DNA from: Candidatus Poribacteria bacterium
GTDB lineage: Bacteria > Poribacteria > WGA-4E > WGA-3G
Direction of reading: 5' to 3'
Assembly: GCA_958295945.1 (NCBI GenBank)
Contig: OY282386.1
Coordinates: 3,342,204 to 3,406,203 of the forward strand
DNA: 64,000 nucleotides
Part shown: in pieces, positions 1-64,000 of the stretch
Position numbering within the stretch: the stretch's first letter is position 1
Layout of the letters: every line of letters begins with the position of its first letter
Notes under the pieces: generated by a model
The model's database searches: none
Told to the model about the DNA's origin: nothing
The model's input: only the letters and a program-made list of their open reading frames with translations
Position numbers and translations under genes: made by a program

Positions 1-90
1 TATTTTGGATTGATGGCGATTAACCAATTCGTTGAACGCCTCAACATCGCCTTCTACTGTTTTATGTACGTATACATCATCTGGAATCAT
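1..90 (-). CDS. ECF RNA polymerase sigma factor, N-terminal 30 residues only
   Basis: Reading the minus strand from an ATG at 88-90 gives 30 codons open to the window edge. The peptide contains the typical start of sigma region 2 (GDVEAFNELVNRHQ), the same pattern as in the complete ECF factor at 10531-11115 (GNHKAFDELVYRYQ). A ribosome binding site (AAGGTGGA) lies just upstream of the ATG. The rest of the gene, including region 4, is outside the window, so its group and target promoters cannot be judged. Confidence 0.8.
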   Translation of the reverse strand, partial: MIPDDVYVHKTVEGDVEAFNELVNRHQSKI

Positions 91-211
91 AAAAGTCCAC
101 CTTGGGCAAAGGTTATATATTATGTTGTGTCAAGATTTATTTTTCTTCAATTTATTTTTAGAATTATGACATGTTTTTGTGATTTATCAAATGTTAATAT
201 GATGACAGTAA

Positions 212-568
212 TTATTCATTAGTTTGTTCTTTTTCCAATTCCTCAAGAATTTGTGCAATAATAGGCTGCAGTGATGGGATTATATCCTTAACAGTATTCC
301 AGACAATCCTATAGTCAATATCATAATATGCATGAGTGAGTCTATCTCGCATTCCAGTCATTTGCCGCCATGGCACCTGAGTATATTTTTCGCGGATGGA
401 ATCAGGAATGTGCTTAGCTGCCTCACCTATCAACTCAAGCTTCTTAACAACTGCAGTAGTGGTCTTATCGTCGTGCCGGAACGTTTCAAAATCCATATCT
501 ATGATGAATTCGCATACAGCGGTCATTGCTACATGTATGTCTTTTACATAACGTCTTATATTTCTCAT
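212..568 (-). CDS. hepT: HepT-like HEPN domain toxin (DUF86)
   Basis: 118 residues, all-helical HEPN/DUF86 protein. The HepT catalytic motif R-x4-H is visible at residues 74-79 (RDRLTH), followed by tyrosines at 81-82, the position that is AMPylated in characterised HepT toxins. HepT is a metal-independent RNase kept inactive by its nucleotidyltransferase partner. Its ATG overlaps the stop of the upstream mntA by 4 nt (ATGA), so the two are translationally coupled with the antitoxin first. Sequence and length are normal for the family, so the pair looks intact. Function follows from family knowledge and neighbour identity. Confidence 0.88.
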   Translation of the reverse strand: MRNIRRYVKDIHVAMTAVCEFIIDMDFETFRHDDKTTTAVVKKLELIGEAAKHIPDSIREKYTQVPWRQMTGMRDRLTHAYYDIDYRIVWNTVKDIIPSLQPIIAQILEELEKEQTNE

Positions 569-852
569 AAACTAATCAAATCAATATATACATTTTCCTG
601 AATTTCATCTCGGAGCCCTCCACGTGTTACCACATCTACCTTACATCCCAGTTTATCTTCAAAAAACAGTTGAACACCAACTAGATCAAATAAAGTAGCA
701 CTAGCATCCAAATCTATCAAAAGATCCAAGTCACTATCAGGATTGTTGTCTCCCCTTGCATAAGACCCAAAGATACCTATTATTTCCGTTTTAAACTGCT
801 TTCGAATTTCATCCTTTTCCTTAGCAACTATTTTTTTTACTTCATCAATCAT
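565..852 (-). CDS. mntA: MntA-like minimal nucleotidyltransferase antitoxin
   Basis: 95 residues with the minimal nucleotidyltransferase signature GSYARGDNNPDSDLD at residues 29-43 (metal-binding Asp41 and Asp43) and a third acidic residue near position 73 (KVDVV). Family members transfer AMP to the HepT toxin and neutralise it. The ATG at 852 is preferred over an upstream TTG at 867 because a GAGGA ribosome binding site sits about 8-10 nt before it. It is the first gene of a two-gene operon with hepT. Such pairs act in stabilisation or anti-phage defence; nothing here shows which. Confidence 0.87.
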   Translation of the reverse strand: MIDEVKKIVAKEKDEIRKQFKTEIIGIFGSYARGDNNPDSDLDLLIDLDASATLFDLVGVQLFFEDKLGCKVDVVTRGGLRDEIQENVYIDLISL

Positions 853-894
853 GGTGTTATTCCTCAAATAATCAGATATTCCTACATGTCAGTT

Positions 895-2193
895 CTACTG
901 ATTCATAAGTTCTTCAATCGCATCAATTTCTTTGGGAACTGCATCTGTTAGTACTTCATAACCATCTTCTGTGACGAGGATGTCGTCCTCAATGCGGATG
1001 CCGATGCCGAGATATTCAGGTGGAACTTTTTTCGTGCCTTCCGCGATGTATAGTCCGGGTTCAATCGTGATGACCATACCGGGTTCAAAAGTTTTGTATT
1101 CCCCTTCTGCGTCGCGCACGCAATTCACATCGTGCACATCTAAACCGAGCATGTGACCGATACGATACATATAAAATTGCTTGTATGCCTCTTTTTTGAT
1201 TAGTTTCTTCGCTTTACCCTTTAATAGTCCGAGTCGTAGCATACCATCTGTCAGTAATTCTATAGACTTCTGATGTGGTTCATCTATAGATACACCGGGT
1301 CGTATAGTGTCAATAATTGCATAATGAGCATCCAGAACTATTTGATATATTTCTCTTTGTGCTTCGGTAAAGGTGCCGTTGACAGGGAAGGTACGTGTTA
1401 CATCCCCACAATAGCGTTTATATTCTGCCCCCGCATCAATCAGTACAAGCGTATTATCTTTGATTTGGCAGTTATTTGTTGTATAGTGAAGAGTGGTTGC
1501 ATTTCCACCGCTTGCGACGATTGTTGGAAAGGCTGTGCCGTTTGCACCACTGCTACGGAATGTTGCGTCAACAATACCCTCCAATTCGTATTCGTACATA
1601 CCCGGTTGGGCTGCTACCATTGCTGCGATATGTCCGTCGACGGTGATGTTGGTTGCCTGCCGAATCCGTTCTAATTCTGTGTCGTTTTTGATTAGTCGCA
1701 TTTCACTGAGAATGGGACTGGGGTCAACAAGCGTATTAATACCCTTTCCTGTGCGTATGTGGGATCTGACACCTTGCTTAAAGTGGGAAAGTATTTGTGA
1801 ATCCACGTGAGAATTTGAACCGAGTGTGTAATATAGTTTTTTTGCATTTTTTAGGTATTTACTGATGCGTTTGTTGAACTTTTCTATAGAATATGCCTTG
1901 TCTGCGCCGTAGTGTTCACAAGCATCTTTCACGCCGACCCGCTTCCCATTCCATATTTCTGCTTTTTCGTCTTTTGGGAGAACGAAAAGAATATATTGAT
2001 TTTTTTTCTTGTCAGGAGCTATCACGCAGATTGATTCCGGTTCTTCAAAACCTGTGAGGTAGTAAAAGTTCGGATCGGGATTATAGTTATATTCTGTATC
2101 GTGATTTCGCATTGCTGCGGGTGCGTTTGCAAAGATTGCGACACTGTCGGATTCCATCTGTTCAATGAAGTTTTTGCGATTATCTATATGCAT
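895..2193 (-). CDS. pepP: Xaa-Pro aminopeptidase (M24B, PepP-like)
   Basis: 432 residues, close to the normal length of bacterial aminopeptidase P. The N-terminal half (1-175) is the creatinase-like domain with the PepP-like stretch YNPDPNFYYLTGFEEPE. The pita-bread catalytic domain carries all five dimetal ligands: Asp253 (LIDAGAE), Asp264 (GDVTRTFP), His347 (GHMLGLDVHD), Glu378 (TIEPGLY) and Glu402 (RIEDDILVT). It removes N-terminal residues next to proline in the cytoplasm, probably for peptide turnover. The ATG at 2193 has an AGGA ribosome binding site 8 nt upstream. It is a single gene, not obviously in an operon with mntA/hepT. Confidence 0.93.
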   Translation of the reverse strand: MHIDNRKNFIEQMESDSVAIFANAPAAMRNHDTEYNYNPDPNFYYLTGFEEPESICVIAPDKKKNQYILFVLPKDEKAEIWNGKRVGVKDACEHYGADKAYSIEKFNKRISKYLKNAKKLYYTLGSNSHVDSQILSHFKQGVRSHIRTGKGINTLVDPSPILSEMRLIKNDTELERIRQATNITVDGHIAAMVAAQPGMYEYELEGIVDATFRSSGANGTAFPTIVASGGNATTLHYTTNNCQIKDNTLVLIDAGAEYKRYCGDVTRTFPVNGTFTEAQREIYQIVLDAHYAIIDTIRPGVSIDEPHQKSIELLTDGMLRLGLLKGKAKKLIKKEAYKQFYMYRIGHMLGLDVHDVNCVRDAEGEYKTFEPGMVITIEPGLYIAEGTKKVPPEYLGIGIRIEDDILVTEDGYEVLTDAVPKEIDAIEELMNQ

Positions 2194-2326
2194 ACTGTTT
2201 TCCTAAATACAAGAATGACTCTGTTGAGTTTGGATATTATTTCAGAACAAACTGATTATAAGTCTTTGATTATGTAAACATTGCAAGGCACGAAGACCTC
2301 GCGCTACAATTCAAGTAGATGTGGAA

Positions 2327-3310
2327 TCAGAGATAACTAATAGGTGTTCCTAATTTTCCAATAATGCCGCCGCTTGCGACCATTGGATATATTGGATGGG
2401 ACCAGAAAACACCTGCTTCTGGTGCTCTAACAACATCCGTAACATTTCCGAACACATCTCGGATTTCGGCTATTGTTTGCTGTGCTTGTAGTTGATCATA
2501 TAGTTTTGCTTTGTAGTAGACAAATCCACCTTTATTGCTGACGATTGTGATAAACTTATTGACGACAATCTGTTTATCAGGTATTTCTGGTGTACCCTCA
2601 ATAAAACGGTAGTGTTTTAGGACGTTTAACACACCATGAACCCCTTTGTTGATGCTTGTAGTATCCCATCCGTATGTGCCCCCGAGTTCTGGGTCTATAG
2701 TCGGTATTCCGATGTCAGGAGCTGCTTGTGCAAGTTGTCCTTTCGGTCCTCTTTGATCCAGAATATAGCCTATTCCGAATACCTTTGCTAATTCCATGCA
2801 GGCACTATGGCAATCGTGTTTCTTGCTTACTCGCACACGTACTTCATCAATCATCGGTTGAACGCCTCCTTGATGAATGTCAATGCAGTAGTCAGCGTTT
2901 TGAATAGCCTTTTCAAACAAGAGATGTGCAATACGTTGGCTTGATGTGCCTTCTGGTCGTCCGGGAAAACAACGGTTCATTTTGACGTTGTCCACGGGAC
3001 TATATGCTTGTTTAGCGTGGAAAGCGTGAACGTTGACAACTGGCACGATAATAAGTCTTCCACTTAAGCTTTCTGGTGTGATATGGTTCAATATTTCGTG
3101 AATAACGGCGATACCGTTGAGTTCGTTTCCATCACTTATTGCTTGAAGGTATAAGGTTTTTCCCGTTTGTTTTCCGTTAACGAGGACAATAGGTATACGT
3201 ATCGGTGTGCCATCTGGCATGGTTCCTGCGGATAAATGTCCTTCTACTTTGGTGCCGGGTTCGGCAACTAAATCACAGACTTCCAATTTGTGTGTGTTGT
3301 TTGTGTGCAT
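2327..3310 (-). CDS. Succinylglutamate desuccinylase/aspartoacylase family deacylase
   Basis: About 327 residues from the chosen start. The zinc carboxypeptidase-like (M14-type) AstE/aspartoacylase fold is recognised from the block AISDGNELNG near the N-terminus, the block VVNVHAFHAKQAYSP, the arginine-rich NRCFPGRPEGTSSQR and the block DYCIDIHQGG, whose His would be a zinc ligand. The usual HGxE motif reads SDGNE, with Asp in place of His, which occurs in a branch of uncharacterised members. The frame stays open to 3430, but conserved sequence starts after the ATG at 3310; a purine-rich stretch lies about 16 nt before it, so the start is uncertain. The substrate is unknown (an N-acyl amino acid or a related amide). 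Confidence 0.82.
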   Translation of the reverse strand: MHTNNTHKLEVCDLVAEPGTKVEGHLSAGTMPDGTPIRIPIVLVNGKQTGKTLYLQAISDGNELNGIAVIHEILNHITPESLSGRLIIVPVVNVHAFHAKQAYSPVDNVKMNRCFPGRPEGTSSQRIAHLLFEKAIQNADYCIDIHQGGVQPMIDEVRVRVSKKHDCHSACMELAKVFGIGYILDQRGPKGQLAQAAPDIGIPTIDPELGGTYGWDTTSINKGVHGVLNVLKHYRFIEGTPEIPDKQIVVNKFITIVSNKGGFVYYKAKLYDQLQAQQTIAEIRDVFGNVTDVVRAPEAGVFWSHPIYPMVASGGIIGKLGTPISYL

Positions 3311-3443
3311 TCGGTTATGTGAAGATTTCCTTTGTTTGGCAAATTGTGTATCATTAATATAGCAGAATGAAGTGCAGATGTCAACATGGAATTGGTGTAG
3401 GCCAGGGTATTCAATTGTCACTATGTTCACTTGTTGGAGGGAT

Positions 3444-3472
3444 TTGACATTTTGATCAATCTGTGATATATT
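3444..3472 (+). promoter_or_regulatory. Predicted sigma-70 type promoter for the SDR gene
   Basis: TTGACA at 3444-3449, a 17-nt spacer and TATATT at 3467-3472, about 108 nt before the ATG of the SDR gene. It lies in the divergent gap between the minus-strand deacylase and the plus-strand SDR. Confidence 0.55.
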
Positions 3473-3579
3473 TCTTTATCATGCAGGAATGGGTGGGAGA
3501 TCTTCTGTGTCCTTGTTTTTTTACACTCTCCAGTTAGTTTTACCCCGAGAACATTGTAATGACAATAAAGGAAAAGATA

Positions 3580-4341
3580 ATGCGATTGAAAGATAAGGTT
3601 GTATTGATCGGTGGTGCGGGTTCAAATATGAGTCGTGCAACGGCACTTCTTTTTGCGCAAGAAGGTGCAAAGGTTGCACTTGCGGCACGCACGACAGAAA
3701 AGATGGAAGAAACCGCAGGACGTATTCGTGATAATGGTGGTGATGTGTATATGCATCAGACCGATTTGACAGATTCCGCTCAAGTTGATGCACTCATTGA
3801 TTTAGTAGTTTCAGAGTATGGTGGAGTTGATTGCTTTATCCATGCAGCGGGTGGTTTTTTCTCAACCGAGCACGATATTACGTCTATGGATCCCGAGTAT
3901 TGGGATGGTGCGTTGCAAAATAATCTGCGGACGCTCTTCAATCCTGTTCGTCTACTTGTGCCGATATTGGAGAAACGGGGTGGTGGTTGTATTATCACGA
4001 TTTCAGCGGGTGCGCGTGTTCGTCAGGATGCTAACGCTGCTTATGCTGCTGCAAAGGCAGGGATGGTAGCAACTGCGAAGAACCTTGCGAAAGAACTATA
4101 TGATAAAAATATCCGTGTCCATGCTTTATGTCCTGGTATTATCTGGGACCCTTTGCCGGATGGAGAAATCACCCCGGTTGAAACCCAGTTAGAACGTCTT
4201 GGTAATCCTATTGATGTGGCGTATAGTGCGTTGTGGCTCTGCTCGGATGAGGCTGCGTGGGTGACTGGGTTGGAGTTGACGATTGATGGAGGAGATTCGT
4301 TGTTTATTGATTCACCAAGTCGTAGGAAGGTTTTGGAGTGA
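3580..4341 (+). CDS. Short-chain dehydrogenase/reductase
   Basis: 253 residues, typical classical SDR length. The Rossmann cofactor loop GGAGSNMSR sits at residues 11-19; the canonical TGxxxGxG is altered at its first and last positions. Catalytic residues are Ser142 (ISAGAR), Tyr155 and Lys159 (YAAAK), with Asn114/115 in the NNL stretch; the C-terminus has the usual TGLELTIDGG. It should oxidise or reduce a small alcohol or ketone with NAD(P)(H); the substrate cannot be read from sequence. The ATG at 3580 is chosen because AAGGA lies about 8 nt upstream; an in-frame ATG at 3559 has only a weak site. Confidence 0.9.
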   Translation: MRLKDKVVLIGGAGSNMSRATALLFAQEGAKVALAARTTEKMEETAGRIRDNGGDVYMHQTDLTDSAQVDALIDLVVSEYGGVDCFIHAAGGFFSTEHDITSMDPEYWDGALQNNLRTLFNPVRLLVPILEKRGGGCIITISAGARVRQDANAAYAAAKAGMVATAKNLAKELYDKNIRVHALCPGIIWDPLPDGEITPVETQLERLGNPIDVAYSALWLCSDEAAWVTGLELTIDGGDSLFIDSPSRRKVLE

Positions 4342-4416
4342 TATTGGTTTTGTGATGTGATGATTGATGTGTAAGTATTTGATACAAATATGATTGTTAA
4401 AACAGAAGGTTTGTAT

Positions 4417-4445
4417 TTGACACACACACTTTTATTTGCTAAACT
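4417..4445 (+). promoter_or_regulatory. Predicted promoter upstream of the TRAP permease
   Basis: TTGACA at 4417-4422, a 17-nt spacer and TAAACT at 4440-4445. The next plus-strand gene starts near 4835, and a 329-bp palindromic element (4480-4808) lies between, so the element probably inserted into the leader of the TRAP permease transcript. Confidence 0.45.
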
Positions 4446-4479
4446 ATAAAGCAAGTTCTATGTAGACGTAAGATGTGAT

Positions 4480-4808
4480 GGGTGTGTAAAGTATTTGTCA
4501 CCGTAGACGTCAATTCAAGTGAAAGACATGTAACCTATTGTAGGACCAAATCAAGTAATCAACGGTATGAACGCCTGTAGGCGTTCCCCCAAATCAACGC
4601 CAAATGCGCCAAATCAACGGTATGAATGCCATTGAGGCATTCCCCGTGTGGCATTTGTCGGGTATGAATGCCATTAGACGAATACGCGTCTGGTATTCCC
4701 CGGGTCTCTGTGCCCCGCCATTCCTTGTCCTGTAAGGCAACGGACGGGCACAGAGACCCGCCCCTACAATTCATGGTGAGAAGTTAGTGACAAAATCTTT
4801 ACACACCG
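4480..4808. mobile_element. MITE-like element with GGGTGTGT termini and 9-bp target duplication
   Basis: The ends are inverted repeats: 4481-4501 pairs with 4787-4807 with only two mismatches in 21 bases. AGATGTGAT is directly repeated on both sides (4471-4479 and 4809-4817), as expected for a 9-bp target-site duplication. There is no coding sequence inside. The interior holds several hairpins: GAACGCC/GGCGTTC, GAATGCC/GGCATTC, and a long pair built on GGGTCTCTGTGCCC and its complement at about 4705-4760. The right end (GTTAGTGACAAAA) and GGGTCTCTGTG are shared with the copy at 25687-25863. It occupies most of the 493-bp gap between the SDR gene and the TRAP permease. Confidence 0.8.
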
Positions 4809-4834
4809 AGATGTGATGACACTATAGACCTACT

Positions 4835-6883
4835 TTGAAATCATCATGCCGCAACTCATCAAAACTCCTCAATAAAAGGTCAGGATCGCTTCCTGTTTTG
4901 AAACAGATAAAACCCTCCCTCATTCTACCTGTTGCGGTAATACTATGTCTCTTTATCCTGTCCGAAGTCAACTATCCATTGTTGAAACCGCAGTCAGCAT
5001 TAGCACTCTTTGCAATGTTTGGGTTAATAGTTGTCTTTTTGAAATACCCACTTCATCCTCAACTTGCTGATAATGTTATCTGCAATATTCTTGATTTTGT
5101 ATTGATAGGTGGTGTGATTTTCAGTTTCGGTTATGTAGTTATTCAAACGGAACCGATGTTTGAAAGATTTTGGTTGAGCGACAGATTTCTTGGGGATCGC
5201 GCATCAGCAGAACACATTTTAGATTTCTATGTTGGTGGCTTCGGACTTATTTTAATTTTAGAGGCAACTCGACGTTCTATCGGCATTACCCTACCATTAC
5301 TCGCCATCGTATTCCTACTCTACGCAAGTTTTGGTCAGTATCTACCCAGTTGGTTATTTCCACATCGTGGGTATTCCATCAAACGGATTATCAGTCAAAC
5401 ATTCCTGCATGGTGGTGTGTTTGGTGTCGCCCTCCGTGTGATGTTCACGTATGTATTTCTGTTTGTGTTGTTTGGGACATTTCTGGAACGCACTGGTGCG
5501 ACAGCTTATATTCTGAATTTGGCAAGACGGATATTCGGGACAAGCACTGGTAGTCCAGCAAAGGTGGCAGTGATTGGCAGTGGAATGATGGGGTCTCTGT
5601 CCGGTTCTGCAGTTGCAAACACAGCAACAACCGGGACATTCACAATTCCGTTGATGCGGAGTGTAGGTTTCAAACCTGAAATTGCAGGAGGCATTGAAGC
5701 AGCGGCAAGTTCGGGTGGTGCGTTAGTTCCACCCATAATGGGTGCAGCTGCCTACATGATGTTAGAAATTGTCCAACCTACTGTCACCTATTTAGAGATC
5801 ATCAGAGCAGCACTTTTGCCAGCAATACTATATTACACCGCCCTTCTACTCATCGTGCATTTTTACGCAAAACGAACCATTAATGTGACAACAAAGTCTA
5901 ATCAAACAATGGAAACGACCAATGAAAATGGTGATTCAGAGCATGAGGGTGTAAATGATAAATCCACTGAAAAACTTCCCATCATGCAAGGTGTCGTGTT
6001 TTTTGCGGCGTTTTTCACCTTGATTCTTATTTTGCTGATGGGAGCAACACCGTTCCGTGCGGTCAGTTGGAGTTTGTTGGTCGTTTTAATTGTCAGTCTA
6101 TTTCATGCAAAGACACGCGTGGGTGTATCAGGTGTTTTCAAGGCGATGGAAAACGCAGGACATAGCGGGGTGTCGTTGATAGCAGCTGCTTCTTGTGTAG
6201 GCGTTATTCTCGGTGTTGTTACACTTACAGGTGTCGGTTCTAAATTGCCGAGAGTTCTCCTGCCACTTGCTGAAACGAACTTGTTACTTGCTTTGTTTCT
6301 GCTCATGATTTCAACTATCATATTAGGCATGGGACTCCCATCCTCAGTGTGTTATCTGTTGATGGCAATTTTGGTCGGTCCGGTGTTGCTTGACTTAGGG
6401 GTTGTTCCACTTGCTGCGCACTTCTTTATCTTTTATTTCGGAATGATGTCAATGGTTACGCCACCCGTTGCACTGGCTGCATATACTGCTGCTGCGATTG
6501 CGAATTCTGGTATCATGCAGACTGCGTTCACTGCTTTTCGTTTTGCACTTGTGGGTTTTGCATTACCCTATGCGTTTGTGCTGCGACCGGAATTGCTATG
6601 GCTCAGTGCGGAGGGTGGTAGTCCGCAATTATGGATTATTTTTGTCAATCTCTTCTGGACATTAGCTGGTACTGTGTTTTTTGCATCAAGTGTTGCTGGT
6701 TACGCATTTAAGGATATATCAGTGTGGGAACGTTGCGTGATGTTTGTTGCTGCAGCACTGCTCTTTTTTACCCCTACTGACCTGAATTTAATGTGGATAC
6801 ATGGGATAACGTTGCTTGCATGTGTTTTTATCTTTTACTATAATTGGCGTAATCGTGAGGTGACACATGAAAACTACACATAG
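4835..6883 (+). CDS. TRAP transporter fused permease (DctQM type)
   Basis: Up to 682 residues. The N-terminal part (to about residue 170) is a four-helix DctQ-like small permease, followed by the large DctM-like 12-helix part with the conserved stretch GSMMGSLSGSAVANTATTG-like block around 5570-5640 and GLPSSVCYLL later. The fused form imports organic acids or sugar-acid-like compounds using an ion gradient together with a periplasmic binding protein. No binding protein gene is adjacent; a DctP gene lies 23 kb away at 29715. A TTG at 4835 opens the frame, without a clear ribosome binding site; a TTG near 4898 is an alternative. It overlaps the next gene by 17 nt. Confidence 0.88.
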   Translation: MKSSCRNSSKLLNKRSGSLPVLKQIKPSLILPVAVILCLFILSEVNYPLLKPQSALALFAMFGLIVVFLKYPLHPQLADNVICNILDFVLIGGVIFSFGYVVIQTEPMFERFWLSDRFLGDRASAEHILDFYVGGFGLILILEATRRSIGITLPLLAIVFLLYASFGQYLPSWLFPHRGYSIKRIISQTFLHGGVFGVALRVMFTYVFLFVLFGTFLERTGATAYILNLARRIFGTSTGSPAKVAVIGSGMMGSLSGSAVANTATTGTFTIPLMRSVGFKPEIAGGIEAAASSGGALVPPIMGAAAYMMLEIVQPTVTYLEIIRAALLPAILYYTALLLIVHFYAKRTINVTTKSNQTMETTNENGDSEHEGVNDKSTEKLPIMQGVVFFAAFFTLILILLMGATPFRAVSWSLLVVLIVSLFHAKTRVGVSGVFKAMENAGHSGVSLIAAASCVGVILGVVTLTGVGSKLPRVLLPLAETNLLLALFLLMISTIILGMGLPSSVCYLLMAILVGPVLLDLGVVPLAAHFFIFYFGMMSMVTPPVALAAYTAAAIANSGIMQTAFTAFRFALVGFALPYAFVLRPELLWLSAEGGSPQLWIIFVNLFWTLAGTVFFASSVAGYAFKDISVWERCVMFVAAALLFFTPTDLNLMWIHGITLLACVFIFYYNWRNREVTHENYT

Positions 6884-7061
6884 ATGGATTCTATATCTAT
6901 TATTGGTGGTTCTGTTTATTCTTCATAACGATTTTTGGTTCTGGGGAACATTTGAAATCGTCTTAGGACTACCTATAGGATTGCTATACCACATCCTCTT
7001 CTGCTTCGCTGCTTCTGTGCTAATGTATTCGCTCGTCAAATTTATGTGGAGAGAGAAATGA
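6867..7061 (+). CDS. DUF3311 small membrane protein
   Basis: 64 residues with two transmembrane helices (about 8-20 and 34-56) and the motif HNDFWFWG between them, characteristic of DUF3311, a small protein encoded just before sodium:solute symporters. It probably acts as a small subunit of that symporter. It starts inside the end of the TRAP permease gene and its stop overlaps the symporter ATG (ATGA), so all three genes are coupled. Confidence 0.82.
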   Translation: MKTTHRWILYLLLVVLFILHNDFWFWGTFEIVLGLPIGLLYHILFCFAASVLMYSLVKFMWREK

Positions 7062-8518
7062 TCCTGGCAGTCATTATTATCTATCTTGCATTAGTGCTGA
7101 GTCTCGGTATCCTGAGCCACAAGTTCTTCCGAAACACAGGTGAAGATTACTTTGTTGCGAGCCGTAACATTAGTTGGTTCATGCTGTTGATGTCTCTCTT
7201 TGGGACACACATGACAGCATTTTCTATCCTTGGTGCTTCTGGAGAAGCGTACCGTAGAGGCATTGGTGTCTTTGCATTGATGGCATCCTCATCTGCGATC
7301 ATTGTTCCTTGTGTGTTTCTGTTCATAGGCACACGATTGTGGAAAATTGGAAAGAAGTTCGGATATGTCACACAAGTTCAATTCTTTCGTGATCGATGGG
7401 AATCCAACGGGTTGGGATTACTGCTCTTTATTGTGTTAGTGCTGTTACTCATACCTTATCTACTGATTGGTGTTATGGGTGGTGGCGATACAATATCTAA
7501 GATTACAGAGAATGCAATTCCGCAGTGGGTAGGTGGGTTATTGATTTCTGCCGTTGTGCTGTGCTATGTGACATATAGTGGTATGCGTGGCACTGCGTGG
7601 GTCAACACATTTCAAACACTAGTTTTCATGATTCTCGGTGGTGTTACCTTTGTTGTTATCATATATCGTATGGGTGGTTTTTCCACCGCACTATCCAAAG
7701 TTGACACAAGTTTATTAAGACAAGCAGACCACATAAAGCCTTTGGAACTGTTGACTTATACGTGTATTCCGTTATCAGTCGGGATGTTTCCTCACATCTT
7801 TTCACACTGCCTTACAGCGAAAGACGTAGGTACATTCCGTTATCCGATTATCTTATATCCGGTGTGTATTGCCATTGTGTGGGTGCCGAGTGTTCTACTT
7901 GGCATATTGGGTAATGCGGATTTCCCCGCATTAAAAGGACCGGAAGTCAACAGCGTCCTGATTCAGATGATTCGTCAACACGCGCCGGGTGTTTTAGCGG
8001 GATTTTTGGGTGCAGGTGTCTTTGCCGCAATCATGTCGTCACTTGATTCACAGACACTCTCTCTTGGGAGCATGTTTACGAATGACATCGTGCGTCCTTA
8101 CCTCAGAAAAGGTGGAAAAGAACAGATGACAGAAAAACAACAGGTATGGGTCGGACGGATATTTGTGATTGTTATCATCAGTATAACTTATATTATATCT
8201 CTAATTGCGAAACCGAGTATTTTCAGGTTAGCAATATGGTCTTTCACAGGTTTCTCAGGTCTTTTCCCCATAGTAGTTGCAGCACTATTCTGGAAGGGAA
8301 GTACTAAGCACGGTGTACTTGCTTCAATATTCAGTGTCATTCTGCTGTGGCTTTATTTCTTTCTACGATACTGGCAGACTTCTGGATATACTGTAGGTGG
8401 AACAGGAATTATGCCAGTTGCTGTTATCATACTTGTGTCTACAACAACCTTAATAATTGTTTCTCTAATCACAAAACCACCTTCATCTGAAACGATTGAT
8501 AGATATTTCAATACATGA
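7058..8518 (+). CDS. Sodium:solute symporter (SSS family)
   Basis: 486 residues with about 13 transmembrane helices. SSS features include the N-terminal YFVASRNISWFMLLMSLFGT stretch, GGGDTISKIT, and FAAIMSSLDSQTLSLGSMF in the core helices. It should import an organic substrate with sodium; the substrate is unknown. The ATG at 7058 is chosen because it overlaps the DUF3311 stop by 4 nt and has GGAGAGAG upstream; a GTG four codons earlier is possible. The TRAP permease, DUF3311 and SSS arrangement puts two import systems in one transcript. Confidence 0.9.
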   Translation: MILAVIIIYLALVLSLGILSHKFFRNTGEDYFVASRNISWFMLLMSLFGTHMTAFSILGASGEAYRRGIGVFALMASSSAIIVPCVFLFIGTRLWKIGKKFGYVTQVQFFRDRWESNGLGLLLFIVLVLLLIPYLLIGVMGGGDTISKITENAIPQWVGGLLISAVVLCYVTYSGMRGTAWVNTFQTLVFMILGGVTFVVIIYRMGGFSTALSKVDTSLLRQADHIKPLELLTYTCIPLSVGMFPHIFSHCLTAKDVGTFRYPIILYPVCIAIVWVPSVLLGILGNADFPALKGPEVNSVLIQMIRQHAPGVLAGFLGAGVFAAIMSSLDSQTLSLGSMFTNDIVRPYLRKGGKEQMTEKQQVWVGRIFVIVIISITYIISLIAKPSIFRLAIWSFTGFSGLFPIVVAALFWKGSTKHGVLASIFSVILLWLYFFLRYWQTSGYTVGGTGIMPVAVIILVSTTTLIIVSLITKPPSSETIDRYFNT

Positions 8519-8575
8519 TATGTGAAAGGATATTTGCCAAGTTATACGCTATTATTCTTGTTGCAAAGATAAAAC

Positions 8576-9865
8576 ATGAAAGTTGCTTATATTACAGCTG
8601 GTGCTGCAGGAATGTATTGTGGAACTTGTATCCATGATAATACCGTAGCAACAGTGTTAAATAAACAGGGACATGACGTTTCCCTGATTCCGACATATAC
8701 TCCTACCCGAACAGACGAAGAAAATGTAAGTTTGGATCGCGTCTTTTATGGAGGGATTAATGTATATCTTCAACAGAAACTTTCGCTCTTTCGGCATACT
8801 CCTTGGGTGTTTGATAGGATGTTGGATAGTCCGAAGCTGCTCAACAGTTTAGCGGGTCTTAGTGCTTCTACTGACGCGAGAGATTTGGGAGAATTGACAG
8901 TCTCAATGTTGAGAGCTGAAGAAGGTTATCAAAGGAAAGAATTGGCAAAATTGGTCAAATGGTTACGTGAAGACAACCGACCAGATATCGTATATTTGAC
9001 TAACTCTATGCTAATTGGCATGGCAAGAGAGATAAAGAAGGCATTGGACGTTCCTGTCCTCTGCGCATTGCAAGGTGAAGACATCTTCCTACGAGATCTG
9101 ATTGACCCATACAAATCTGAGGCATTCACACTATTAGCGGAGCGCGCTGTAGATGCTGATGGATTTGTTGCGCCATGTAACTATTATGCGCAATTTATGG
9201 CAGAAGAATATTTACAAGTTTCTGTGGACAGGGTGCATATAGTCCCCTTGGGTCTAAATTTAGATGGACACGGTGAGTTGAATGATAAGACAGAGCCTCC
9301 ACCTCTCAAAATCGGTTATTTGGCTCGTATATGTCCAGAGAAAGGTTTGCACTTGTTGGTTGGTGCTTTCTATACACTGACAAAGGAGTTGGAAACAGAC
9401 AATGTAGAACTTCATGTTGCGGGGTATCTTGGTAAGAAGGATGAACCCTATTTTGAGGAGTTGGTCAATCAGATACATGCATGGGGTTTACAAGAGAGTT
9501 TTTTTCATTATGGTGAGGTCACGCGTTCAGAAAAGATAGACTTTCTCAACCAACTCCATGTTTTCTCTGTTCCCACAGTTTACCGTGAATCCAAGGGATT
9601 GTCTATCTTGGAAGCACTTGCAAATGGGATACCCGTTGTTCAACCGGAACACGGATCATTTCCTGAAATGGTTGATGCGACTGGGGGTGGAATCTTGGTC
9701 CAACCAGAATCTTCAGAAGCAGTGGCTGAAGGCATACTGCAATTATACCGAGATTCTGAAAGACGAAGACATTTGGGGAGAATTGGTAAAGAAAATGTTC
9801 ATCAAAATTTTAGTGATGAGATCATCGCACAACAACTCATGCAAGTGTTTCAAAAATATCTATAG
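8576..9865 (+). CDS. Glycosyltransferase family 4 (GT-B fold)
   Basis: 429 residues. The N-terminal domain begins MKVAYITAG and has the glycine/cysteine-rich segment GAAGMYCGTC where GT4 enzymes bind the acceptor. The C-terminal GT1-type domain has the E-x7-E motif (ESKGLSILE) followed by ALANGIPVVQP, typical for retaining GT4 nucleotide-sugar transferases. It should move a sugar from a nucleotide sugar to a glycolipid, polysaccharide or other acceptor in the cytoplasm. The ribosome binding site is weak. The next gene begins 36 nt downstream with its own strong site. Confidence 0.88.
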   Translation: MKVAYITAGAAGMYCGTCIHDNTVATVLNKQGHDVSLIPTYTPTRTDEENVSLDRVFYGGINVYLQQKLSLFRHTPWVFDRMLDSPKLLNSLAGLSASTDARDLGELTVSMLRAEEGYQRKELAKLVKWLREDNRPDIVYLTNSMLIGMAREIKKALDVPVLCALQGEDIFLRDLIDPYKSEAFTLLAERAVDADGFVAPCNYYAQFMAEEYLQVSVDRVHIVPLGLNLDGHGELNDKTEPPPLKIGYLARICPEKGLHLLVGAFYTLTKELETDNVELHVAGYLGKKDEPYFEELVNQIHAWGLQESFFHYGEVTRSEKIDFLNQLHVFSVPTVYRESKGLSILEALANGIPVVQPEHGSFPEMVDATGGGILVQPESSEAVAEGILQLYRDSERRRHLGRIGKENVHQNFSDEIIAQQLMQVFQKYL

Positions 9866-9900
9866 AATGGAATAACTTATTCAAAACGGAGGTAAATAAT

Positions 9901-10401
9901 ATGGGTAAATTGTGGTTAATTTTTGCAGTTTTGACTGTCTCCTCTTGGGGACTCTACGGTGTTTTTTTGCATAAAGGTCAGGATGCTATGAAGGATCCTA
10001 ATGTGGAGGCTGCGGAAGATGCAGCACCAAGACGTTATAAAGCGTTTCTGTTTGTGGGACTGGCATATCTCTTGGTAGCCGTCATTGGGTCTGCAATTAT
10101 GCTGTACTCTACCGGGGCAGAATGGACGTTTAGTGGCAAAGGTGTCAACTGGTCTTTCCTTGCAGGCGTTGTCGGTGCTATTGGTGCATTTGGTGTGTTG
10201 CTTGCATTTGGTGCTGGGGGTAGACCTGCTGTTGTGATGTCTATTGTCTTTGCGGGAGCACCAATAGTGAATGCTGTTGTTGCAACATTGTCGCATCCAC
10301 CTAAAGGAGGCTGGGGTGCTGTCCGTTGGGAGTTTGTTCTTGGAATTTTGCTTGCGGCGGTCGGTGGTTGTCTTGTCACCTTTTTCAAACCCAGTTCGTA
10401 G
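9901..10401 (+). CDS. Four-helix membrane protein, EamA/DMT-like
   Basis: 166 residues with four predicted transmembrane helices (about 5-20, 48-70, 84-107 and 145-160) and a soluble loop at 25-45 rich in Asp, Glu and Arg. Helix pattern and glycine-rich segments (GVVGAIGAFGVLLAFGAGG) resemble one half of a drug/metabolite transporter, so it may work as a dimer. A strong GGAGG lies 8 nt before the ATG. The substrate is not known, and the assignment to EamA is by general appearance only. Confidence 0.65.
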   Translation: MGKLWLIFAVLTVSSWGLYGVFLHKGQDAMKDPNVEAAEDAAPRRYKAFLFVGLAYLLVAVIGSAIMLYSTGAEWTFSGKGVNWSFLAGVVGAIGAFGVLLAFGAGGRPAVVMSIVFAGAPIVNAVVATLSHPPKGGWGAVRWEFVLGILLAAVGGCLVTFFKPSS

Positions 10402-10530
10402 CAGTGAGCGTCAATTTACTGGTAATTCTTTGTTCCTTCTAATGTGTACGTATCTTTCTTGCTAAAATAAAAATACTATCTTCTTTGAACAGTCCTGTCT
10501 CTAATTTATTAGGATAAGGAGATACGTTTC

Positions 10531-11115
10531 ATGAATCCAGACGAATTGAAAGATGCTGAGGATGCGGAACTCATCGTGGCGGTATTGGCCGGTAATCACA
10601 AAGCGTTTGACGAATTAGTGTACCGCTATCAACGCGGTATGCTTTCCGTAGCACAACAGGTTGTCCGAAATCCGATAGAAGCAGAAGACATTGTACAAGA
10701 TGCATTCTTACTTGCATTTGAGGCATTACCCCAACTTGATAACCTGAATAGATTTGGTTCTTGGCTCTATTCAATTACACGTAATCGCGCACTGCGTTTC
10801 ATGAAACGAGCGAGTAGAATACAATTGCATGATGATGTAGATGCAGAATTGCAAATAGAGGCGGATCCTGCTTCTACGGATCCTGCCAAAATTGTGGAAC
10901 AGGAATCTACACATGAAGATGTCAGGGAAGCGATTGATTCATTACCGTCTGATTTTAAGGAGGTAATCACGCTCTATTATTGGGCAGATATGCCGCAGAA
11001 ACGAATTGCAGAAACGCTATCGCTTCCCTTAACGACGGTAAAGTGGAGACTTCATAAAGGGAAAGACTTACTAAAAACTGTATTAGAAAAACGTGGATAT
11101 GGAGATATTTTGTAG
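10531..11115 (+). CDS. ECF RNA polymerase sigma factor
   Basis: 194 residues with region 2 (GNHKAFDELVYRYQ, then EAEDIVQDAFLLAFEAL and FGSWLYSITRN) and region 4 (SLPSDFKEVITLYYWADM, then IAETLSLPLTTVKWRLHKGK), the helix-turn-helix that reads the -35 element. It has an unremarkable ECF length and redirects RNA polymerase to a small regulon. The ATG at 10531 has AAGGAGA upstream. The next gene begins one base after its stop and encodes a DUF4097 protein that is a likely partner or regulator. Confidence 0.93.
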   Translation: MNPDELKDAEDAELIVAVLAGNHKAFDELVYRYQRGMLSVAQQVVRNPIEAEDIVQDAFLLAFEALPQLDNLNRFGSWLYSITRNRALRFMKRASRIQLHDDVDAELQIEADPASTDPAKIVEQESTHEDVREAIDSLPSDFKEVITLYYWADMPQKRIAETLSLPLTTVKWRLHKGKDLLKTVLEKRGYGDIL

Positions 11116-11116
11116 C

Positions 11117-12514
11117 ATGGAACAAGAACGACAACAAGAAATACGGGGACTTTTTCAAATTCTTGAGCAGACAGCAGAAATCGCAGAGAATTCAGCATTG
11201 ACAGAGAACTATAAGGATGGAGAAAGTCGATGTGTTTCTCAATTCAATAAGGTATTGAAACGACTGAGTGCGTTAGATGCTGTTCCTGATGCGCTCTTTG
11301 AACCATTACATGAAGATGCAAATTATAGTGAAATTAGTATTGCTTGTAATCATCTTGCAGCGTATCTAAGCGAAGGATTAGGATCATTTCCCGATTTAAA
11401 AGGGATGGTGACCAACATTCTTGGGAAAAGATTCATTGAGAACATTGAGGAAGAGTTGAAAGAAGGTAAAATAGGAGATTTGATACGGAATGCGATTCCT
11501 GAATTTATGACTGAGACTACTCTGGATGACATCAATGAATCGTTCAATGTAAGTCCGGATGGTAGGTTGATACTGGACGTTGACTTTGGGACGATTGACA
11601 TTCGGACAGCAGAGCGCGAGTCAGTTAATGTTGTCGTACACCGGGCAGCAAAGTTCAAGACAGATAGGCATGCAACGGATTTACTTAGGGATTTCCAAGT
11701 CAACATTAATCCAAAAGAAGGTGAGCTTCAAATTGAAGCGAGATTTAAAGATGGCAAAAGGTATTGGAAAAGAAACACGGATCGTCTGAATATCCATTTT
11801 GATATTACGGTTCCGCAAACTTTTCACGGTGTATATTTAAAAACAGCAGCGGGGACTATTACTGTTCAAGATTTTAGTGGGGCAGTCCAATCTCAAACAA
11901 ACAGTGGTGAACTGAAGTTTGAGAATATAACAGGTCCAATTTTTGGCAATACGGTCAATGGTGATGTCAGATTGGCTCAATGTGAAGGTAATGTTAGGAT
12001 TGAAGCATTACGAGGAGACATTGAGATAAATAACAACATCGGAAGTGTTGACATAACGACATCTGGTGGAAGTATACGTTGTGTAGATGTTGAGGGTGAA
12101 ATTATAGGGACAACATCTGGCGGCAATATCAAGCTGATACGGTGCCAAGGTGGAACAAAGGTTGAGGCTTCAGGTGGTAGTATTGATCTGGAAAACGACG
12201 GTCCGATCACTGCCAAAACCTTTGGTGGCTCTATTAACGCAGGTATATCGGGACAACTCAAGGGCGATTCAACCATAGAGGCATCAGGTGGGGACATCAC
12301 AGTTTCACTGCCCTTGAATGTATCATTGAAGGTAGATGCCAAATGTAGTGGTGGCGAGATTGCTTCTGAACTGACAGATGTTATCGTCACTGATGATGAA
12401 CATATATCTGGGCAGCTGTATGGGGTTGTTAATGGTGATGGTCCTTTATTGAAACTCCGTTGCATTGGTGGAGATATAGATTTGAAATGTAATCATGTTG
12501 ATAATGAAACATAA
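11117..12514 (+). CDS. DUF4097-type beta-repeat protein, possible cytoplasmic partner of the ECF sigma factor
   Basis: 465 residues with no signal peptide and no transmembrane segment. Residues 1-150 are mostly helical with a Cys-containing segment (residues about 30-85, including SRCVSQF and SIACNHL). Residues about 150-465 are a DUF4097/adhesin-like parallel beta-helix with repeated short strands such as TSGGSIR, TSGGNIK, ASGGSID, FGGSIN and ASGGDIT. It ends with GDGPLLKLRCIGGDIDL, which resembles the end of the DUF4097 segment in the Omp85 fusion at 34202. The gene follows the sigma factor directly (stop 11115, ATG 11117), so a role in controlling that sigma factor is a reasonable inference. 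A GTG at 11093 inside the sigma gene is a less likely start. Confidence 0.78.
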   Translation: MEQERQQEIRGLFQILEQTAEIAENSALTENYKDGESRCVSQFNKVLKRLSALDAVPDALFEPLHEDANYSEISIACNHLAAYLSEGLGSFPDLKGMVTNILGKRFIENIEEELKEGKIGDLIRNAIPEFMTETTLDDINESFNVSPDGRLILDVDFGTIDIRTAERESVNVVVHRAAKFKTDRHATDLLRDFQVNINPKEGELQIEARFKDGKRYWKRNTDRLNIHFDITVPQTFHGVYLKTAAGTITVQDFSGAVQSQTNSGELKFENITGPIFGNTVNGDVRLAQCEGNVRIEALRGDIEINNNIGSVDITTSGGSIRCVDVEGEIIGTTSGGNIKLIRCQGGTKVEASGGSIDLENDGPITAKTFGGSINAGISGQLKGDSTIEASGGDITVSLPLNVSLKVDAKCSGGEIASELTDVIVTDDEHISGQLYGVVNGDGPLLKLRCIGGDIDLKCNHVDNET

Positions 12515-12579
12515 TCGGATGTAGTTGAGGACATATTTAGACTGGTTGTAAATACTTGTTGTTCCTATTGAATTGTCAA

Positions 12580-12608
12580 TTGGTAGGACAGAGCCCTTGT
12601 CCTACCAA
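12580..12608. repeat. Perfect 11-bp hairpin
   Basis: TTGGTAGGACA and its exact complement TGTCCTACCAA are separated by seven bases. It lies 66 nt after the DUF4097 gene, in a 269-bp gap that also contains the promoter of the ABC genes. No T-run follows, so it is more like a dispersed palindrome or a factor-dependent stop than a classic terminator. Confidence 0.6.
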
Positions 12609-12657
12609 TAAGAGACAGTCGTATCTGTGCTGGACACATCCACTTACCTTAATTTTC

Positions 12658-12687
12658 TTGCATTATATATACTCTCTTTGCTATAAT
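12658..12687 (+). promoter_or_regulatory. Predicted promoter of the sugar ABC importer
   Basis: TTGCAT at 12658-12663, an 18-nt spacer and a consensus TATAAT at 12682-12687, about 97 nt before the ATG of the binding protein. The long leader may hold control elements; none was recognised. Confidence 0.55.
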
Positions 12688-12783
12688 CATGAATTAAATT
12701 GGGATTGTTGGTTTGCCTGAACGCTCAAGAAAGAGCAACAGGAATTGATCAAAAGTATCACAGAATCATAAGGAGTTACAGAA

Positions 12784-14106
12784 ATGAGACGTTTGTCTAT
12801 AAGTTTTATTCTTTTAATGTTGGTAATTATAGTAGGGTGCGGTCAAAAAGATGAACAAAAAACATTAACGATTGTCTGGGCAGAATGGGACCCAGCTGAT
12901 TATTTACAAGAGTTATCTAAAGACTTTACAACTGAAACAGGAATTGCAGTGGATGTAGTTCAAGTGTCATGGCCTACTTTCCCAGAAAAGATTGACAACT
13001 CCTTTGTTGGGAAAAGTGATCTATATGACATTGTGATAGGAGACAGTCAATGGCTTGGAACGAATTCAGTCGGCGGACATTACATTGACTTGACAGATTG
13101 GATCAATGAGAATATTGATGTGTCTGCTATATATGGACCTGCGATGACTGCGTTTGCAGAGTACCCGAAAGGGAGTGGCAAGTATTGGGCATTGCCTGCT
13201 CAAGTAGATGCTGCTGGATATGTTTATAGGAAAGATCTGTTTGAAGATCCTGCTGAAATAGCTGCATTCCAAGAGAAATACGGTTATGCACTTGCCCCTC
13301 CGACAACTTATTCGCAACTACGCGATATTGCCGAATTTTTTAACCGTCCTGATGATGATCTTTACGGTATCGCTACATGGTATAGTAAAGAATATGATGG
13401 CATTACGATGGGTTTCCAACAGGTCATGTGGAGCTTTGGTGCCTCTTACGGTGATCCAGAGACGAAAAAAGTTGATGGTTATATAAATACAGAAGATGCA
13501 GTCAAGGCACTTGATTATTACAAGGCTTTGCTACAGTTTGCACCTCCTGATGCCCCAAACTACTATTACAATGAAACTTCAAGTGCTTATAATACTGGTA
13601 AGGTAGCGATGGCGATGAATTATTTTGCCTTTTTCCCGGGTGTTGTTGATCCAGAAACAAACGAAATCTCACATGACAAGAGTGGTTTTTTTGTTGCCCC
13701 TAAGGGACCCAAAGGACATTATATTAGTATTGGTGGACAAGGCATGTCAATTTCCTCCTATTCTAAAAATCAGGACATTGCGAAGCAATATCTGAAATGG
13801 TTTATGCAGAAACCCGTGCAGGAAAAATGGGCGATGTTAGGTGGTTTCACACCGATGAAAGAGGTCTTAGAATCGGATACCTTCAAGACAGCGACCCCTT
13901 TTAATGAGACGTTTGCCGCAAGTTTCCCATATCTTCGTGATTTCTGGGCAGTACCTGAATATGCCCAACTCTTAAATGAGTGTCAAACCAATTGGAGTGA
14001 AGCAATTACCGGTATTAAGACATCAAAGGAAGCACTTGATGCTATTGCCCAAAAACATGAGGAAATCTTTATGGAAGCCATGAAGAATAACAGTGATACA
14101 GAATAG
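12784..14106 (+). CDS. ABC transporter sugar-binding lipoprotein (family 1)
   Basis: 440 residues. A lipoprotein signal at residues 1-21 ends in the lipobox VGCG with Cys21, so the mature protein is anchored to the membrane. The rest is a family 1 extracellular solute-binding protein like MalE or UgpB, with the typical early block TIVWAEWDPADYLQELSKDF-like segment and Trp/Tyr-rich binding regions. It should bind an oligosaccharide or glycoside and deliver it to the permeases at 14225 and 15160. An AAGGAG site lies 10 nt before the ATG. A hairpin follows the gene, which would keep its expression above that of the permeases. Confidence 0.92.
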   Translation: MRRLSISFILLMLVIIVGCGQKDEQKTLTIVWAEWDPADYLQELSKDFTTETGIAVDVVQVSWPTFPEKIDNSFVGKSDLYDIVIGDSQWLGTNSVGGHYIDLTDWINENIDVSAIYGPAMTAFAEYPKGSGKYWALPAQVDAAGYVYRKDLFEDPAEIAAFQEKYGYALAPPTTYSQLRDIAEFFNRPDDDLYGIATWYSKEYDGITMGFQQVMWSFGASYGDPETKKVDGYINTEDAVKALDYYKALLQFAPPDAPNYYYNETSSAYNTGKVAMAMNYFAFFPGVVDPETNEISHDKSGFFVAPKGPKGHYISIGGQGMSISSYSKNQDIAKQYLKWFMQKPVQEKWAMLGGFTPMKEVLESDTFKTATPFNETFAASFPYLRDFWAVPEYAQLLNECQTNWSEAITGIKTSKEALDAIAQKHEEIFMEAMKNNSDTE

Positions 14107-14143
14107 TTCTGTTGGAAATGTTACAGCAAATCCATTTAGGTAG

Positions 14144-14166
14144 GCGCGCTTTATAAGCGCGCTTTT
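14144..14166 (+). terminator. Hairpin with T-run between binding protein and permease genes
   Basis: GCGCGCTT and its complement AAGCGCGC with a three-base loop, followed by TTTT. It looks like a partial terminator or attenuator that lets only some transcripts reach the permeases, as is common between binding protein and permease genes of ABC operons. Confidence 0.8.
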
Positions 14167-14224
14167 CCATATACTAGAAGAATGTACTACAACGCACGCA
14201 CAATACAGAACAGACCTAAAAAAA

Positions 14225-15154
14225 ATGCAGATCAACCGTTTTTCGCGTGGAATGAGCGATTATCAGATTAAGATGGCATTCATTATGCCAACGATGATTT
14301 TGCTCATCTTAATGAACATCTTTCCCCTTTTATGGTCATTGTATTTAAGTTTCCATGACTATAAAGCCAACATGCCAAATGCACCAGAATATATTGGTGC
14401 TAAGAACTACATAGAAGTCCTTACGGATCCTGATATATGGGGATATTTCCGCACGACTGCTTATTTTGTCCTTTTGGCTGTAACTGCTCAATTCTTAATA
14501 GGGTTTGGTTTAGCATTATTACTGAATCGTAATTTTCCTGCAAAAGGTGTGGTGACAACGTTACTCTTGCTTCCGATGATGTTGTCGCCTGTAGTTGTCG
14601 CACTATTTTGGCGATTTATTCTTGCTTCAGATGATGGAGGTTTGCTGAACTATCTATTAAGTCCTCTTCTAAACTTACCTGTAATAAATGCTATCTTTGA
14701 TCCACCTATTGAATGGACAACCGATCCTAAGATTGCGATGTTATCTGTTGTCATTGTTGATACGTGGATGTGGTCTCCATTTATGATGTTGATAGCATTA
14801 GCAGGATTGAGTGCCATACCTAAATATCTCTATGAAGCAGCAGATGTAGACCGAGCTTCATCCTGGTTTAAATTTCGTTGGATTACGCTGCCGTTGGTGT
14901 CACCACTACTACTGATAGCCTTATTGTTCCGCACAATGGATGCCTTTAAGATGTTTGACATTGTCTATGTGCTTACGCGTGAGGGTGGTCCAGGTACTGT
15001 CACTGAGACAGTTTCCATGAACCTTTATCGTCTTGCCTTCCGAAACTACGATACGGGTAAAGCGTGTGCTATGGCTTATATTCTGCTTATCATCATCGTT
15101 GCCCTTAGTAATATCTATGTGAAATATCTCAATCGTGTTAAGGGAGAAACATAG
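14225..15154 (+). CDS. Sugar ABC transporter permease (MalF/UgpA type)
   Basis: 309 residues with six transmembrane helices. The cytoplasmic EAA loop that contacts the ATPase is visible as YEAADVDRASSWFKFRWITLP, with the conserved glycine replaced (RASS). It forms the channel together with the next permease. The ATG at 14225 has only an A-rich leader, so translation may be weak. The gene ends 5 nt before the second permease. Confidence 0.92.
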   Translation: MQINRFSRGMSDYQIKMAFIMPTMILLILMNIFPLLWSLYLSFHDYKANMPNAPEYIGAKNYIEVLTDPDIWGYFRTTAYFVLLAVTAQFLIGFGLALLLNRNFPAKGVVTTLLLLPMMLSPVVVALFWRFILASDDGGLLNYLLSPLLNLPVINAIFDPPIEWTTDPKIAMLSVVIVDTWMWSPFMMLIALAGLSAIPKYLYEAADVDRASSWFKFRWITLPLVSPLLLIALLFRTMDAFKMFDIVYVLTREGGPGTVTETVSMNLYRLAFRNYDTGKACAMAYILLIIIVALSNIYVKYLNRVKGET

Positions 15155-15159
15155 TCTTT

Positions 15160-16401
15160 ATGAGAACGTATTCAATATGGAAACTGCTTGGACTCATCAT
15201 AATGGCGATTATTTTATTTGCTGTTATTGTCTACATTATCCCGATTTATTGGATTTTGGTTACATCGTTGAAAGCACCTTCGGATATCAACACAAAACTA
15301 CCGAAGTTCATTTTTGAGATATCCCTTCAAAGTTATAATAAGTTGATGCCTGAGGGTCAAGTTTCTACAGTAACATATCTGTTTATTGGACAAATACTTT
15401 CTGGATTGATTCTATTTGCGTTCTTTTCGCTTGTCAATACACAACTGCTGCGTCGTGTATCACTTCGGGTTATTGGTTTATTCTGGAACCTTCTTTTTGT
15501 CATAACTTGTCTATTCGGTTTTTTCAGCACAGTGCCGCATTCTCGGTTGAAAGTTGATGTGCGGTATCATTTTTTTTCTTTGATTGTATGTTGTGTAATA
15601 GCTTGCCTTATAGTTATTCCGTGGAAGAAAAAGATCTATGCTGTTATTCCAAATAAGGATGGTTCTCCGCTCCCGAATAAGAAGGAAAGACTTGCGTTTA
15701 TCATTCCAGTCATCTTTGCAGCCATTGGGATCTGTATCGCTCTTGCGAATGATGGTTCAAAATATTTCTATCAGTTACTCAACAGTATCATTATCGGTGG
15801 TGGCAGTACAATTCTTGCCGTAGGATTGGGAACAATATCCGCCTATGCCTTTTCCCGTTTTAAGATTGCTGGTAAGGACGATCTGTTGTTCTTTATTCTC
15901 AGCACGCGTATGCTGCCGCCTGTTGTGGTTGTTATTCCAATCTATTTGATGTATATTTCGCTTAGACTCCTGGATACACACTTTGGATTGATTTTGCTGT
16001 ATACGACCTTCAATGTTTCATTTGCTGTTTGGCTTATGAAAGGATTCATTGATGAGATTCCGAAGGAATATGAAGATGCGGCACTTGTAGATGGTTATAC
16101 CCGTTTTCAAACATTTTTGAAGGTTGTTTTGCCACAGTCTGTAACAGGAATTGCTGCGACTGCAGTATTCTGTTTGATTACAGCATGGAACGAGTTTGCC
16201 TTTGCGCTTGTGCTTACAAATGTTGGTGGTGTGGCCGTCACATCTCCACCTTCCATCACAAGTGCTACCGGTTCTGCTGGAATGGATTGGGGTAAAATCG
16301 CTGCATCCACTTTTGTTTTTCTCTTGCCAGTTGCTATTTTTACTTTCTTGATGCGAAGTCATCTCTTGCGTGGTGTTACGTTTGGTGCGGTTAAGAAATA
16401 G
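15160..16401 (+). CDS. Sugar ABC transporter permease (MalG type) with a large internal insertion
   Basis: 413 residues, about 130 longer than usual for MalG-type permeases. The first helix and the usual PIYWILVTSLK start are followed, from about residue 68 to 205, by an extra segment with three or four hydrophobic helices and a charged loop (PWKKKIYAVIPNKDG). The normal core resumes with LNSIIIGGGSTILAV, and the EAA loop reads EYEDAALVDGYTRFQTFLKVVLP. The core is complete, so the protein should be functional. The insertion would add a membrane subdomain next to the channel; its role is unknown. No ATPase gene follows. Confidence 0.9.
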   Translation: MRTYSIWKLLGLIIMAIILFAVIVYIIPIYWILVTSLKAPSDINTKLPKFIFEISLQSYNKLMPEGQVSTVTYLFIGQILSGLILFAFFSLVNTQLLRRVSLRVIGLFWNLLFVITCLFGFFSTVPHSRLKVDVRYHFFSLIVCCVIACLIVIPWKKKIYAVIPNKDGSPLPNKKERLAFIIPVIFAAIGICIALANDGSKYFYQLLNSIIIGGGSTILAVGLGTISAYAFSRFKIAGKDDLLFFILSTRMLPPVVVVIPIYLMYISLRLLDTHFGLILLYTTFNVSFAVWLMKGFIDEIPKEYEDAALVDGYTRFQTFLKVVLPQSVTGIAATAVFCLITAWNEFAFALVLTNVGGVAVTSPPSITSATGSAGMDWGKIAASTFVFLLPVAIFTFLMRSHLLRGVTFGAVKK

Positions 16402-16715
16402 ACAGATGAGATTTCTCAATACGCTGTAAAGTTACTACCTATCAACATTCTCTCAATATAAGAGCATGAAAATGCGAATCTAAGTATCTTGTTTTGTTCC
16501 TGTTTTGTGAAAGAACTGACTTATTTCCAATACGAAACAGTATAAACGTTCAAGAAGATGGGTTTTCTAACGGAAAAACAAGCAAAATCATTAAATACCC
16601 CGAGCACATTTTCATGACCGCATAAGCGTTGCGTCTTTATGGTTATTAGGTTTAGAACCATTGTCAGAAATCTCAGTATAATTATTACAGCTTAATCTGA
16701 AAAAGGATATATAGA
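16402..16715. other. Intergenic gap, no gene or clear repeat recognised
   Basis: The 314-bp gap after the ABC permeases contains no open frame of note, no tRNA-like fold by eye and no family repeat. It marks the shift from ordinary chromosomal genes to the AT-rich accessory region. Confidence 0.5.
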
Positions 16716-17147
16716 ATGAAAACAAAAATATACTTTGGAATCATCTTAATAATTGCTATATCTATTAGTGCATTCGCTGGATATAAATACAATGAATATC
16801 TGATGATTAAAAAATTTGTAGAATACGAAAAGTACAAAGTAGATGAAAAACTGAAATATGCTTCAGAGATATATAAAAGAGAAATTAATAATAAGAATAA
16901 TTTTGATGAGAAATATAAAATATGGCAGAATATATCCGATGGTGCATATATAAGAATGATAAAATCAAAAGACCTGCTAAATAATACTGGTGGATCTAAT
17001 GAACAAGAATATAATCAAAACTTAAACAACATGACTGAAAAAGAAAGAATAGCTTTTATTGATGAATTATTTAAAGGATTTGATAATTATAACTATGCTT
17101 GGAAAGAATACATGATGATAACTAAACTTAAACCTACTAAGAAATAA
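16716..17147 (+). CDS. Membrane-anchored protein of unknown function
   Basis: 143 residues. One N-terminal hydrophobic helix (about 4-21) would act as a membrane anchor; the remaining charged, helical part is very rich in Lys, Asn, Tyr and Glu. An AAGGAT site precedes the ATG. The codon use (AAA, AAT, ATA) is much more AT-rich than in the neighbours, which suggests that it was transferred in. I do not recognise a family. Confidence 0.65.
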   Translation: MKTKIYFGIILIIAISISAFAGYKYNEYLMIKKFVEYEKYKVDEKLKYASEIYKREINNKNNFDEKYKIWQNISDGAYIRMIKSKDLLNNTGGSNEQEYNQNLNNMTEKERIAFIDELFKGFDNYNYAWKEYMMITKLKPTKK

Positions 17148-17158
17148 GGCGGAGAACA

Positions 17159-17215
17159 ATGAAAAAACATTAATTGCAACTACCGTTGTGTCCACTCCTA
17201 TTTGGCAGGTCCATA
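17159..17215 (+). pseudogene. Possible broken start of a secreted-protein gene
   Basis: A good ribosome binding site (GGCGGAG) precedes an ATG at 17159-17161, but the frame stops after MKKH. One more A in the A-run at 17162-17167 would give MKKTLIATTVVSTPIWQ, which looks like a signal peptide start. No continuing gene follows; the two-box repeat at 17227 lies just downstream. Remnant status is an inference from one possible frame slip. Confidence 0.3.
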
Positions 17216-17226
17216 TAACGATTCGG

Positions 17227-17306
17227 AGATCGCTCGGACGAGACTAAAGAACGGTGTTTCATGCCTGATCTATAAACATATCGTTCGGACAGGACTAAAG
17301 AGGGAC
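17227..17306 (+). repeat. Two-box dispersed repeat (ATCG...GACTAAAG)
   Basis: About 80 bp with two related boxes, ATCGCTCGGACGAGACTAAAG and ATCGTTCGGACAGGACTAAAG-like, joined by a spacer ending in TCTATAAACAT. The complement of 33941-34016 has the same layout with boxes based on ATCGTCCCTACGGGAC and the same spacer end. A related single box appears inverted at about 24905-24935. It is intergenic and non-coding. The 468-bp gap 17148-17615 otherwise holds a CAACCT/AGGTTG hairpin near 17391 and the repeat end at 17454. Confidence 0.65.
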
Positions 17307-17453
17307 AATCCCAATAACAATAGGTATTGAGAAGGTTCATAGTCCGACAACCGTTTTCTTAAATAGACACCTATACGTCCACTACGGAAACCCAACCTAA
17401 CAGGTTGTGGGACAGCACAGTTCAGTCCGACTGTTTAAGTCACATAGACCAAA

Positions 17454-17487
17454 AGTGTGCATATATTTATGGATTTTACTATAAATT
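17454..17487. repeat. Solo end of the 60467-60606 type element
   Basis: AGTGTG followed by ATTTATGGATTTTACTATAA closely matches the right end of the palindromic element at 60573-60606. No matching left end was found nearby, so this is probably a decayed copy. Confidence 0.4.
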
Positions 17488-17615
17488 GACACTGATGGTT
17501 CAGTTTCCAATTAGAGCCGAGTAATCCTGTAATTTCCTATCAACATTTTAAACTTCATAAAGTTTGTGTTACAAATAAAAGTGCATCCGAAAATGTGTTA
17601 AATCGGAGGTGTTAA

Positions 17616-19070
17616 ATGGCTAAAAAGAAAAAGAAAAAAGACACTCATGTAGATGAAATTGAACGTTTGCCTTGGCATATGCGTGAACATATACATAAAC
17701 TTGGGTTTTCAACAGTTGAAGAGTACAAACTTTGGTGTCGTCAACATAATTTCTGTCGTGGATTGAACAAAAATCATCGTCAACGTACAGATGAATTATT
17801 TGCTTTATCATCCATAAATGTTTCTCAGATTATGGCGAATGAGAAAAAAGGACGGAATTTGAAGGAGGTCCTTCCGAAAATTTACAAAGAAGAATTAAAT
17901 GGAGAAAATCTGAGAAATCCGATTGCAAAAGAGATCGCATACGCATTTGAGAGAAGTAATTCTCGTGAAAATTTGCTCCACCTCATGTTGTATATTGGGG
18001 AACATTCAGATCTATTGAAGGATGCTTCTTACATTAAAGGATTTGAGATGATTGCTAATCATGCTGATAGTTGGATTCGTCCTCTTGAGTCGTGGTTTGT
18101 AAAAAGACATAACCGTGACTGGCAGTTTTCTCAACTTCTGCGTCACCTCTTTGTAAAGTATGATATTCCACAATTCATGGATCGTGTGTGGTTGACAGAA
18201 AACGAGACGTATCAGAATTGGTATAAACATATTGGATCTGGACAAAATATCCGCACTGCCCCTGAGATGCCTGTTACACTCACAAAAAAGATGGCACATC
18301 ATTTTCTGAGTGCTCCGAAGCAATATAACGTTGATGAAGCACTCCGTTGGGGACAGGTGCAGGCACTCGGTGGGGACAAACGTTTGGTGGATGCCCTTCG
18401 TGGAACCCGTCTGATTGAAAATTTTAGCAACGATGATTTCTGGTTGAATGTTATAAGGTTTTTTATTGCTAATCCGATGTTGGATGTTCGACATGTCAAC
18501 CCAATCGTAGATTTCATTTGGAATCATAAGTTTGCAAATCAGCGCGTATTTGTTGAAAGGGGTGTTGTGGAAGAAATTGGACCACCACAACCCAATTTCA
18601 GTATGAGAGGTAGGACACCCAGGAAATTACTTAGTCAAGTTAATGATTGGCATCGTCAACTTGGTAAAGAGTCAAAACAGGAAAGTTACGAGTGGGAACA
18701 TTCAGAAATCGGTGATTTAGTTGTAAAAGAACAACGGATGGACAATTACACACCCAGATATTGGCGTATTCAAGAACTGCTAAGTACAGATGAACTCATT
18801 GAGGAAGGTAGAGTCATGAAGCACTGTGTTGTCACTTACTCAGAATCGTGTTTCACTGGGAAAACTTCAATATGGTCAATGGAAACGGAAGATGAATATG
18901 GCAAGAACAATGTTTTGACGATTGAGGTGTTAATGGCTGAAAAACTTATTCGACAAGTTCGTGGTAAAAGGAATCGGTTGCCAACGCCAAAAGAACGAAG
19001 TCTATTGAAGCGGTGGGTAAGGAAGGAAAAACTTGAAATCGCGGATTATGTGAAGTTTGAGGGTGAGTAA
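17616..19070 (+). CDS. PcfJ-like domain protein
   Basis: 484 residues with no signal peptide. A basic start (MAKKKKKKDTH) is followed by a long uncharacterised middle part. The C-terminal 110 residues carry the PcfJ-like pattern: EEGRVMKHCVVTYSE, then GKTSIWSME, then LIRQVRGKRNRLPTPKE and a final charged helix. The family is named for a conjugative plasmid protein, but its role is unknown and many bacteria carry chromosomal copies. A strong GGAGG site precedes the ATG. The gene lies at the head of the accessory region. Confidence 0.75.
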   Translation: MAKKKKKKDTHVDEIERLPWHMREHIHKLGFSTVEEYKLWCRQHNFCRGLNKNHRQRTDELFALSSINVSQIMANEKKGRNLKEVLPKIYKEELNGENLRNPIAKEIAYAFERSNSRENLLHLMLYIGEHSDLLKDASYIKGFEMIANHADSWIRPLESWFVKRHNRDWQFSQLLRHLFVKYDIPQFMDRVWLTENETYQNWYKHIGSGQNIRTAPEMPVTLTKKMAHHFLSAPKQYNVDEALRWGQVQALGGDKRLVDALRGTRLIENFSNDDFWLNVIRFFIANPMLDVRHVNPIVDFIWNHKFANQRVFVERGVVEEIGPPQPNFSMRGRTPRKLLSQVNDWHRQLGKESKQESYEWEHSEIGDLVVKEQRMDNYTPRYWRIQELLSTDELIEEGRVMKHCVVTYSESCFTGKTSIWSMETEDEYGKNNVLTIEVLMAEKLIRQVRGKRNRLPTPKERSLLKRWVRKEKLEIADYVKFEGE

Positions 19071-19080
19071 ATCTTGAAGT

Positions 19081-19109
19081 TTGACAATCTTCATGATACA
19101 CTTGATAAA
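19081..19109 (+). promoter_or_regulatory. Predicted promoter upstream of the first VapB-like gene
   Basis: TTGACA at 19081-19086, a 17-nt spacer and GATAAA at 19104-19109, about 57 nt before the ATG of the small gene at 19166. Confidence 0.4.
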
Positions 19110-19165
19110 TGTAAGTCATGATGGAAATTACTTTATAGTATTCCTATTGTAAAGGAGGCAGCACC

Positions 19166-19396
19166 ATGGAAAATCTGACGACTATTGAGGAAATCGCGGA
19201 ACGGTTAGACAAACTGACACCTATGCAACAAAAACATATTTTAAACTCAATACTTTCCTACTTAGGAGAACCGATAAGGGGTACACCAATTAAAGAATTT
19301 CTTAAATTTGCCGGAACGATTCCATCAAAAGACCTTGAAATAATGAAACAAACAATTGAAGAAGGATGTGAGCAGATTGATGAATCAGAGTGGTAA
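19166..19396 (+). CDS. VapB-like small protein, probable orphan antitoxin
   Basis: 76 residues, a clear paralogue of the protein at 25966-26196 (same length, similar TIEEI start, same QIDESEW-type ending). Because the 25966 copy sits directly in front of a PIN-domain vapC, this one is probably also an antitoxin. A very strong ribosome binding site (AAAGGAGG) precedes it. The overlapping frame that should encode the toxin ends after 29 codons (19380-19469), so no intact toxin is present. It might serve as an anti-addiction antitoxin or as a leftover. Confidence 0.6.
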   Translation: MENLTTIEEIAERLDKLTPMQQKHILNSILSYLGEPIRGTPIKEFLKFAGTIPSKDLEIMKQTIEEGCEQIDESEW

Positions 19397-19469
19397 TAGC
19401 AAATTGATAATATTGGGTAATGTCCTATGTGCTGCATTATTTGAAACTTTAGAGGAAGAAATCGGTTAA
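19380..19469 (+). pseudogene. Short frame where a vapC toxin would begin
   Basis: An ATG at 19380 overlaps the VapB-like gene exactly as vapC overlaps vapB at 26180, and the first residues match (MNQSG here, MNQNG there). After 29 codons the frame stops at 19467-19469, and the PIN motif LLDTNIIIG is not recognisable. It is probably an eroded vapC, though only the overlap geometry and first residues support this. Confidence 0.35.
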
Positions 19470-19476
19470 TCATAAT

Positions 19477-22400
19477 ATGTTAATAGATGAGAATAACACT
19501 TCAACTGAAGCACTCAACACCCTCCGAGAAAAACTCCGTGAAATGTTCCAATTTTCACATTCCGATCTTAACTTTGGTATCTTCCGTATCCTTAAAATCA
19601 AGCGTGAGGAAATCAATCAATTCATAGATAACAAGTTGGTAGCGATAGTTGATGCTGCACTAACAGATGTAGCAAAGGAACTTCACGAAAGCCAGCTTAC
19701 ACAAGTCAAAGAATATGTCAATGAAAATGGTAGTAGAAAAATTAGAGAATGTCTTGACAACATTGCTGAAAAGGCACAAACACTTATAGAATTTCTACAG
19801 AGCGAGGATAAGGAAAAACTCACTACCCCATTAAAAACTGATCTTATAAAACTCAAAGCACAACTCGCTTTCAAGGTCTATAACCACATTCACAGTTTTT
19901 TTGAAGGATACTACAGAGACGGTGACTTCGGCTACAACGATAGGAGCACCGCACATTATAAGGTTAATTACCCCGATGAGACTGACTATAACGGTTCAGA
20001 TGTCCTTTTCCATTGGAAATCTCGGGACAGTTACTATGTGAAAACTGCAACGGGTTTCAATAGTGTAGTTTTTGAGTTAGAAGGCAAACGAATTGAATAT
20101 CGGTTAGAAGGAAAGGCAAGTTCTGCTGTTGCACAAAACAGTAATCAAGACGAATTTAAACATTACAAATTTGATAGAATTGAACCTCCCAAAGATGATG
20201 ATGCTGAACAGACATACCGCGTTGTCCTTCACTTAGCAGAGACATCAACACCTAAAGTTGAGATTTACAGTCAGATGAACGAGCAGATTTTCGGTGAGAC
20301 AGATGATGTGGATATCTATTTACATGAACGTCCCAAAAAGAGTGAGGAACAAGGAAAAACGATCTTTAAAGACTTAGCAAATACTTACGACAAGGTCCGC
20401 GATGGCAGATTACAGGGCATAAAAGCATTGTACGTTAGTTTAGAAAAATATGCTGAGAAGTTGGCAAGTCAACCCGATTTCAAGGAGCTCGGTAAAAATA
20501 AAGATATAAGGCAGCAGGCACTCCAAGAACGTCCGAAAGTCCAACGGTTCCACACATTTGACAAAAACCTAAATACCTTTTTTGTCGGCATGGATTCCGA
20601 TTACTTCATCCATAAAGATTTAGACAAATTCCTGAAAACCGAGCAACGTCGCTATATCCAAAACACCATCCTTGGTGATTTAGACACACTCCTAAACCTC
20701 AATCCTGATAATCCCGCGTTTGCTATAGCAACTGCATTTCGTAACGTCACGGACGAGGTAATTGCACTCCTTGTAGCAGTGGAAACATTTCAAAAGCAGC
20801 TGTTCCTAATGAAGAAAAAGGTTGTCTCTACCGATTATCTTATCTCCATTGGTAAAATCGTTGAAGTAACGAAAGATGATCCTGAAAAACGGGATGCACT
20901 TTTCACACAAATTTTGAAAAACGAAGCACAGCTTGATGACTGGCGCGACACCTTTGGTATTGATATTAAAGAACAACCCCCTTTGTTTCTTGAGGGGTAT
21001 CCGACATTACCTTTGGATACGCGTTATTTTGATGATGATTTTGTAGATGAACTCCTTGCACTTTTTGAGGATTTGGAAGAGCAAATTGACGGTCTACTAC
21101 TGAATAGTGAGAACTTTCAGGCTTTAAATTTACTTGTTGAAAAATATAGAAGTAGACTAACATGTATTTATATCGATCCTCCATACAACACTCAAGGTTC
21201 TCCAATTCTATATAAAAACAACTATCAAAATTCTTCTTGGTTATCATTAATGAATGACCGGCTTTTCTTATCAAGAGAGTTTTTAAAAAATGAGGGGATT
21301 ATATGTGTTGCTATTGATGATGTGGAAGTATCTCCGTTGCGATTTCTCTTAACAGATATTTTTGAGAAAGAATTGGGAATTGCTGCAGTACGTTCAAATC
21401 CACAAGGACGAGCCAGAAAAGGTTATTTTTCACCAGCACATGAATATGCACTTTTCTATGGGAATTCCGTAGCATCACCAGGTAGTTTGCCAAAGACAGA
21501 AAAGCAGAAAAACAGTTATCCACACCAAGACGAACAAGGAAAGTTTACCTGGGACAATCTTATCCGTCGACCTCCAGGCGATAATAGAACAGATGTACCA
21601 ACTATGTTTTTCCCGATTTACGTTAAGCAAGATGACACAATCCGAATCCCAAATATGACATGGGACGAGTTAGCGCGTGCTTATACTATTTTAGAAGAAC
21701 CTCATGAGGACGAAGAAGTGATCCTACCAATTAAATCAGGTGTAGAAAAAAGATGGAGACATGGTTGGGAGAAAGTTTCAAGAGAAGCAAACGAATATCG
21801 AGTTAGACGTACAGATAGCATTCGTATAGAATATAAATCGCGTATGCAGGAAGATGCTGCCCCAAAAACATGGTGGAGTGAAGGCATTTATGCAGCAGCA
21901 CGATATGGAACAACCGCTCTGGAGGAAATTCTGGGCAATGGCAACTTTAACTTTCCAAAATCAACTTTTCTGGTATCTGACTGCTTATTGGCTTGTGGTC
22001 TGATATCTGATGGAATGGTATTAGACTATTTCGCTGGTAGCGGTACAACTGGACATGCAGTACTCAACCTTAACAAAGGTGAGAAAGAAAAAGGTAACCG
22101 CAAATTTATCCTTGTTGAGATGGGAGATTACTTTGAAACCACTTTGAAAGAACGAATTCGTTGCGTCATGTTTTCACAAAATTGGAGGGCTGGGAAACCA
22201 GATCCGAAAAAGAAAATTGATGGCACCGTCGGCATTGTTAAGTATCAACGTCTGGAACAGTACGAAGATGTCCTCAACAATCTCATCACTTTAACACCAA
22301 ATGATGACACAGAGGTGCAACTTCCTGTGCAATACCTCTATCGTCCGGATGAACAGGAAATTCGTTTGATGATGGATATGCAATCTCCATTTTCTAATCG

Positions 22401-22758
22401 GATTACTTATGGCAAGGATAGCACAGAAGGCTATGTAGATGTGTTGGAAACCTACTGCTATCTCAAAGGACTTCCAATTCAGCGGCGGCTACGGTTTGAT
22501 TTAGGGGATCGGGTCTATCGTATTGTCTTAAGCGGCAAACATGCAATAGCGTTCCGTCCTGTGACTGATGACACGGTCGATACTGCGCAGCTGCTGGAGA
22601 TTCTCGGAGACGAAAGGCTAAAGGGTGTGACAAAATTGGACATTAACCATGATGCAGATAAAAATGAATTAAAAGCAGAATCGGAGTTGAAGAAAATTTA
22701 TATTATCACAACATCAGATTTTGACTCTGGGTCCGTGTGGGATCCTGTTGAGGCGTAA
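19477..22758 (+). CDS. Type III-like site-specific adenine DNA methyltransferase
   Basis: 1093 residues. The first 500 residues form a long N-terminal region starting with FQFSHSDLNFGIFRILKIKREEI, known from large methyltransferases paired with a helicase. Methyltransferase motif IV DPPYNT lies near residue 565, and the SAM-binding motif I (DYFAGSGTTGHA) near residue 850. This beta-class order is usual for type III Mod subunits. The C-terminal 200 residues may bind the partner. It should methylate adenine at a specific site and protect host DNA. The likely partner is the helicase/nuclease at 26639, now 3.9 kb away. The target-recognition part probably lies between motifs IV and I. Confidence 0.88.
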   Translation: MLIDENNTSTEALNTLREKLREMFQFSHSDLNFGIFRILKIKREEINQFIDNKLVAIVDAALTDVAKELHESQLTQVKEYVNENGSRKIRECLDNIAEKAQTLIEFLQSEDKEKLTTPLKTDLIKLKAQLAFKVYNHIHSFFEGYYRDGDFGYNDRSTAHYKVNYPDETDYNGSDVLFHWKSRDSYYVKTATGFNSVVFELEGKRIEYRLEGKASSAVAQNSNQDEFKHYKFDRIEPPKDDDAEQTYRVVLHLAETSTPKVEIYSQMNEQIFGETDDVDIYLHERPKKSEEQGKTIFKDLANTYDKVRDGRLQGIKALYVSLEKYAEKLASQPDFKELGKNKDIRQQALQERPKVQRFHTFDKNLNTFFVGMDSDYFIHKDLDKFLKTEQRRYIQNTILGDLDTLLNLNPDNPAFAIATAFRNVTDEVIALLVAVETFQKQLFLMKKKVVSTDYLISIGKIVEVTKDDPEKRDALFTQILKNEAQLDDWRDTFGIDIKEQPPLFLEGYPTLPLDTRYFDDDFVDELLALFEDLEEQIDGLLLNSENFQALNLLVEKYRSRLTCIYIDPPYNTQGSPILYKNNYQNSSWLSLMNDRLFLSREFLKNEGIICVAIDDVEVSPLRFLLTDIFEKELGIAAVRSNPQGRARKGYFSPAHEYALFYGNSVASPGSLPKTEKQKNSYPHQDEQGKFTWDNLIRRPPGDNRTDVPTMFFPIYVKQDDTIRIPNMTWDELARAYTILEEPHEDEEVILPIKSGVEKRWRHGWEKVSREANEYRVRRTDSIRIEYKSRMQEDAAPKTWWSEGIYAAARYGTTALEEILGNGNFNFPKSTFLVSDCLLACGLISDGMVLDYFAGSGTTGHAVLNLNKGEKEKGNRKFILVEMGDYFETTLKERIRCVMFSQNWRAGKPDPKKKIDGTVGIVKYQRLEQYEDVLNNLITLTPNDDTEVQLPVQYLYRPDEQEIRLMMDMQSPFSNRITYGKDSTEGYVDVLETYCYLKGLPIQRRLRFDLGDRVYRIVLSGKHAIAFRPVTDDTVDTAQLLEILGDERLKGVTKLDINHDADKNELKAESELKKIYIITTSDFDSGSVWDPVEA

Positions 22759-22836
22759 GAAAGCATAATGAATCCACAGCGAAATTGTTTTTTCTTGACA
22801 ATCAACACATTTTACGTTATAACCAATATCTTCGCC

Positions 22837-22947
22837 ATTTTTACGTGCTTCAATTGAATGAGAATATAATGTTGATCAATCATTGATCTGTGATAATGTC
22901 CGATAACATGAATAAAAATAACTTCAGGTTTTTGTTGAAGGGTTTTT
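22837..22947 (+). repeat. 111-bp direct repeat, copy 1
   Basis: Matches 24788-24898 at a constant offset of 1951 bp with about nine differences. It starts ATTTTTACGTGCTTCAATTG and contains a palindrome GATCAAT-C-ATTGATC. Copy 1 follows the methyltransferase gene and copy 2 follows the coiled-coil gene. Together they bracket the IS and the coiled-coil gene. Confidence 0.85.
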
Positions 22948-22975
22948 TAATTATCATAGATCCTAATTTAACAAT

Positions 22976-24107
22976 GAGGGGTGTGCATAATTGAATTTAG
23001 TCAGGATATAGGTTAAACTCTTATTAAAAGAATAATCTAAAAGGAGTATTAACCATGAGTTATCCTGACCAAAGATATTATATCACATTTTTCTCTAAAC
23101 GCTACAAAGATTTTGAAAAGTCTATCAACGCCAATCAATCCAAACCGAAAGGAAGACCTAAAGTGCATCCTGATAGTTCACTGATTATCTTTTTTGCGAT
23201 TATGCTGATGAGAGGCATAAATCGGTTTAAAGCACAGCACGCTTTTCTTTGTGAACATCCAGCCTGGGTAAAAAAACTCAAGTTCAAAAGCATTCCGGAT
23301 CGGACAACTTTATCCCGTCGCTATAAACAACTTGCACCCAGGATTGAGCAGTTCGTTGACTATCTCGGTGACTTAGGTGCCGCATTAGACACCGATACGC
23401 CTCGAGATGTTGTCTTTGTTGACAAAAGCCTCTATAAAGCAGAAGGCAGTGTGTGGCATCAAAAAGACCGAAAAGAAAATCACATTCCCGAAGGTTTGCG
23501 CAACCTTGATACCGATGCAAGTTGGTCAACAAGCAAGTATCGTGGATGGGTTTATGGGTATGGACTGCATCTGACGACAACAGCGAAAGGTTTTCCGATG
23601 TTCGCAAATGTTTGGACCGCTTCTGTAAGCGAAAAAACAGGACTTGATCAAAGGACTGACGCACTTCTAGCGAGAAATATCCAATATGTCGTTGCGGATG
23701 CTGGCTATACCGACTTTACTCGCACTCAGACACTTGCAAAAGATGGACTTTTCCTTTTGACACCAATAACAGGTGCTAAAGCTACTGAAAAGGTAGCTTA
23801 TCTAAAAGCGATTGAAACATCACCGCAGCTTGAAACTTATCAAAAACAACGCAAAACTGCGATTGAACCGGTTTTCAATCTGTTGACCGATCTGACAGGA
23901 ACAAAGAACAATCAGAAACAACTGCCAATATCTCGTCTTGAAAATGTGAGAACCTTTCTGATTTTGGCAATCGTCTTGCTACAAATAGCAATGTTGGTCA
24001 ACTCAATATGGAACAGACCTCACAGAGAGGTATCAAGAATGAAAACATTATTTCAATAAACGGAGTGAAAAGGACTATTTTGTTATCAATATTTATGCAC
24101 ACCCCTC
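22976..24107 (+). mobile_element. Complete insertion sequence, IS4/IS5-like DDE, 1132 bp
   Basis: Perfect 15-bp terminal inverted repeats (GAGGGGTGTGCATAA at 22976-22990, complement at 24093-24107) flank one transposase gene. ATTTAACAAT is directly repeated at 22966-22975 and 24108-24117, a 10-bp target-site duplication. Perfect ends, perfect duplication and an intact gene indicate a recent insertion. The terminus GGGGTGTG resembles the ends of the MITE-like elements at 4480, 25687 and 38075. Confidence 0.93.
23055..24059 (+). CDS. DDE transposase of the IS4/IS5 superfamily
   Basis: 334 residues, intact. The catalytic triad is readable as Asp123 (VVFVDKSLYK), Asp215 (VVADAGYTD) and Glu271 (KTAIEPVFNLL) with the expected spacing. 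The N-terminal 110 residues hold the helical DNA-binding region (KFKSIPDRTTLSRRYKQL). A strong AAGGAG site precedes the ATG. It cuts and joins the element ends at 22976 and 24107. The precise IS group cannot be fixed without a database search; the 10-bp duplication fits IS4-type elements. Confidence 0.92.
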   Translation: MSYPDQRYYITFFSKRYKDFEKSINANQSKPKGRPKVHPDSSLIIFFAIMLMRGINRFKAQHAFLCEHPAWVKKLKFKSIPDRTTLSRRYKQLAPRIEQFVDYLGDLGAALDTDTPRDVVFVDKSLYKAEGSVWHQKDRKENHIPEGLRNLDTDASWSTSKYRGWVYGYGLHLTTTAKGFPMFANVWTASVSEKTGLDQRTDALLARNIQYVVADAGYTDFTRTQTLAKDGLFLLTPITGAKATEKVAYLKAIETSPQLETYQKQRKTAIEPVFNLLTDLTGTKNNQKQLPISRLENVRTFLILAIVLLQIAMLVNSIWNRPHREVSRMKTLFQ

Positions 24108-24154
24108 ATTTAACAATAGAATGGCTGGACAGCAATCTGACTGAATAGATTGGA

Positions 24155-24203
24155 CGCACAATATAGTAGAATGTGGGACAAAACGCGCAATATAGCAGAA
24201 TGT
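24155..24203 (+). repeat. Two 20-bp direct repeats in the leader of the coiled-coil gene
   Basis: CGCACAATATAGTAGAATGT at 24155-24174 and CGCGCAATATAGCAGAATGT at 24184-24203, 29 bp apart (three helical turns less two bases), with two differences. They lie 55-100 nt before the next ATG and could be repeated operator sites or a small duplication. Confidence 0.45.
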
Positions 24204-24257
24204 CTATTATTGGCAAAGGTCTTGCTATCCATACACCTAACAAAAAGGAGTTAATCA

Positions 24258-24761
24258 ATGTGGAATCTACTAATAGGTTCAGCAGGATCAGTTATAGCCG
24301 CTGGCTTAATCTTTCTCTTTTCTTATTGGTATAACCGTAAGAGACAATCAGAATCGGAAGCGAATGAGTATACGCGTCTCATAAACGAGATCGCCAATTT
24401 GAATTCAAAATTTGACAACGCTTCAGATGCCAGAAAAAACGATCATACGCACCTTGCAAATGAAATTGCAAACATGAATGCCAAAATTGACAATGAGTCT
24501 GAAACTCGCAGGAACCAGTTTAACAACCTAAACGAGAAATTTGACAACGGATTTGAACGTTTTTTTATTGAAATAGACAAACTACGGACAACAGCAGAGA
24601 CGAATACGCGAAAAATAGATGCGTTAACATCTAACGTAGAAACAAACACTCAAAAAATAGACCTGACTACAAAGGCAATCGCTAACAATTTGAAAACTAC
24701 GAACGACTTAATGGAGATTGTTCACGAACTTCAAAGCATGTTTCACAAATTTATTAAATAA
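24258..24761 (+). CDS. Membrane-anchored coiled-coil protein of unknown function
   Basis: 167 residues. One N-terminal transmembrane helix (about 3-25) is followed by a positively charged turn (YNRKRQ), which places the rest in the cytoplasm. The remainder is a continuous coiled coil with repeated units such as LANEIANMNAKIDNESE, NLNEKFDNG and TNTRKIDALTSNVETNT. A strong AAGGAG site lies before the ATG. It is bracketed by the 111-bp repeats and sits just after the IS. No enzymatic domain is visible; it may be a structural or phage-tail-like tether protein, but this cannot be told from sequence. Confidence 0.7.
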   Translation: MWNLLIGSAGSVIAAGLIFLFSYWYNRKRQSESEANEYTRLINEIANLNSKFDNASDARKNDHTHLANEIANMNAKIDNESETRRNQFNNLNEKFDNGFERFFIEIDKLRTTAETNTRKIDALTSNVETNTQKIDLTTKAIANNLKTTNDLMEIVHELQSMFHKFIK

Positions 24762-24787
24762 ACCTAATGTAATACAATACCTTCCCT

Positions 24788-24898
24788 ATTTTTACGTGCT
24801 TCAATTGAATGAGAATATAGTGTTGATCTATCATTGATCTGGGATAATGTCCGATAGCATGAATAAAAATAATTTCAGGTTTTTGTTCAAGTGTTTTA
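24788..24898 (+). repeat. 111-bp direct repeat, copy 2
   Basis: Second copy of 22837-22947; the central palindrome is imperfect here (GATCTAT-C-ATTGATC). Downstream, at about 24905-24935, is a single inverted box related to the 17227 repeat (GTCCGAGCGATCTCCGAAT). The rest of the gap 24762-25054 holds no gene. Confidence 0.85.
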
Positions 24899-25054
24899 TG
24901 TTGACACCTCTTTTGTCCGAGCGATCTCCGAATAGCGATTATGCATATTGATAGTCGGAATCGGAGTTCCCTCGGACAACTAAATATGTCCAGTTAATTA
25001 TATAATCTACTATAGGAGTATTACGGTAATCTCAAGGTAAACGTAGGAGTAAAA

Positions 25055-25507
25055 ATGATGGTGAATTCAAAATGGAGAGCAGTTCAAAGTTTTCAAGAGA
25101 TTCAAAATCTCATCTCTGCTATCAATACTTTGTCAATTTATATCAAATTAGCATTGGCGGGACATGCCGATGTGAAAAGAGCAGAGGCGGTACCAAAGGC
25201 GAAGGAAAAGTTATGTGCTTTTCTAACGGAGTTGAATTCTCAAGTGCAACGCGTAGAAGTCCAAAAGAAAGCACTCTTAGGTGTCCATCCGCGTAGACAG
25301 CAGTTTATAGAACACTTGATCGAAACTAAGAATGAACTTCGCATTCATTCACCATTTCTTCAGGAAAAACTTTCATCTGTGAAAAACCTTTTGCATTCTG
25401 ATACCGAAACGGATAAACAGGAAACTTTGCGTTTGCTGGAAGAGCTTCGAATGCTGCTTGAGGAACACATTGGAAGCGATGTAGAACAACTCTTTGGAGG
25501 TTTTTAA
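25055..25507 (+). CDS. Helical cytoplasmic protein of unknown function
   Basis: 150 residues, predicted all-helical with long amphipathic stretches and no membrane segment. A TAGGAG site precedes the ATG pair at 25055/25058. Its stop is directly followed by the start of a 54-residue gene whose ribosome binding site lies inside its last codons, so the two form an operon. No known family is recognised. Position between the methyltransferase and helicase genes suggests that they are cargo or accessory genes of the island. Confidence 0.6.
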   Translation: MMVNSKWRAVQSFQEIQNLISAINTLSIYIKLALAGHADVKRAEAVPKAKEKLCAFLTELNSQVQRVEVQKKALLGVHPRRQQFIEHLIETKNELRIHSPFLQEKLSSVKNLLHSDTETDKQETLRLLEELRMLLEEHIGSDVEQLFGGF

Positions 25508-25672
25508 TTGAAAGACCTCCTCACACAAAACAATATTGCTTTGTGTCATGAAATTGAGCAACTACAAGATAGCATTTTAGAGGCAGAAGAAAATACTCTG
25601 GATGAACTTCGCGCATATATAGCACAAATCAAAAATGAGTGTAATAACCTTCATCAAAGCGTAAACGGGTAA
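25508..25672 (+). CDS. 54-residue coiled-coil protein, coupled to the preceding gene
   Basis: A TTG at 25508 follows the preceding stop with no gap, and GGAGG lies 7-8 nt upstream inside the end of that gene. The peptide begins MKDLLTQNNIALCHEIEQLQ and is a single acidic helix with heptad spacing, ending SVNG before TAA at 25670-25672. The strong site and coupling argue that it is real despite its size. It may form a coiled-coil complex with the 150-residue protein. Confidence 0.6.
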   Translation: MKDLLTQNNIALCHEIEQLQDSILEAEENTLDELRAYIAQIKNECNNLHQSVNG

Positions 25673-25686
25673 ACAGGATAGTATTT

Positions 25687-25863
25687 GGGTGTGTCCAATT
25701 ATTGTACCAATCTAAACTTTCATACCAGGTAACGCCTCTCTACACATTGTCCGGGCGGGTCTCTGTGCCCGCCCGTTACCTCCAATTCTCAGACATGGCG
25801 GTGCACAGAGACCCCGTCGGACAAGGGTTGGTGAAAAGTTAGTGACAAAAACTGGACACACCC
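25687..25863. mobile_element. MITE-like element, GGGTGTGT family, second copy
   Basis: Termini GGGTGTGTCCA and TGGACACACCC extend as an imperfect inverted repeat over about 21 bases (25687-25707 and 25842-25863). The interior carries hairpins around GGGTCTCTGTGCCCGCCC and its complement, also found in the 4480 copy, and the shared right end GTTAGTGACAAAAA. No coding sequence lies inside. No clear target duplication remains, so this copy may be older. Confidence 0.75.
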
Positions 25864-25872
25864 GAATAAAGT

Positions 25873-25901
25873 TTGATTATTGATGTCCTTTATGGTAGAC
25901 T
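25873..25901 (+). promoter_or_regulatory. Predicted vapBC promoter
   Basis: TTGATT at 25873-25878, a 17-nt spacer and TAGACT at 25896-25901, about 65 nt before the vapB ATG. It begins 10 bp after the end of the MITE-like element. Confidence 0.4.
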
Positions 25902-25965
25902 ATCATAATAACAGATTGCATGAGGTAAATTCTTACCGTGATTCAACTGAAAAGGAGATAAACCA

Positions 25966-26196
25966 ATGGAAAAAACTACGACGATACAAGAGATCATAGG
26001 GCGATTAGAAAGCCTTTCACATGGACAACAGCGGCAAGTTTTAGATTTCATTTTGGAACTGTCAGGAGAATCACCGAAGGGTATATCAGGTAAAGAACTC
26101 CTTGAATTTGTAGGCTTATTTCCGCCGGAAGACCTTAAACAGATAAAGCAAGCAATTGAGGAGGACTGCGGACAAGTTGATGAATCAGAATGGTAG
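25966..26196 (+). CDS. VapB-type antitoxin
   Basis: 76 residues with an intact frame and an AAGGAGA site. It is a paralogue of the protein at 19166. The C-terminal part (DLKQIKQAIEEDCGQVDESEW) probably wraps the toxin. It overlaps the start of vapC by 17 nt, the usual arrangement of a coupled VapBC pair. DNA binding by the N-terminal half would provide autoregulation in known systems; no operator was identified. Confidence 0.72.
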   Translation: MEKTTTIQEIIGRLESLSHGQQRQVLDFILELSGESPKGISGKELLEFVGLFPPEDLKQIKQAIEEDCGQVDESEW

Positions 26197-26575
26197 TTAC
26201 CTTTTGGATACCAATATTATCATCGGATTGTTTAACAGAGACGAAGCAATTCAAGAAAAAATGTAAAATACAGATAGAGTGTTCTTGGCTTCATCTGCAA
26301 TTGGTGAACTTTACTACGGTGCACAAAAATCTGAAAAACCTATAGAAAACATTCGCAGAATTGATAGACTGACACAACGATTTCCAATCTATTCTTGCAA
26401 CTTAGAAACAGCGAGGTGGTATGGGATCATTAAGAACCAACTGCAGCGAAAAGGTTGCCTCATTCCAGATAACGATATTTGGATTGCAGCAATCGTTATG
26501 CAGCGTGAATTGGTTCTTGTTACACGAGACGCACACTTTGATGAAGTCGAAACTCTGCCAACAGAACGGTGGTAG
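26180..26575 (+). pseudogene. vapC: VapC-type PIN-domain toxin with an in-frame TAA
   Basis: From the ATG at 26180 the frame reads MNQNGSYLLDTNIIIGLFN, with the first PIN acidic residue (LDTN). Codon 29 is TAA (26264-26266), and the same frame then continues without a stop to 26575. It includes further PIN features: ASSAIGELYYGA with the Glu, DNDIWIAA with the paired Asp residues, and VTRDAHFDEV. With a sense codon at 29 (for example AAA) the protein would be a normal 131-residue VapC. All catalytic residues are present, so the toxin was silenced by one base. Restart at GTG 26279 would lack the first catalytic Asp. Confidence 0.85.
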
Positions 26576-26638
26576 ACCTATCAGTAAAAATCAGGGTAAG
26601 AAGTAAAATTAACACCTTCACAATTTGTTGGGCAGCTA

Positions 26639-29600
26639 ATGGCACTATACCAAGAATACGAATCGAAAATCCTAACCAAAAACGGTATTGACATTCAAGA
26701 TGATGGGATAAAACGCGACATAGAGTTGTACGATCCTGACAAGGCGTTACGCTTACCCATTGAGCCGATGGAAAGGATTCAGGAATTCCTTGACAATTAT
26801 AATTATCTGACTCGGAATACTTTTAAACTCCGCTATTATCAGGTTTTGGCACTGCTTTTCACTGAGCAATACTTTGCAGATCACCAGTCTTCAACAGAAC
26901 CTGGACTGGATAACAAACAAAATGAACAGCGGATGTTGGCATATTGGATGGCAACGGGAAGTGGGAAAACCCTTGTCATGCATCTCAACATATTCCAATA
27001 TTTGCACCATTTCTGTAAAGACAATAATACCCACCTTCAAATTTTCCTGACAACCCCTTTGGCAAATCTAATAAAACAGCATGAACGCGAATTGGAACCC
27101 TACGTGCGTGAACTCAATAAGAGTTATAACAATCGAATTGAACTCGTGATTGACACGACGCAAGGGCTTTTGCAGAAAGAGGAGGATTATTTCCGATTGC
27201 CCGATGATGGAGAAATCCGCCGCCTTATTTTAGTTGACGAAGCACATATAGGATTGACAAGCCAAAAATCTGGAGAATTTAGAAAATTACGAAACCGTCT
27301 CAATGTCGGGAACTCCTTTCTATTTGAATATTCAGCTACCTTTCACAATGTGGCTAAGGAACTAAAGGACGAATACGATAATGCAATCATTTACCGTTAC
27401 GATTATGCTCGATTTTACAGTGATGGGTACGGCAAAGACCACTATTTCAAATCAATAAAAGAAGATGAAGTCACTGATGAATCAGAAGAAAAAATAAAAG
27501 ACAATTTGGATGAATGTCTCAGAGTGATGGAGGAAAAGTTACAAACTTATGAAAGTGCCCGAAACGACGAAGAATATGACAATGACCTGACAGTGCATCG
27601 TCCGCTGATGGCGTTTATGGGACACACAGTGGAAAATCCCAAAGAGGAAGGGGAAGGCGACGAAGTTTCAGACATCCAAAAGGTATTAGATTATTTTGCA
27701 GCACTGAGTGATGATGAACGTCAAGATTTCAGGGATATTTTTGGTAATCATATTATTGGACGATTGGTAGTTGCACGCAATCCTGAAAACAATAGTGAAC
27801 TGCTTTTATCTTATGGTGAGGGTGAAAAATGGGGTATGATTAATGTAGGGGACGCGTCAAGTTTTTTCAACAGCATTGAAAACGACCGTATTGAGACCCG
27901 CGATGAATCTATCATCGATCCAAAACTACAATTTGAAAACCTTGACAACGAGAACTGTCCGATAAATGTCCTGATAGGGAGTCGTAAGTTCGCAGAGGGG
28001 TGGAACTCTTACCGCCTATCTGTCATCAGTCTTATTAACTTGGGAAGTTCTAAAGGGAATCTGATTATACAAATTTTTGGACGTGGGGTTCGTTTACATG
28101 GGAAAGGTGGTGATGGAAAACGACGGAATATTGACCACGGACAGGATTATCACGGACTTGATAAAAGTAAAGAATCCAATGTCCGTAGACTTGAAACTTT
28201 AACCGTCTATAGTTTACGACGAAGTTACCTTGAACAGTTTCTTGAGGAAGTGCGAAAAGGAGGCATCAGTTTAAAACATGTTTTCAAAATCCCTGTTAAT
28301 CCAATTTTATTTGAAGTGAATGGTACCATTTCCGTGAAATTTGAAGACTATAGCCAAAACCTACATATCTTTAAACAGGGGAACACATCTGGAAGCGGTT
28401 ATAAACGAGTTACTCTCAACGGAAGAGAAATCAATTATATCTACTATGAGAATGACAGAAAAGAAGAAGGTTCTATCAATAACTGGCGAGAGTTGACATT
28501 GGACTACCGCACGGATAAAGAAAGTGATATACCAAGTGTTTCTGAGGATTTGCGACAGAATAATGAAAAGTATGCTTGCTATCTGAATAGGGCAAAACTT
28601 GCCGCCGTGATACATCGTGAGGCAGAGAAAAACCAGTTACAACTATTTAGCAAGGATAATGGCATGCCTACTATAGCGGATTTTTTATCACTTGTTGGTG
28701 AAATTCAATATCGGAAACCTGGAACGGATCCTATTGCGTGGACAGACCGACTCAATCGTCAAATAGTGATTGATGTTACACGTAAACTTCAGAACCGAAT
28801 AAACGCGCATATCAATCGAGCAAACTATGACTATGAACCGTTGAATCGTGATGATTTGATCTATGAATATACGGTGACTAAAGAGTTTGAATCCCAAGAT
28901 GAGTTTAATACATTCGTAAAACAAGTTGAGGACGCGGAATTAGATCCACATACGGTTAATCCGTACTCAACTATCAAAAGTAAGCTGCAACTTTCCCTTG
29001 TCAGAGGACATCGACACATCTATGAGCCGCTAATGCAACCTCAAGAAGACGTAGAATATGTATTTCGCAATATCAATCTATCCCCCGATAGATTAAACGT
29101 TGGTGAAAAGAAATTTGTTGAAAATCTGACAGAATATATTAAGATCAACTATAGTCGTAACAAAAGGTATGAATTCTATCTTATGCGAAATGTTCAGAAA
29201 ATTGGTATCTATTTGGAAAGTGATTCAGGAAGTTATTACCCTGATTTTGTGTTATGGGTGCTTGATAAAGAACAGGAGTTGACCCATATAATCTTTATTG
29301 ATCCTAAGGGAGAACGAGGTATTATTGGTGGGCGAATAGGTGATTATAAGAAGCATCCGAAGGTGAAACTTGCACAAAAATCCGAGGACCAAACGCTAAT
29401 CACACTTGAAAAGAAGTTAGAGACAGAACAGGATCAGAAATTCCAACTTGATTCGTTTCTACTCTTGCGGGATAGTTCCGAATTAGGTGTTGGACAAGAC
29501 GTTAACTGGATTAATGAAGAGATGTTAGCGTTCAACATTCTCCGATTGGACTGGCACGATAAAAAAGAAGACTGTTCCACCAGCAAACTTTTTAACGATG

Positions 29601-29650
29601 AGAAATCGTATTTAGATCTGATTTTTGAAAAAGTTGGTATACAACCGTGA
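26639..29650 (+). CDS. Type III-like restriction subunit: helicase with C-terminal nuclease
   Basis: 1003 residues. Superfamily 2 helicase domains have Walker A ATGSGKT near residue 105 and the DEAH-type box VDEAHIG near residue 200. Motif VI is likely in IIQIFGRGVR. The C-terminus has a PD-(D/E)XK-like pattern (YYPDFVLW about residue 867, then FIDPKGE about 890), suiting DNA cleavage. Type III Res subunits translocate on DNA and cut with Mod. The frame is complete. It is separated from its likely Mod partner at 19477 by the IS, coiled-coil genes and vapBC. The ribosome binding site is poor, so it may depend on a promoter in the island. Confidence 0.87.
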   Translation: MALYQEYESKILTKNGIDIQDDGIKRDIELYDPDKALRLPIEPMERIQEFLDNYNYLTRNTFKLRYYQVLALLFTEQYFADHQSSTEPGLDNKQNEQRMLAYWMATGSGKTLVMHLNIFQYLHHFCKDNNTHLQIFLTTPLANLIKQHERELEPYVRELNKSYNNRIELVIDTTQGLLQKEEDYFRLPDDGEIRRLILVDEAHIGLTSQKSGEFRKLRNRLNVGNSFLFEYSATFHNVAKELKDEYDNAIIYRYDYARFYSDGYGKDHYFKSIKEDEVTDESEEKIKDNLDECLRVMEEKLQTYESARNDEEYDNDLTVHRPLMAFMGHTVENPKEEGEGDEVSDIQKVLDYFAALSDDERQDFRDIFGNHIIGRLVVARNPENNSELLLSYGEGEKWGMINVGDASSFFNSIENDRIETRDESIIDPKLQFENLDNENCPINVLIGSRKFAEGWNSYRLSVISLINLGSSKGNLIIQIFGRGVRLHGKGGDGKRRNIDHGQDYHGLDKSKESNVRRLETLTVYSLRRSYLEQFLEEVRKGGISLKHVFKIPVNPILFEVNGTISVKFEDYSQNLHIFKQGNTSGSGYKRVTLNGREINYIYYENDRKEEGSINNWRELTLDYRTDKESDIPSVSEDLRQNNEKYACYLNRAKLAAVIHREAEKNQLQLFSKDNGMPTIADFLSLVGEIQYRKPGTDPIAWTDRLNRQIVIDVTRKLQNRINAHINRANYDYEPLNRDDLIYEYTVTKEFESQDEFNTFVKQVEDAELDPHTVNPYSTIKSKLQLSLVRGHRHIYEPLMQPQEDVEYVFRNINLSPDRLNVGEKKFVENLTEYIKINYSRNKRYEFYLMRNVQKIGIYLESDSGSYYPDFVLWVLDKEQELTHIIFIDPKGERGIIGGRIGDYKKHPKVKLAQKSEDQTLITLEKKLETEQDQKFQLDSFLLLRDSSELGVGQDVNWINEEMLAFNILRLDWHDKKEDCSTSKLFNDEKSYLDLIFEKVGIQP

Positions 29651-29660
29651 AAATGAAAAT

Positions 29661-29683
29661 AGGCGGGTTTGAATAACCCGCCT
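29661..29683. terminator. Bidirectional terminator hairpin between convergent genes
   Basis: AGGCGGGTT and AACCCGCCT pair perfectly around a five-base loop, 11 nt after the helicase stop and 32 nt before the end of the minus-strand TRAP gene. The symmetric position between two convergent genes supports termination from both sides. Confidence 0.75.
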
Positions 29684-29714
29684 ACAAATTAGCCAACTAT
29701 AACCTAAACCAACC

Positions 29715-30758
29715 TTACTTCTTTTCCCGATATTCACTTAGCAATTTGTTAATCTTATCAAGAAACTCTTGAGAGTATATTTCCCCGACCAGAGCTTGAT
29801 GCGTTTCTGTAGCGAGGGTATTCCACGTCTCTATCGAATCATCTTCAAACTTGATAACTTTAATTCCTGCTTTCTGCACAAGTGCATCAAGTGAATCCTT
29901 ATTATCCTGCCGAACATTCTTCATCAATTCAGTCTGATATTTTTCACCAACATCCAATATAACTTTCTGTTGTGCGGGTGTAAGTTTATCAAACTTCTCT
30001 TTTGTAATTATAGTTGCACCGACACCGACATTGACAGGTAGATCTGTCATATACTTAAATCTGGATGCCCATTGTAGGGCAACTGTAACATAAGGAGATA
30101 CCGTTACTGCATTTATCTGTCCAGAGTATAAACCCGGCAAGACTTGAGTAACTTCTTTCGGTACAGTTGCAATATTGGCTTTTTTATAGAACATTCGTCC
30201 GATCTTGTCATTTGTTCGCAGCCACATTTTGACATTGGGTGATTTAAGATCATCAATATTCCTAATAGGATGATTGCTGAAAATGTGGTAGAACCCTATG
30301 TCACCCATTCCAATTAGGACATATCCTTTCTCCAAGAATACATTGTAAAGATCTTCACGGAGATGTTGTCGGACATAGTCAAGTTCTTCGTAGCTTCTGA
30401 ACATGCGCGGGAGTTGAAAGATTAGGACCTCTTCATTAATTTCGCCAAGTCCTGTTGCAGTCATAGCACCCGCATGGATCAATCCATTCCGCATTTTACT
30501 GATCACATCAAGTTCGTCACCCTGTATACCGTTTGCATAGAAACGGAATTTTATCTGTCCATCCGTATTAGTCTGAATTTCTTTCGCCATTGCATTGAAA
30601 TTGTTCATCCACGTAGAACCTTTCGGTGCAAGTGTGGCGAACTTTATAGACTCAACAGCAAGCAGTGTTGCTGGCAAACATATTAATCCAATTAATAGTA
30701 TAGTCACACATACAACACTTGAAACATTTCTCTTGTACATTGTTTTCAAATTCCTCAT
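29715..30758 (-). CDS. TRAP transporter periplasmic binding protein (DctP/TatP type)
   Basis: 347 residues with an N-terminal signal segment (hydrophobic 13-33) and a DctP fold: KFATLAPKGSTWM near the start, FRFYANGIQGDELDVISKMRNG, then SPNVKMWLRTND containing the ligand-binding Arg, and an Ala/Gln-rich C-terminal helix. It captures an anionic or hydrophobic substrate in the periplasm. Its ATG overlaps the stop of the TatT gene by one base (TAATG). The matching permease is not adjacent; the only TRAP permease in the window is at 4835. Confidence 0.9.
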   Translation of the reverse strand: MRNLKTMYKRNVSSVVCVTILLIGLICLPATLLAVESIKFATLAPKGSTWMNNFNAMAKEIQTNTDGQIKFRFYANGIQGDELDVISKMRNGLIHAGAMTATGLGEINEEVLIFQLPRMFRSYEELDYVRQHLREDLYNVFLEKGYVLIGMGDIGFYHIFSNHPIRNIDDLKSPNVKMWLRTNDKIGRMFYKKANIATVPKEVTQVLPGLYSGQINAVTVSPYVTVALQWASRFKYMTDLPVNVGVGATIITKEKFDKLTPAQQKVILDVGEKYQTELMKNVRQDNKDSLDALVQKAGIKVIKFEDDSIETWNTLATETHQALVGEIYSQEFLDKINKLLSEYREKK

Positions 30759-31660
30759 TATTCAATTTCCTCTTCTTCTAAATCAAAAAGTGTATCAACT
30801 TGTAAAAGTAATCGTTCAGATCGTGCTTTTGCGAGAGAAGTTGCTGCATTTTCTCCAGGAAAAATGTCTGATGGTGCGTCAATGACTTCTTGCAAAGCCT
30901 TCTTAAACAGTGCTACGTCTTGTAATGGATAGGCATAGTATTTTGCCAAATAGAACTTGCTCATAAGGAACTTGCCCTCATTTATTTCATCTACGCGTTC
31001 GATGTGTTCCTTTGCCTTTTCTGGATTCCCACCAATAGCTGGCGATCTGTCCCCATAATAGACAGCATAGAATAGGTGTGCACTCCCGAAATAGAAGTTT
31101 TCATCTAATTCCAATACGCGTTTCATCATCAGTTCAACCCGCTCAAGGTCAATCACCTGCATTGGGTCGTCTTTTTGTAGACTAATACCGCGTCCGACCG
31201 AATAAGCTGCCCAGAACAGGGGTTCAACATCCTTCTTTTTGATTTTCTGAACTGCTTTTGCGAATGTCTCTGGATCCACTGTTCGTGCCTTTTTGAAGGT
31301 CTTATTAGATTTTGCCAATGCTTTGAATGCATACATTTCAGAACGTACGTAATGCTCAATAGCCTTACTACGCATTTCATCTGCAGTTTCAAAATCACCT
31401 GCAATCTCTGCTTCCTCCATTTTATCTTCAAGAAATCCGCCGTAAGAAGAAAAGGCGCGTGAAGTCTTAACAATCAATGACTTATTTCCTAACTTCGCTA
31501 ATCCTTCAAGAGTTTTTAGGTTTTTCTCAAGAGTGGTTTCAACCACCTGCAAGTCGCCTTCCTTTTGAATGCTTGATAGTTTACTTAGACCGCATCCGCT
31601 CAGTAATAGAGCTAGTAGAAGTATATACACTATACGAGTGTAATAATTATTGAATGTCAT
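30758..31660 (-). CDS. TRAP-associated lipoprotein TatT
   Basis: 300 residues. A lipoprotein signal ends with LLSGCG (Cys about residue 23). The remainder is a helical TPR-like protein matching the TatT (T-component) family of TRAP transporters, first described with a TRAP binding protein in Treponema. In that system a trimer of TatT holds the binding protein and may shelter hydrophobic ligands. The coupled dctP gene supports this assignment. A GGGGG-rich ribosome binding site lies before the ATG. Confidence 0.85.
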   Translation of the reverse strand: MTFNNYYTRIVYILLLALLLSGCGLSKLSSIQKEGDLQVVETTLEKNLKTLEGLAKLGNKSLIVKTSRAFSSYGGFLEDKMEEAEIAGDFETADEMRSKAIEHYVRSEMYAFKALAKSNKTFKKARTVDPETFAKAVQKIKKKDVEPLFWAAYSVGRGISLQKDDPMQVIDLERVELMMKRVLELDENFYFGSAHLFYAVYYGDRSPAIGGNPEKAKEHIERVDEINEGKFLMSKFYLAKYYAYPLQDVALFKKALQEVIDAPSDIFPGENAATSLAKARSERLLLQVDTLFDLEEEEIE

Positions 31661-31702
31661 AAGTATTGAATTTCCCCCTTATTAATAGAATTATCCTCAT
31701 CC

Positions 31703-32541
31703 TTAATGATACAGAAAAAGTGGAATTTCGGTTTCTTGAATGAGGTGTTGCGTAACACTACCGACAAAAAATTCACGAACGTTTTTTCTTCCATAAGCTC
31801 CCATCACCAATAGATCTATATCATTTTCAGTAATATAGGATTTTTTTACTGTGTCTGGAATGCCACCCTGTGTGACAAGGTTCGGTTTGATTCCGTAACC
31901 TTGAAAAAAATTACTTAGATTATCCAATAGTTTTTCTGCTGCTTCAGTATTCTCACTTACATGTAGCAGTGGATATCACAGGTATTCCATATACTGAGCA
32001 ATAGGAACATGTGGACGACTTTCGCAGCAGGCACACTATTATCATAAGCAACTAAAACCTTTTCAATTGGACGCACTGAATTGGGAACAGCGAGGACAGG
32101 CGTAAGACCATTCTTCAATATCTTCTCAAGCGTGCCGAAAGTTTCATGGTCAGTATACCCGAAATAAGATTTTTTGCCAATCACAGTAAAGTCGTGGAAT
32201 TTAGATTCCTCAATGATTTCAGAGAATGGACTGCCTGTATCAGCATGTAATTCGGTTTTGATATGTCGTGCTTCACAGGCATGTGCAAATTGCTCAAGGA
32301 TTGCTTTTGCTTTTTCCTGTGTTTCCTCAAGCAGATGTTCTTCTCGTTGTACTTCATAGTGAGCACCACCGAGTGGAACCGGTCCACTTGATGATTTAAT
32401 TCCGGGTAGATCTATGATGGCAACTCCGGTAATAATCGCATCTTGTGCTTTTGCGATTTCACATGCATATTCTTTCGCTGCTTCAGCGTAATTTGAACCA
32501 TCTAATCCCAGCAGAATCTTTGCAAAATCTGGTTTTCCCAT
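31703..32541 (-). pseudogene. Tandem universal-stress-protein gene split by a frameshift
   Basis: The first reading frame (32541 down to 31957, 194 residues) holds a complete UspA-like domain (KILLGLDGSNYAEAAKEYA) and the start of a second (KVLVAYDNSVPAAKVV). It then stops soon after a frame change. The second frame (down to 31703) resumes with the rest of that domain, including LLVMGAYGRKNVREFFVGSV, the typical ATP-binding end. Restoring one C near 31969 gives the continuous DIHLLHVSENTEAAEKL, so one base was lost. The joined protein would be a normal double-Usp of 280 residues. It lies between the YgfZ-like and TatT genes. A sequencing error is possible. Confidence 0.78.
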
Positions 32542-32563
32542 CGTATGAGTTTTCTCCTTTCTT

Positions 32564-32656
32564 ATACCAATTATAAATATGAAATCCTCTTTGCTTTGGA
32601 ATATAAGAGGCGCAATGAATTGCGCGACTACGAACTGTATATTTTAGATATGGTAT
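32564..32656. repeat. Small palindromic element with inner GCGCAAT hairpin
   Basis: ATACCAATTATAAATA at the left and ATATGGTAT at the right are imperfect inverted ends. The centre holds GCGCAAT-GA-ATTGCGC. The string AATATAAGAGG followed by AATGAATTGCGCGACTAC also appears at 40134-40165. It is intergenic, before the stress-protein gene. Confidence 0.5.
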
Positions 32657-32686
32657 TATATTCCAAAATTATTGAATGTCATAGTA

Positions 32687-33775
32687 TTAAGTTATATGAG
32701 ATACAAAAGGCAATTTGACAACTGTCCCGTCAACCTTACCATCTGTAGTCATAATTTGAATAGAGCAGCCCTCTTCAGTGTGTGCCATTCTGATGTATCC
32801 CAATGCAATGTATTTATCAAGTGTAGAGGAATAAGCAGAACTGGTGACCCATCCGATTTCTTTGTCATCAACGATAATAGACGATTCTTGTGGTACAGAT
32901 TCATCGGCATCTATTTCTATTCCACGCAACAATCGGTTGGGATGTCCACGATATTTCATGCGTGCGACTATCTCTTGTCCGATATAACACCCTTTCTCAA
33001 AATCAATAGCGTATTCTAATTCTGCTTCAAGCGGGAAAATTGTCTCTGTCAGTTCCGTTCCGTATCTTGGTGTGCCTGCCTCAATTCGTAGTGATTCAAG
33101 TGCTTCCCATCCTATAGGGGTGACATCCTCTCTTTCAGCCATTATTTTGTTCCATAGCCACACTAATGTGTCTGATGATGCATAAAGATGGTATCCATAT
33201 TCTCCCACGTTATGTGCACTTACACAACCAATCCATCGGTTATCAATTTCACAGGCACGAGAATGATGTTCTGGTAATGTGCTAATGCCTTCTAAATTTA
33301 GAACAGATTCCACCAGTTCCGTTGAATGTGGACCGTAGACTGCAATTGCCCCGACTTCACCTGTTTCAATAGTTAATTCCACATCATCCGCAATGATATA
33401 CTTGTCCAATTCTGTGTAGACTTGTTGTTCACATTCGGAGGCAGTGCTGATATAGATTTTATCCTCAAAGATATACACCCTGAGATCGCCGATAATTTTA
33501 CCACGATTTGTTAAGAGTGTGGCGTAATTTCCTTCTCCGATAGATAGGTTTTCAACATCGTTAGATGTAATACGGTGTAAGAATTTCGCACGATCTTCAC
33601 CCGTTAAACATAGTGTGCTAAGGTATGATATATCTGCAATTCCGATATCAGATCTCACCATTTTATTTTCATGATTAGGATCTGTATAAACTAATGGTAT
33701 ATTCCATCCTTCGTGCAATTCCATAAAGGTGGCATCAAGTATCTGATGTATTTCGTAAAGTGGTGTGTTCTTCAT
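32687..33775 (-). CDS. GcvT-family folate-binding protein, YgfZ-like
   Basis: 362 residues with the GCV_T fold. The signature KGCYIGQE characteristic of YgfZ appears near residue 260, while the N-terminal part resembles aminomethyltransferases (DIGIADISYLSTLCLTGEDRAKFLHRITSNDV). YgfZ proteins bind tetrahydrofolate and help assemble or repair some Fe-S enzymes. Aminomethyltransferase activity is the alternative. An AGGAAG site precedes the ATG. It heads the minus-strand run with the stress and TRAP genes, but a 145-bp gap with a repeat separates it from the next gene. Confidence 0.83.
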   Translation of the reverse strand: MKNTPLYEIHQILDATFMELHEGWNIPLVYTDPNHENKMVRSDIGIADISYLSTLCLTGEDRAKFLHRITSNDVENLSIGEGNYATLLTNRGKIIGDLRVYIFEDKIYISTASECEQQVYTELDKYIIADDVELTIETGEVGAIAVYGPHSTELVESVLNLEGISTLPEHHSRACEIDNRWIGCVSAHNVGEYGYHLYASSDTLVWLWNKIMAEREDVTPIGWEALESLRIEAGTPRYGTELTETIFPLEAELEYAIDFEKGCYIGQEIVARMKYRGHPNRLLRGIEIDADESVPQESSIIVDDKEIGWVTSSAYSSTLDKYIALGYIRMAHTEEGCSIQIMTTDGKVDGTVVKLPFVSHIT

Positions 33776-33805
33776 TTTCTTCCTATATTATATCTATATT
33801 ATATT

Positions 33806-34190
33806 ACGGAATTAGTCGTTTTGGGATTCAGAATTTCGCCATAAATTTTTAACTTGACGACTTGTGCTAAATAACTAAATGTTAAGTATTGATTCACACA
33901 TTCAGATCATTTTGCTTGTCCTTCTTTCTTTTAAGATGCTCTTTAGTCCCGTAGGGACGATATGTTTATAGAAAACGGCATAGTACACCTTCTTTAGTCC
34001 CGTAGGGACGATATGTGTGTCCTAAAAACCTAATATATGTGAAAATCTTGAAAACAAATAATTAACTGGCACAAGTCGTTAACTTGGCAAAATTCTACCA
34101 TTCATAGTATCCTATTTAAATCGTTCACTGATAATAGTCTACATATAGGTTTATAGAGAATTTATTGAATCCCAAAACGACTAATTCCGT
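33806..34190. mobile_element. Non-coding element with perfect 25-bp inverted ends
   Basis: 33806-33830 and 34166-34190 are exact complements (ACGGAATTAGTCG at the outer left). A second inner inverted pair is ACTTGACGACTTGTGC near 33853 and GCACAAGTCGTTAACTT near 34062. The interior has two direct copies of a 25-bp box (33941 and 33992) and no open frame. It fills the 426-bp gap between the YgfZ-like and Omp85 genes, with its right end 12 bp from the Omp85 stop. It may be a MITE of a different family or a large RNA hairpin. Confidence 0.75.
33941..34016 (-). repeat. Two 25-bp boxes with GTCCC-GTA-GGGAC palindromes
   Basis: The box starting CTTTAGTCCCGTAGGGAC and ending GATATGT occurs at 33941-33965 and 33992-34016, identical, 51 bp apart. 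Read on the minus strand, it has the same layout as 17227-17306, including the TCTATAAACAT spacer end. Confidence 0.85.
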
Positions 34191-34201
34191 TATATTATGG
34201 A

Positions 34202-37200
34202 TTAGAACATCTGTTCCAAACGCCAAAGAATTAATAGTTTCCGTGCCGAAGATTCTACATTGAGTGGCAGCGCGAATTCAAACATAGAGTTCAAAGGCAA
34301 ATCAACACCTGGGGGATGGACAAAGATTGATATTCCAATACCAGCCGATAATTTGAAATCATTCAATGAAAAATTGGTAAACGGGTTTTCATCATACCAC
34401 CAAACTTGTCCTGCATCTAAAAAAGTGCTGAGTGCCCATCCGATTGAAACATCTGAAAAACCTTCAATATAGGTAATATCCATAAATCTGTGTTCAAGAT
34501 TCAGCACAAATCGTTTATCCCCTGCAAAAGTGTTGTGTCTAAAACCGCGAAGGTTCGGTAAGCCGCCAAGGTAAAGCAGACGTTGTGATGGTAAGCGTCC
34601 ATCGGAAAAATCCCCAAGAATACGGACATTTAGGTTATGTTTACCAATCAATGGTGTGTATCGTATTAATTCCAATTGATAAGTGTTATATGTCCAATCT
34701 CTACCGAGATTGCCGCCTACTATTTCTATACCTATATTTCCTCGCCAACCCTGTCGTGTATGTGGATTGGGTCTCAGAATCATTTGGCTCGCGAGATTGT
34801 CAGCACCATCAAGAGTTGATTTATGATCTCGTGTGTCAAAAGTGTATCTCAATGCAACAATGTTCTGCGTGCCAGTGTCAATCCGTTGATTTCCGAGTTT
34901 GACTTTGCTTCTATCATAATAACTCCAATCCGTTGATTTGAAGAGATTATCATGATGTTCATAAATCAATTCCAGACGCACCTGAGATGATTGTCCAAAT
35001 TTCTTTGCAATCCAGACATGTTCTCCCTGACTTTGAAAAAAATGGTCAACAGATGTACCGTAGAAAGAATCGCTTAGGTTAAACTCAGCAGGCAATAAGC
35101 GGAAGTCGTTTATACTCTTATTCGTTAATTTGTATGAACCGACCCCTATAGTCAATGGGAAACGTGTGAAAAAGGTGTTTTCCACACCGACTTGATAGTT
35201 CAAAATGCGGCTTGAAACTCCGAGACTGAATGAACCGAACAGATGTTCTTCATCCAGAAGATGAGTTGATAGGTTTCCACCCGCACCTAATACTAACCCG
35301 TGCACACGATTGAAACCGACTATAGGAAACCAACCGGATTTTACTAACGGATGTTCAATTATATCTACAATCAGAACATTTTTCCCACCTTCTCTTTGTG
35401 CTTGCCAATCGCCAACCGACTTGAAAGCATCATTGCTCTTCTTGAGTTCTTTCTGTAGGTTATTGATCTTGTTTTGACCTAAAGAGTGAAAATATACACC
35501 TTCGCTATCCAAATCTAATGCAGCAGTTAGTACCGACTCTGGAATGCGACGATTGCCAGTAAAACGAATTTCATCAATGCTGCCTTCGCTTATGTTATAC
35601 TGTAGTTGGTCGTTGTCATATTCATGGGTAACATTTGCAAATGAGAAGCCGCGGTTTAAATAGAAATCGCGAATCATTTGTTGCTTCAAGTGTATATTCG
35701 CATCAGAATAATAACTTGGAAATAGATCAAACCAACGTTTGATGAAAAGTGCGGGAAAACTCCTATTCCCCCGGATGTTTATTTTGTTTGCATTCTGCAC
35801 TTTTGTTTCTGTCACACGGATTCGCACATTGACTTTTAACAGTCCTTCCTTCTGTAGACTATCATTCTTGGTAGTGTCGGTATCATCCTCTGTAGAAGTG
35901 CTTGATGGATTTGTTGGTGCAAATTCAGTATCTTCTTGTTCCACAATAGTAATAGTCAATTCCACCTTCTCAAACCAATCCAAATTCTCTAAATGAGAAA
36001 TTAACCGAGACAATTGTTCGTTTGTAATTGTGGCACCAATTGCAATTGGAATTCTACCTAACAGGACATCATAAGGGATGGTGTCGTTTCCCTCAATTTC
36101 AATAGTATTCACTATAAAATAATCTGATATATCAAACGTTTCTGTGAATAATGGATGTTTCTTAACCAACTTTAATTTTCCCATTCCTTCTTTCCAGTGG
36201 GGCCACCACGGATATTCTTCATCATACATAGGCAACCAGTAACTATACTCACGATGAACTGCGGGGTTCATATCATTGCCTACATCCTTTTTCAATTGCG
36301 AATTGCGAAAAACGTTGAGAAGCCAAGTTTCATCCCCATCTTTTTTATTCGGCTTTCGTGGAATGGCGGCTTCTAAACTCCAATAATTAGCGTTGATTTT
36401 AGTCGCAACTTTTGAATTTGAATTCCATGAACTATCCGCTTTGAACTGGACGACTGAACTATCACTCTTTTCTCTCTTTACACCGTTGGGTGCGAATCGA
36501 AAATTTGGGAAACCTACTTTTGTGACCATTTGATCGAACACACCGCCAATCGGATTGATGATGAGATGCGAATATGCTTCCGTTTTTGGATCCATATCAA
36601 GTAGGATTTCAATAGATTCATCTTCCCAGATAGGTGAATCAAGTTGTGTTTGTGATACGCGCGGAACTTGTGATTCCTGTATGAACGCTCTTACACCAAT
36701 ATAAAAGTTGTCTGCGTCATACATCATAAACACATCTGTCTGATTTTCAGCGGTTTCTGTTCCTGCAGGATTCTGAAAAGCAGAGAGTGTATTTGAATAT
36801 AGCCATGTTGTTTCTGATAAATATCCATCAATCGTAGGCGGTTCTGTGGTTAATGGGATAGGCAACTCAACATCGGATGTCGACACTTCTTGATCGCTTC
36901 CCTGATTGGCATCATTGGATTTACTACGTAATCTCGGATTCGTAAGTATTGAAATTGTATCGGTGGCATTTAAACGGAGCAGCGGACCTCCCTCGTTGAT
37001 AATGCCGATGTTATCTTCAATTTCGGATGGTAGATTGATAAGATACTGATGTTTCTCACTATTGAGTTCAACATCAGCAGGATAATTGATTGGAAGGAGT
37101 AATTTGATATTACCACGCGATGCGGTTATATCAAGCGGAGCAGGAAGGTCGTCAAGCAGAGATAGGTCAATTGAACCGTTTTGCGTCTTTATTTCGCTCT

Positions 37201-37897
37201 GTCCTGGTGTCAACAATATTTGTCCATGAATGCGTCCGCTATATGTTTCCACTTGATAGTTTCCTGTGGTCTCATCCAAATGGACGTTTCCTAACTCATT
37301 GGTTATTTTTATTTTTCCGCGTAAGTGATGAATGTAGACATCTCCAACTCTAACTCTGAGATCTACAGCAATATCTGAAGGTGTTTTAATTTCATAGTTT
37401 AGTTGCAGATCTTTTTTAAAGTCGGATGTGCTTTTTTCATCGTTTGTCTGATCGGGTATGTCTTCTGGCAGCTGCACATTCAACTGAAGCACACCATCTT
37501 TTTGAGTGTTTGTTAATTTGATTTTTTCTAAATATTCCTTTGTAAAGAGTGAATTTTCCACGAGAGCGTGTTTTTCCAGTTTAACACTAATAGTATCTTT
37601 GAGTTCTACATTACTGTCAATCGCCAGTATTTTTATATTACCGGGTATGTCTAAATGGAGTTCTATTTTGAAGATGTCGGCATAACTAAAGGTGTTTTCT
37701 GTGGTTGGTGGGGAAGAAACCTTAGGGGGTGCTTGAGTTCGGTCTTTTGCCGTTTGTTCACTAAGGGGTGTAGAACGTTCAGTGCCAGTCTGCAAAACAT
37801 TGAGGGCATCTATTGACTGGACTGAAGCACAAATTCCTAATAAGACAAGACAAATAATCCATTGCCAATAACCTGACGTAATCATAAATCTCAACAT
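34202..37897 (-). CDS. DUF4097 + CBM9-like + POTRA + Omp85 fusion outer-membrane protein
   Basis: 1231 residues with an N-terminal hydrophobic signal. Residues about 65-315 resemble the DUF4097 beta-helix (YSGRIHGQ, TQNGSIDLS, SRGNIKLL, ending GGPLLRLNA). Residues about 345-580 match a CBM9/DOMON-type domain of exported proteins (PPTIDGYLSETTW, then DNFYIGVRAF, then DESIEILLDMD). POTRA-like domains start near 599 (IEIEGNDTIPYDVL), 707 (KINIRGNRSFPALF) and 775 (IDEIRFTGNRRIPES). The last 370 residues form an Omp85 barrel with the loop-6 motif LRGFR near 1116 and a terminal aromatic. It should sit in the outer membrane with a long periplasmic part. Known Omp85 proteins insert or transport proteins; the added domains suggest binding of a polymer or glycan. 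No ribosome binding site is evident. Confidence 0.85.
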   Translation of the reverse strand: MLRFMITSGYWQWIICLVLLGICASVQSIDALNVLQTGTERSTPLSEQTAKDRTQAPPKVSSPPTTENTFSYADIFKIELHLDIPGNIKILAIDSNVELKDTISVKLEKHALVENSLFTKEYLEKIKLTNTQKDGVLQLNVQLPEDIPDQTNDEKSTSDFKKDLQLNYEIKTPSDIAVDLRVRVGDVYIHHLRGKIKITNELGNVHLDETTGNYQVETYSGRIHGQILLTPGQSEIKTQNGSIDLSLLDDLPAPLDITASRGNIKLLLPINYPADVELNSEKHQYLINLPSEIEDNIGIINEGGPLLRLNATDTISILTNPRLRSKSNDANQGSDQEVSTSDVELPIPLTTEPPTIDGYLSETTWLYSNTLSAFQNPAGTETAENQTDVFMMYDADNFYIGVRAFIQESQVPRVSQTQLDSPIWEDESIEILLDMDPKTEAYSHLIINPIGGVFDQMVTKVGFPNFRFAPNGVKREKSDSSVVQFKADSSWNSNSKVATKINANYWSLEAAIPRKPNKKDGDETWLLNVFRNSQLKKDVGNDMNPAVHREYSYWLPMYDEEYPWWPHWKEGMGKLKLVKKHPLFTETFDISDYFIVNTIEIEGNDTIPYDVLLGRIPIAIGATITNEQLSRLISHLENLDWFEKVELTITIVEQEDTEFAPTNPSSTSTEDDTDTTKNDSLQKEGLLKVNVRIRVTETKVQNANKINIRGNRSFPALFIKRWFDLFPSYYSDANIHLKQQMIRDFYLNRGFSFANVTHEYDNDQLQYNISEGSIDEIRFTGNRRIPESVLTAALDLDSEGVYFHSLGQNKINNLQKELKKSNDAFKSVGDWQAQREGGKNVLIVDIIEHPLVKSGWFPIVGFNRVHGLVLGAGGNLSTHLLDEEHLFGSFSLGVSSRILNYQVGVENTFFTRFPLTIGVGSYKLTNKSINDFRLLPAEFNLSDSFYGTSVDHFFQSQGEHVWIAKKFGQSSQVRLELIYEHHDNLFKSTDWSYYDRSKVKLGNQRIDTGTQNIVALRYTFDTRDHKSTLDGADNLASQMILRPNPHTRQGWRGNIGIEIVGGNLGRDWTYNTYQLELIRYTPLIGKHNLNVRILGDFSDGRLPSQRLLYLGGLPNLRGFRHNTFAGDKRFVLNLEHRFMDITYIEGFSDVSIGWALSTFLDAGQVWWYDENPFTNFSLNDFKLSAGIGISIFVHPPGVDLPLNSMFEFALPLNVESSARKLLILWRLEQMF

Positions 37898-38074
37898 AGT
37901 AGTGAATCGGGTGAAGAAGCAAAGAGGTGAATCAGAATAATAGATATGGTGTTTGAATGTATCGTTTATATTGTGAACGATACAACGATATCTTATTTAT
38001 TACCCCAATTTTAAAATACTTGACACATATTATATAATACTTTATACTTATTATTAAAGTCAAGATGTTTGTTG

Positions 38075-38144
38075 GGGTGTGTAAAGATTTTGGCAAAATA
38101 TCACAATGGATGGTAATAAGTTAGGGACAAAAACTTACACACCC
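38075..38144. mobile_element. 70-bp MITE of the GGGTGTGT family with 9-bp target duplication
   Basis: Termini GGGTGTGTAAAG and CTTACACACCC, extended as an imperfect inverted repeat; the right part GTTAGGGACAAAAACTT matches the right ends of the 4480 and 25687 copies. TGTTTGTTG is repeated at 38066-38074 and 38145-38153, a 9-bp target-site duplication as seen for the 4480 copy. It has no coding capacity; it is the minimal version of the family. Confidence 0.82.
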
Positions 38145-38150
38145 TGTTTG

Positions 38151-38179
38151 TTGATTGCAGTAACTGTATACAGTTATAT
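38151..38179 (+). promoter_or_regulatory. Predicted promoter with a 16-bp palindromic operator
   Basis: TTGATT at 38151-38156, a 17-nt spacer and TTATAT at 38174-38179. The perfect palindrome TAACTGTATACAGTTA (38161-38176) covers the spacer and the start of the -10 box, the expected place for a repressor site. The -35 box overlaps the right-hand copy of the MITE target duplication. The ATG follows at 38255. Confidence 0.5.
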
Positions 38180-38254
38180 TCGTTAACGTATAGATAAGTT
38201 ACATCATAATAAAGGGGTGTGTTCACATACTTGCTATCACGGAGTAATATTTAG

Positions 38255-39298
38255 ATGTCCAATTCTCTTACAGAATATCGTTTTTCTTTCGGTCCATGGA
38301 ATATACATGAGGGTGCTGACCCATTTGGACCTCCTGTTCGGGAATCTTATAGTTTTGATGAAAAGGTAAGTTTTTACAGGGATCTCGGTTTTGTTGGTAT
38401 TCAATTTCATGATGATGATGTCGTTCCTGACATAGACAGCAAAACGCATACAGAATTAATCTCACGCACAAGAAGCGTTAAAGCACAACTTGATGACCAA
38501 GGTTTGACAACAGAGGTAATAGCACCCCGTCTATGGGAATCACCGCAGACGATTGATGGAGCTTTCACTTCTAACTCAGCAGAAGAGAGACAATACGCGA
38601 TTGAACGTTCAAAACGTTGTATAGACATTGCCAACGTCCTTGAGTGCAAGAGTTTTGTGTTGTGGCTTGCCCGAGAAGGCACTTATATCCGTGAAACAAA
38701 GCACTCTGCAAACGCGGTCGGACATATTTTAGATGCCATTAATGTGCTGCTCGACTATGATCCTGAGGTGCGTATTCTAATTGAACCAAAGCCTAACGAA
38801 CCGATGGATATTGCCTATATTCCAACAATTGGACACGCTATCGGTTTAGCATACTCAAGTACCGATCCTGAACGTGTTGGTGGATTAATAGAGAGCGCGC
38901 ATGCTATACTTGCAGGATTGGAACCATCAGATGAGATGGGGTATGCCCTTTTCCATAAGAAACTTTGGAGTGTACATCTGAATGACCAGAACGGACTGAA
39001 GTTTGATCAGGATAAGGCGTTCGGTTCTGCCAATTTGAGACGGGCCTTTAATCAAGTGCGCGTCCTTGAAGAAAATGGATACGGAAGAAATGGAGAATTT
39101 GTCGGATTAGATGTTAAAGTGATGCGGACTCAACCGCGTGATATTTCAACGAAACATCTACTGAGTAGTCGGAGGACGTTTCTTCATTTGCTTGAAAAAG
39201 TGAGGACACTTGACAGAAAAGTAGAACAGGAGTTTATTGCAGCACGAGATTATGAAAGATTAGATTTTTATATTCTTGAACACCTACTTGGAAAATGA
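38255..39298 (+). CDS. Xylose isomerase-like TIM-barrel sugar isomerase
   Basis: 347 residues, shorter than classical class I XylA (about 390). Key residues are in place: His52 and Asp55 (FHDDD), Glu177 and Lys179 (IEPKPNEP), Glu213 and His216 (ESAHA), Asp251 and Asp253 (FDQDKAFG), and Asp286 (GLDVK). The loop HLNDQNGLKFDQD is two residues shorter than in classical enzymes, which marks a separate subfamily. It should interconvert an aldose and ketose using divalent metals; xylose itself is not certain. A GGAG site lies 10 nt before the ATG. Confidence 0.87.
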   Translation: MSNSLTEYRFSFGPWNIHEGADPFGPPVRESYSFDEKVSFYRDLGFVGIQFHDDDVVPDIDSKTHTELISRTRSVKAQLDDQGLTTEVIAPRLWESPQTIDGAFTSNSAEERQYAIERSKRCIDIANVLECKSFVLWLAREGTYIRETKHSANAVGHILDAINVLLDYDPEVRILIEPKPNEPMDIAYIPTIGHAIGLAYSSTDPERVGGLIESAHAILAGLEPSDEMGYALFHKKLWSVHLNDQNGLKFDQDKAFGSANLRRAFNQVRVLEENGYGRNGEFVGLDVKVMRTQPRDISTKHLLSSRRTFLHLLEKVRTLDRKVEQEFIAARDYERLDFYILEHLLGK

Positions 39299-39389
39299 CT
39301 TGGTGTGAATATTTATGCTGTATCACGATTTATATTCAACATAGATCAGACAGAATTAGAAAATAAGGATAGCAGGGAAAACAAAAAGA

Positions 39390-40058
39390 ATGAGATCAGA
39401 GAAACCACCTATATGCAAGGAGAAACTTGTTCTACCTGAGTTAGAACACTCTTATAGGTCTGTAGTGTTAGTCGGTCCACCAGGTGTCGGCAAGGGGACT
39501 CAGGGGAAACTGTTGTCAAAAATCCCAGGCATATTCCACATTTCCAGTGGAGATATGTTCCGAGAACTTGATGAGGAGTCCGATTTAGGACAGATATTCC
39601 ATGATTATGCTTCACGCGGCAAGTTAGTGCCTGACGATATTACTGTGAAAACATGGCATAGATATGTGAAAAACAAAGTGAAGCAAAAGGTCTATAATCC
39701 GGAAACAGATTTGCTTGTTCTTGATGGTATCCCTCGGAATATAGAGCAAGTTGAATTATTATCTCCACACATTAAGGTGCTTAAAGTCCTTTACATGGTA
39801 TGTGAAGATCGCGAAGTGATGTTTGAACGCATTCGTGGACGTGCCATCAAAGAACATCGCAATGACGATTCAGATGAATTCGTCGTTCGGTATCGGTGGG
39901 ATTATTATAAGCAGTTTACCGAGCCGATTATTGACCACTATCCGCAAGAGTTGGTAAGAATTATTGATGCCGACACAATCCCAGCAGATGTGCTGAATCA
40001 GATTTTAAGTGCCCTCGTTCCGATTCAGAAGGATTGCTTTTCTCCTCCGAATATTTAA
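39390..40058 (+). CDS. Adenylate kinase-like nucleoside monophosphate kinase
   Basis: 222 residues with the P-loop GPPGVGKGTQG at 29-39, the NMP-binding stretch HISSGDMFREL, then RGKLVPDD, LVLDGIPRN and GRAIKEHRNDDS in the lid area. No zinc cysteines are present in the lid. The fold fits adenylate kinase, but an extra N-terminal 24 residues and the IPRN variant (instead of FPR) suggest a paralogue, perhaps with another nucleotide preference. It follows the isomerase gene by 91 nt on the same strand. Confidence 0.83.
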   Translation: MRSEKPPICKEKLVLPELEHSYRSVVLVGPPGVGKGTQGKLLSKIPGIFHISSGDMFRELDEESDLGQIFHDYASRGKLVPDDITVKTWHRYVKNKVKQKVYNPETDLLVLDGIPRNIEQVELLSPHIKVLKVLYMVCEDREVMFERIRGRAIKEHRNDDSDEFVVRYRWDYYKQFTEPIIDHYPQELVRIIDADTIPADVLNQILSALVPIQKDCFSPPNI

Positions 40059-40133
40059 TTCCACGATTGTTTGAATCTCATTTCTAATAGAGAACATTTC
40101 ATTATATGATTTTGAAGTCGCATTGATATGGAA

Positions 40134-40165
40134 AATATAAGAGGTGTAATGAATTGCGCGACTAC
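40134..40165. repeat. Copy of the GAATTGCGCGACTAC repeat
   Basis: AATATAAGAGG, then AATGAATTGCGCGACTAC, as at 32600-32631. It lies in the short gap between two convergent genes and may contribute to termination. Confidence 0.5.
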
Positions 40166-40190
40166 AAGCGATAATTTTGGTAATGCGATA

Positions 40191-41795
40191 TTATTTTACA
40201 CGACGGTAAACCCGAATCTCAGGATGTATCAGTGCACGCATGGGAAATGGTGCATTATTGTCAGATATTGTTATACCTAAGAACTGTGGCACTCGGTGGA
40301 AGGTCTTCTGTAATTCATAACGGCTACTCTCCCCTAAAATCTTATCATAATATTGTAGTGTTCCCTCAATATCTACCTCTGTAAGTGGATACCAATCTAT
40401 TTCTTCATACACCTCGGGATTCTGCTTATATTTTTGGATTACTTCCATGTTTTGATAGATGACTAATGCCCATTCAGCATCTTCGTCCATTAGATCTATA
40501 TCAAATTCAGGTATGAGCCAATCAAATAGTATCTCTGGTGCATGTGAAATTGAACTTTCGTGTGAGATGTTTTCCGATGCCCACACGGTTGCTTCCTGTC
40601 CAGTAGGTTGCGACATCATTACCGAAGCAAAAGCGACAGTATAAACGAATGAATATAGCCATATAACTCCTCCAATGAGCACACTAATCCTTTTGTCAAC
40701 TGCTATAAGAAGTGCAGCTGCAAGGATTGTAAGCACTGGATAGAGAATCAACAGATGGCGGGTGAAGGAGACCTTAAATGTTCCAACAAAGAGTAGATAC
40801 GGAAGGACAAAAGCAAGTATAAATAAACCTATCTGTCCTTTTTCATTTGAGGCGGATGATTTATTCCGTGAGACTATCAACTGGACAAAAGTATACACTA
40901 CACCACAACTTGTAAGCATGGCAAGTGGCAAACCCACACCCCACTTCAAGAGTGTCCACAAATATAGAAACCGATCTATCCATCCTGTATCACCCGTTGC
41001 GAATAATCCAAAATGTCCGCTATGATAGTGTTTGGATTCATACCAAAAGTCTTTGAAAAAATGATTCCAGTCGGATGACACTATATCTATCAACCAATAC
41101 GGACAAACTACCGTAAATGTCAATGCACAAACACCGATTATTGTAGTAAACTTCCGAAAAAAGTGTTCTGTCCGAATAAAAAACACAAGAGATAAAAGGA
41201 CAAAGACAGTTGGGAACTTCACAGCGATACATATTCCACTTACAACTCCAAGACATATAGATGATCTGAAAGTTAGATCGGTATCTCTGGCAGCGAACCA
41301 TAGGAACAGTGTCACACAGAAAGTCGCTGGCATGTCAACAAGTGCAAAACGTGATTCATTCGTCGCGTGAAACATAGCAACCGTCAAGAAAGCCGCAGCA
41401 ATCTGACCGACCCGTTTATTGTAACACCTTGTGCCGAGACAATATGTTAGCCAAATAGTGCAGGTGGATAGAACTACATTGATGAACCGTGCTAACCAAA
41501 TCACACGGGTTTCTGTTATATCCAATCCGAAGATTGAAAGCACTTTCCCAACGAATGCAATCAGATAGAACCAAGCAGTTCCGGGCCAATTATATATTTC
41601 TGGAGGCGCGGTGAAATTGATAAGATTTATGATGTCTTCTGCAATCAGGACTTCACGTGGATCGGGAGTATCGGGGAGACCCACACCTACACCGAGAATG
41701 CGTATCACAAAACCGACAACAAGAATAGCAGGCATCAAGAGAATAGATAGGTAGGATGTGTAATTCCTTAGCGAAACAGGTAATTTTATATTCAT
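40191..41795 (-). CDS. GT39/ArnT-like membrane glycosyltransferase
   Basis: 534 residues with about ten to twelve transmembrane helices. The first periplasmic loop has the acidic PDPREV (after GVGLPDT), as in PMT/ArnT-type enzymes that use lipid-linked sugars, and the segment AMFHATNESRFALVDMPATF matches the conserved core of this superfamily. It should add a sugar to a lipid or protein on the outer face of the inner membrane. The ATG at 41795 lies after the GNAT stop; a GTG at 41819 would overlap. It is probably cotranscribed with the GNAT gene. Confidence 0.82.
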   Translation of the reverse strand: MNIKLPVSLRNYTSYLSILLMPAILVVGFVIRILGVGVGLPDTPDPREVLIAEDIINLINFTAPPEIYNWPGTAWFYLIAFVGKVLSIFGLDITETRVIWLARFINVVLSTCTIWLTYCLGTRCYNKRVGQIAAAFLTVAMFHATNESRFALVDMPATFCVTLFLWFAARDTDLTFRSSICLGVVSGICIAVKFPTVFVLLSLVFFIRTEHFFRKFTTIIGVCALTFTVVCPYWLIDIVSSDWNHFFKDFWYESKHYHSGHFGLFATGDTGWIDRFLYLWTLLKWGVGLPLAMLTSCGVVYTFVQLIVSRNKSSASNEKGQIGLFILAFVLPYLLFVGTFKVSFTRHLLILYPVLTILAAALLIAVDKRISVLIGGVIWLYSFVYTVAFASVMMSQPTGQEATVWASENISHESSISHAPEILFDWLIPEFDIDLMDEDAEWALVIYQNMEVIQKYKQNPEVYEEIDWYPLTEVDIEGTLQYYDKILGESSRYELQKTFHRVPQFLGITISDNNAPFPMRALIHPEIRVYRRVK

Positions 41796-41797
41796 CG

Positions 41798-42394
41798 CTA
41801 ACGTGAGACTTTTGCCCACAAATCGGCAGGTAGTAGGTTCTGGACTTGGGCAATTTGTGAAGTCATCGGTGGAAGTTTAAGTGTTTTAAAGATGTCTTTC
41901 CACCGTTGTGATTGAGTTTCGTCTACATAGACAGGAATAAATCCTAAATTGAGATAAGTTTTGATTGCTGGGATGCGAAAGTCATCTGTGTCAAGCATAG
42001 AACAAGTAAACCCATTCTCTTTGAAATAGAAGAGGACAGCAAGTGATACCCATTTACCCAGTTTCTTTCCAGTATGTTCACCCACAACACCTACCATATG
42101 GACGTATCCAACATCTATCTCATCAGCTGACTGTCTCCATGCACAGGCAGTGGCGATAGGTATATCTTGGTGTGTGATAAAATAGAATCCATCAGGTGCA
42201 AATACATCACGATTGGTAATTTCGTTTTGTGTATCTTGTGCCGCGCGTGGTCTGCCACCAAAAGAATCACTTATAATGTTTGCCCAATGTAACTCATCCC
42301 CTTCTCGGTAAGTTCGCAGGTGGTATCCGATGGGTAGTTCTAATTTCGGTAAATCATTGAGATTCGGTCTGACCATTCTGAGTTGTCGTGCCAT
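41798..42394 (-). CDS. GNAT-family N-acetyltransferase
   Basis: 198 residues with an acetyl-CoA fold: start LRTYREGDELHWANI, central beta strands with VGYVHMVGVVGEHTGKKLGKWVSLAVL containing the acetyl-CoA loop (H-T-G-K-K-L-G-K), and the closing NLGFIPVYVDE. It acetylates a small molecule or protein amine; the substrate is unknown. It is the first gene of a two-gene minus-strand operon with the GT39-like gene 2 bp away. Confidence 0.85.
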   Translation of the reverse strand: MARQLRMVRPNLNDLPKLELPIGYHLRTYREGDELHWANIISDSFGGRPRAAQDTQNEITNRDVFAPDGFYFITHQDIPIATACAWRQSADEIDVGYVHMVGVVGEHTGKKLGKWVSLAVLFYFKENGFTCSMLDTDDFRIPAIKTYLNLGFIPVYVDETQSQRWKDIFKTLKLPPMTSQIAQVQNLLPADLWAKVSR

Positions 42395-42604
42395 CTTCTA
42401 ATACCATTTGATATTGTCAATATAAAGGTTGTATGAATTATCTTAGTTTATGTAAGTATATTAGATAGCAGAATTAGTGTCAAGTGAATAGGACTAAATG
42501 GGCTTGTACTTAATTGTTGAGATTCTGAACATCGGGGTTAGAAACCCCTCCAATAATGACTATATGTGACACTTGAATGATTTGGATACCATCTAACGAA
42601 TACC

Positions 42605-42633
42605 TTTACATTAATTACGGATAATGTTATAAT
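42605..42633 (+). promoter_or_regulatory. Predicted promoter of aroK-aroB
   Basis: TTTACA at 42605-42610, a 17-nt spacer and a consensus TATAAT at 42628-42633, 76 nt before the chosen aroK start. A GGGGTT-AGA-AACCCC hairpin lies upstream at 42534-42548. Confidence 0.6.
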
Positions 42634-42708
42634 TGCATATATTAGTATCAACCATACCTATGTATTGTATTTATGCCATTTCATATAAGTGTGATAGAGG
42701 TGATTCAG

Positions 42709-43269
42709 TTGAATAGAACTTCTAAGAATAAACCCAATATTGTTCTTGTCGGATTTATGGGTACTGGGAAGACCTCTGTCGGTAAACGGCTTTCATCACT
42801 GATGAGGATGCGGTATATTGATACGGACAGTGTTATTGAAAGAGATAATGAGCGTGCAATTAGCGATATCTTTGAAAAAGATGGAGAATCAGTGTTCCGT
42901 CAACTTGAAAGTGAGGCGGTTGAACAAGTATCTGATCTATACAACTTTGTTATATCCACTGGTGGCGGCGTTGTTTTAAAAGAGGAAAACGTTGCTACAC
43001 TCAAAGAAAACGGAATAGTTTTTTGCTTAACGGCATCTCCAGAGGAGATATATGAACGCATTGGTCATCAGACACACCGTCCTTTATTGCAGACCCCCAA
43101 TCCGCTGGAAACAATTCGAACGATGTTAGATGAACGCGCCCCTTACTACGCCAAGGCTGACTATACGATGGATACCACTGGAAGGTCCTTTGATGAAATA
43201 GTTGTTCATATAAAAAACATCTATTTCAGGAAGATGAAAACATTTGTGCCCAAAAATCCCGATGTGTAA
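42709..43269 (+). CDS. aroK: Shikimate kinase
   Basis: 186 residues from TTG 42709. Walker A GFMGTGKTSVGK, shikimate-binding DTDS after MRYID, the STGGGVV loop, and the lid arginine in QTHRPLL are all present. It phosphorylates shikimate to shikimate-3-phosphate in the chorismate pathway. TTG at 42709 is favoured because GAGGTGA lies about 7 nt upstream; an ATG at 42673 is in frame but lacks a site and sits only 40 nt from the -10 box. It is the first gene of an operon with aroB. Confidence 0.92.
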   Translation: MNRTSKNKPNIVLVGFMGTGKTSVGKRLSSLMRMRYIDTDSVIERDNERAISDIFEKDGESVFRQLESEAVEQVSDLYNFVISTGGGVVLKEENVATLKENGIVFCLTASPEEIYERIGHQTHRPLLQTPNPLETIRTMLDERAPYYAKADYTMDTTGRSFDEIVVHIKNIYFRKMKTFVPKNPDV

Positions 43270-43270
43270 A

Positions 43271-44359
43271 ATGGAAAAGACATTACACGTAGAACTCAAA
43301 GAAAACCGTTACCCAATCATCGTTGGTTCAGGGAATATAACCCGAATTGGTGAATGTCTTAAATCACTGAGCAAATCTACGAGAGTACTTATTGTTACAG
43401 ACACATCCGTTAAACATCATTATGGTCCTTTAATTTTGCGGAGTTTGGAAAATGCTGGTTTTGATGTTGATTTGATTGAAGTTCCTGTTGGTGAAAGTAG
43501 CAAGTCGTTAGAACAATTTGCACGGATTCAGGATAGTTTAGTTGCAAATCAATTGGATCGGAGTTCAATGGTGGTGGCTATTGGTGGTGGGGTTGTTGGT
43601 GATTTAGCTGGATTTGCAGCTGCGGTTTACATGCGTGGGATAGATTATATTCAAATTCCCACGACTTTACAGGCACAAGTTGACGCGAGCGTTGGTGGTA
43701 AGACCGCAATTAATCATGAAAAGGGTAAAAATCTTATCGGTGCTTTTCATCAACCTAAATTAGTATTGATTGATGTTGATACTCTGAATACCCTACCGAA
43801 ACGAGACCTCCGCGCAGGACTAATTGAAGTGATAAAAATGGGTGTCATCAGAGATGAACACTTGTTTGAGATGGTGGAGGAAAACTTAGAAGCAATATTA
43901 GACTTAGATGCAGAAACACTCATCGATATGATCGCTCGTGCGTGTGCAAACAAAGCGGATATAGTCGCGAAAGATGAAAAAGAAAGCAGATTGCGGATGG
44001 TGCTGAACTATGGACATACATTTGGACATGCGCTTGAAGCATTGACAGACTACGATGGATTAAGACACGGAGAAGCAGTGTCTATCGGCATGAATTGCGC
44101 AGCACAATTAGCAGTCAATTTAGGTATGTTTTCGAAAACTGATTTTGAACGTCAACGTAATCTACTAATTCAGGCACAACTTCCGTTAACCTTTCCATCG
44201 AATCTTACCCCAAAAACTATATGTGAAACTATGTATTATGATAAAAAAGCATTAGATGGTAATCTACGTCTTATTTTGCCGACTCGAATTGGGGAAGTAG
44301 TTATCCGAGACGATGTAACTGACACACAAATTATTGAAGCAATTTCACAATGTAATTAG
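43271..44359 (+). CDS. aroB: 3-dehydroquinate synthase
   Basis: 362 residues. NAD-binding GGGVVGDLAGFAAA, the substrate loop PTTLQAQVDASVGGKTAIN, and the zinc-site segments NYGHTFGHALE and HGEAVSIGM are present. It converts DAHP to 3-dehydroquinate, the second step of the shikimate pathway. The ATG at 43271 follows the aroK stop by one base. Confidence 0.95.
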   Translation: MEKTLHVELKENRYPIIVGSGNITRIGECLKSLSKSTRVLIVTDTSVKHHYGPLILRSLENAGFDVDLIEVPVGESSKSLEQFARIQDSLVANQLDRSSMVVAIGGGVVGDLAGFAAAVYMRGIDYIQIPTTLQAQVDASVGGKTAINHEKGKNLIGAFHQPKLVLIDVDTLNTLPKRDLRAGLIEVIKMGVIRDEHLFEMVEENLEAILDLDAETLIDMIARACANKADIVAKDEKESRLRMVLNYGHTFGHALEALTDYDGLRHGEAVSIGMNCAAQLAVNLGMFSKTDFERQRNLLIQAQLPLTFPSNLTPKTICETMYYDKKALDGNLRLILPTRIGEVVIRDDVTDTQIIEAISQCN

Positions 44360-44389
44360 TTCTTAACCCAAATTCTTTTGAGGAAATAA

Positions 44390-45547
44390 ATGACATATAA
44401 CAAGACATTTATATGTATAACCACATGTTTGCTTATATTTTTATGTGGCACTTATGCATTTAGTCAAGAACCGACGTTTTCAACTCCGACAAACGTCACT
44501 GCGAAAGATACACCTAATGACGATGGCTCAAGTATCACCGTCACATGGGATGCTGTACCTGAGGATAGTGGAATAACAGGATACAAAATCCTACGCAACA
44601 CTGATTCTGGTGAGTTTGAGGAGATTGGTAAACAGTTAAAACCGACTGCGACTCAATATAAGGATTCAGAAATAGAAAAAGGAAAAACACATGCATATTT
44701 TGTACAGGCAATTACTGATTCTGAAGCACTAGTAAATTCGCAACAGACAGAAGGAGTAATAGCTACTGGACAATGGTTTCACACGGGTAAGACCTCACTT
44801 TTTATTGCCATGATAATTTTATGTGCAGCAATTCTTGTAAGTATATACCTTTGCCGTAATAATCAAGATGTATTTGTTCGCCGTATTCCTGGACTTGAAG
44901 CTGTCGATGAAGCAATCGGAAGGGCAACCGAGATGGGCCGTTCAATTTTATATGTGCTAGGGTTAGGGGGTGTTGAAAATGTTGCAACTATTGCCAGTAT
45001 GACCATTCTTGGACAGGTTGCACGACGAACTGCTGACTATGAAACACCGCTACGCGTGCCCTGTAATGATCCCATTGTGTTGAACGTTGTTCGGGAGATG
45101 GTTAAAACTTCTTACCTCGACGAAGGTCGTCCAGATGCCTACCAGGAAGAGAACATTTTCTATCTTACGGGTGATCAATTCGCTTATGCAGCAGGTGTTG
45201 ATGGTATGATGATTCGCGAAAAACCAGCAGCAGTCTTTTTACAAGGCACATTTTATGCGGAATCACTTCTTATGGCTGAAACCGGAAATTCCATCGGTGC
45301 AATACAAATTGCTGGTACAGATTCAGAACATCAACTCCCCTTCTTCATCGCAGCCTGTGACTATACCTTGATAGGTGAAGAACTCTATGCAGCAAGTGCG
45401 TATCTTTCCAAAGAACCAATGCTTCTAGGAAGTCTCAGAGGACAAGACTGGGGTAAAATCGTCATTTTTGTGACGATCATCCTTGGTGTGACTCTTGAGT
45501 TGTTCGGTATCAACTGGATTACTACACTTTTACAGAGTGTGAGATAG
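44390..45547 (+). CDS. FN3 domain plus membrane protein (DUF6754-like), cluster gene 1
   Basis: 385 residues. A signal peptide (to about residue 26) leads into one fibronectin type III domain (about 30-125: SSITVTWDAVPEDSGITGYKI). A transmembrane helix follows at about 133-152, then a cytoplasmic part with AVDEAIGRATEMGRSILY, FYLTGDQFAYAAGVDGMM and FIAACDYTLIGEELYAASAYL. A last helix is at 356-378. The arrangement suits a DUF6754-type protein of unknown function. GAGGAAA precedes the ATG, 30 nt after aroB. Genes 1-4 are spaced by 8, 3 and 4 nt, so they form one operon. Confidence 0.75.
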   Translation: MTYNKTFICITTCLLIFLCGTYAFSQEPTFSTPTNVTAKDTPNDDGSSITVTWDAVPEDSGITGYKILRNTDSGEFEEIGKQLKPTATQYKDSEIEKGKTHAYFVQAITDSEALVNSQQTEGVIATGQWFHTGKTSLFIAMIILCAAILVSIYLCRNNQDVFVRRIPGLEAVDEAIGRATEMGRSILYVLGLGGVENVATIASMTILGQVARRTADYETPLRVPCNDPIVLNVVREMVKTSYLDEGRPDAYQEENIFYLTGDQFAYAAGVDGMMIREKPAAVFLQGTFYAESLLMAETGNSIGAIQIAGTDSEHQLPFFIAACDYTLIGEELYAASAYLSKEPMLLGSLRGQDWGKIVIFVTIILGVTLELFGINWITTLLQSVR

Positions 45548-45555
45548 GAGAATAT

Positions 45556-46206
45556 ATGAAGAGACAAATACCCTTAGCATTCTGCTTTCTTTTTGGCATA
45601 GCGATGATCTTCACCCAATTTAGTCCACATTCATATTCCCAAGCAGTTTACAAGGAAGTGATCAATTGGGGGTTAATAATATCGCCATTCGCTATGGTAT
45701 TGGCAGTTGTGACGCTCATCCAGACACACGTTACACGCATCAACCTTCGTACAGAACATTGGCAATACAGTCTGATTGTATTCGTTGGCATGATAGTGAT
45801 GGTTTTAATTGGTGTTCCCTTTGGACCGCAAAACTCAATAGTTGAGTGGTTATATAATAACGTCCAAGTCCCAATGGATGCAACAATGTTTTCTTTGCTT
45901 GCCTTTTTTATTGCTTCAGCGGCTTTTCGTGCTTTCCGTGCACGGTCATTTGAGGCTTTTTTACTTCTTGCTACTGCCATGATTGTCATGATCGGAAATG
46001 TCCCCGTTGGCGATCTCGTTTGGAATAAGGTAATGTCTTGGATGCCTTGGACAGACGGTGCATCATGGTTACGCCAATGGATTTTAGATGTTCTAAACAA
46101 TGCTGCACGACGTGGTATTATTCTTGGTGTAAGTTTAGGGGTCATTTCACAATCTATCCGAATTATATTAGGAATTGAACGGTCGTATCTTGGTGGAGGA
46201 GATTAG
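45556..46206 (+). CDS. Six-helix membrane protein, cluster gene 2
   Basis: 216 residues with about six transmembrane helices and a short N-terminal one that could be a signal anchor. Basic and aromatic residues fill the loops (RAFRARSFEAF). The last part reads NNAARRGIILGVSLGVISQSIRIILGIERS. No known domain is evident. GGAGA precedes the ATG. It ends 3 nt before gene 3. Confidence 0.68.
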   Translation: MKRQIPLAFCFLFGIAMIFTQFSPHSYSQAVYKEVINWGLIISPFAMVLAVVTLIQTHVTRINLRTEHWQYSLIVFVGMIVMVLIGVPFGPQNSIVEWLYNNVQVPMDATMFSLLAFFIASAAFRAFRARSFEAFLLLATAMIVMIGNVPVGDLVWNKVMSWMPWTDGASWLRQWILDVLNNAARRGIILGVSLGVISQSIRIILGIERSYLGGGD

Positions 46207-46209
46207 TCA

Positions 46210-47025
46210 ATGCTTGAAAAAATCATGAATATGGACAGACGAGTAATTTTTATATTAGTTGCTTTAGTTGTTATCTTTCCAACCCTTGTCCCAGTAAGGA
46301 TGCCAATTACAGTTTCAGAGCCAACACGAAATCTTTACGATTTTATTGAAACACTCCCCTCAGGATCAACGATTATGATTGCTTTTGATTATGGACCATC
46401 TTCTCTCGCCGAACCAGAACCGATGGCAAAGGCAGTAATGCAACACTGTTTCAGTAAAGGGATAAAAATCATCGGTATGACCCTTCTCCCTAATACACCA
46501 ACCTTGGCTCATAAACTCATGCGAAAGATTGCTGCAGAAAACAATGCTGTCTATGGTGAAGATTATGTATTTCTGGGTTACCGTCCCGGAACATTACAAG
46601 TTATCCTTGGTATGGGAACCGACATCAGTAGTGTCTTTGAAACCGACTATGAAAATAAAACTGTTGACGAAATTCCGATGATGGAAAATATCACAAACTA
46701 TGATCAGATTGATTTGTTGCTTGATCTTGCTTCCGGAAGTACAACCGAAGCTTGGATCATTTATGCCAACACAAGGTACGGTGTGAAGATTGCTGCAGGC
46801 GTTACAGCAGTAATTATTGCCCAGATGTATCCTTATTTGCAAACAGGACAGTTGATAGGCTTAATGCCCGGTTATTTAGGAGCCGCCGAATATGAGAAAC
46901 TGTTGAATGCGCCTGGGGATGGAACTATTGGATTAAACACCGCAACCTATGCACATCTTTTGATTATCGGTTTGGTCATTCTAGGCAATATTGCATTTTT
47001 TATTCAGCGAAGAAGGGAGGGTTAA
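46210..47025 (+). CDS. Membrane-anchored protein with a large soluble domain, cluster gene 3
   Basis: 271 residues. A transmembrane helix at about 12-28 and another at 248-265 enclose a soluble alpha/beta domain containing SGSTIMIAFDYGPSSLAEPE, GYRPGTLQVILGMGTD and YDQIDLLLDLASGSTTEAWI. The soluble domain lies between two anchors, probably on the outer face. It resembles no enzyme family I know. GGAGATTAG precedes the ATG. Confidence 0.68.
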   Translation: MLEKIMNMDRRVIFILVALVVIFPTLVPVRMPITVSEPTRNLYDFIETLPSGSTIMIAFDYGPSSLAEPEPMAKAVMQHCFSKGIKIIGMTLLPNTPTLAHKLMRKIAAENNAVYGEDYVFLGYRPGTLQVILGMGTDISSVFETDYENKTVDEIPMMENITNYDQIDLLLDLASGSTTEAWIIYANTRYGVKIAAGVTAVIIAQMYPYLQTGQLIGLMPGYLGAAEYEKLLNAPGDGTIGLNTATYAHLLIIGLVILGNIAFFIQRRREG

Positions 47026-47029
47026 ATTG

Positions 47030-47722
47030 ATGGAAATTATTGGAATCTGGGTTGCAGCATTCTTAACACTCTGCATTTATAGTTTTCTTTACAGAGATAA
47101 TCCATTCTATCGTTTTGCAGAACATCTCTTTGTAGGAATTTCGGTTGGATACATCATTATTATTAGTATCCATCAAGGAGTTATACCATTAGCATGGGAA
47201 CCTTTATCTGAAGCAATCAGCGCGCTCTGGGCAGAGATAGTGGGGACAACAACACCAGAAACACGAAATGCACTTTGGGGGTTATTTAGAATATTACCAA
47301 TTGCCATCGGTTTATTGTTTTTTGCCCGTTTGTCCTCGCGTCATACGTGGTTAATTCGTTATCCTATAGCTATTCTGATCGGATTTGGGGCTGGTGTCGC
47401 AATTCCAAATGTGTTGCAGGCAAATATCTTTGCTCAGACACGCGGAACAATTGAACCCTTTGCTGCAATGAATGCAGGAACGCTTTCCGTTTTGGATACT
47501 TTCAACGCTGTCCTCATAGTCATTGGTGTAATATGCACCCTTACATATTTTTTCTTCTCTGTGGAACACCGCGGTCCTATCAATTGGCTTTCAAAGGTTG
47601 GTATTGCTTTCCTAATGATAGGTTTTGGAGCTGCATTTGGGAATACCGTTATGGGACGTCTTGCTCTCTTGATTCACCGTGTTGGTTTCCTCTTGAATGA
47701 TTGGATGGGTAGCATTTTTTGA
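47030..47722 (+). CDS. Polytopic membrane protein, cluster gene 4
   Basis: 230 residues with about seven transmembrane helices. It starts at ATG 47030 with GGGAGGG upstream, 4 nt after gene 3; an upstream in-frame start at 46991 would overlap gene 3. The segment FYRFAEHLFVGISVGYII and the end GRLALLIHRVGFLLNDW are notable. No known domain is evident. Together with genes 1-3 it probably forms one inner-membrane complex. Confidence 0.7.
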   Translation: MEIIGIWVAAFLTLCIYSFLYRDNPFYRFAEHLFVGISVGYIIIISIHQGVIPLAWEPLSEAISALWAEIVGTTTPETRNALWGLFRILPIAIGLLFFARLSSRHTWLIRYPIAILIGFGAGVAIPNVLQANIFAQTRGTIEPFAAMNAGTLSVLDTFNAVLIVIGVICTLTYFFFSVEHRGPINWLSKVGIAFLMIGFGAAFGNTVMGRLALLIHRVGFLLNDWMGSIF

Positions 47723-47774
47723 GGAAATTGAGATTTACATGCAATCATATTGTTAAATAGTGTGGTATTAAACT

Positions 47775-48776
47775 ATGACTAACAAACCAAGAGAATCTTC
47801 AACGCAAACAGTTGAGGACACCATCCAAACATATCAAGTTGATCAAGATTTTTCTTTCATAAAAAAAGCAATAGTAGATGCTAATTTGTTAGTGAAAGCA
47901 AACAAAGTGGATGCAGCTGTTGAAAAATGGCAAGCAATAGCGAATATTGTTGAAGGCAATAATGAAAAACTTGCTGAACATGCTTGGGAAAATTTGGGTA
48001 ATCTGCTTTACAAACAAGAGAGAACCGAGGAAGCACTTTACGCATACAACAATGCTATACGATTGAATTCTAAGAATGCGGAAACCCATGTCCACAGAGG
48101 CAAGGTAAAAAACATACTTGAGCTTTATGAAGATGCAATAGAAGACTGCAATGAAGCCATAAATCTTAATACTTCTACAACATTTGTAAAAGCAGCTGCC
48201 TACACTACCCGTGGTGTTGCCAAATTCGGTTTGGGAGACTATGTTGGTGCCTTTGCCGATCATGATGCTGCACTACGTTTAGACCCAAAGTGTGCGGATG
48301 CATTTTTCAATATAGGTATTGCTAAAATGAAGCAGGGAGAGGATGAATGTGCAATAGCAGAATTTGACAAGGCAATTGATATCTGTCCAGATATGGCAGA
48401 AGCTTATCACTATCGAGGCTATGTGAAGTTTTTCCTTGGACAACTCAAGGCAGCGGTTTCTGACTATGACCAGGCAATCCGTCTTGCACCGTGGCAGGGA
48501 GCTAGCTACACCAACCGAGGACTTGTGAAATACGCGCTAGGCCGACGTGAAGCTGCATTTGCTGATTATGAAGAAGCGATTCGTGTAGATCCAACATTTG
48601 CACACGGTTATACCTATCGTGCAGAGATGAAAATTCGCCAAAATCGTGATGCAGAAGCAAGAGCAGACTTGGAAACTGCACTTAAGCTTGCCCGTGCCGC
48701 AGATGATGAAATTCACCAGACTTACGTTGAAACCTCAATTAAAGAACTTGACGAATCAGAGGAAAACAACAGCTGA
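47775..48776 (+). CDS. TPR-repeat protein
   Basis: 333 residues. After a charged N-terminal region, about seven tetratricopeptide repeats run from residue 65 to 320, for example AWENLGNLLYKQERTEEAL, then AYTTRGVAKFGLGDYVGAF, and AYHYRGYVKFFLGQLKAAV. There is no signal peptide, so it is a cytoplasmic scaffold. No ribosome binding site is clear. It is 52 nt after the membrane cluster and overlaps the following gene by one base, so the cluster and this gene may be one transcript. Confidence 0.88.
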   Translation: MTNKPRESSTQTVEDTIQTYQVDQDFSFIKKAIVDANLLVKANKVDAAVEKWQAIANIVEGNNEKLAEHAWENLGNLLYKQERTEEALYAYNNAIRLNSKNAETHVHRGKVKNILELYEDAIEDCNEAINLNTSTTFVKAAAYTTRGVAKFGLGDYVGAFADHDAALRLDPKCADAFFNIGIAKMKQGEDECAIAEFDKAIDICPDMAEAYHYRGYVKFFLGQLKAAVSDYDQAIRLAPWQGASYTNRGLVKYALGRREAAFADYEEAIRVDPTFAHGYTYRAEMKIRQNRDAEARADLETALKLARAADDEIHQTYVETSIKELDESEENNS

Positions 48777-49280
48777 TGCCTGAATTTTCCGGATTTCAAC
48801 GAGTTAAGCCGCGCACAATCTGGCCTCACGAGGCGCAGGAGTTCACACCTTGGCTGGCAGATAACTTGTCCTTTCTTGCCAAGACACTGAACATGGAATT
48901 GGAGTTTGAAGCAAGAGAGAAGGATGTTGGAGGGTTCCGAGCTGATCTAGTGTGTCGTAACAAAGTGGATAACTCACGAATAGTCATTGAGAACCAATTG
49001 GAGAAATCTGATCATTCACACCTTGGTCAAGTTCTGACATACGCCGCTGGGCTTCAGGCAACTACCGTTGTTTGGATTGCGACAGAATTTCGAAATCCAC
49101 ATCGCGTAACGTTGAATTGGCATAACGAAATGATGCCTGCACATTTTAAGTTTTTCGGTGTCCAGTTAGGATACGTGGCAATATAGCACAGCAGTTCACT
49201 TCGCGGAATTCTCTATCGTCTCAAAGCCTGAGAATTGGACATTTATAGAAGATTCGTTACTGTACCGTATCCAAATTTAG
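48776..49280 (+). pseudogene. Frameshifted PD-(D/E)XK protein, DUF4268-type N-terminal part
   Basis: The first frame (48776-49186, 136 residues) begins like DUF4268-type proteins (IWPHEAQEFTPWLADNL) and has the nuclease-like core with Asp (FRADLVCRN), Glu-x-Gln (VIENQLEKSDH) and HLGQVLTYAAGLQATTVVWIA. It stops right after FFGVQLGYVAI. In another frame the DNA continues with TAVHFAEFSIVSKPENWTF, which is the expected next part of the family, and then ends at 49280. A one- or two-base change near 49184 therefore broke the gene, and the C-terminal DUF4268 part is missing. It starts one base inside the TPR stop. Confidence 0.75.
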
Positions 49281-49325
49281 ACCACTTGCAGCTAAATTTC
49301 ATATTTTGAAAAAGGATGGAACCTC

Positions 49326-50168
49326 ATGAAACTCGGATATAGCACATGGGGAATGCCGACAGTCCCCATTGATACTGCGATATCGCACCTTGCACAACTC
49401 GGATTTGATGGGATTGAACTGACGATCATCCCACGTTTCACTACCGAACTCAGTTCTCTTGATACAGCAGCACGTAAACGAATTGCATCCCTGTTGAAAC
49501 AACACAATTTAGCATTACCTGCAATCGCTGCGCATTCCAGTTTGCTGGAAACAGACCCAGAAGCACATGCTAAGAATATGTGGCGACTCAAAGGTGGCGT
49601 AGATTTAGCAGTTGACCTTGCACAAAGTGGAGAACTGCCTGCAGTGAATACTACTCCCGGCGGTAAACCGGATATGTGGAATACCAAAAAAGAATTCCTC
49701 GCTGAACGTCTCGGTGAGTTGGTGGATTATGGCGAATCCCGTGGTGTGACTATCGCGATGGAACCGCACATCGGTGCAATTGTTGACACTCCCGATAAAG
49801 TGCTTGAACTCCTTAATATCGTCAATTCCCCATATCTCAAAGTTAACTTTGACATCAGTCATTTTGACATTGTTGGCATACCGACAGAAGAGACAGTCTC
49901 CGCTTTAGCAGCAGTTTCGGCGCATACACATGTCAAGGACCAACGCGGTATCCATCCAGATTTTGAATTCCTAATCCCAGGCGAAGGCACTTTTGATTAT
50001 GTGGATTATCTAAAGCAGATGCAGGCACACGGATATGATGGGTTCATCACTGCCGAAGTCAGTTTTATGGTGCAGGCACGCGAGAATTATGATCCGCTTG
50101 CCGCTGCCACTTTGTCATATCAAACGTTGTCAAAAGCGTTCGTTGATGCTGGTATTGAGCGAAATTAA
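49326..50168 (+). CDS. Sugar phosphate isomerase/epimerase-like TIM barrel
   Basis: 280 residues of the xylose-isomerase-like TIM-barrel (AP endonuclease 2) superfamily. Metal-site elements are GIELTI, AMEPH, VNFDISHFD, HVKDQRG and TAEVSF. It likely epimerises or isomerises a sugar or sugar acid. An AAGGAT site precedes the ATG. It sits just upstream of two sulfatases, so it may act on a sugar released by them; that is an inference. Confidence 0.85.
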   Translation: MKLGYSTWGMPTVPIDTAISHLAQLGFDGIELTIIPRFTTELSSLDTAARKRIASLLKQHNLALPAIAAHSSLLETDPEAHAKNMWRLKGGVDLAVDLAQSGELPAVNTTPGGKPDMWNTKKEFLAERLGELVDYGESRGVTIAMEPHIGAIVDTPDKVLELLNIVNSPYLKVNFDISHFDIVGIPTEETVSALAAVSAHTHVKDQRGIHPDFEFLIPGEGTFDYVDYLKQMQAHGYDGFITAEVSFMVQARENYDPLAAATLSYQTLSKAFVDAGIERN

Positions 50169-50259
50169 TTGAAGAATATAGATTTTAATTTCTGTTAGTT
50201 TCCTACGTGTCCACCGATTACATCTTGCCAAACATTTCAAATTACATATAAGGATATCT

Positions 50260-51636
50260 ATGAAACCAAATATACTTCTCCTCATGACAGACCAACAACG
50301 ATGGGACGCAATGGGTTGCAGTGGTGATTGGGTGCAAACACCTAATTTGGATAGAATCGCAAATGAAGGTGTCCGCTTTACTAATTGCGTTACCACATCT
50401 CCGGTCTGTATCCCTACGCGTCTCAGTTTAGCAACGGGGTTATATCCGCACAATACAGGTGTTTGGAATAACATGCATCATACGATGTCCGCTGAAACCC
50501 CGACCTGGATGCAAGCAGTACGTGATGCAGGTTACCGCACCAGTCTTTTCGGTAAAACACACCTTCATCCCCATAACGGAGATTTGCGGGACAGAGAAGA
50601 TTTAATGAATTCGTATGGTTTAGATGATGTTGATGAGATAGGTGGTCCACGAGCAAGTAGTCGCGTCCTATCCCATATGACAGCAATGTGGGAGGAAAAA
50701 GGATTATGGCAAGGTTACCGTGAGGATTATAGCGACAGATTCAGCACAAAACCGCACACGGTACGTCCTTCAACAGTTGGACTTGAAAACTATGCTGATG
50801 TTTACGTCGGTCAACAATCAAAGAAGTATATTCAGAACTATGACCGGCAAGAACCGTGGTGCTGCTGGGTAAGTTTCGGTGGACCTCATGAACCGTGGGA
50901 TACACCCGAACCTTATGCCAGTATGTATGACCCAAAAGACATGCCACCACCTATTCCACGTCAACCTGCTGGAGATCGTCCTCGTGGTAATTTAGACAAT
51001 ATGATGAATCGGATGAATCCCAAATTTGAAAAGGGTGAAGAACAAAGGTTACGCGCAGATTATGCTGGAAACGTAACACTCATAGATGATCAGGTTGGTG
51101 AAATACTTGAAGCAATTGATGCCCGAGGTGAACTTGATAATACCGTCATTATTCACACTTCAGACCACGGTGAAATGAATGGTGATTACGGATTGATATA
51201 CAAAGGTAACTTCCTCAATGGAGCAGTTCGAATCCCACTACTTGTCCGAACTCCAGAAACTGTAAAAGACACGCCAGAAGGTACCGTTTGCGACAGTCCC
51301 GTCGAATGGATTGACATTGGACCAACACTTGTTGAAGCGGCAGGTGGTGAGATGAAGCATCGGCAGTCCGGTAAGTCGTTATGTCACGTTATTGCTGACA
51401 CGGAAGCAACTCACCGTGAATATGCGATCTCTGAAATATCGGGTGAAATCATGTTGCTGAATAAGGAATGGAAGATCGCGCTAAACAGTGATAGTATACC
51501 GTATCTTCTCTTTAATATGCAAGATGACCCAGATGAAATAAATAATCTGGCTGGACAACCCGAAATGAAAGAGTTAGAAACAGAACTAGGGCTGCAAATT
51601 TTAGAACACCTATTTCACACACAAACCAAAAAATAA
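50260..51636 (+). CDS. Type I sulfatase
   Basis: 458 residues. The formylglycine motif C-x-P-x-R is Cys50-Ile-Pro-Thr-Arg54 (SPVCIPTRLSLATG). Metal ligands include Asp11/Gln12 (MTDQQRWD) and the late SDHGEMNGDYGL block. Cys50 must be converted to formylglycine by a separate enzyme. It hydrolyses sulfate esters of sugars or polysaccharides. No signal peptide is present (MKPNILLL), so it is predicted to be cytoplasmic unless an upstream start is used. AAGGAT precedes the ATG. It is a tandem paralogue of the next gene. Confidence 0.93.
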   Translation: MKPNILLLMTDQQRWDAMGCSGDWVQTPNLDRIANEGVRFTNCVTTSPVCIPTRLSLATGLYPHNTGVWNNMHHTMSAETPTWMQAVRDAGYRTSLFGKTHLHPHNGDLRDREDLMNSYGLDDVDEIGGPRASSRVLSHMTAMWEEKGLWQGYREDYSDRFSTKPHTVRPSTVGLENYADVYVGQQSKKYIQNYDRQEPWCCWVSFGGPHEPWDTPEPYASMYDPKDMPPPIPRQPAGDRPRGNLDNMMNRMNPKFEKGEEQRLRADYAGNVTLIDDQVGEILEAIDARGELDNTVIIHTSDHGEMNGDYGLIYKGNFLNGAVRIPLLVRTPETVKDTPEGTVCDSPVEWIDIGPTLVEAAGGEMKHRQSGKSLCHVIADTEATHREYAISEISGEIMLLNKEWKIALNSDSIPYLLFNMQDDPDEINNLAGQPEMKELETELGLQILEHLFHTQTKK

Positions 51637-51640
51637 TCCT

Positions 51641-53170
51641 ATGAAGACTAAATCCGATAAAATCAATCGCAGAACGTTCATCAAGAATCTCGGTGTAGCA
51701 GGAGCAGGTGCCATATCACTTGTTGCCACAAACACTGGTGTACAGGGAGTGAAGGCAGATCAACAACCTGCAAGTGAGTCCAAGAAACCGAACATCCTTC
51801 TTCTGATGACAGACCAGCAACGGTGGGATGCCATGGGGTGCAGTGGTGATTGGGTGCAAACACCAAACATGGACAAAATTGCAAACGAGGGTGTACGTTT
51901 TACTAATTGTGTCACTACATCACCTGTTTGTGTTCCTGCACGCCTCAGTTTAGCAACAGGATTGTATCCACACAACACCGGAGTTTGGAACAACCAAAAG
52001 CATAAGATGAAACCTGACACTCCAACATGGATGCTAGCTGTCCGAGAGGCAGGCTATCGCACGAGTCTATTCGGTAAAACACATCTCCACACGAATACTG
52101 GTGATCTTCGTAAACGTGAGCATTTAATGCACGCTTACGGATTAGACGATGTGAACGAGATTGGTGGTCCCCGAGCAAGTATGAAATGCCTATCCTATAT
52201 GACAGAAATGTGGGAAGAAAAAGGTCTCTGGAAAGCATACCGTGATGACTATCAGGAACGTTTCAAAACAAAACCACATCTTGTTCGTCCCACTCCACTC
52301 GGACTTGAAAATGATGCTGACGTTTATGTCGGACAGCAAGCAAAGCAATATCTTCAAGACTATAACCGCAAAGAACCTTGGTTTTGCTGGGTGAGTTTCG
52401 GGGGACCTCATGAACCGTGGGATTGTCCAAAACCTTATTCAAGTATGTATAATGCATCTGATATGCCACAGCCAATATCCCGTCCGGATGTAGGTGACAG
52501 ACCTCGTGGAAGTTTGGATAATCTTATGAAGAATAAAAAGAAAAGTCCTAAATTCGACGCAGATGATGTAGCAAGAATGCGTGCGGATTATGCTGGAAAT
52601 GTTACCCTTATTGATGATCAGATTGGTGAAATTCTTGATGCAATTGAGCAGCGCGGAGAACTGGATAATACTGTCATCGTTTTCTGTTCAGACCATGGAG
52701 AGATGAACAGAGATTACGGGTTGATTTACAAAAGCAACTTCCTCAACGGTGCAGTCCGAATTCCTTTTCTTGTACGTACTCCTGATACACTTAAAAATGT
52801 TGAACCTAACCGAATATGTGATAGTCCTGTTGAATGGATTGATATCGGACCCACACTCGTTGAAATGGCGGGAGGGGAGTTGAAGCATAGACAGTTCGGA
52901 AAGTCCTTGGCTCCTGTTCTTGATGACATAGAAGCAACACATCGCGATTTTGCTATTTCCGAAATATCCCGTGAAATTATGCTACTAAATCATGAGTGGA
53001 AAATGGCATTAAATAAAGAAGGAACCCCTTATCTACTGTTTAATGTGCAAGATGACCCAAATGAAACAAACAATCTCGCAAGGGTACCAAAAATGAAGAC
53101 TATTGAAGAAAGATTAACAGAACAGCTATCAGAATACCTGAAACAGACTCAGACAAAAAACGAAAGGTGA
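51641..53170 (+). CDS. Type I sulfatase with Tat signal
   Basis: 509 residues. The N-terminus holds a twin-arginine signal (NRRTFIKNLGVAGAG, Arg10-Arg11) and an Ala-rich hydrophobic stretch, so it is exported folded. The formylglycine motif is Cys97-Val-Pro-Ala-Arg101. Long blocks match the preceding sulfatase closely (TDQQRWDAMGCSGDWVQTPN, GNVTLIDDQ), which shows a tandem duplication. Export before folding order matters because a Tat substrate can receive formylglycine in the cytoplasm. Start 4 nt after the first sulfatase. Confidence 0.93.
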   Translation: MKTKSDKINRRTFIKNLGVAGAGAISLVATNTGVQGVKADQQPASESKKPNILLLMTDQQRWDAMGCSGDWVQTPNMDKIANEGVRFTNCVTTSPVCVPARLSLATGLYPHNTGVWNNQKHKMKPDTPTWMLAVREAGYRTSLFGKTHLHTNTGDLRKREHLMHAYGLDDVNEIGGPRASMKCLSYMTEMWEEKGLWKAYRDDYQERFKTKPHLVRPTPLGLENDADVYVGQQAKQYLQDYNRKEPWFCWVSFGGPHEPWDCPKPYSSMYNASDMPQPISRPDVGDRPRGSLDNLMKNKKKSPKFDADDVARMRADYAGNVTLIDDQIGEILDAIEQRGELDNTVIVFCSDHGEMNRDYGLIYKSNFLNGAVRIPFLVRTPDTLKNVEPNRICDSPVEWIDIGPTLVEMAGGELKHRQFGKSLAPVLDDIEATHRDFAISEISREIMLLNHEWKMALNKEGTPYLLFNVQDDPNETNNLARVPKMKTIEERLTEQLSEYLKQTQTKNER

Positions 53171-53331
53171 TTGTCCATTTTCGTGCAGCTCTGTATAGAA
53201 AATGCACAGGTTAGTGCAAGATTCTGCTAAGAGTCCTACAAAAAGACCTGAATCTTGCGTTCTTGTATTGGCATATAATTTGCTGTTAACAATCCAAATT
53301 ACCTGTTTTTACTTTTTGGAGGTAAAAAGCA

Positions 53332-55110
53332 ATGCGTATCAAAAGAATTGCAGGAGCGTTTTTTATTTCATTCGCGCTCCTTCTCATTGTCGTGTTTCTC
53401 ATCAACAGTCGTTTAGATAACCAAGAAACCCAGCAAATCAAAGACGTTGTCACAGTAGAAGCGTTGTCACCACCGGATCCACCTACGGCAAAACTTCGTA
53501 AATCAATTGCCAAAAGGATGTTGAAATCGTCAGAGACAATTGCTCCAAATGTAGCAATTGCTCCAAATGTAACTGTGCCAGAAGCGAGTACACGCTCCAA
53601 ACTGAGTGCATTAAAGAGTACACCACAATTGGCTTATTCGCGTGCTGCGAGCCAACCCAATCAAGTAGCATCGTTACAACCACTAGCACCGCAATTAAAC
53701 CTACCAAACGGTGCAGCATATCAAGATGTTTTCTATAAAAACCATGGCACCAACCCTTTCATTGATACAGAAGATGACAACTTCTCTACATTTGCTATGG
53801 ATGTGGATACCGCATCTTATACCGTAATGCGTCGTTATCTCCATGATGGAAACCTTCCACCTACAGACGCTATCCGCGCTGAAGAATTTGTTAATGCGTT
53901 TGATTACAACTATACGCCTCCTAAAGATGATGCATTTGCTGTTCACATAGAAGGTGCACCGTCAAAATTTGGGGAAGGCAAACGGCTTCAGTTACTCCGT
54001 GTCGGTATTCAAGGTCGCGTCATTCCAGATACAGACCGAAAAGACGCTATACTTACTTTTGTGGTTGATGTCTCTGGTTCAATGAACATGGAAAATCGTT
54101 TAGGTTTGGTGAAAAGAGCATTGACACTTCTTGTTGATCAACTTCGTCCTACTGATAAGGTTGGGATCGTAGTTTATGGTTCTGATGCCCGGGTTGTTCT
54201 CAAACATACTGGTGGACAGAACCGTGGATATATCATAGAGGCAATTAATCAACTTCGTTCAGAAGGTGCAACGAATGCAGAAGCAGGACTTCGGATGGGA
54301 TACAAACTTGCACTAAAGAACTCAAAGTCCAACTGTATCAACCGTGTAATCCTCTGTTCAGATGGTGTTGCAAACGTTGGGAATACAGGTCCTGATGCTA
54401 TCCTTAAGACAATAGAAAACTATGTTAAGGAAGGTGTAACGCTTACTACAGTTGGCTTTGGCATGGGGAACTACAACGATGTCTTGATGGAACGACTTGC
54501 CAATAAAGGGAACGGCAGTTATGCTTATGTTGACACCTTTAAAGAAGCAAAACGGGTGTTTGTGGAGAATTTAACTGGCACACTACAAGTCATTGCAAAA
54601 GATGCCAAAATACAGGTTGAGTTCAACCCCGATACAGTCAGTCGTTTCCGCCTACTCGGATATGAAAATCGTGCACTTGCCCACGAAGATTTCCGTAAAG
54701 ACGATGTAGACGCAGGGGAAGTTGGATCGGGACATAGCGTAACCGCACTCTATGAGATTAAACTTCATGAAGATGCTGTTGGCAAACTCGCCACTGTCTT
54801 TATTCGGCACGAAAACCCCGACACACAAAAGGTTACAGAGGTTAGCGAAACTATCTCCTCAGAACAATTGAAAGATTCATATCAAGATGCATCTGCTGAG
54901 TTTCAACTTGTCGGTGCAATTGCCGAATTCGCTGAAATCCTTCGGGGAAGTTTTTGGGCAAAAGAAGGTTCTTTAACTACTGTTCAAGAGACAATTGAAG
55001 GCGTTCTTCCGGAGATTGAGTCAAAAACACCTCAGCAGAAAGAACGAAAAGAGGAATTGCTCAAACTTGTGCAAAAGGCACGTCTTTTGAAAGAACAGGC
55101 AGAAGAATAG
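53332..55110 (+). CDS. YfbK-type vWA protein with N-terminal anchor
   Basis: 592 residues. A hydrophobic anchor (about 8-25) precedes a low-complexity part rich in Ser, Pro, Ala and Lys. The YfbK-like N-region begins at 125 (NPFIDTEDDNFSTFAMDVDTASY). The vWA domain has the MIDAS motif DVSGSM at about 245, with the later Thr and Asp positions in RSEGATNAEAGL and LCSDGVAN. The C-terminal part (from about 420) is the DUF3520-like region (QVEFNPDTVSRFRLLGYENR). It probably binds metal-dependent partners at the cell surface or membrane. GGAGG precedes the ATG. Its C-terminal 465 residues closely resemble those of the gene at 58087. Confidence 0.88.
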   Translation: MRIKRIAGAFFISFALLLIVVFLINSRLDNQETQQIKDVVTVEALSPPDPPTAKLRKSIAKRMLKSSETIAPNVAIAPNVTVPEASTRSKLSALKSTPQLAYSRAASQPNQVASLQPLAPQLNLPNGAAYQDVFYKNHGTNPFIDTEDDNFSTFAMDVDTASYTVMRRYLHDGNLPPTDAIRAEEFVNAFDYNYTPPKDDAFAVHIEGAPSKFGEGKRLQLLRVGIQGRVIPDTDRKDAILTFVVDVSGSMNMENRLGLVKRALTLLVDQLRPTDKVGIVVYGSDARVVLKHTGGQNRGYIIEAINQLRSEGATNAEAGLRMGYKLALKNSKSNCINRVILCSDGVANVGNTGPDAILKTIENYVKEGVTLTTVGFGMGNYNDVLMERLANKGNGSYAYVDTFKEAKRVFVENLTGTLQVIAKDAKIQVEFNPDTVSRFRLLGYENRALAHEDFRKDDVDAGEVGSGHSVTALYEIKLHEDAVGKLATVFIRHENPDTQKVTEVSETISSEQLKDSYQDASAEFQLVGAIAEFAEILRGSFWAKEGSLTTVQETIEGVLPEIESKTPQQKERKEELLKLVQKARLLKEQAEE

Positions 55111-55236
55111 TCTATTCATAACCTCATCAATAAAAATTGTCCCTTAAATTAACTGATGCTGTCCGACTTCTTATCGTCCATGATTCTGAATACAAAGACA
55201 GTTAGAAAACAGAACTGCAACCCAACGGGGTTTACA

Positions 55237-57924
55237 ATGAAATATAGGATAATGTGGATCATTCTTTTATCGTTGATTATGGCGTGTGGAAGAACAAAAA
55301 CAGATATCACCACACTTGAAAAATTACGTGCGACAGACTGGAATGTGTGGCTCGGGGAGGGCGGCTACGACCTCGCCATGATGGGTGAAGAAGCTGCTCC
55401 TTTTTTGGTTCGTGTACTTACAGATGAAAATGAACATGCACGCAGGCATGGACGTTATCTAATAGATAGATACTACGCAGATTTGAGTATCTTGCCAGAA
55501 CTAAAGGATTTATTTGTAAATAGTGATGATAGTTCTATTCGCGATGATGCTGCGTACTTAATTTCGACTGTTGATACAGAATATGCAAGTAAACTAATGG
55601 TTCAATACATGAATGATGTTGAGAGACAACATATCGCAGAAAAAGTGCTAACATACCTTAGGGATGAAAGTGTAATTCCCATACTTTTGGCAAGGTATAA
55701 TGATCCCAACGTTGATCCGTATATCCGAGAGCACGTTGCTTATACATTAGCAGATTTTAGACAAAAAAGCGTAGTCCCCGATCTTATCAAGACTTATAAT
55801 GATTTGAAATATCAATGGGAAGAAAAGGAAAAAGTAGCAGAAAAACTTGCCAATACGCGGGATGTTCGAGCACTTCCGATCTTATACAATTATCTTAGTC
55901 CCCGAAGTCGTTTATCAGAGCAAATCATAACCGCTTTCTCACAATCTGACACATCAATTGTAAAACCACTATTGGAAAAATTAGGGCAGATAGATTCTAC
56001 TAAGTTTTCGTACATACAAGATGCCATTTACGAAATACTTGGGAATCAAACGGATCCTGCATTTATTCCTGTCTATGAAAAAGAACTACTTGAAATAGAT
56101 GATTCTAATCTCCATGCTGCGATATCGCGTGCTTTGGGAAATATGGGAGAAGAAGGTTTTGAGTCCTTGTTGAAAATTATGCAAGAGAAACCGAATGCAG
56201 GAACTTTAAGGATATTAGCAACTTACAATACCGATGCAGCTATTAACGCAGTTTCATCTTATGCAATGGATGAATCTTCCCCGTTTCGCGTAGAAGCCAT
56301 TAAGGCACTCTTTCAATATGCGAATTTTCAGGAAAATAAGATATCCAAGCACATTACGAAATTACTCACTGATGTTGGTCCAAAAGAAAGACTATTGATA
56401 ATTGAATATCTTTTGGAGTTAGGTGATTCTTGGAAAGCAGAGATATACAAACACCTTACGCAATTGCTCGTTGATTCTAAGGGTGAAGCGACCATTTTCA
56501 CTATAGACCTAATTCGACGGAAGGAACTTGTTGTGATGGCTCCAGCTTTGGAAAACCTGATTCAAAATGCCAAAGGTAGGATCTTACATGCTGCACAAAT
56601 GGTTTATGACATCTTGCATGATAGACCACCGTTAGAACTTACAATTGAAATGGATCAACAACGATATGATTACTTACAACCCATTACATTAACATATCGT
56701 ATAACAAATATTAGTGAGTATCCTATTTACATTGCCTTATATACATCGATTTCATCAAGGTACGTAAAGTTAAAGATTCAACAACCAGATGGTACTCTTA
56801 TTAAATATGTGGGACCGATAGCTAAACTTAGATCTTTAACGTTTGATGATATTAAAACCCTGCAAGCTGGAGATGAGATCACTGGAACAATTCAGATTTT
56901 AGAATCGTATGATTTATTTCAATCCGGACTCTACACTGTTGAATTAGAGATTTTGCCAGCACTTAGAGGCTTCATTTCAAAAGAAGTAAATTTACCAATG
57001 AATAATAAGTCTTTTTCGTACAGAAAGTTTCGGGCAGGTCTTCTGACGTGGTCAAACACACTCACTTCTCCAAAATCTTTTTTTCAAATTGATCCAATTC
57101 CTGCTGCCAAATTCAATGACATGATTGAAAGCATAGACCCTGAAATGATAACTGAGGAAAATAGGGATGATATTGTTAAAACGTGCTATCAACTTGCAAA
57201 AATTGGTAAACCGGAGGGGATAGCTGCTATCAAAAAACTTACTTTGATGGATACGACATCTGCTGATAATTTCCGGTATATAAAACGTTCGGCTCTAGAT
57301 CTGTTATTTAAACGTCCTGATCCTGAACTTGTGTCAACTTGGATAGAAATGTTCAATATGGGATATTATATCCATACTTTTATAGAGTCCTTAGGAGCAA
57401 GTGGCGATGCGCGTGCTATTGTACCACTCAGACGAATTACATTCAGTTTAAACAATTCAAATGATTCTACGAGGGCTGCACTGGCACTTCAACAACTTGG
57501 AGATGATAGCGGAGTCAAATGGCTGAAAAAAATCGCATTTCGCAAACTAAAACATTGGAAAGAGGATGAACGTAATAGTGGTGCTGTGATTTTAATACTA
57601 TTAGAATCACCAAATGAACATATTTATTATCCCTTATATAGTTTGAGAAATCCTAAGTTTTACGCACAGAACTACGAACAATCAATAGATTGGTCTATAA
57701 TCCATGAAAAATCTGCAACGCCAGATGGTTTGACAGAGCTTTTACAGCACAAAAATCCCATTATTCAACGTTCTGCTGCTTATGAACTTGCATATCTTGA
57801 TGACAATACAGGAATTAATCTAATTCAACAAGATTTACACGCGAATGACTCGGCGACTCGTGTGCATGCTCGGAACACACTATCCAAATTACAGCAAAAA
57901 GTTTCTGCTATTCCAAATAATTAA
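55237..57924 (+). CDS. HEAT-repeat lipoprotein
   Basis: 895 residues. The start at 55237 gives a lipoprotein signal ending LIMACG, so the protein is membrane-anchored. Residues about 40-430 are alpha-helical HEAT/PBS-lyase-like repeats (EEAAPFLVRVLTDENEHARRHG, then VIPILLARYNDPNVDP). Residues about 470-610 form a beta-rich middle domain (ELTIEMDQQRYDYLQPITLTY). More HEAT repeats run to the end. It is a scaffold rather than an enzyme. Upstream in-frame codons to 55156 lack a signal and are not used here. It sits between the two vWA genes, which suggests a joint complex. Confidence 0.8.
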   Translation: MKYRIMWIILLSLIMACGRTKTDITTLEKLRATDWNVWLGEGGYDLAMMGEEAAPFLVRVLTDENEHARRHGRYLIDRYYADLSILPELKDLFVNSDDSSIRDDAAYLISTVDTEYASKLMVQYMNDVERQHIAEKVLTYLRDESVIPILLARYNDPNVDPYIREHVAYTLADFRQKSVVPDLIKTYNDLKYQWEEKEKVAEKLANTRDVRALPILYNYLSPRSRLSEQIITAFSQSDTSIVKPLLEKLGQIDSTKFSYIQDAIYEILGNQTDPAFIPVYEKELLEIDDSNLHAAISRALGNMGEEGFESLLKIMQEKPNAGTLRILATYNTDAAINAVSSYAMDESSPFRVEAIKALFQYANFQENKISKHITKLLTDVGPKERLLIIEYLLELGDSWKAEIYKHLTQLLVDSKGEATIFTIDLIRRKELVVMAPALENLIQNAKGRILHAAQMVYDILHDRPPLELTIEMDQQRYDYLQPITLTYRITNISEYPIYIALYTSISSRYVKLKIQQPDGTLIKYVGPIAKLRSLTFDDIKTLQAGDEITGTIQILESYDLFQSGLYTVELEILPALRGFISKEVNLPMNNKSFSYRKFRAGLLTWSNTLTSPKSFFQIDPIPAAKFNDMIESIDPEMITEENRDDIVKTCYQLAKIGKPEGIAAIKKLTLMDTTSADNFRYIKRSALDLLFKRPDPELVSTWIEMFNMGYYIHTFIESLGASGDARAIVPLRRITFSLNNSNDSTRAALALQQLGDDSGVKWLKKIAFRKLKHWKEDERNSGAVILILLESPNEHIYYPLYSLRNPKFYAQNYEQSIDWSIIHEKSATPDGLTELLQHKNPIIQRSAAYELAYLDDNTGINLIQQDLHANDSATRVHARNTLSKLQQKVSAIPNN

Positions 57925-58086
57925 ACCTTTTTGCCACTAAAACGTCTTAGCGTAATTGTAGAGTTGAGATACCTTTCTCTTCCTATATTGCATTTAAGAC
58001 ATATTCCAAATATGTGCAAAACAACTCTACCATTTACAACTAAGTCACACAAATCACAAACCCAAAAATACAATAAGGAGATCACG

Positions 58087-60411
58087 ATGAAAAAATCAGA
58101 ACTTCGTGCATTAGCACAAACTTTATTTCTTCAACGTCCAGATGAAACCCGCAAGTTTGAAGAGCTGCTTATTGAACACTACCTTTTGAATGTCCGAATT
58201 CAAAACGCAATTGCACACACGGATGTTGAAATCGTTTTCAGAAACCCAAATAATTCGTCAGTTGAGGGTGTTTTTATTATTCCACAACCTATACAAGAAA
58301 GAAACAAGAGGTATGAAGTCTGTATTGATAGAAAGGTGATTCCCATTAAACTGGCTAATGAGAAAAAACTAAAAGAGATATACGAAGTTGCCTTCCAGAC
58401 TTCAGATACTGACATTTTAGAGTCAATTACATCTTCACACTTACAGACAAAGGTGTTAAAGATTCCTGCTGGAGGCGTATGTAGTGTTCAGGTAAGATAT
58501 GATGAACACCTGAATTTTACTGATGACAACATCACCTACACGCATCCTTTAGAAAGCAATCAGTCAGTTGGTAATTTTGAGATGTCCATAGTTATAGATA
58601 ATGGAATTGGGATAAAAACTTTCAATTCCCTTTCACACGATGTCAAGATTGACCAAGAATCTGAAAGACTTGCCAGACTGACCTACCAAAGCAACAATGT
58701 CCAGTTAGACAAAGATTTTGTATGTTCCTATATCTTGACTGAACATCCTCAAATAACTGCAGAACTAATCTGCTCTGAAGATTTTGGGTTTTCGAAGGAA
58801 TTTGAACCAGATTTCTCCAGAGAACGTCTTGATGTTGTAATGGATTCTTCCGTTAAGGTGAAATCTTCCCCAGATCTAATAGAACAACGATTATCAAGTT
58901 CTATACCTCTTAATGCAAGAGGTATAGATAGACTTGAAGAACAATCTGTGTTGCGAAGACAAACCGTGTCAAGATTGGGATTAACCCCACCAAACGGAAC
59001 TGCATATCACGATGTATACTTCAAAAGACATGGCACCAATCCTTTCATTGACACAGAAGATGACAAGTTTTCTACCTTTGCTATGGACACAGATTCTGCA
59101 TCTTACGCAGTCATGCGTCGCTTTCTCCACGATGGCAATCTCCCACAACCAGAGTCTGTCAGAGTTGAGGAATTCATCAACGCGTTTGATTACAGCTATA
59201 CCTCGCCAACGGAAGATGCATTTGCCGTTCACATCGAAGGGGCACCCTCAAAATTTGGAAATGGTAAAAGACTCCAATTAGTCCGTATCGGTATTCAAGG
59301 CAAAATCATAGAAGATACCGACCGAAAGGATGCAAATCTAACATTTGTCATAGATGTATCCGGTTCAATGGGTATGGAAAATCGGTTAGAACTTGTGAAG
59401 AAAGCGTTGCGTCTCTTAGTGGAACAACTTGGTCCGAATGATAAGATAGGCATTGTTGTCTACGGCACAGATGCACGGGTTGTTCTGCCACATACAAGTG
59501 CAGTGAACCGAAAACATATTTTGAATGCAATTGATGCTTTATGTCCTGAAGGTGTCACCAATGTTGAAGATGGGATACACAAAGGATATGAACTTGCCAG
59601 TAAGAATGCAGAAAAGGGTTGTATCAATCGTGTTATCTTATGCTCAGACGGCGTGGCAAACGAAGGGGTAACAAATCCCGATATGCTCCTCAAGGAAATC
59701 CGAGATTATGTGGATCAAGACGATATTTACCTTACCACAGTCGGATTCGGCATGGGAAATTACAACGATGTCCTTATGGAGGAACTCGCTAAGAAAGGCA
59801 ACGGAAATTATGCCTACGTTGACACCCTCAAAGAAGCAAAACGAATCTTTGTGCAAAATCTCACTGGCACGCTTCAGGTTATTGCAAAGGATGCGAAAAT
59901 TCAGGTGGAGTTTAACAAGGATACAGTCAGTCGGTTCCGATTGTTAGGATACGAGAACCGTCAGATGGAACACGAAGATTTCCGTAACGACGAAGCAGAT
60001 GCAGGTGAAATCGGTTCGGGACACAGCGTTACCGCACTTTATGAAGTCAAACTCTGCAAGAATGTGGATAAAGGGAAACTTGCCACTGTCTCAATTCGGC
60101 ATGAAGATCCTGACACAGCAGAGGTGACGGAAGTCAATGAAAAAATCAGCGTTGAAGACCTGAAAGATTCATTTGAAGATACTACACCGGATTTTCAGGT
60201 TGCTGCCTCAGTCGCACAATTCGCTGAAATCCTACGCGAAAGTTATTGGGCAAAGGATGGTAGTTTAGGTGCAGTGCAGCGAATTCTCAAAGGCATTCTA
60301 CCTCAACTACAGTCCAATAATTCCGAAAGTGAAGAGCAGGAAAAAGAACTGTTCAAGCTTGTTCGGAAGGCACGACGTTTGATGGATTTGGAAGCGGTGC
60401 AGACAAGTTAA
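58087..60411 (+). CDS. VIT + vWA fusion protein without signal peptide
   Basis: 774 residues. AAGGAG before ATG 58087 fixes the start; the frame upstream is open but not coding-like. Residues about 27-190 form a VIT-like domain (NVRIQNAIAHTDVEIVFRNPNNSSVEG). Residues about 302-774 match the vWA/DUF3520 part of the gene at 53332, with MIDAS DVSGSM at 422. No signal or anchor is visible, in contrast to its paralogue. It looks like a shuffled gene: a VIT domain joined to the YfbK-type C-terminal half. It may be cytoplasmic or exported by an unknown route. Confidence 0.88.
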   Translation: MKKSELRALAQTLFLQRPDETRKFEELLIEHYLLNVRIQNAIAHTDVEIVFRNPNNSSVEGVFIIPQPIQERNKRYEVCIDRKVIPIKLANEKKLKEIYEVAFQTSDTDILESITSSHLQTKVLKIPAGGVCSVQVRYDEHLNFTDDNITYTHPLESNQSVGNFEMSIVIDNGIGIKTFNSLSHDVKIDQESERLARLTYQSNNVQLDKDFVCSYILTEHPQITAELICSEDFGFSKEFEPDFSRERLDVVMDSSVKVKSSPDLIEQRLSSSIPLNARGIDRLEEQSVLRRQTVSRLGLTPPNGTAYHDVYFKRHGTNPFIDTEDDKFSTFAMDTDSASYAVMRRFLHDGNLPQPESVRVEEFINAFDYSYTSPTEDAFAVHIEGAPSKFGNGKRLQLVRIGIQGKIIEDTDRKDANLTFVIDVSGSMGMENRLELVKKALRLLVEQLGPNDKIGIVVYGTDARVVLPHTSAVNRKHILNAIDALCPEGVTNVEDGIHKGYELASKNAEKGCINRVILCSDGVANEGVTNPDMLLKEIRDYVDQDDIYLTTVGFGMGNYNDVLMEELAKKGNGNYAYVDTLKEAKRIFVQNLTGTLQVIAKDAKIQVEFNKDTVSRFRLLGYENRQMEHEDFRNDEADAGEIGSGHSVTALYEVKLCKNVDKGKLATVSIRHEDPDTAEVTEVNEKISVEDLKDSFEDTTPDFQVAASVAQFAEILRESYWAKDGSLGAVQRILKGILPQLQSNNSESEEQEKELFKLVRKARRLMDLEAVQTS

Positions 60412-60466
60412 TTCTATTCTTAAAATTGACAAAGTCTTTCTGACAAACCTTACACACTCTAACTGT

Positions 60467-60606
60467 TTATAGTGAAATGTAAAAATACGTGCTCACTCCT
60501 CGGTAGATGCGGTTTCCTAACCGCATCTATGAGGCTGAACAAACACCGGTTCGGTTATGAAACCGAACCTACCGTAGTGTGTAAATAATTATGGTTTTTA
60601 CTATAA
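60467..60606. mobile_element. MITE-like element with TTATAGT ends and two inner hairpins
   Basis: Ends TTATAGTGAAA (60467-60477) and the complement TTTACTATAA (to 60606) are inverted. Inner palindromes are AGATGCGGTT-TCCT-AACCGCATCT and GGTTCGGTT-ATGA-AACCGAACC. It lies in the 267-bp gap between two vWA genes, ending just before a promoter. A related single end is at 17454. Confidence 0.65.
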
Positions 60607-60610
60607 GAAC

Positions 60611-60640
60611 TTGAAATCGTGTCACATATATTGGTATACT
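60611..60640 (+). promoter_or_regulatory. Predicted promoter of the VIT/vWA gene
   Basis: TTGAAA at 60611-60616, an 18-nt spacer and TATACT at 60635-60640, 39 nt before the ATG. It begins 4 bp after the end of the MITE-like element. Confidence 0.5.
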
Positions 60641-60678
60641 ATTAACACAACGTTTACACATTACAATGGAGGTCTCCA

Positions 60679-62889
60679 ATGAGAAAATTAAATTTCCTCA
60701 CGACCATATTAATACTCCTCCTCGCGGGAGTAGTCCAATTTGCTGAGGCACAAGGCATAATAATCCGGACGGCTGGACGACGCGCTCCGCAAATTCAAAA
60801 CCTAAGAATCGAAAAACATCATGTGAACGTTTCTATTGACAACCAACTCGCAACAACGAAAATTGATCAGGTATTCGCCAATCCAAATAACATGCAACTG
60901 GAAGGCACATATCTCTTTCCATTACAAGATGAAGTAGCCATTTCAAATTTTGTGCTATACATAGATGGAGAACCTGTCAAAGCTGAACTCCTTGCAAAAG
61001 CAGAGGCACGGAGTATCTATGAAGGGATTGTCCGTTCCATGCAAGACCCCGCACTGTTGGAGTATGTCGGCACTCGTGCATTTCAGGCAAGAGTGTTCCC
61101 AATTCCGCCAAACGGAGAAAGACGCATCCAATTGGAATACTCTCAGGTAATTGGTGTAGATTCGGCATTAGCAAGATATACATATCCACTAAAAACCGAC
61201 AAATTCACGAATTTTCCTGTTGGTAGTCTCTCTGTTTCAGTTGACCTAAAGAGCAAACATGAACTCAAGACAATCTATTCCCCCTCACATGAAGTCGCAG
61301 TCAATCGTCAGGACGATCATCGTGCGACAATCAGTTATGAAGGAAATAATGTTCATGTTATACGAGATTTTGCCTGCTACTATTCCCTATCCGATAAAGA
61401 TTTTGGGATTGACCTAATTACCCATCGCGACGATCCAGATGAAGACGGCTTTTTCATGCTCCTAATCTCTCCAAAATATGAGATTGATAAGAAAAAGATA
61501 ATTGAAAAAGACTTCATCTTTGTCCTTGACCGTTCTGGGAGCATGAAAGGACCGAAAATAGATCAAGCGAAAAAGGCACTCCGTTTTTGTGTAGAAAATC
61601 TAAACGATGGAGACCGATTTAACCTCATCCTTTTCAATACAGATGTTGAACCGTTCGCTAAAGAATTAGTTTCAGTCCAAAAGGAACGCAAAAAAGCGCT
61701 TGAGTTTATTGATGATATTACAGGGACCGGCGGTACAAATATCAATGATGCCCTACTTGCTGCTATATCCGACACACCAGACACAAAACGACCGCGCATC
61801 GTAGTGTTCCTAACTGATGGAGAAGCAACTGTCGGGGTTACAGATGTTACACAAATTCTCAAGAATGTCTCTGGAAAAAATAGTGATAAATCACGCATCT
61901 TCGTTTTCGGTGTCGGATACGATGTCAATGTCAATCTGCTTGACAAAATGGCTGAACAAAATGGTGGCACTCGTCAGTATGTAAAACCGCAAGAAGATAT
62001 AGAAGTCGCTGTTTCATCTTTCTACACAAAGGTGAGTGAACCTATTCTTGTCAATTTGGATTTAGAGATAGAAAATATCAAAACCAAGAATCTCTATCCA
62101 CATAAGTTACCACACCTGTTTCGCGGTTCTCAGTTGACTGTACTTGGCAGATATGTAGGCAGCGGAAAATCAGAACTGACATTGCATGGAGACATCAACG
62201 GAGAAAGAAAGGAATTCTCTAGTCCTGGAAAATTCCCAAAGAATGAGTCCGATCACCAGTTTCTCCCAAGGTTGTGGGCACAACGGAAGGTGGCATACCT
62301 TGTTGACGAAGTTAGGTTAAACGGCGAAAATAAGGAATTGGAAGAGGAAATTGTTCGACTCAGCGAAAAGTACGGGATCATGACGCCTTACACGTCATTT
62401 CTTGTAACAGAAGAACAGAAACAGAATCCAGTTTTAAGTCGCTCACAAAGAGGGAGATCAGATCTTTCTGCAAAAATGGCACGATCTGTTAGTGCTCGAA
62501 GTGCTCCACAGGCCAGTGAAACAGGAGTGAGTGCTGATGTCGTACAATTTGAAATCGCACCAAGCGCAAGAGAAATGGTGGTTCTAGAAAGTATAGAGTT
62601 ACAAAAACTCCAGAAAGGTGAGCAGTTAGCAGAAACGCCAATTACAATTAAGCAGGTGAAAAATAAAACCTTCCATCTTAAAGATGGTGTTTGGGTTGAT
62701 ACCACATATAAATCTGAGACAAAAACGACGAAGATTGAGTTCGGTACCGACGCATATTTTGATCTCCTAAAGAAAGAAGCTGATATCTCAAAATATCTGG
62801 CAATAGGAAAACATGTGATTGTTTCTTACAAGGGAAAAAGTTATGAAATCCATCCTGCAAAACAACCGAAGGATGAGGATTCTGACTAA
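60679..62889 (+). CDS. Secreted VIT + vWA protein
   Basis: 736 residues. A signal peptide (1-25, ending AEAQG) indicates export. The VIT domain spans about 35-175 (HHVNVSIDNQLATTKIDQVF, then LEGTYLFPL). The vWA domain begins near 278 with MIDAS DRSGSM at about 284, TGGTN and TDGEAT. The C-terminal region (about 470-736) is charged and may bind partners. It is like inter-alpha-trypsin-inhibitor heavy-chain type and bacterial sortase-target proteins, but no sorting signal is at the C-terminus. A GGAGG site precedes the ATG. Its C-terminus overlaps the next gene by 4 nt, convergently. Confidence 0.9.
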   Translation: MRKLNFLTTILILLLAGVVQFAEAQGIIIRTAGRRAPQIQNLRIEKHHVNVSIDNQLATTKIDQVFANPNNMQLEGTYLFPLQDEVAISNFVLYIDGEPVKAELLAKAEARSIYEGIVRSMQDPALLEYVGTRAFQARVFPIPPNGERRIQLEYSQVIGVDSALARYTYPLKTDKFTNFPVGSLSVSVDLKSKHELKTIYSPSHEVAVNRQDDHRATISYEGNNVHVIRDFACYYSLSDKDFGIDLITHRDDPDEDGFFMLLISPKYEIDKKKIIEKDFIFVLDRSGSMKGPKIDQAKKALRFCVENLNDGDRFNLILFNTDVEPFAKELVSVQKERKKALEFIDDITGTGGTNINDALLAAISDTPDTKRPRIVVFLTDGEATVGVTDVTQILKNVSGKNSDKSRIFVFGVGYDVNVNLLDKMAEQNGGTRQYVKPQEDIEVAVSSFYTKVSEPILVNLDLEIENIKTKNLYPHKLPHLFRGSQLTVLGRYVGSGKSELTLHGDINGERKEFSSPGKFPKNESDHQFLPRLWAQRKVAYLVDEVRLNGENKELEEEIVRLSEKYGIMTPYTSFLVTEEQKQNPVLSRSQRGRSDLSAKMARSVSARSAPQASETGVSADVVQFEIAPSAREMVVLESIELQKLQKGEQLAETPITIKQVKNKTFHLKDGVWVDTTYKSETKTTKIEFGTDAYFDLLKKEADISKYLAIGKHVIVSYKGKSYEIHPAKQPKDEDSD

Positions 62890-63545
62890 TTCCTTTGAAT
62901 CGTGTAAAGGTTAACCTGTCTTTCCTTATTGTCTAAAGTAACAACGCAGGTGGATTTTTCAAAGGTAAATCCGTTTTTACGAATATCTTTGAAAAATCCA
63001 CCTGCGTTTTTGCGATTCGGTTCAGAGAAAAGCGCAATGCCATCAGGTTTAAGATAGTTCTTCAGTAAATCAATGACGGGGTGCCAATTCTGTTCCTCAT
63101 ATATCACATCAGATGCAAGTATGACATCAAACTGACTTTGAAAGCACGGTGTATTCCAATCCATCTGAACATAATCTGCAGAACGCATACCATTTTGCTG
63201 TGCATTGTGTTTCGCAAATACAATGGCATCATATTCAAAATCTGAAAAAACCACCTCTGCTCCCACTTGGCTGGCAACTATTCCTGCAAGTCCAAAACCA
63301 CAACCGATCTCAAGAATACGTTGTCCTGCAATTGTATTACCCAACTCAGACACGTGCCGTGCCAATCCTATAGCAGACTCCCACAGATATGTCCAGTAGG
63401 GAAGATACAATCTCCCATCACAATCTTCACGACTCAATGTATCCAAGAATCGATCTGGATCATCAACAATCGTTAGCTTTATTTGTCTATCACCTATCTG
63501 AATTTTAGTGTCTGTTATGGGGTAATCAAACAAAAGGTTGTTCAT
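62886..63545 (-). CDS. Class I SAM-dependent methyltransferase, METTL21-like
   Basis: 219 residues. Motif I is LEIGCGFGLAGIVASQ, followed by VVFSDFEYDAI for the SAM-binding acidic residue, and DVIYEEQ, the DxxY motif of the lysine-methyltransferase-like group. It may methylate a protein lysine or a small molecule. It runs against the VIT/vWA gene, with a 4-nt overlap at the stops, so no terminator lies between. Confidence 0.85.
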   Translation of the reverse strand: MNNLLFDYPITDTKIQIGDRQIKLTIVDDPDRFLDTLSREDCDGRLYLPYWTYLWESAIGLARHVSELGNTIAGQRILEIGCGFGLAGIVASQVGAEVVFSDFEYDAIVFAKHNAQQNGMRSADYVQMDWNTPCFQSQFDVILASDVIYEEQNWHPVIDLLKNYLKPDGIALFSEPNRKNAGGFFKDIRKNGFTFEKSTCVVTLDNKERQVNLYTIQRN

Positions 63546-63619
63546 CTATATCATATACCTAATAGGAAATTATATCACTGTTTACTGCATTTTTCACCTA
63601 CATCTGTATCTCTGAGATT

Positions 63620-63733
63620 ATACCATTTCTAATAGAAAACGCCGCATTTTTGTACCACAAACTGCCAGTTTGTGCAGTCCTTCAAGACATTCTTAACAAA
63701 TGCTAATGGGATATACATTTATAGAAATGGTAT
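63620..63733. mobile_element. MITE-like element with ATACCATTTCT ends
   Basis: ATACCATTTCT at 63620-63630 and its complement AGAAATGGTAT at 63723-63733 flank about 90 bp, which include the palindrome CACAAACTG-CCAGTTTGTG. TTA flanks the core ends at both sides, a possible short target duplication. Related end sequences are at 40073 and 32564. It lies between the methyltransferase and sulfatase genes. Confidence 0.6.
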
Positions 63734-63749
63734 TACTTCCACTTTCTGC

Positions 63750-63778
63750 TTGACATCCATCATACAAACCATTAAAAT
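63750..63778 (+). promoter_or_regulatory. Predicted promoter of the third sulfatase
   Basis: TTGACA at 63750-63755, a 17-nt spacer and TAAAAT at 63773-63778, 39 nt before the ATG at 63817. Confidence 0.6.
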
Positions 63779-63816
63779 AACATTAGTCAAACTGAACAGA
63801 GAGGAAAAACAGAGAT

Positions 63817-64000
63817 ATGCCACAAACCGACAAAAATCAACCGAATGTCATCGTATTTTTCACTGACCAACAGAGATGGGACACATCAGGATTGCATGGC
63901 AACCCGCTTGACTTGATGCCGAACTTTGACCGAATGGCACAGCAAGGCACACATGTCCGCCGCTCATTTACATGCCAACCCGTGTGTGGACCTGCCCGAT
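63817..64000 (+). CDS. Type I sulfatase, N-terminal part only
   Basis: 61 codons read from ATG 63817 to the window edge, preceded by AGAGGA. The peptide starts MPQTDKNQPNVIVFFTDQQR and contains TDQQRWDTSG with the metal-binding Asp, and the formylglycine motif Cys-Gly-Pro-Ala-Arg (QPVCGPAR) at its end. It is a distinct relative of the sulfatases at 50260 and 51641. It lacks a signal peptide. The rest lies beyond the window. Confidence 0.88.
   Translation, partial: MPQTDKNQPNVIVFFTDQQRWDTSGLHGNPLDLMPNFDRMAQQGTHVRRSFTCQPVCGPAR

Follow-up and report, generated by a model that had tools for sequence, protein, structure and literature searches.

Omp85 proteins build the outer membranes of all diderm bacteria. 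Ten subfamilies were defined by Heinz and Lithgow in 2014, including patatin, WD40/beta-propeller, metallo and no-N-terminus forms (PMC4104836), so our preliminary description was wrong to state that POTRA domains are all that known Omp85 proteins have in the periplasm. The protein described here (P0001) shares with the BamA-like subfamily of that survey the one to three POTRAs, the Omp85 barrel and the constant presence of a true BamA beside it, but differs in its CBM9 and toastrack domains, which are not described there. CBM9, carbohydrate, DUF4097 and Poribacteria are all unmentioned in PMC4104836, and the order toastrack-CBM9-POTRA-barrel thus falls outside its ten subfamilies. PlpD (type Vd) likewise has a non-POTRA domain followed by POTRA and barrel, whereas P0001 has no patatin match and has three POTRAs, and its secretion is putative. 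Another relative in layout is the group of DUF5916 proteins (CBM9_1 plus DUF5916), in which a CBM9-like domain is also joined to a probable outer-membrane barrel, but the C-terminal part is DUF5916 and not Omp85.

Domain architecture of the fusion protein

Within the window, by which we mean the whole 64-kb stretch of Candidatus Poribacteria DNA analyzed, a single open frame of 1231 aa occupies positions 34202-37897 on the minus strand. Its product carries, in this order, a putative signal peptide, a toastrack (DUF4097), a CBM9 domain, three POTRAs and a 16-strand Omp85 barrel. Orthologues at 80-44% identity are free of stops, which establishes a real gene and excludes a chance frame. The features are as follows.

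34202..37897, minus strand: whole gene of the toastrack-CBM9-POTRA3-Omp85 protein P0001, 1231 aa (open frame; orthologues phylum-wide)
37805..37897, minus strand: signal-peptide-like N-terminus, residues 1-31, hydrophobic at 12-27, without a lipobox (read from the sequence)
36935..37702, minus strand: toastrack (DUF4097) beta-helix, residues 66-321 (PF13349, 20.0 bits; Z ~13 to 3pet, 4ygu, 4qrk)
36161..36871, minus strand: CBM9 domain, residues 343-579 (PF06452, 21.3 bits; Z 18.7-20.0 to 1i82, 7nwn, 4jpq)
35807..36118, minus strand: POTRA 1, residues 594-697, interrupted at ~655-684 by a disordered insert (beta-alpha-alpha-beta-beta in the model; POTRA_2 weak)
35588..35800, minus strand: POTRA 2, residues 700-770 (PF07244 at 704-772; model)
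35354..35572, minus strand: POTRA 3, residues 776-848 (model)
34205..35344, minus strand: Omp85 barrel, residues 852-1231, 16 strands (PF01103; DSSP of the model; Z 22-25)
34541..34552, minus strand: LRGF motif, residues 1116-1119 (sequence)

Pfam matches of P0001 lie above the cut-off for POTRA (PF07244, 66.5 bits over three stretches) and Omp85 (PF01103, 36.1 bits; cut-off, 24) and slightly below it for CBM9_1 (21.3 bits; cut-off, 23.4) and DUF4097 (20.0 bits; cut-off, 22.9). Both of the latter domains are above cut-off in the orthologues L079 (DUF4097, 38.6 bits; CBM9_1, 41.6 bits) and L059 (27.2 and 40.4 bits, respectively), as is PF13349 in the orthologue L073. In an AlphaFold2 model of residues 61-600 (pLDDT 81; 48 orthologues as input), residues ~61-321 adopt a toastrack fold (Z ~13 to 3pet, 4ygu, 3ljy, and 4qrk) and residues 343-579 a CBM9 beta-sandwich (Z 18.7-20.0 to 1i82, 7nwn, and 4jpq). 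Because the predicted folds match in this way, the DUF4097/CBM9 identity of the first 580 residues is settled, and domain searches did not contradict it. The full model adds three domains of POTRA fold and a barrel of 16 strands (DSSP), which matches Sam50, TamA, and BamA at Z 22-25, and the LRGF at residue 1116 is the Omp85 (V/I/L)RG(F/Y) motif. With its 16-strand barrel, this motif, and POTRAs ahead of the barrel, P0001 belongs to the Omp85 superfamily.

Every part of the preliminary description's account of the protein, namely, a single 1231-residue frame with N-terminal DUF4097, CBM9, POTRA and an LRGF-bearing Omp85 barrel, was thus borne out by the open frame with its orthologues, Pfam, AlphaFold and structure matches. 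The non-POTRA, non-barrel N-terminal part, which it had placed in the first ~580 residues, ends at residue ~579 by domain search and predicted fold. Toastrack-CBM9-Omp85 is a real, conserved, and new Omp85 architecture, though not a new kind of protein.

A barrel subfamily distinct from BamA and its spread in Poribacteria

P0001 resembles TamA, BamA, and Sam50 in barrel fold, and has three POTRAs as in TamA. However, it scored 72.5 bits against the BamA model TIGR03303 (NCBIfam), below the equivalog cut-off of 297, and the idea that the fusion serves as the BamA of the phylum was rejected, since a canonical full BamA (393.7 bits) is encoded elsewhere in the genome, at G000:C1:4170398. A profile of the fusion barrel yielded at least 115 bits on the Poribacteria fusions, on Poribacteria paralogues and on 19 barrels of other phyla, versus at most 55 bits on BamA and TamA, which also lack the added CBM9 and toastrack and form their own clade in the barrel tree (support, 100/99). 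Inside the subfamily, this tree has poor resolution (13 of 47 inner branches open). By these sequence comparisons, the fusion barrel is a separate, non-BamA Omp85 subfamily, and weak matches to DUF5686 suggest that it may be akin to that family. Other Omp85 proteins of the same genome are a TamA-like protein of 623 aa and a multi-POTRA protein of 964 aa. The genome also encodes a 979-aa protein in which Peptidase_MA_2 and a PD40 beta-propeller are combined with an Omp85 barrel (L088:474-3410; G000:C1:5010500), as well as three clustered Omp85 proteins of the subfamily, of 774, 775, and 830 aa (L090:616-3105 and L089:662-6473; G000:C1:2439000-2460500), the longest of which carries DUF4252 and CBM9.

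Poribacteria are bacteria living mostly in sponges. The P0001 family has a match in 83 of 84 Poribacteria genomes, and toastrack and CBM9 share one frame in 76 of the 84 (among the matches listed; hand count), so the same domain order is found in related genomes, where the preliminary description had proposed to look for it. There is one full-length fusion copy per genome, separate from BamA, and the fusion is a core gene present in nearly every Poribacteria family. The eight genomes without the one-frame combination include four with completeness of 64-79% (G010, G054, G055, and G057) and one with 88% (G046). In family f3 (G036, G039, and G041), the protein is a 650- to 690-aa version with toastrack and barrel and without CBM9 or POTRA. 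Since f3 nests inside the full-length fusions in the barrel tree (support, 99/94), CBM9 and POTRAs were lost in this family, and toastrack and barrel, the only two parts retained, are the core of the fusion. Among the matches listed for 204 genomes of other phyla (down to ~106 bits), no frame joins toastrack and CBM9. As to whether the architecture is widespread and already described, it is the former, being phylum-wide, but in the open-access literature we found no relevant paper joining Omp85 with CBM9, CBM48, Poribacteria or bactofilin, an earlier mention elsewhere being possible.

The surroundings of the fusion gene are syntenic within Poribacteria families and include YgfZ-like, TRAP transporter and adenylate kinase genes. 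At the loci inspected these neighbors are housekeeping genes, among which no envelope or other functional theme was found, so operon support for an envelope role is absent in Poribacteria. In family f1, synteny with the Omp85 gene extends to a TRAP transporter gene pair, DctP and TAtT (T-component), at 29715-31660 of the window (minus strand).

Toastrack and glycan-module partners in other phyla

Eighteen genomes of other phyla were picked by barrel score, and toastracks were sought in them independently with Pfam DUF4097. In 6 of the 18 (G156, G272, G084, G280, G140, and G217), a toastrack gene lies within 6 kb of a subfamily barrel, versus 0.33 expected (P = 3e-7, which is approximate, as three adjacencies had already been noticed when the test was made and the gene counts are manual entries). 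In G156 the adjoining gene is the sole toastrack gene of the genome. In the other 12 genomes, the 6 kb on either side of the barrel contain no separate toastrack gene. The 72 genomes searched were preselected for a toastrack or CBM9 match, and the position test is independent of that choice. In G227, toastrack and barrel are fused, with a weak POTRA match. The loci discussed below are as follows.

L119:3458-15486 (G084:C63): gene row made up, in this order, of an ECF sigma factor, a zf-HC2 anti-sigma factor, two toastracks, an Omp85 barrel, a LiaF-like toastrack, a further toastrack, and CBM9-DUF5916
L134:5416-6957 and L129:6397-9189: CBM48/AMPK1_CBM-barrel fusions in two genomes of other phyla

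The G084 row presents the three parts of the Poribacteria fusion as separate genes. An AMPK1_CBM/CBM48 domain is fused to the subfamily barrel in G255, and three such domains are found on the barrel of G217 (E 6e-42), where a sigma factor and a toastrack are close by. These two cases, in addition to CBM9, indicate that glycan-type modules joined the barrel subfamily more than once. Barrels outside Poribacteria often bear a bactofilin-like beta-helix, mostly below cut-off and above it only in L129; the proposal that their N-terminal domain is a hidden toastrack was dropped (hhalign probability, 19.7%, with weak Bactofilin matches instead).

The putative sugar site and a possible role in the envelope

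The CBM9 domain of P0001 resembles CBM9.3 of Caldicellulosiruptor and TmCBM9-2 (PMC8280721) in fold (Z 19), in the Trp clamp and in Glu77, while those domains are attached to a xylanase and this one to a barrel. The two clamp residues are located as follows.

36626..36628, minus strand: W424, equivalent of TmCBM9-2 clamp Trp71 (profile alignments; Trp in 43/49)
36203..36205, minus strand: W565, equivalent of TmCBM9-2 clamp Trp175 (hhalign; Trp in 43/49)

In the same alignment, Glu77 corresponds to E430, kept in 42 of 49 sequences, and Gln96 to H444, with His in 43 of 49. Arg98 of TmCBM9-2, which we take to be a binding residue, has no conserved counterpart in the fusion-family alignment, and ligand specificity may thus be altered or lost. 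A His at the Gln96 position is shared with the sugar-binding CBM9.3 (PMC8280721). The TmCBM9-2 reference sequence is consistent with the profile-alignment letters and with the residue numbers of PMC8280721. By HMM alignment, the position of W424 is not Trp in the DUF5916-linked CBM9 of G084, the one DUF5916 protein checked, nor in the CBM9 of the 830-aa paralogue. Residue conservation suggests that the clamp of the P0001 domain is functional.

CBM9 and toastrack might instead be ligand-free structural spacers on an extra BamA/TamA-like insertase. Folds of the CBM9 type often recur in domains that do not bind sugar, such as the DOMON/cytochrome relatives also matched by the structural model, and POTRA and barrel are complete. 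However, the family conserves the clamp tryptophans along with Glu and His, W424 is absent from the two other CBM9-like domains checked, and two further genomes have CBM48-type modules joined to barrels of this subfamily; we regard spacers as unlikely. The preliminary description had linked the domain to polysaccharides or to the secretion of large polymers. The first link gains from the conserved clamp tryptophans and from the CBM48-type modules present on barrels of this subfamily, to the extent of predicted glycan binding, while the second is without support. An export gate for polysaccharide or lipid, in which CBM9 would take up the polymer at the barrel, follows that suggestion and fits a glycan-binding fold adjoining the barrel, but polysaccharide synthesis or export genes are not conspicuous nearby in the genomes inspected, and we know of no glycan-exporting Omp85 protein. 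This is the least probable of the readings weighed here and a very unlikely one.

Our tentative preference, which falls somewhat short of even chances, is that P0001 is an accessory Omp85 protein of the envelope whose CBM9 holds a glycan and whose toastrack serves as a docking surface. The barrel would sit in the outer membrane with the N-terminal arm in the periplasm, where CBM9 may clamp the end of a glycan, either peptidoglycan or an outbound surface polysaccharide. The toastrack could dock partner envelope proteins, as it is the sole N-terminal domain retained when the others are lost. The protein would thereby position an Omp85 assembly barrel on periplasmic glycan, or tune the barrel to glycan, in envelope homeostasis. 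In other phyla the same pieces occur as separate neighboring genes, in some cases with ECF sigma and anti-sigma factors.

The main rival to a periplasmic arm is type V(d)-like self-secretion, which would place a toastrack-CBM9 passenger on the surface as an adhesin for host or matrix glycans, given that the order of passenger, POTRA, and 16-strand barrel is that of the patatin-like PlpD, known for surface delivery (PMC4104836). The matched toastrack structures are, moreover, titled putative adhesins. The sponge habitat of Poribacteria would suit such a function. However, type Vd autotransporters have one POTRA, versus three in P0001. A core gene of nearly every Poribacteria family also fits housekeeping better than host contact, and other phyla encode the toastrack separately from the barrel, in some cases in sigma/anti-sigma clusters. 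We consider surface export rather improbable.

The toastracks of PSP/Lia envelope-stress systems share the fold of the P0001 domain and have been inferred to be intracellular (PMC11237479); sigma and anti-sigma factors likewise occur near toastracks in G084, and a sigma factor beside a toastrack in the window. By contrast, the P0001 toastrack precedes an outer-membrane barrel and must lie outside the cytoplasm, contrary to the general inference of that study. A broader and rather doubtful reading is a hitherto unrecognized cross-phylum envelope module of barrel subfamily and toastracks, with repeated CBM9/CBM48 additions and, in some genomes, under ECF sigma/anti-sigma control, that would sense periplasmic or surface glycan and adjust outer-membrane assembly, and that is fused in Poribacteria. 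The question touched here is how outer-membrane assembly is coordinated with cell wall or surface glycans. P0001 may provide a link of this kind; a barrel subfamily that repeatedly gains glycan-binding domains, and whose partner toastracks can lie near sigma/anti-sigma factors, offers a direct handle on that coordination.

Another toastrack cluster, which in G023 and G034 lies close to an Omp85 of 662 aa, was set aside, this Omp85 being on the opposite strand amid other genes; of this cluster, G000 has only the N-terminal-domain gene. At 10531-12514 of the window (plus strand), an ECF sigma factor gene overlaps one whose 473-aa toastrack (DUF4097) product is extended at the N terminus by a domain of ~145 aa. 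In G023, G034, and apparently G019, this domain is encoded by a gene of its own, which precedes a separate toastrack gene.

Follow-up and report, generated by a model that had tools for sequence, protein, structure and literature searches.

Four adjacent genes encoding membrane proteins in a poribacterium, here called A, B, C and D, are inherited, duplicated and diverging as a unit, as judged from their sequences, and we are highly confident that they form a functional unit. What is new is the linked four-gene module and, among its members, B, C and D, for which no family name exists; A is already catalogued as DUF6754. The genes lie in the window, by which we mean the whole stretch of 64,000 nucleotides analysed, and have the following features.

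Gene A, 44390..45547, + strand: 385 aa; N-terminal signal/TM helix at residues 6-24, FN3, TM helix 135-153, DUF6754, C-terminal TM helix 357-375.
FN3 domain of A, 44477..44779, + strand: residues about 30-130, predicted extracytoplasmic (AF2 model, charge pattern).
DUF6754 region of A, 44765..45529, + strand: residues 126-380, soluble part predicted cytoplasmic.
Gene B, 45556..46206, + strand: 216 aa; predicted to span the membrane six times with N and C termini inside.
Gene C, 46210..47025, + strand: 271 aa; TM helix 12-30, alpha/beta Rossmann-like domain, TM helix 247-265, both ends predicted inside.
Alpha/beta domain of C, 46300..46947, + strand: residues 31-246, predicted extracytoplasmic (AF2, positive-inside pattern).
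Gene D, 47030..47722, + strand: 230 aa; predicted to span the membrane six to seven times.
TPR gene after D, 47775..48776, + strand: Pfam TPR match.

The initial annotation described four same-strand genes at 44390-47722 spaced by 8, 3 and 4 nt, and this arrangement is exactly as claimed. Its membrane-protein classes also agree with topology prediction on alignments, with B and D polytopic and C double-anchored. By eye, a GA-rich, ribosome-binding-like sequence lies upstream of each of the four starts. No terminator-like sites were seen between 44300 and 47900 (2.1 expected), and promoter-like sites were no commoner than in shuffles (8 versus 9.5). The TPR gene reported downstream of the operon is real. 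We considered it as a fifth subunit and rejected it: D was called at 18 other Poribacteria-phylum loci, and a relative of the TPR gene came after it at just 2 of them, L003 and L011.

The module is nearly universal in two poorly known phyla, as counted in Poribacteria and WOR-3/TA06 genomes. A and D were each found in 81 of 84 genomes of the Poribacteria phylum, and most Poribacteria carry a single copy of the module. In the WOR-3/Stahlbacteria phylum, A was present in 113 and C in 117 of 120 genomes, with up to seven copies per genome, often as tandem ABCD arrays. No relative was found in viral contigs, plasmids or phages. A search for a conserved neighbourhood had been suggested, with homologues occurring alone as the observation that would speak against one system; with few exceptions, A, B, C and D were not found alone. 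B-C-D followed in order in 79 of the 92 A copies with enough room, and among the 13 exceptions some absences of B, C or D are probably misses of the ORF calling, a simple greedy script that also overlooked the A genes of L167 and L173, although DUF6754 was detected there. The few A copies without B-C-D occurred in L067, L068, L069 and L071, which adjoin modules, and in L140, which has no module. Complete modules numbered 82, in 69 of 79 loci that are not independent (several per genome, many from related genomes). The order A-B-C-D was kept in all 13 named loci that were not cut (L002-L014), among them Stahlbacteria, and median intergenic gaps across loci were 8, -4 and -4 nt.

Copy numbers and divergence within the module were also matched. 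Across the 120 WOR-3 genomes, the copy numbers of A and C were correlated (Spearman 0.86) and were equal in 88. Four genomes had C without A, and the three that were opened (G116 was left out) all proved to be contig ends still holding B and D. Distance correlations between partners over the 82 modules ranged from 0.855 to 0.933. When partners were swapped within 11 tandem-array loci, none of 1000 shuffles reached the observed correlation for AB, AC, AD, BC or CD, and because within-locus swaps never equalled the observed match, we conclude that the partners of one module co-evolve. Operon neighbours may persist for a long time, which counts for the view that four unrelated membrane genes are held together by drift or chance and share no common complex. 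However, the occurrence in two phyla, the tandem duplication of whole modules, the failed partner swaps and the matched copy numbers all argue against this view, and we regard it as extremely improbable. Linkage, copy number and co-evolution instead support the original proposal of one inner-membrane complex of unassigned function, and from them we infer a physical complex.

The domains proposed for A, an FN3-bearing membrane protein with DUF6754, were both recovered, DUF6754 by Pfam and FN3 by predicted fold. DUF6754 (PF20539) matched residues 126-380 at 405.2 bits, against a gathering cut-off of 27 (E=1.2e-121), whereas FN3 (PF00041) scored under its Pfam gathering cut-off (20.9 versus 25 bits, E 4.2e-4). 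Residues 30-131 of the AF2 model aligned with 2ibg_A (VIA-align; Z 13.4, rmsd 2.4, 99 aligned), and nearly all structure matches listed for these residues were FN3 proteins. We consider the FN3 domain confirmed because the predicted structure has the FN3 beta-sandwich fold. The model had an overall pLDDT of 63, falling below 50 at residues 285-355, with the DUF6754 part poorly modelled; the soluble part of DUF6754 appears as alpha/beta in this low-confidence model. One A homologue (L076) contains LysM. A is a clear member of the Pfam family DUF6754, but the family is one of unknown function and is silent on B, C, D and their linkage. No mention of DUF6754 or PF20539 was found in the literature searched.

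Matches for the other three proteins were weak. Pfam gave no convincing family for B, C or D of the window, so the reported lack of known families stands for these three but not for A. Family alignments for these proteins were built from every second module, with a few long or odd members left out. Scans of 39-40 members of each family against Pfam gave, for B, weak scattered matches to DUF998 (E 9.6e-5 in 2 of 39) and TMD0_ABC (2.2e-4 in 6 of 39) and a weak match to Acyl_transf_3 (E 2.8e-4 in 6 of 39). C members weakly matched DUF2249 (E 0.0017 in 4 of 40) and D members Hol_Tox (E 0.009 in 4 of 39). Searches of PDB sequences with family profiles of B, C and D gave no match at E<=0.001, and no function was assigned by homology to any of the four proteins in Pfam and PDB sequence searches. 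For C, the AF2 model (pLDDT 77, pTM 0.78) gave no Foldseek match at E<=0.001; the best structural match of its domain was 9c0r_C (Z 8.9, 144 aligned, rmsd 3.3), with unrelated Rossmann folds within 1 of this score (near 8). As modelled, the Rossmann-like match is not specific. B and D are conserved along their whole length, with a conserved loop SAxxRAFRAR in B and conserved YRDNPFYRFAEHLFVG and TVMGR motifs in D. Residues R178, E181, D249, E330 and D353 of A and E68, D118, D146 and E229 of C are invariant. The idea that A is homologous to C, or B to D, was dropped for want of evidence (hhalign probabilities 0.2-3%).

Topology was predicted from the charge pattern over 87-98 aligned sequences per protein. 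The pattern over 98 A sequences puts FN3 extracytoplasmic, and the positive-inside pattern over 92 C sequences puts residues 31-246 of C on the same side. On these patterns it is likely that FN3 of A and the C domain lie outside, DUF6754 lies in the cytosol, and B and D are mostly in the membrane. A would then set an FN3 module (LysM in one case) in the periplasm and DUF6754 in the cytosol, and C would set a Rossmann-like domain in the periplasm. B and D would give about 12 membrane helices between the soluble domains of A and C.

Genomic neighbours were counted in 59 WOR-3 loci, as same-strand genes within 8 kb, and in 20 Poribacteria-phylum loci. A Wzi-family barrel (PF14052, capsule-assembly outer-membrane proteins) lay close to ABCD in 13 of 59 WOR-3 loci, as a neighbour rather than a homologue. 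Of the 72 WOR-3 genomes with a Wzi match, about 14 have Wzi beside the module when compared by hand, and most Wzi genes lie elsewhere; 48 of 120 WOR-3 genomes had no match. WOR-3 loci with envelope neighbours are a minority and may represent single clades. Metabolic neighbours in WOR-3 loci included MazG (14/59), lipoate ligase (8/59) and GcvPB (4/59). A shikimate link was rejected, as aroK-aroB lay close to ABCD in 11 of 20 Poribacteria-phylum loci but in none of the 59 WOR-3 loci; because these are shikimate genes, the Poribacteria neighbours are uninformative on the envelope. The WOR-3 strain sy37, now available as an isolate, is reported to have inner and outer membranes (PMC12285271). Arguing from LysM in one A, the Wzi, ExbB, ExbD and TonB neighbours and the sy37 membranes, we consider an envelope role for ABCD plausible, at slightly below an even chance.

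Some of these neighbours could also suggest a machine of the Tol/Ton/Mot class driven by proton motive force, with ABCD as the membrane platform for ExbB-ExbD-TonB. In L084, L135 and their relatives, ABCD is followed on the same strand first by DUF4388 and a 213-aa family, then by small membrane proteins, ExbB, two ExbD and TonB, and ABCD resembles Tol-Pal and TonB-ExbB-ExbD as an inner-membrane complex with periplasmic reach. However, ExbB was near only 6 of 59 WOR-3 loci (ExbD 5, TonB 4) and 0 of 20 Poribacteria-phylum loci, and A-D gave no Pfam match to MotA_ExbB or ExbD/TolR at E<=1 and none to TonB. ABCD also differs in being predicted to carry large soluble domains both in the periplasm and in the cytosol, and we consider this class very unlikely.

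A trans-envelope sensor, monitoring the periplasm through the C domain and the FN3/LysM part of A and signalling to cytosolic partners through DUF6754, would fit the somewhat variable extracytoplasmic module that A carries on a conserved cytosolic domain, as well as the presence of DUF4388 proteins close to ABCD in 10 of 59 WOR-3 loci. The annotated recurrent neighbours (representatives scanned) nevertheless included no kinase, response regulator or cyclase, and the full-length conservation of B and D exceeds what two anchors need, making a sensor unlikely in our view.

Two further proteins, barrel-sandwich-like E (weak PDB match, E 0.0079) and MutL-like ATPase F, could tie the complex to glycine cleavage and lipoylation. 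The order gcvPB-H-F-E-ABCD-ABCD-lplA occurs in L122 and L125, with similar orders in L123 and L124, and E neighbours A in L067, L169 and L081 as well, the last from the window's own phylum and with lipB- and lipA-like genes further down (by eye). Of 39 relatives, 38 have E and 37 have F; E was also found in 37 of 40 WOR-3 genomes. In the window's genome, however, E is about 1.0 Mb and F about 0.55 Mb from A; G066 and G079 have E but lack A (in G079 the missing A is a contig end), G096 has A but lacks E, and lipoate genes are common operon passengers. We judge such a tie to be quite improbable.

Our preferred reading is that ABCD probably handles an envelope substrate across the membrane. B and D would form a path, with cytosolic DUF6754 acting at one side of it and the periplasmic C domain at the other. 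The substrate, a glycan, a lipid or a precursor of either, would be accepted on the inner face and, on the outer, be transferred or modified. Through its FN3/LysM part, A may anchor the machine to peptidoglycan or outer-membrane partners. Because the module has no recognisable ATPase (no ATPase family or ATP-binding cassette subunit in A-D by Pfam at E<=1), it would have to draw its energy from the substrate, the proton motive force or a source in trans. We regard this transfer mechanism as speculative and rather unlikely. C resembles the periplasmic alpha/beta subunit of certain ABC exporters (GldG-like) in being TM, extracytoplasmic alpha/beta, TM, with polytopic partners. Unlike these exporters, the module has no ATP-binding subunit, which could be encoded elsewhere, and C has no Pfam match to such a family.

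At a broader level, the sequence comparisons tentatively suggest that A-D are subunits of one obligate inner-membrane complex, core to the diderm envelope in Poribacteria and WOR-3. A more specific proposal, which we consider somewhat unlikely, is a phylum-core, probably essential four-subunit transferase or transporter of a kind without a model-organism representative. Its alpha/beta domains would be active at both membrane faces, it would have duplicated into substrate-specific paralogues in WOR-3, and E and F, found in nearly all genomes examined, would serve it in trans. DUF6754 was absent from all 14 control genomes in a profile search, which may be part of the reason that ABCD has been little studied. 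Because it is conserved over most genomes of two deep phyla, ABCD likely does something basic, and it makes testable what envelope function these diderms run with proteins absent from well-studied bacteria.

We found the four adjacent genes A, B, C and D (together the module, ABCD) where the initial annotation had placed them, separated by gaps of 8, 3 and 4 nt, all on the + strand and followed by a TPR gene. Upstream lie aroK and aroB, and further genes downstream include a xylose-isomerase-like gene and sulfatases. The genome is a single contig of 5.34 Mb. Its host is a poribacterium, as the loci most similar in their A sequence are in Candidatus Poribacteria MAGs (65-86% identity).

44390-47722, + strand: A (FN3 and DUF6754 membrane protein), B (polytopic membrane protein), C (double-anchored protein with a soluble domain) and D (polytopic membrane protein)
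48776-49186: open frame of 136 aa downstream of the TPR gene, by eye resembling the front of a nuclease-type protein, with no Pfam match at E<=0.001
50260-53170: two neighbouring, very similar sulfatase genes, by eye a recent duplication

Gene order was strongly conserved. A-B-C-D was retained in all 13 uncut named loci, those of Stahlbacteria (the WOR-3 phylum) showing about 40-53% identity, while L015 breaks off within A. All 30 short loci (L016-L045, the window's own copy included) showed A-B-C. Across a set of 79 loci, 59 from WOR-3 and 20 from the Poribacteria phylum, 69 contained 82 complete modules. A was followed by B-C-D in 79 of the 92 A copies with room (62/74 in WOR-3, 17/18 in the Poribacteria phylum). 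It stood without B-C-D in L067, L068, L069 and L071, adjoining modules, and in L140, which has no module; the remaining exceptions were cases with one gene not called. A search for a conserved neighbourhood, suggested initially, recovered A-B-C-D linkage in both phyla. One WOR-3 module (L158:9805-13448) carries two additional genes (229 and 239 aa) between B and C.

DUF6754 was present in 81/84 genomes of the window's phylum (54/55 of the cleaner ones) and in 113/120 WOR-3 genomes, at 1-7 copies, and was absent from all 14 control genomes; D was found in 81/84 genomes of the window's phylum and C in 117/120 WOR-3 genomes. Copy numbers of A and C were correlated across 120 genomes (Spearman 0.86) and equal in 88. 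Four genomes had C without A; in each of the three opened, the locus lies at a contig end and B and D are still present, and the fourth is G116. In G010, which lacks D, the contig end falls inside C. When module partners were swapped within the same locus, the observed distance correlation was reached in 0/1000 shuffles for AB, AC, AD, BC and CD. The effect was large (observed 0.94-0.97 vs shuffled mean 0.68-0.73). The test drew on 11 loci, each holding at least two complete modules; these loci are related and do not amount to 11 independent tests. Together, the order, occurrence, copy-number and swap data answer the concern that homologues might occur alone without their partners.

The initial view that the proteins lack known families held for B, C and D, which had no match above the Pfam cut-off consistent across family members, no NCBIfam model above its cut-off and no PDB sequence match at E<=0.001. 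It did not hold for A, which contains DUF6754 (PF20539, E 1.2e-121; Pfam) and is the only one of the four with a catalogued family. FN3 in A scores sub-threshold in Pfam. AlphaFold2 modelled A with low overall confidence (pLDDT 63), but the N-terminal part of the model has an FN3 fold (residues 30-131 vs 2ibg_A, Z 13.4, rmsd 2.4, 99 aligned), with conserved D40 (93/98 aligned sequences), R69 (94/98) and Y103 (94/98). Some Poribacteria of other families have A frames of only 294-326 aa, leaving no room for FN3; one A (L076) has LysM domains, and that of L086 gave only weak coiled-coil-type matches. C was modelled as an alpha/beta Rossmann-like fold (pLDDT 77, pTM 0.78) without a specific relative: Foldseek was empty at E<=0.001, and the top hit of a second structure comparison (Z 8.9) stood amid a crowd near 8. 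Three same-genus genomes have D enlarged to 368-408 aa (L006:4722-5828, L007:12698-13912, L014:12593-13819), with a repeat of its C-terminal portion (roughly residues 149-229) within the frame.

Hydropathy and charge averaged over 87-98 aligned sequences predicted helices in A at 6-24, 135-153 and 357-375. Because 4.7 K/R occur in the 15 residues following the second helix, FN3 is predicted to lie outside and DUF6754 inside. C has predicted helices at 12-30 and 247-265, and the charge at its two ends (3.3 and 3.7 K/R) likewise places its soluble domain, by prediction, outside. B has six predicted helices with both ends inside, and D six to seven.

Neighbours on the same strand within 8 kb, from Pfam and NCBIfam on representatives (WOR-3 loci, n=59; Poribacteria phylum loci, n=20)
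MazG: 14/59; 0/20
Wzi outer-membrane barrel: 13/59; 0/20
aroK: 0/59; 11/20
aroB: 0/59; 11/20
Xylose-isomerase-like: 0/59; 11/20
DUF4388: 10/59; 0/20
213-aa family without a name: 9/59; 0/20
Lipoate ligase: 8/59; 0/20
Protein E (barrel-sandwich-like): 6/59; 1/20
MutL-like ATPase F: 5/59; 1/20
ExbB: 6/59; 0/20
ExbD: 5/59; 0/20
TonB: 4/59; 0/20
GcvPB: 4/59; 0/20

The MazG-type protein, often directly upstream of A, has a C-terminal Cys motif (L062, L071, L072, L074, L082, L083, L086 and others).

E and F match the module in breadth of distribution: E was present in 38/39 relatives and 37/40 WOR-3 genomes, and F in 37/39 relatives. L122 and L125 share the order gcvPB-H-F-E-ABCD-ABCD-lplA-DUF4388, and in the window's own genome E and F are distant from ABCD. 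The link between E and A is not strict: G066 and G079 have E but no A, and G096 has A but no E. H and F, with or without E, also form a conserved cassette of their own in both phyla (L096, L097, L116, L130, L122-L125), made up of a small 'RGLTAPAxxFLE' protein (H), F and, in the longer form, the 373-aa 'AHAYTPGLKV' protein E. By eye, it lies near gap-pgk-tpiA in L096/L097. F scores well under the NCBIfam GlmL cut-offs.

We are not aware of a described system composed in this way; the survey of ABCD covered the Poribacteria phylum and WOR-3. Neither DUF6754 nor PF20539 was named in the literature searched. Excerpts of a WOR-3 genome survey (PMC12542636) held no match for the terms looked up, and those of the 2014 poribacterial genome paper (PMC3909097) mention FN3 domains only in general.

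These data support ABCD as a membrane unit whose parts are obligate partners, with alpha/beta soluble domains predicted on both faces. A role in the envelope is suggested by the FN3/LysM part of A, predicted to be extracytoplasmic, by the predicted periplasmic domain of C, by neighbours of the Wzi and ExbB-ExbD-TonB types and by the diderm envelope described for WOR-3 isolate sy37 (PMC12285271). Envelope-type neighbours occur at a minority of loci and may be clade-specific, and a sensor, an energised machine or an E/F-metabolic function are rival readings. Under an envelope role, substrate would be passed from DUF6754 via B/D to C.
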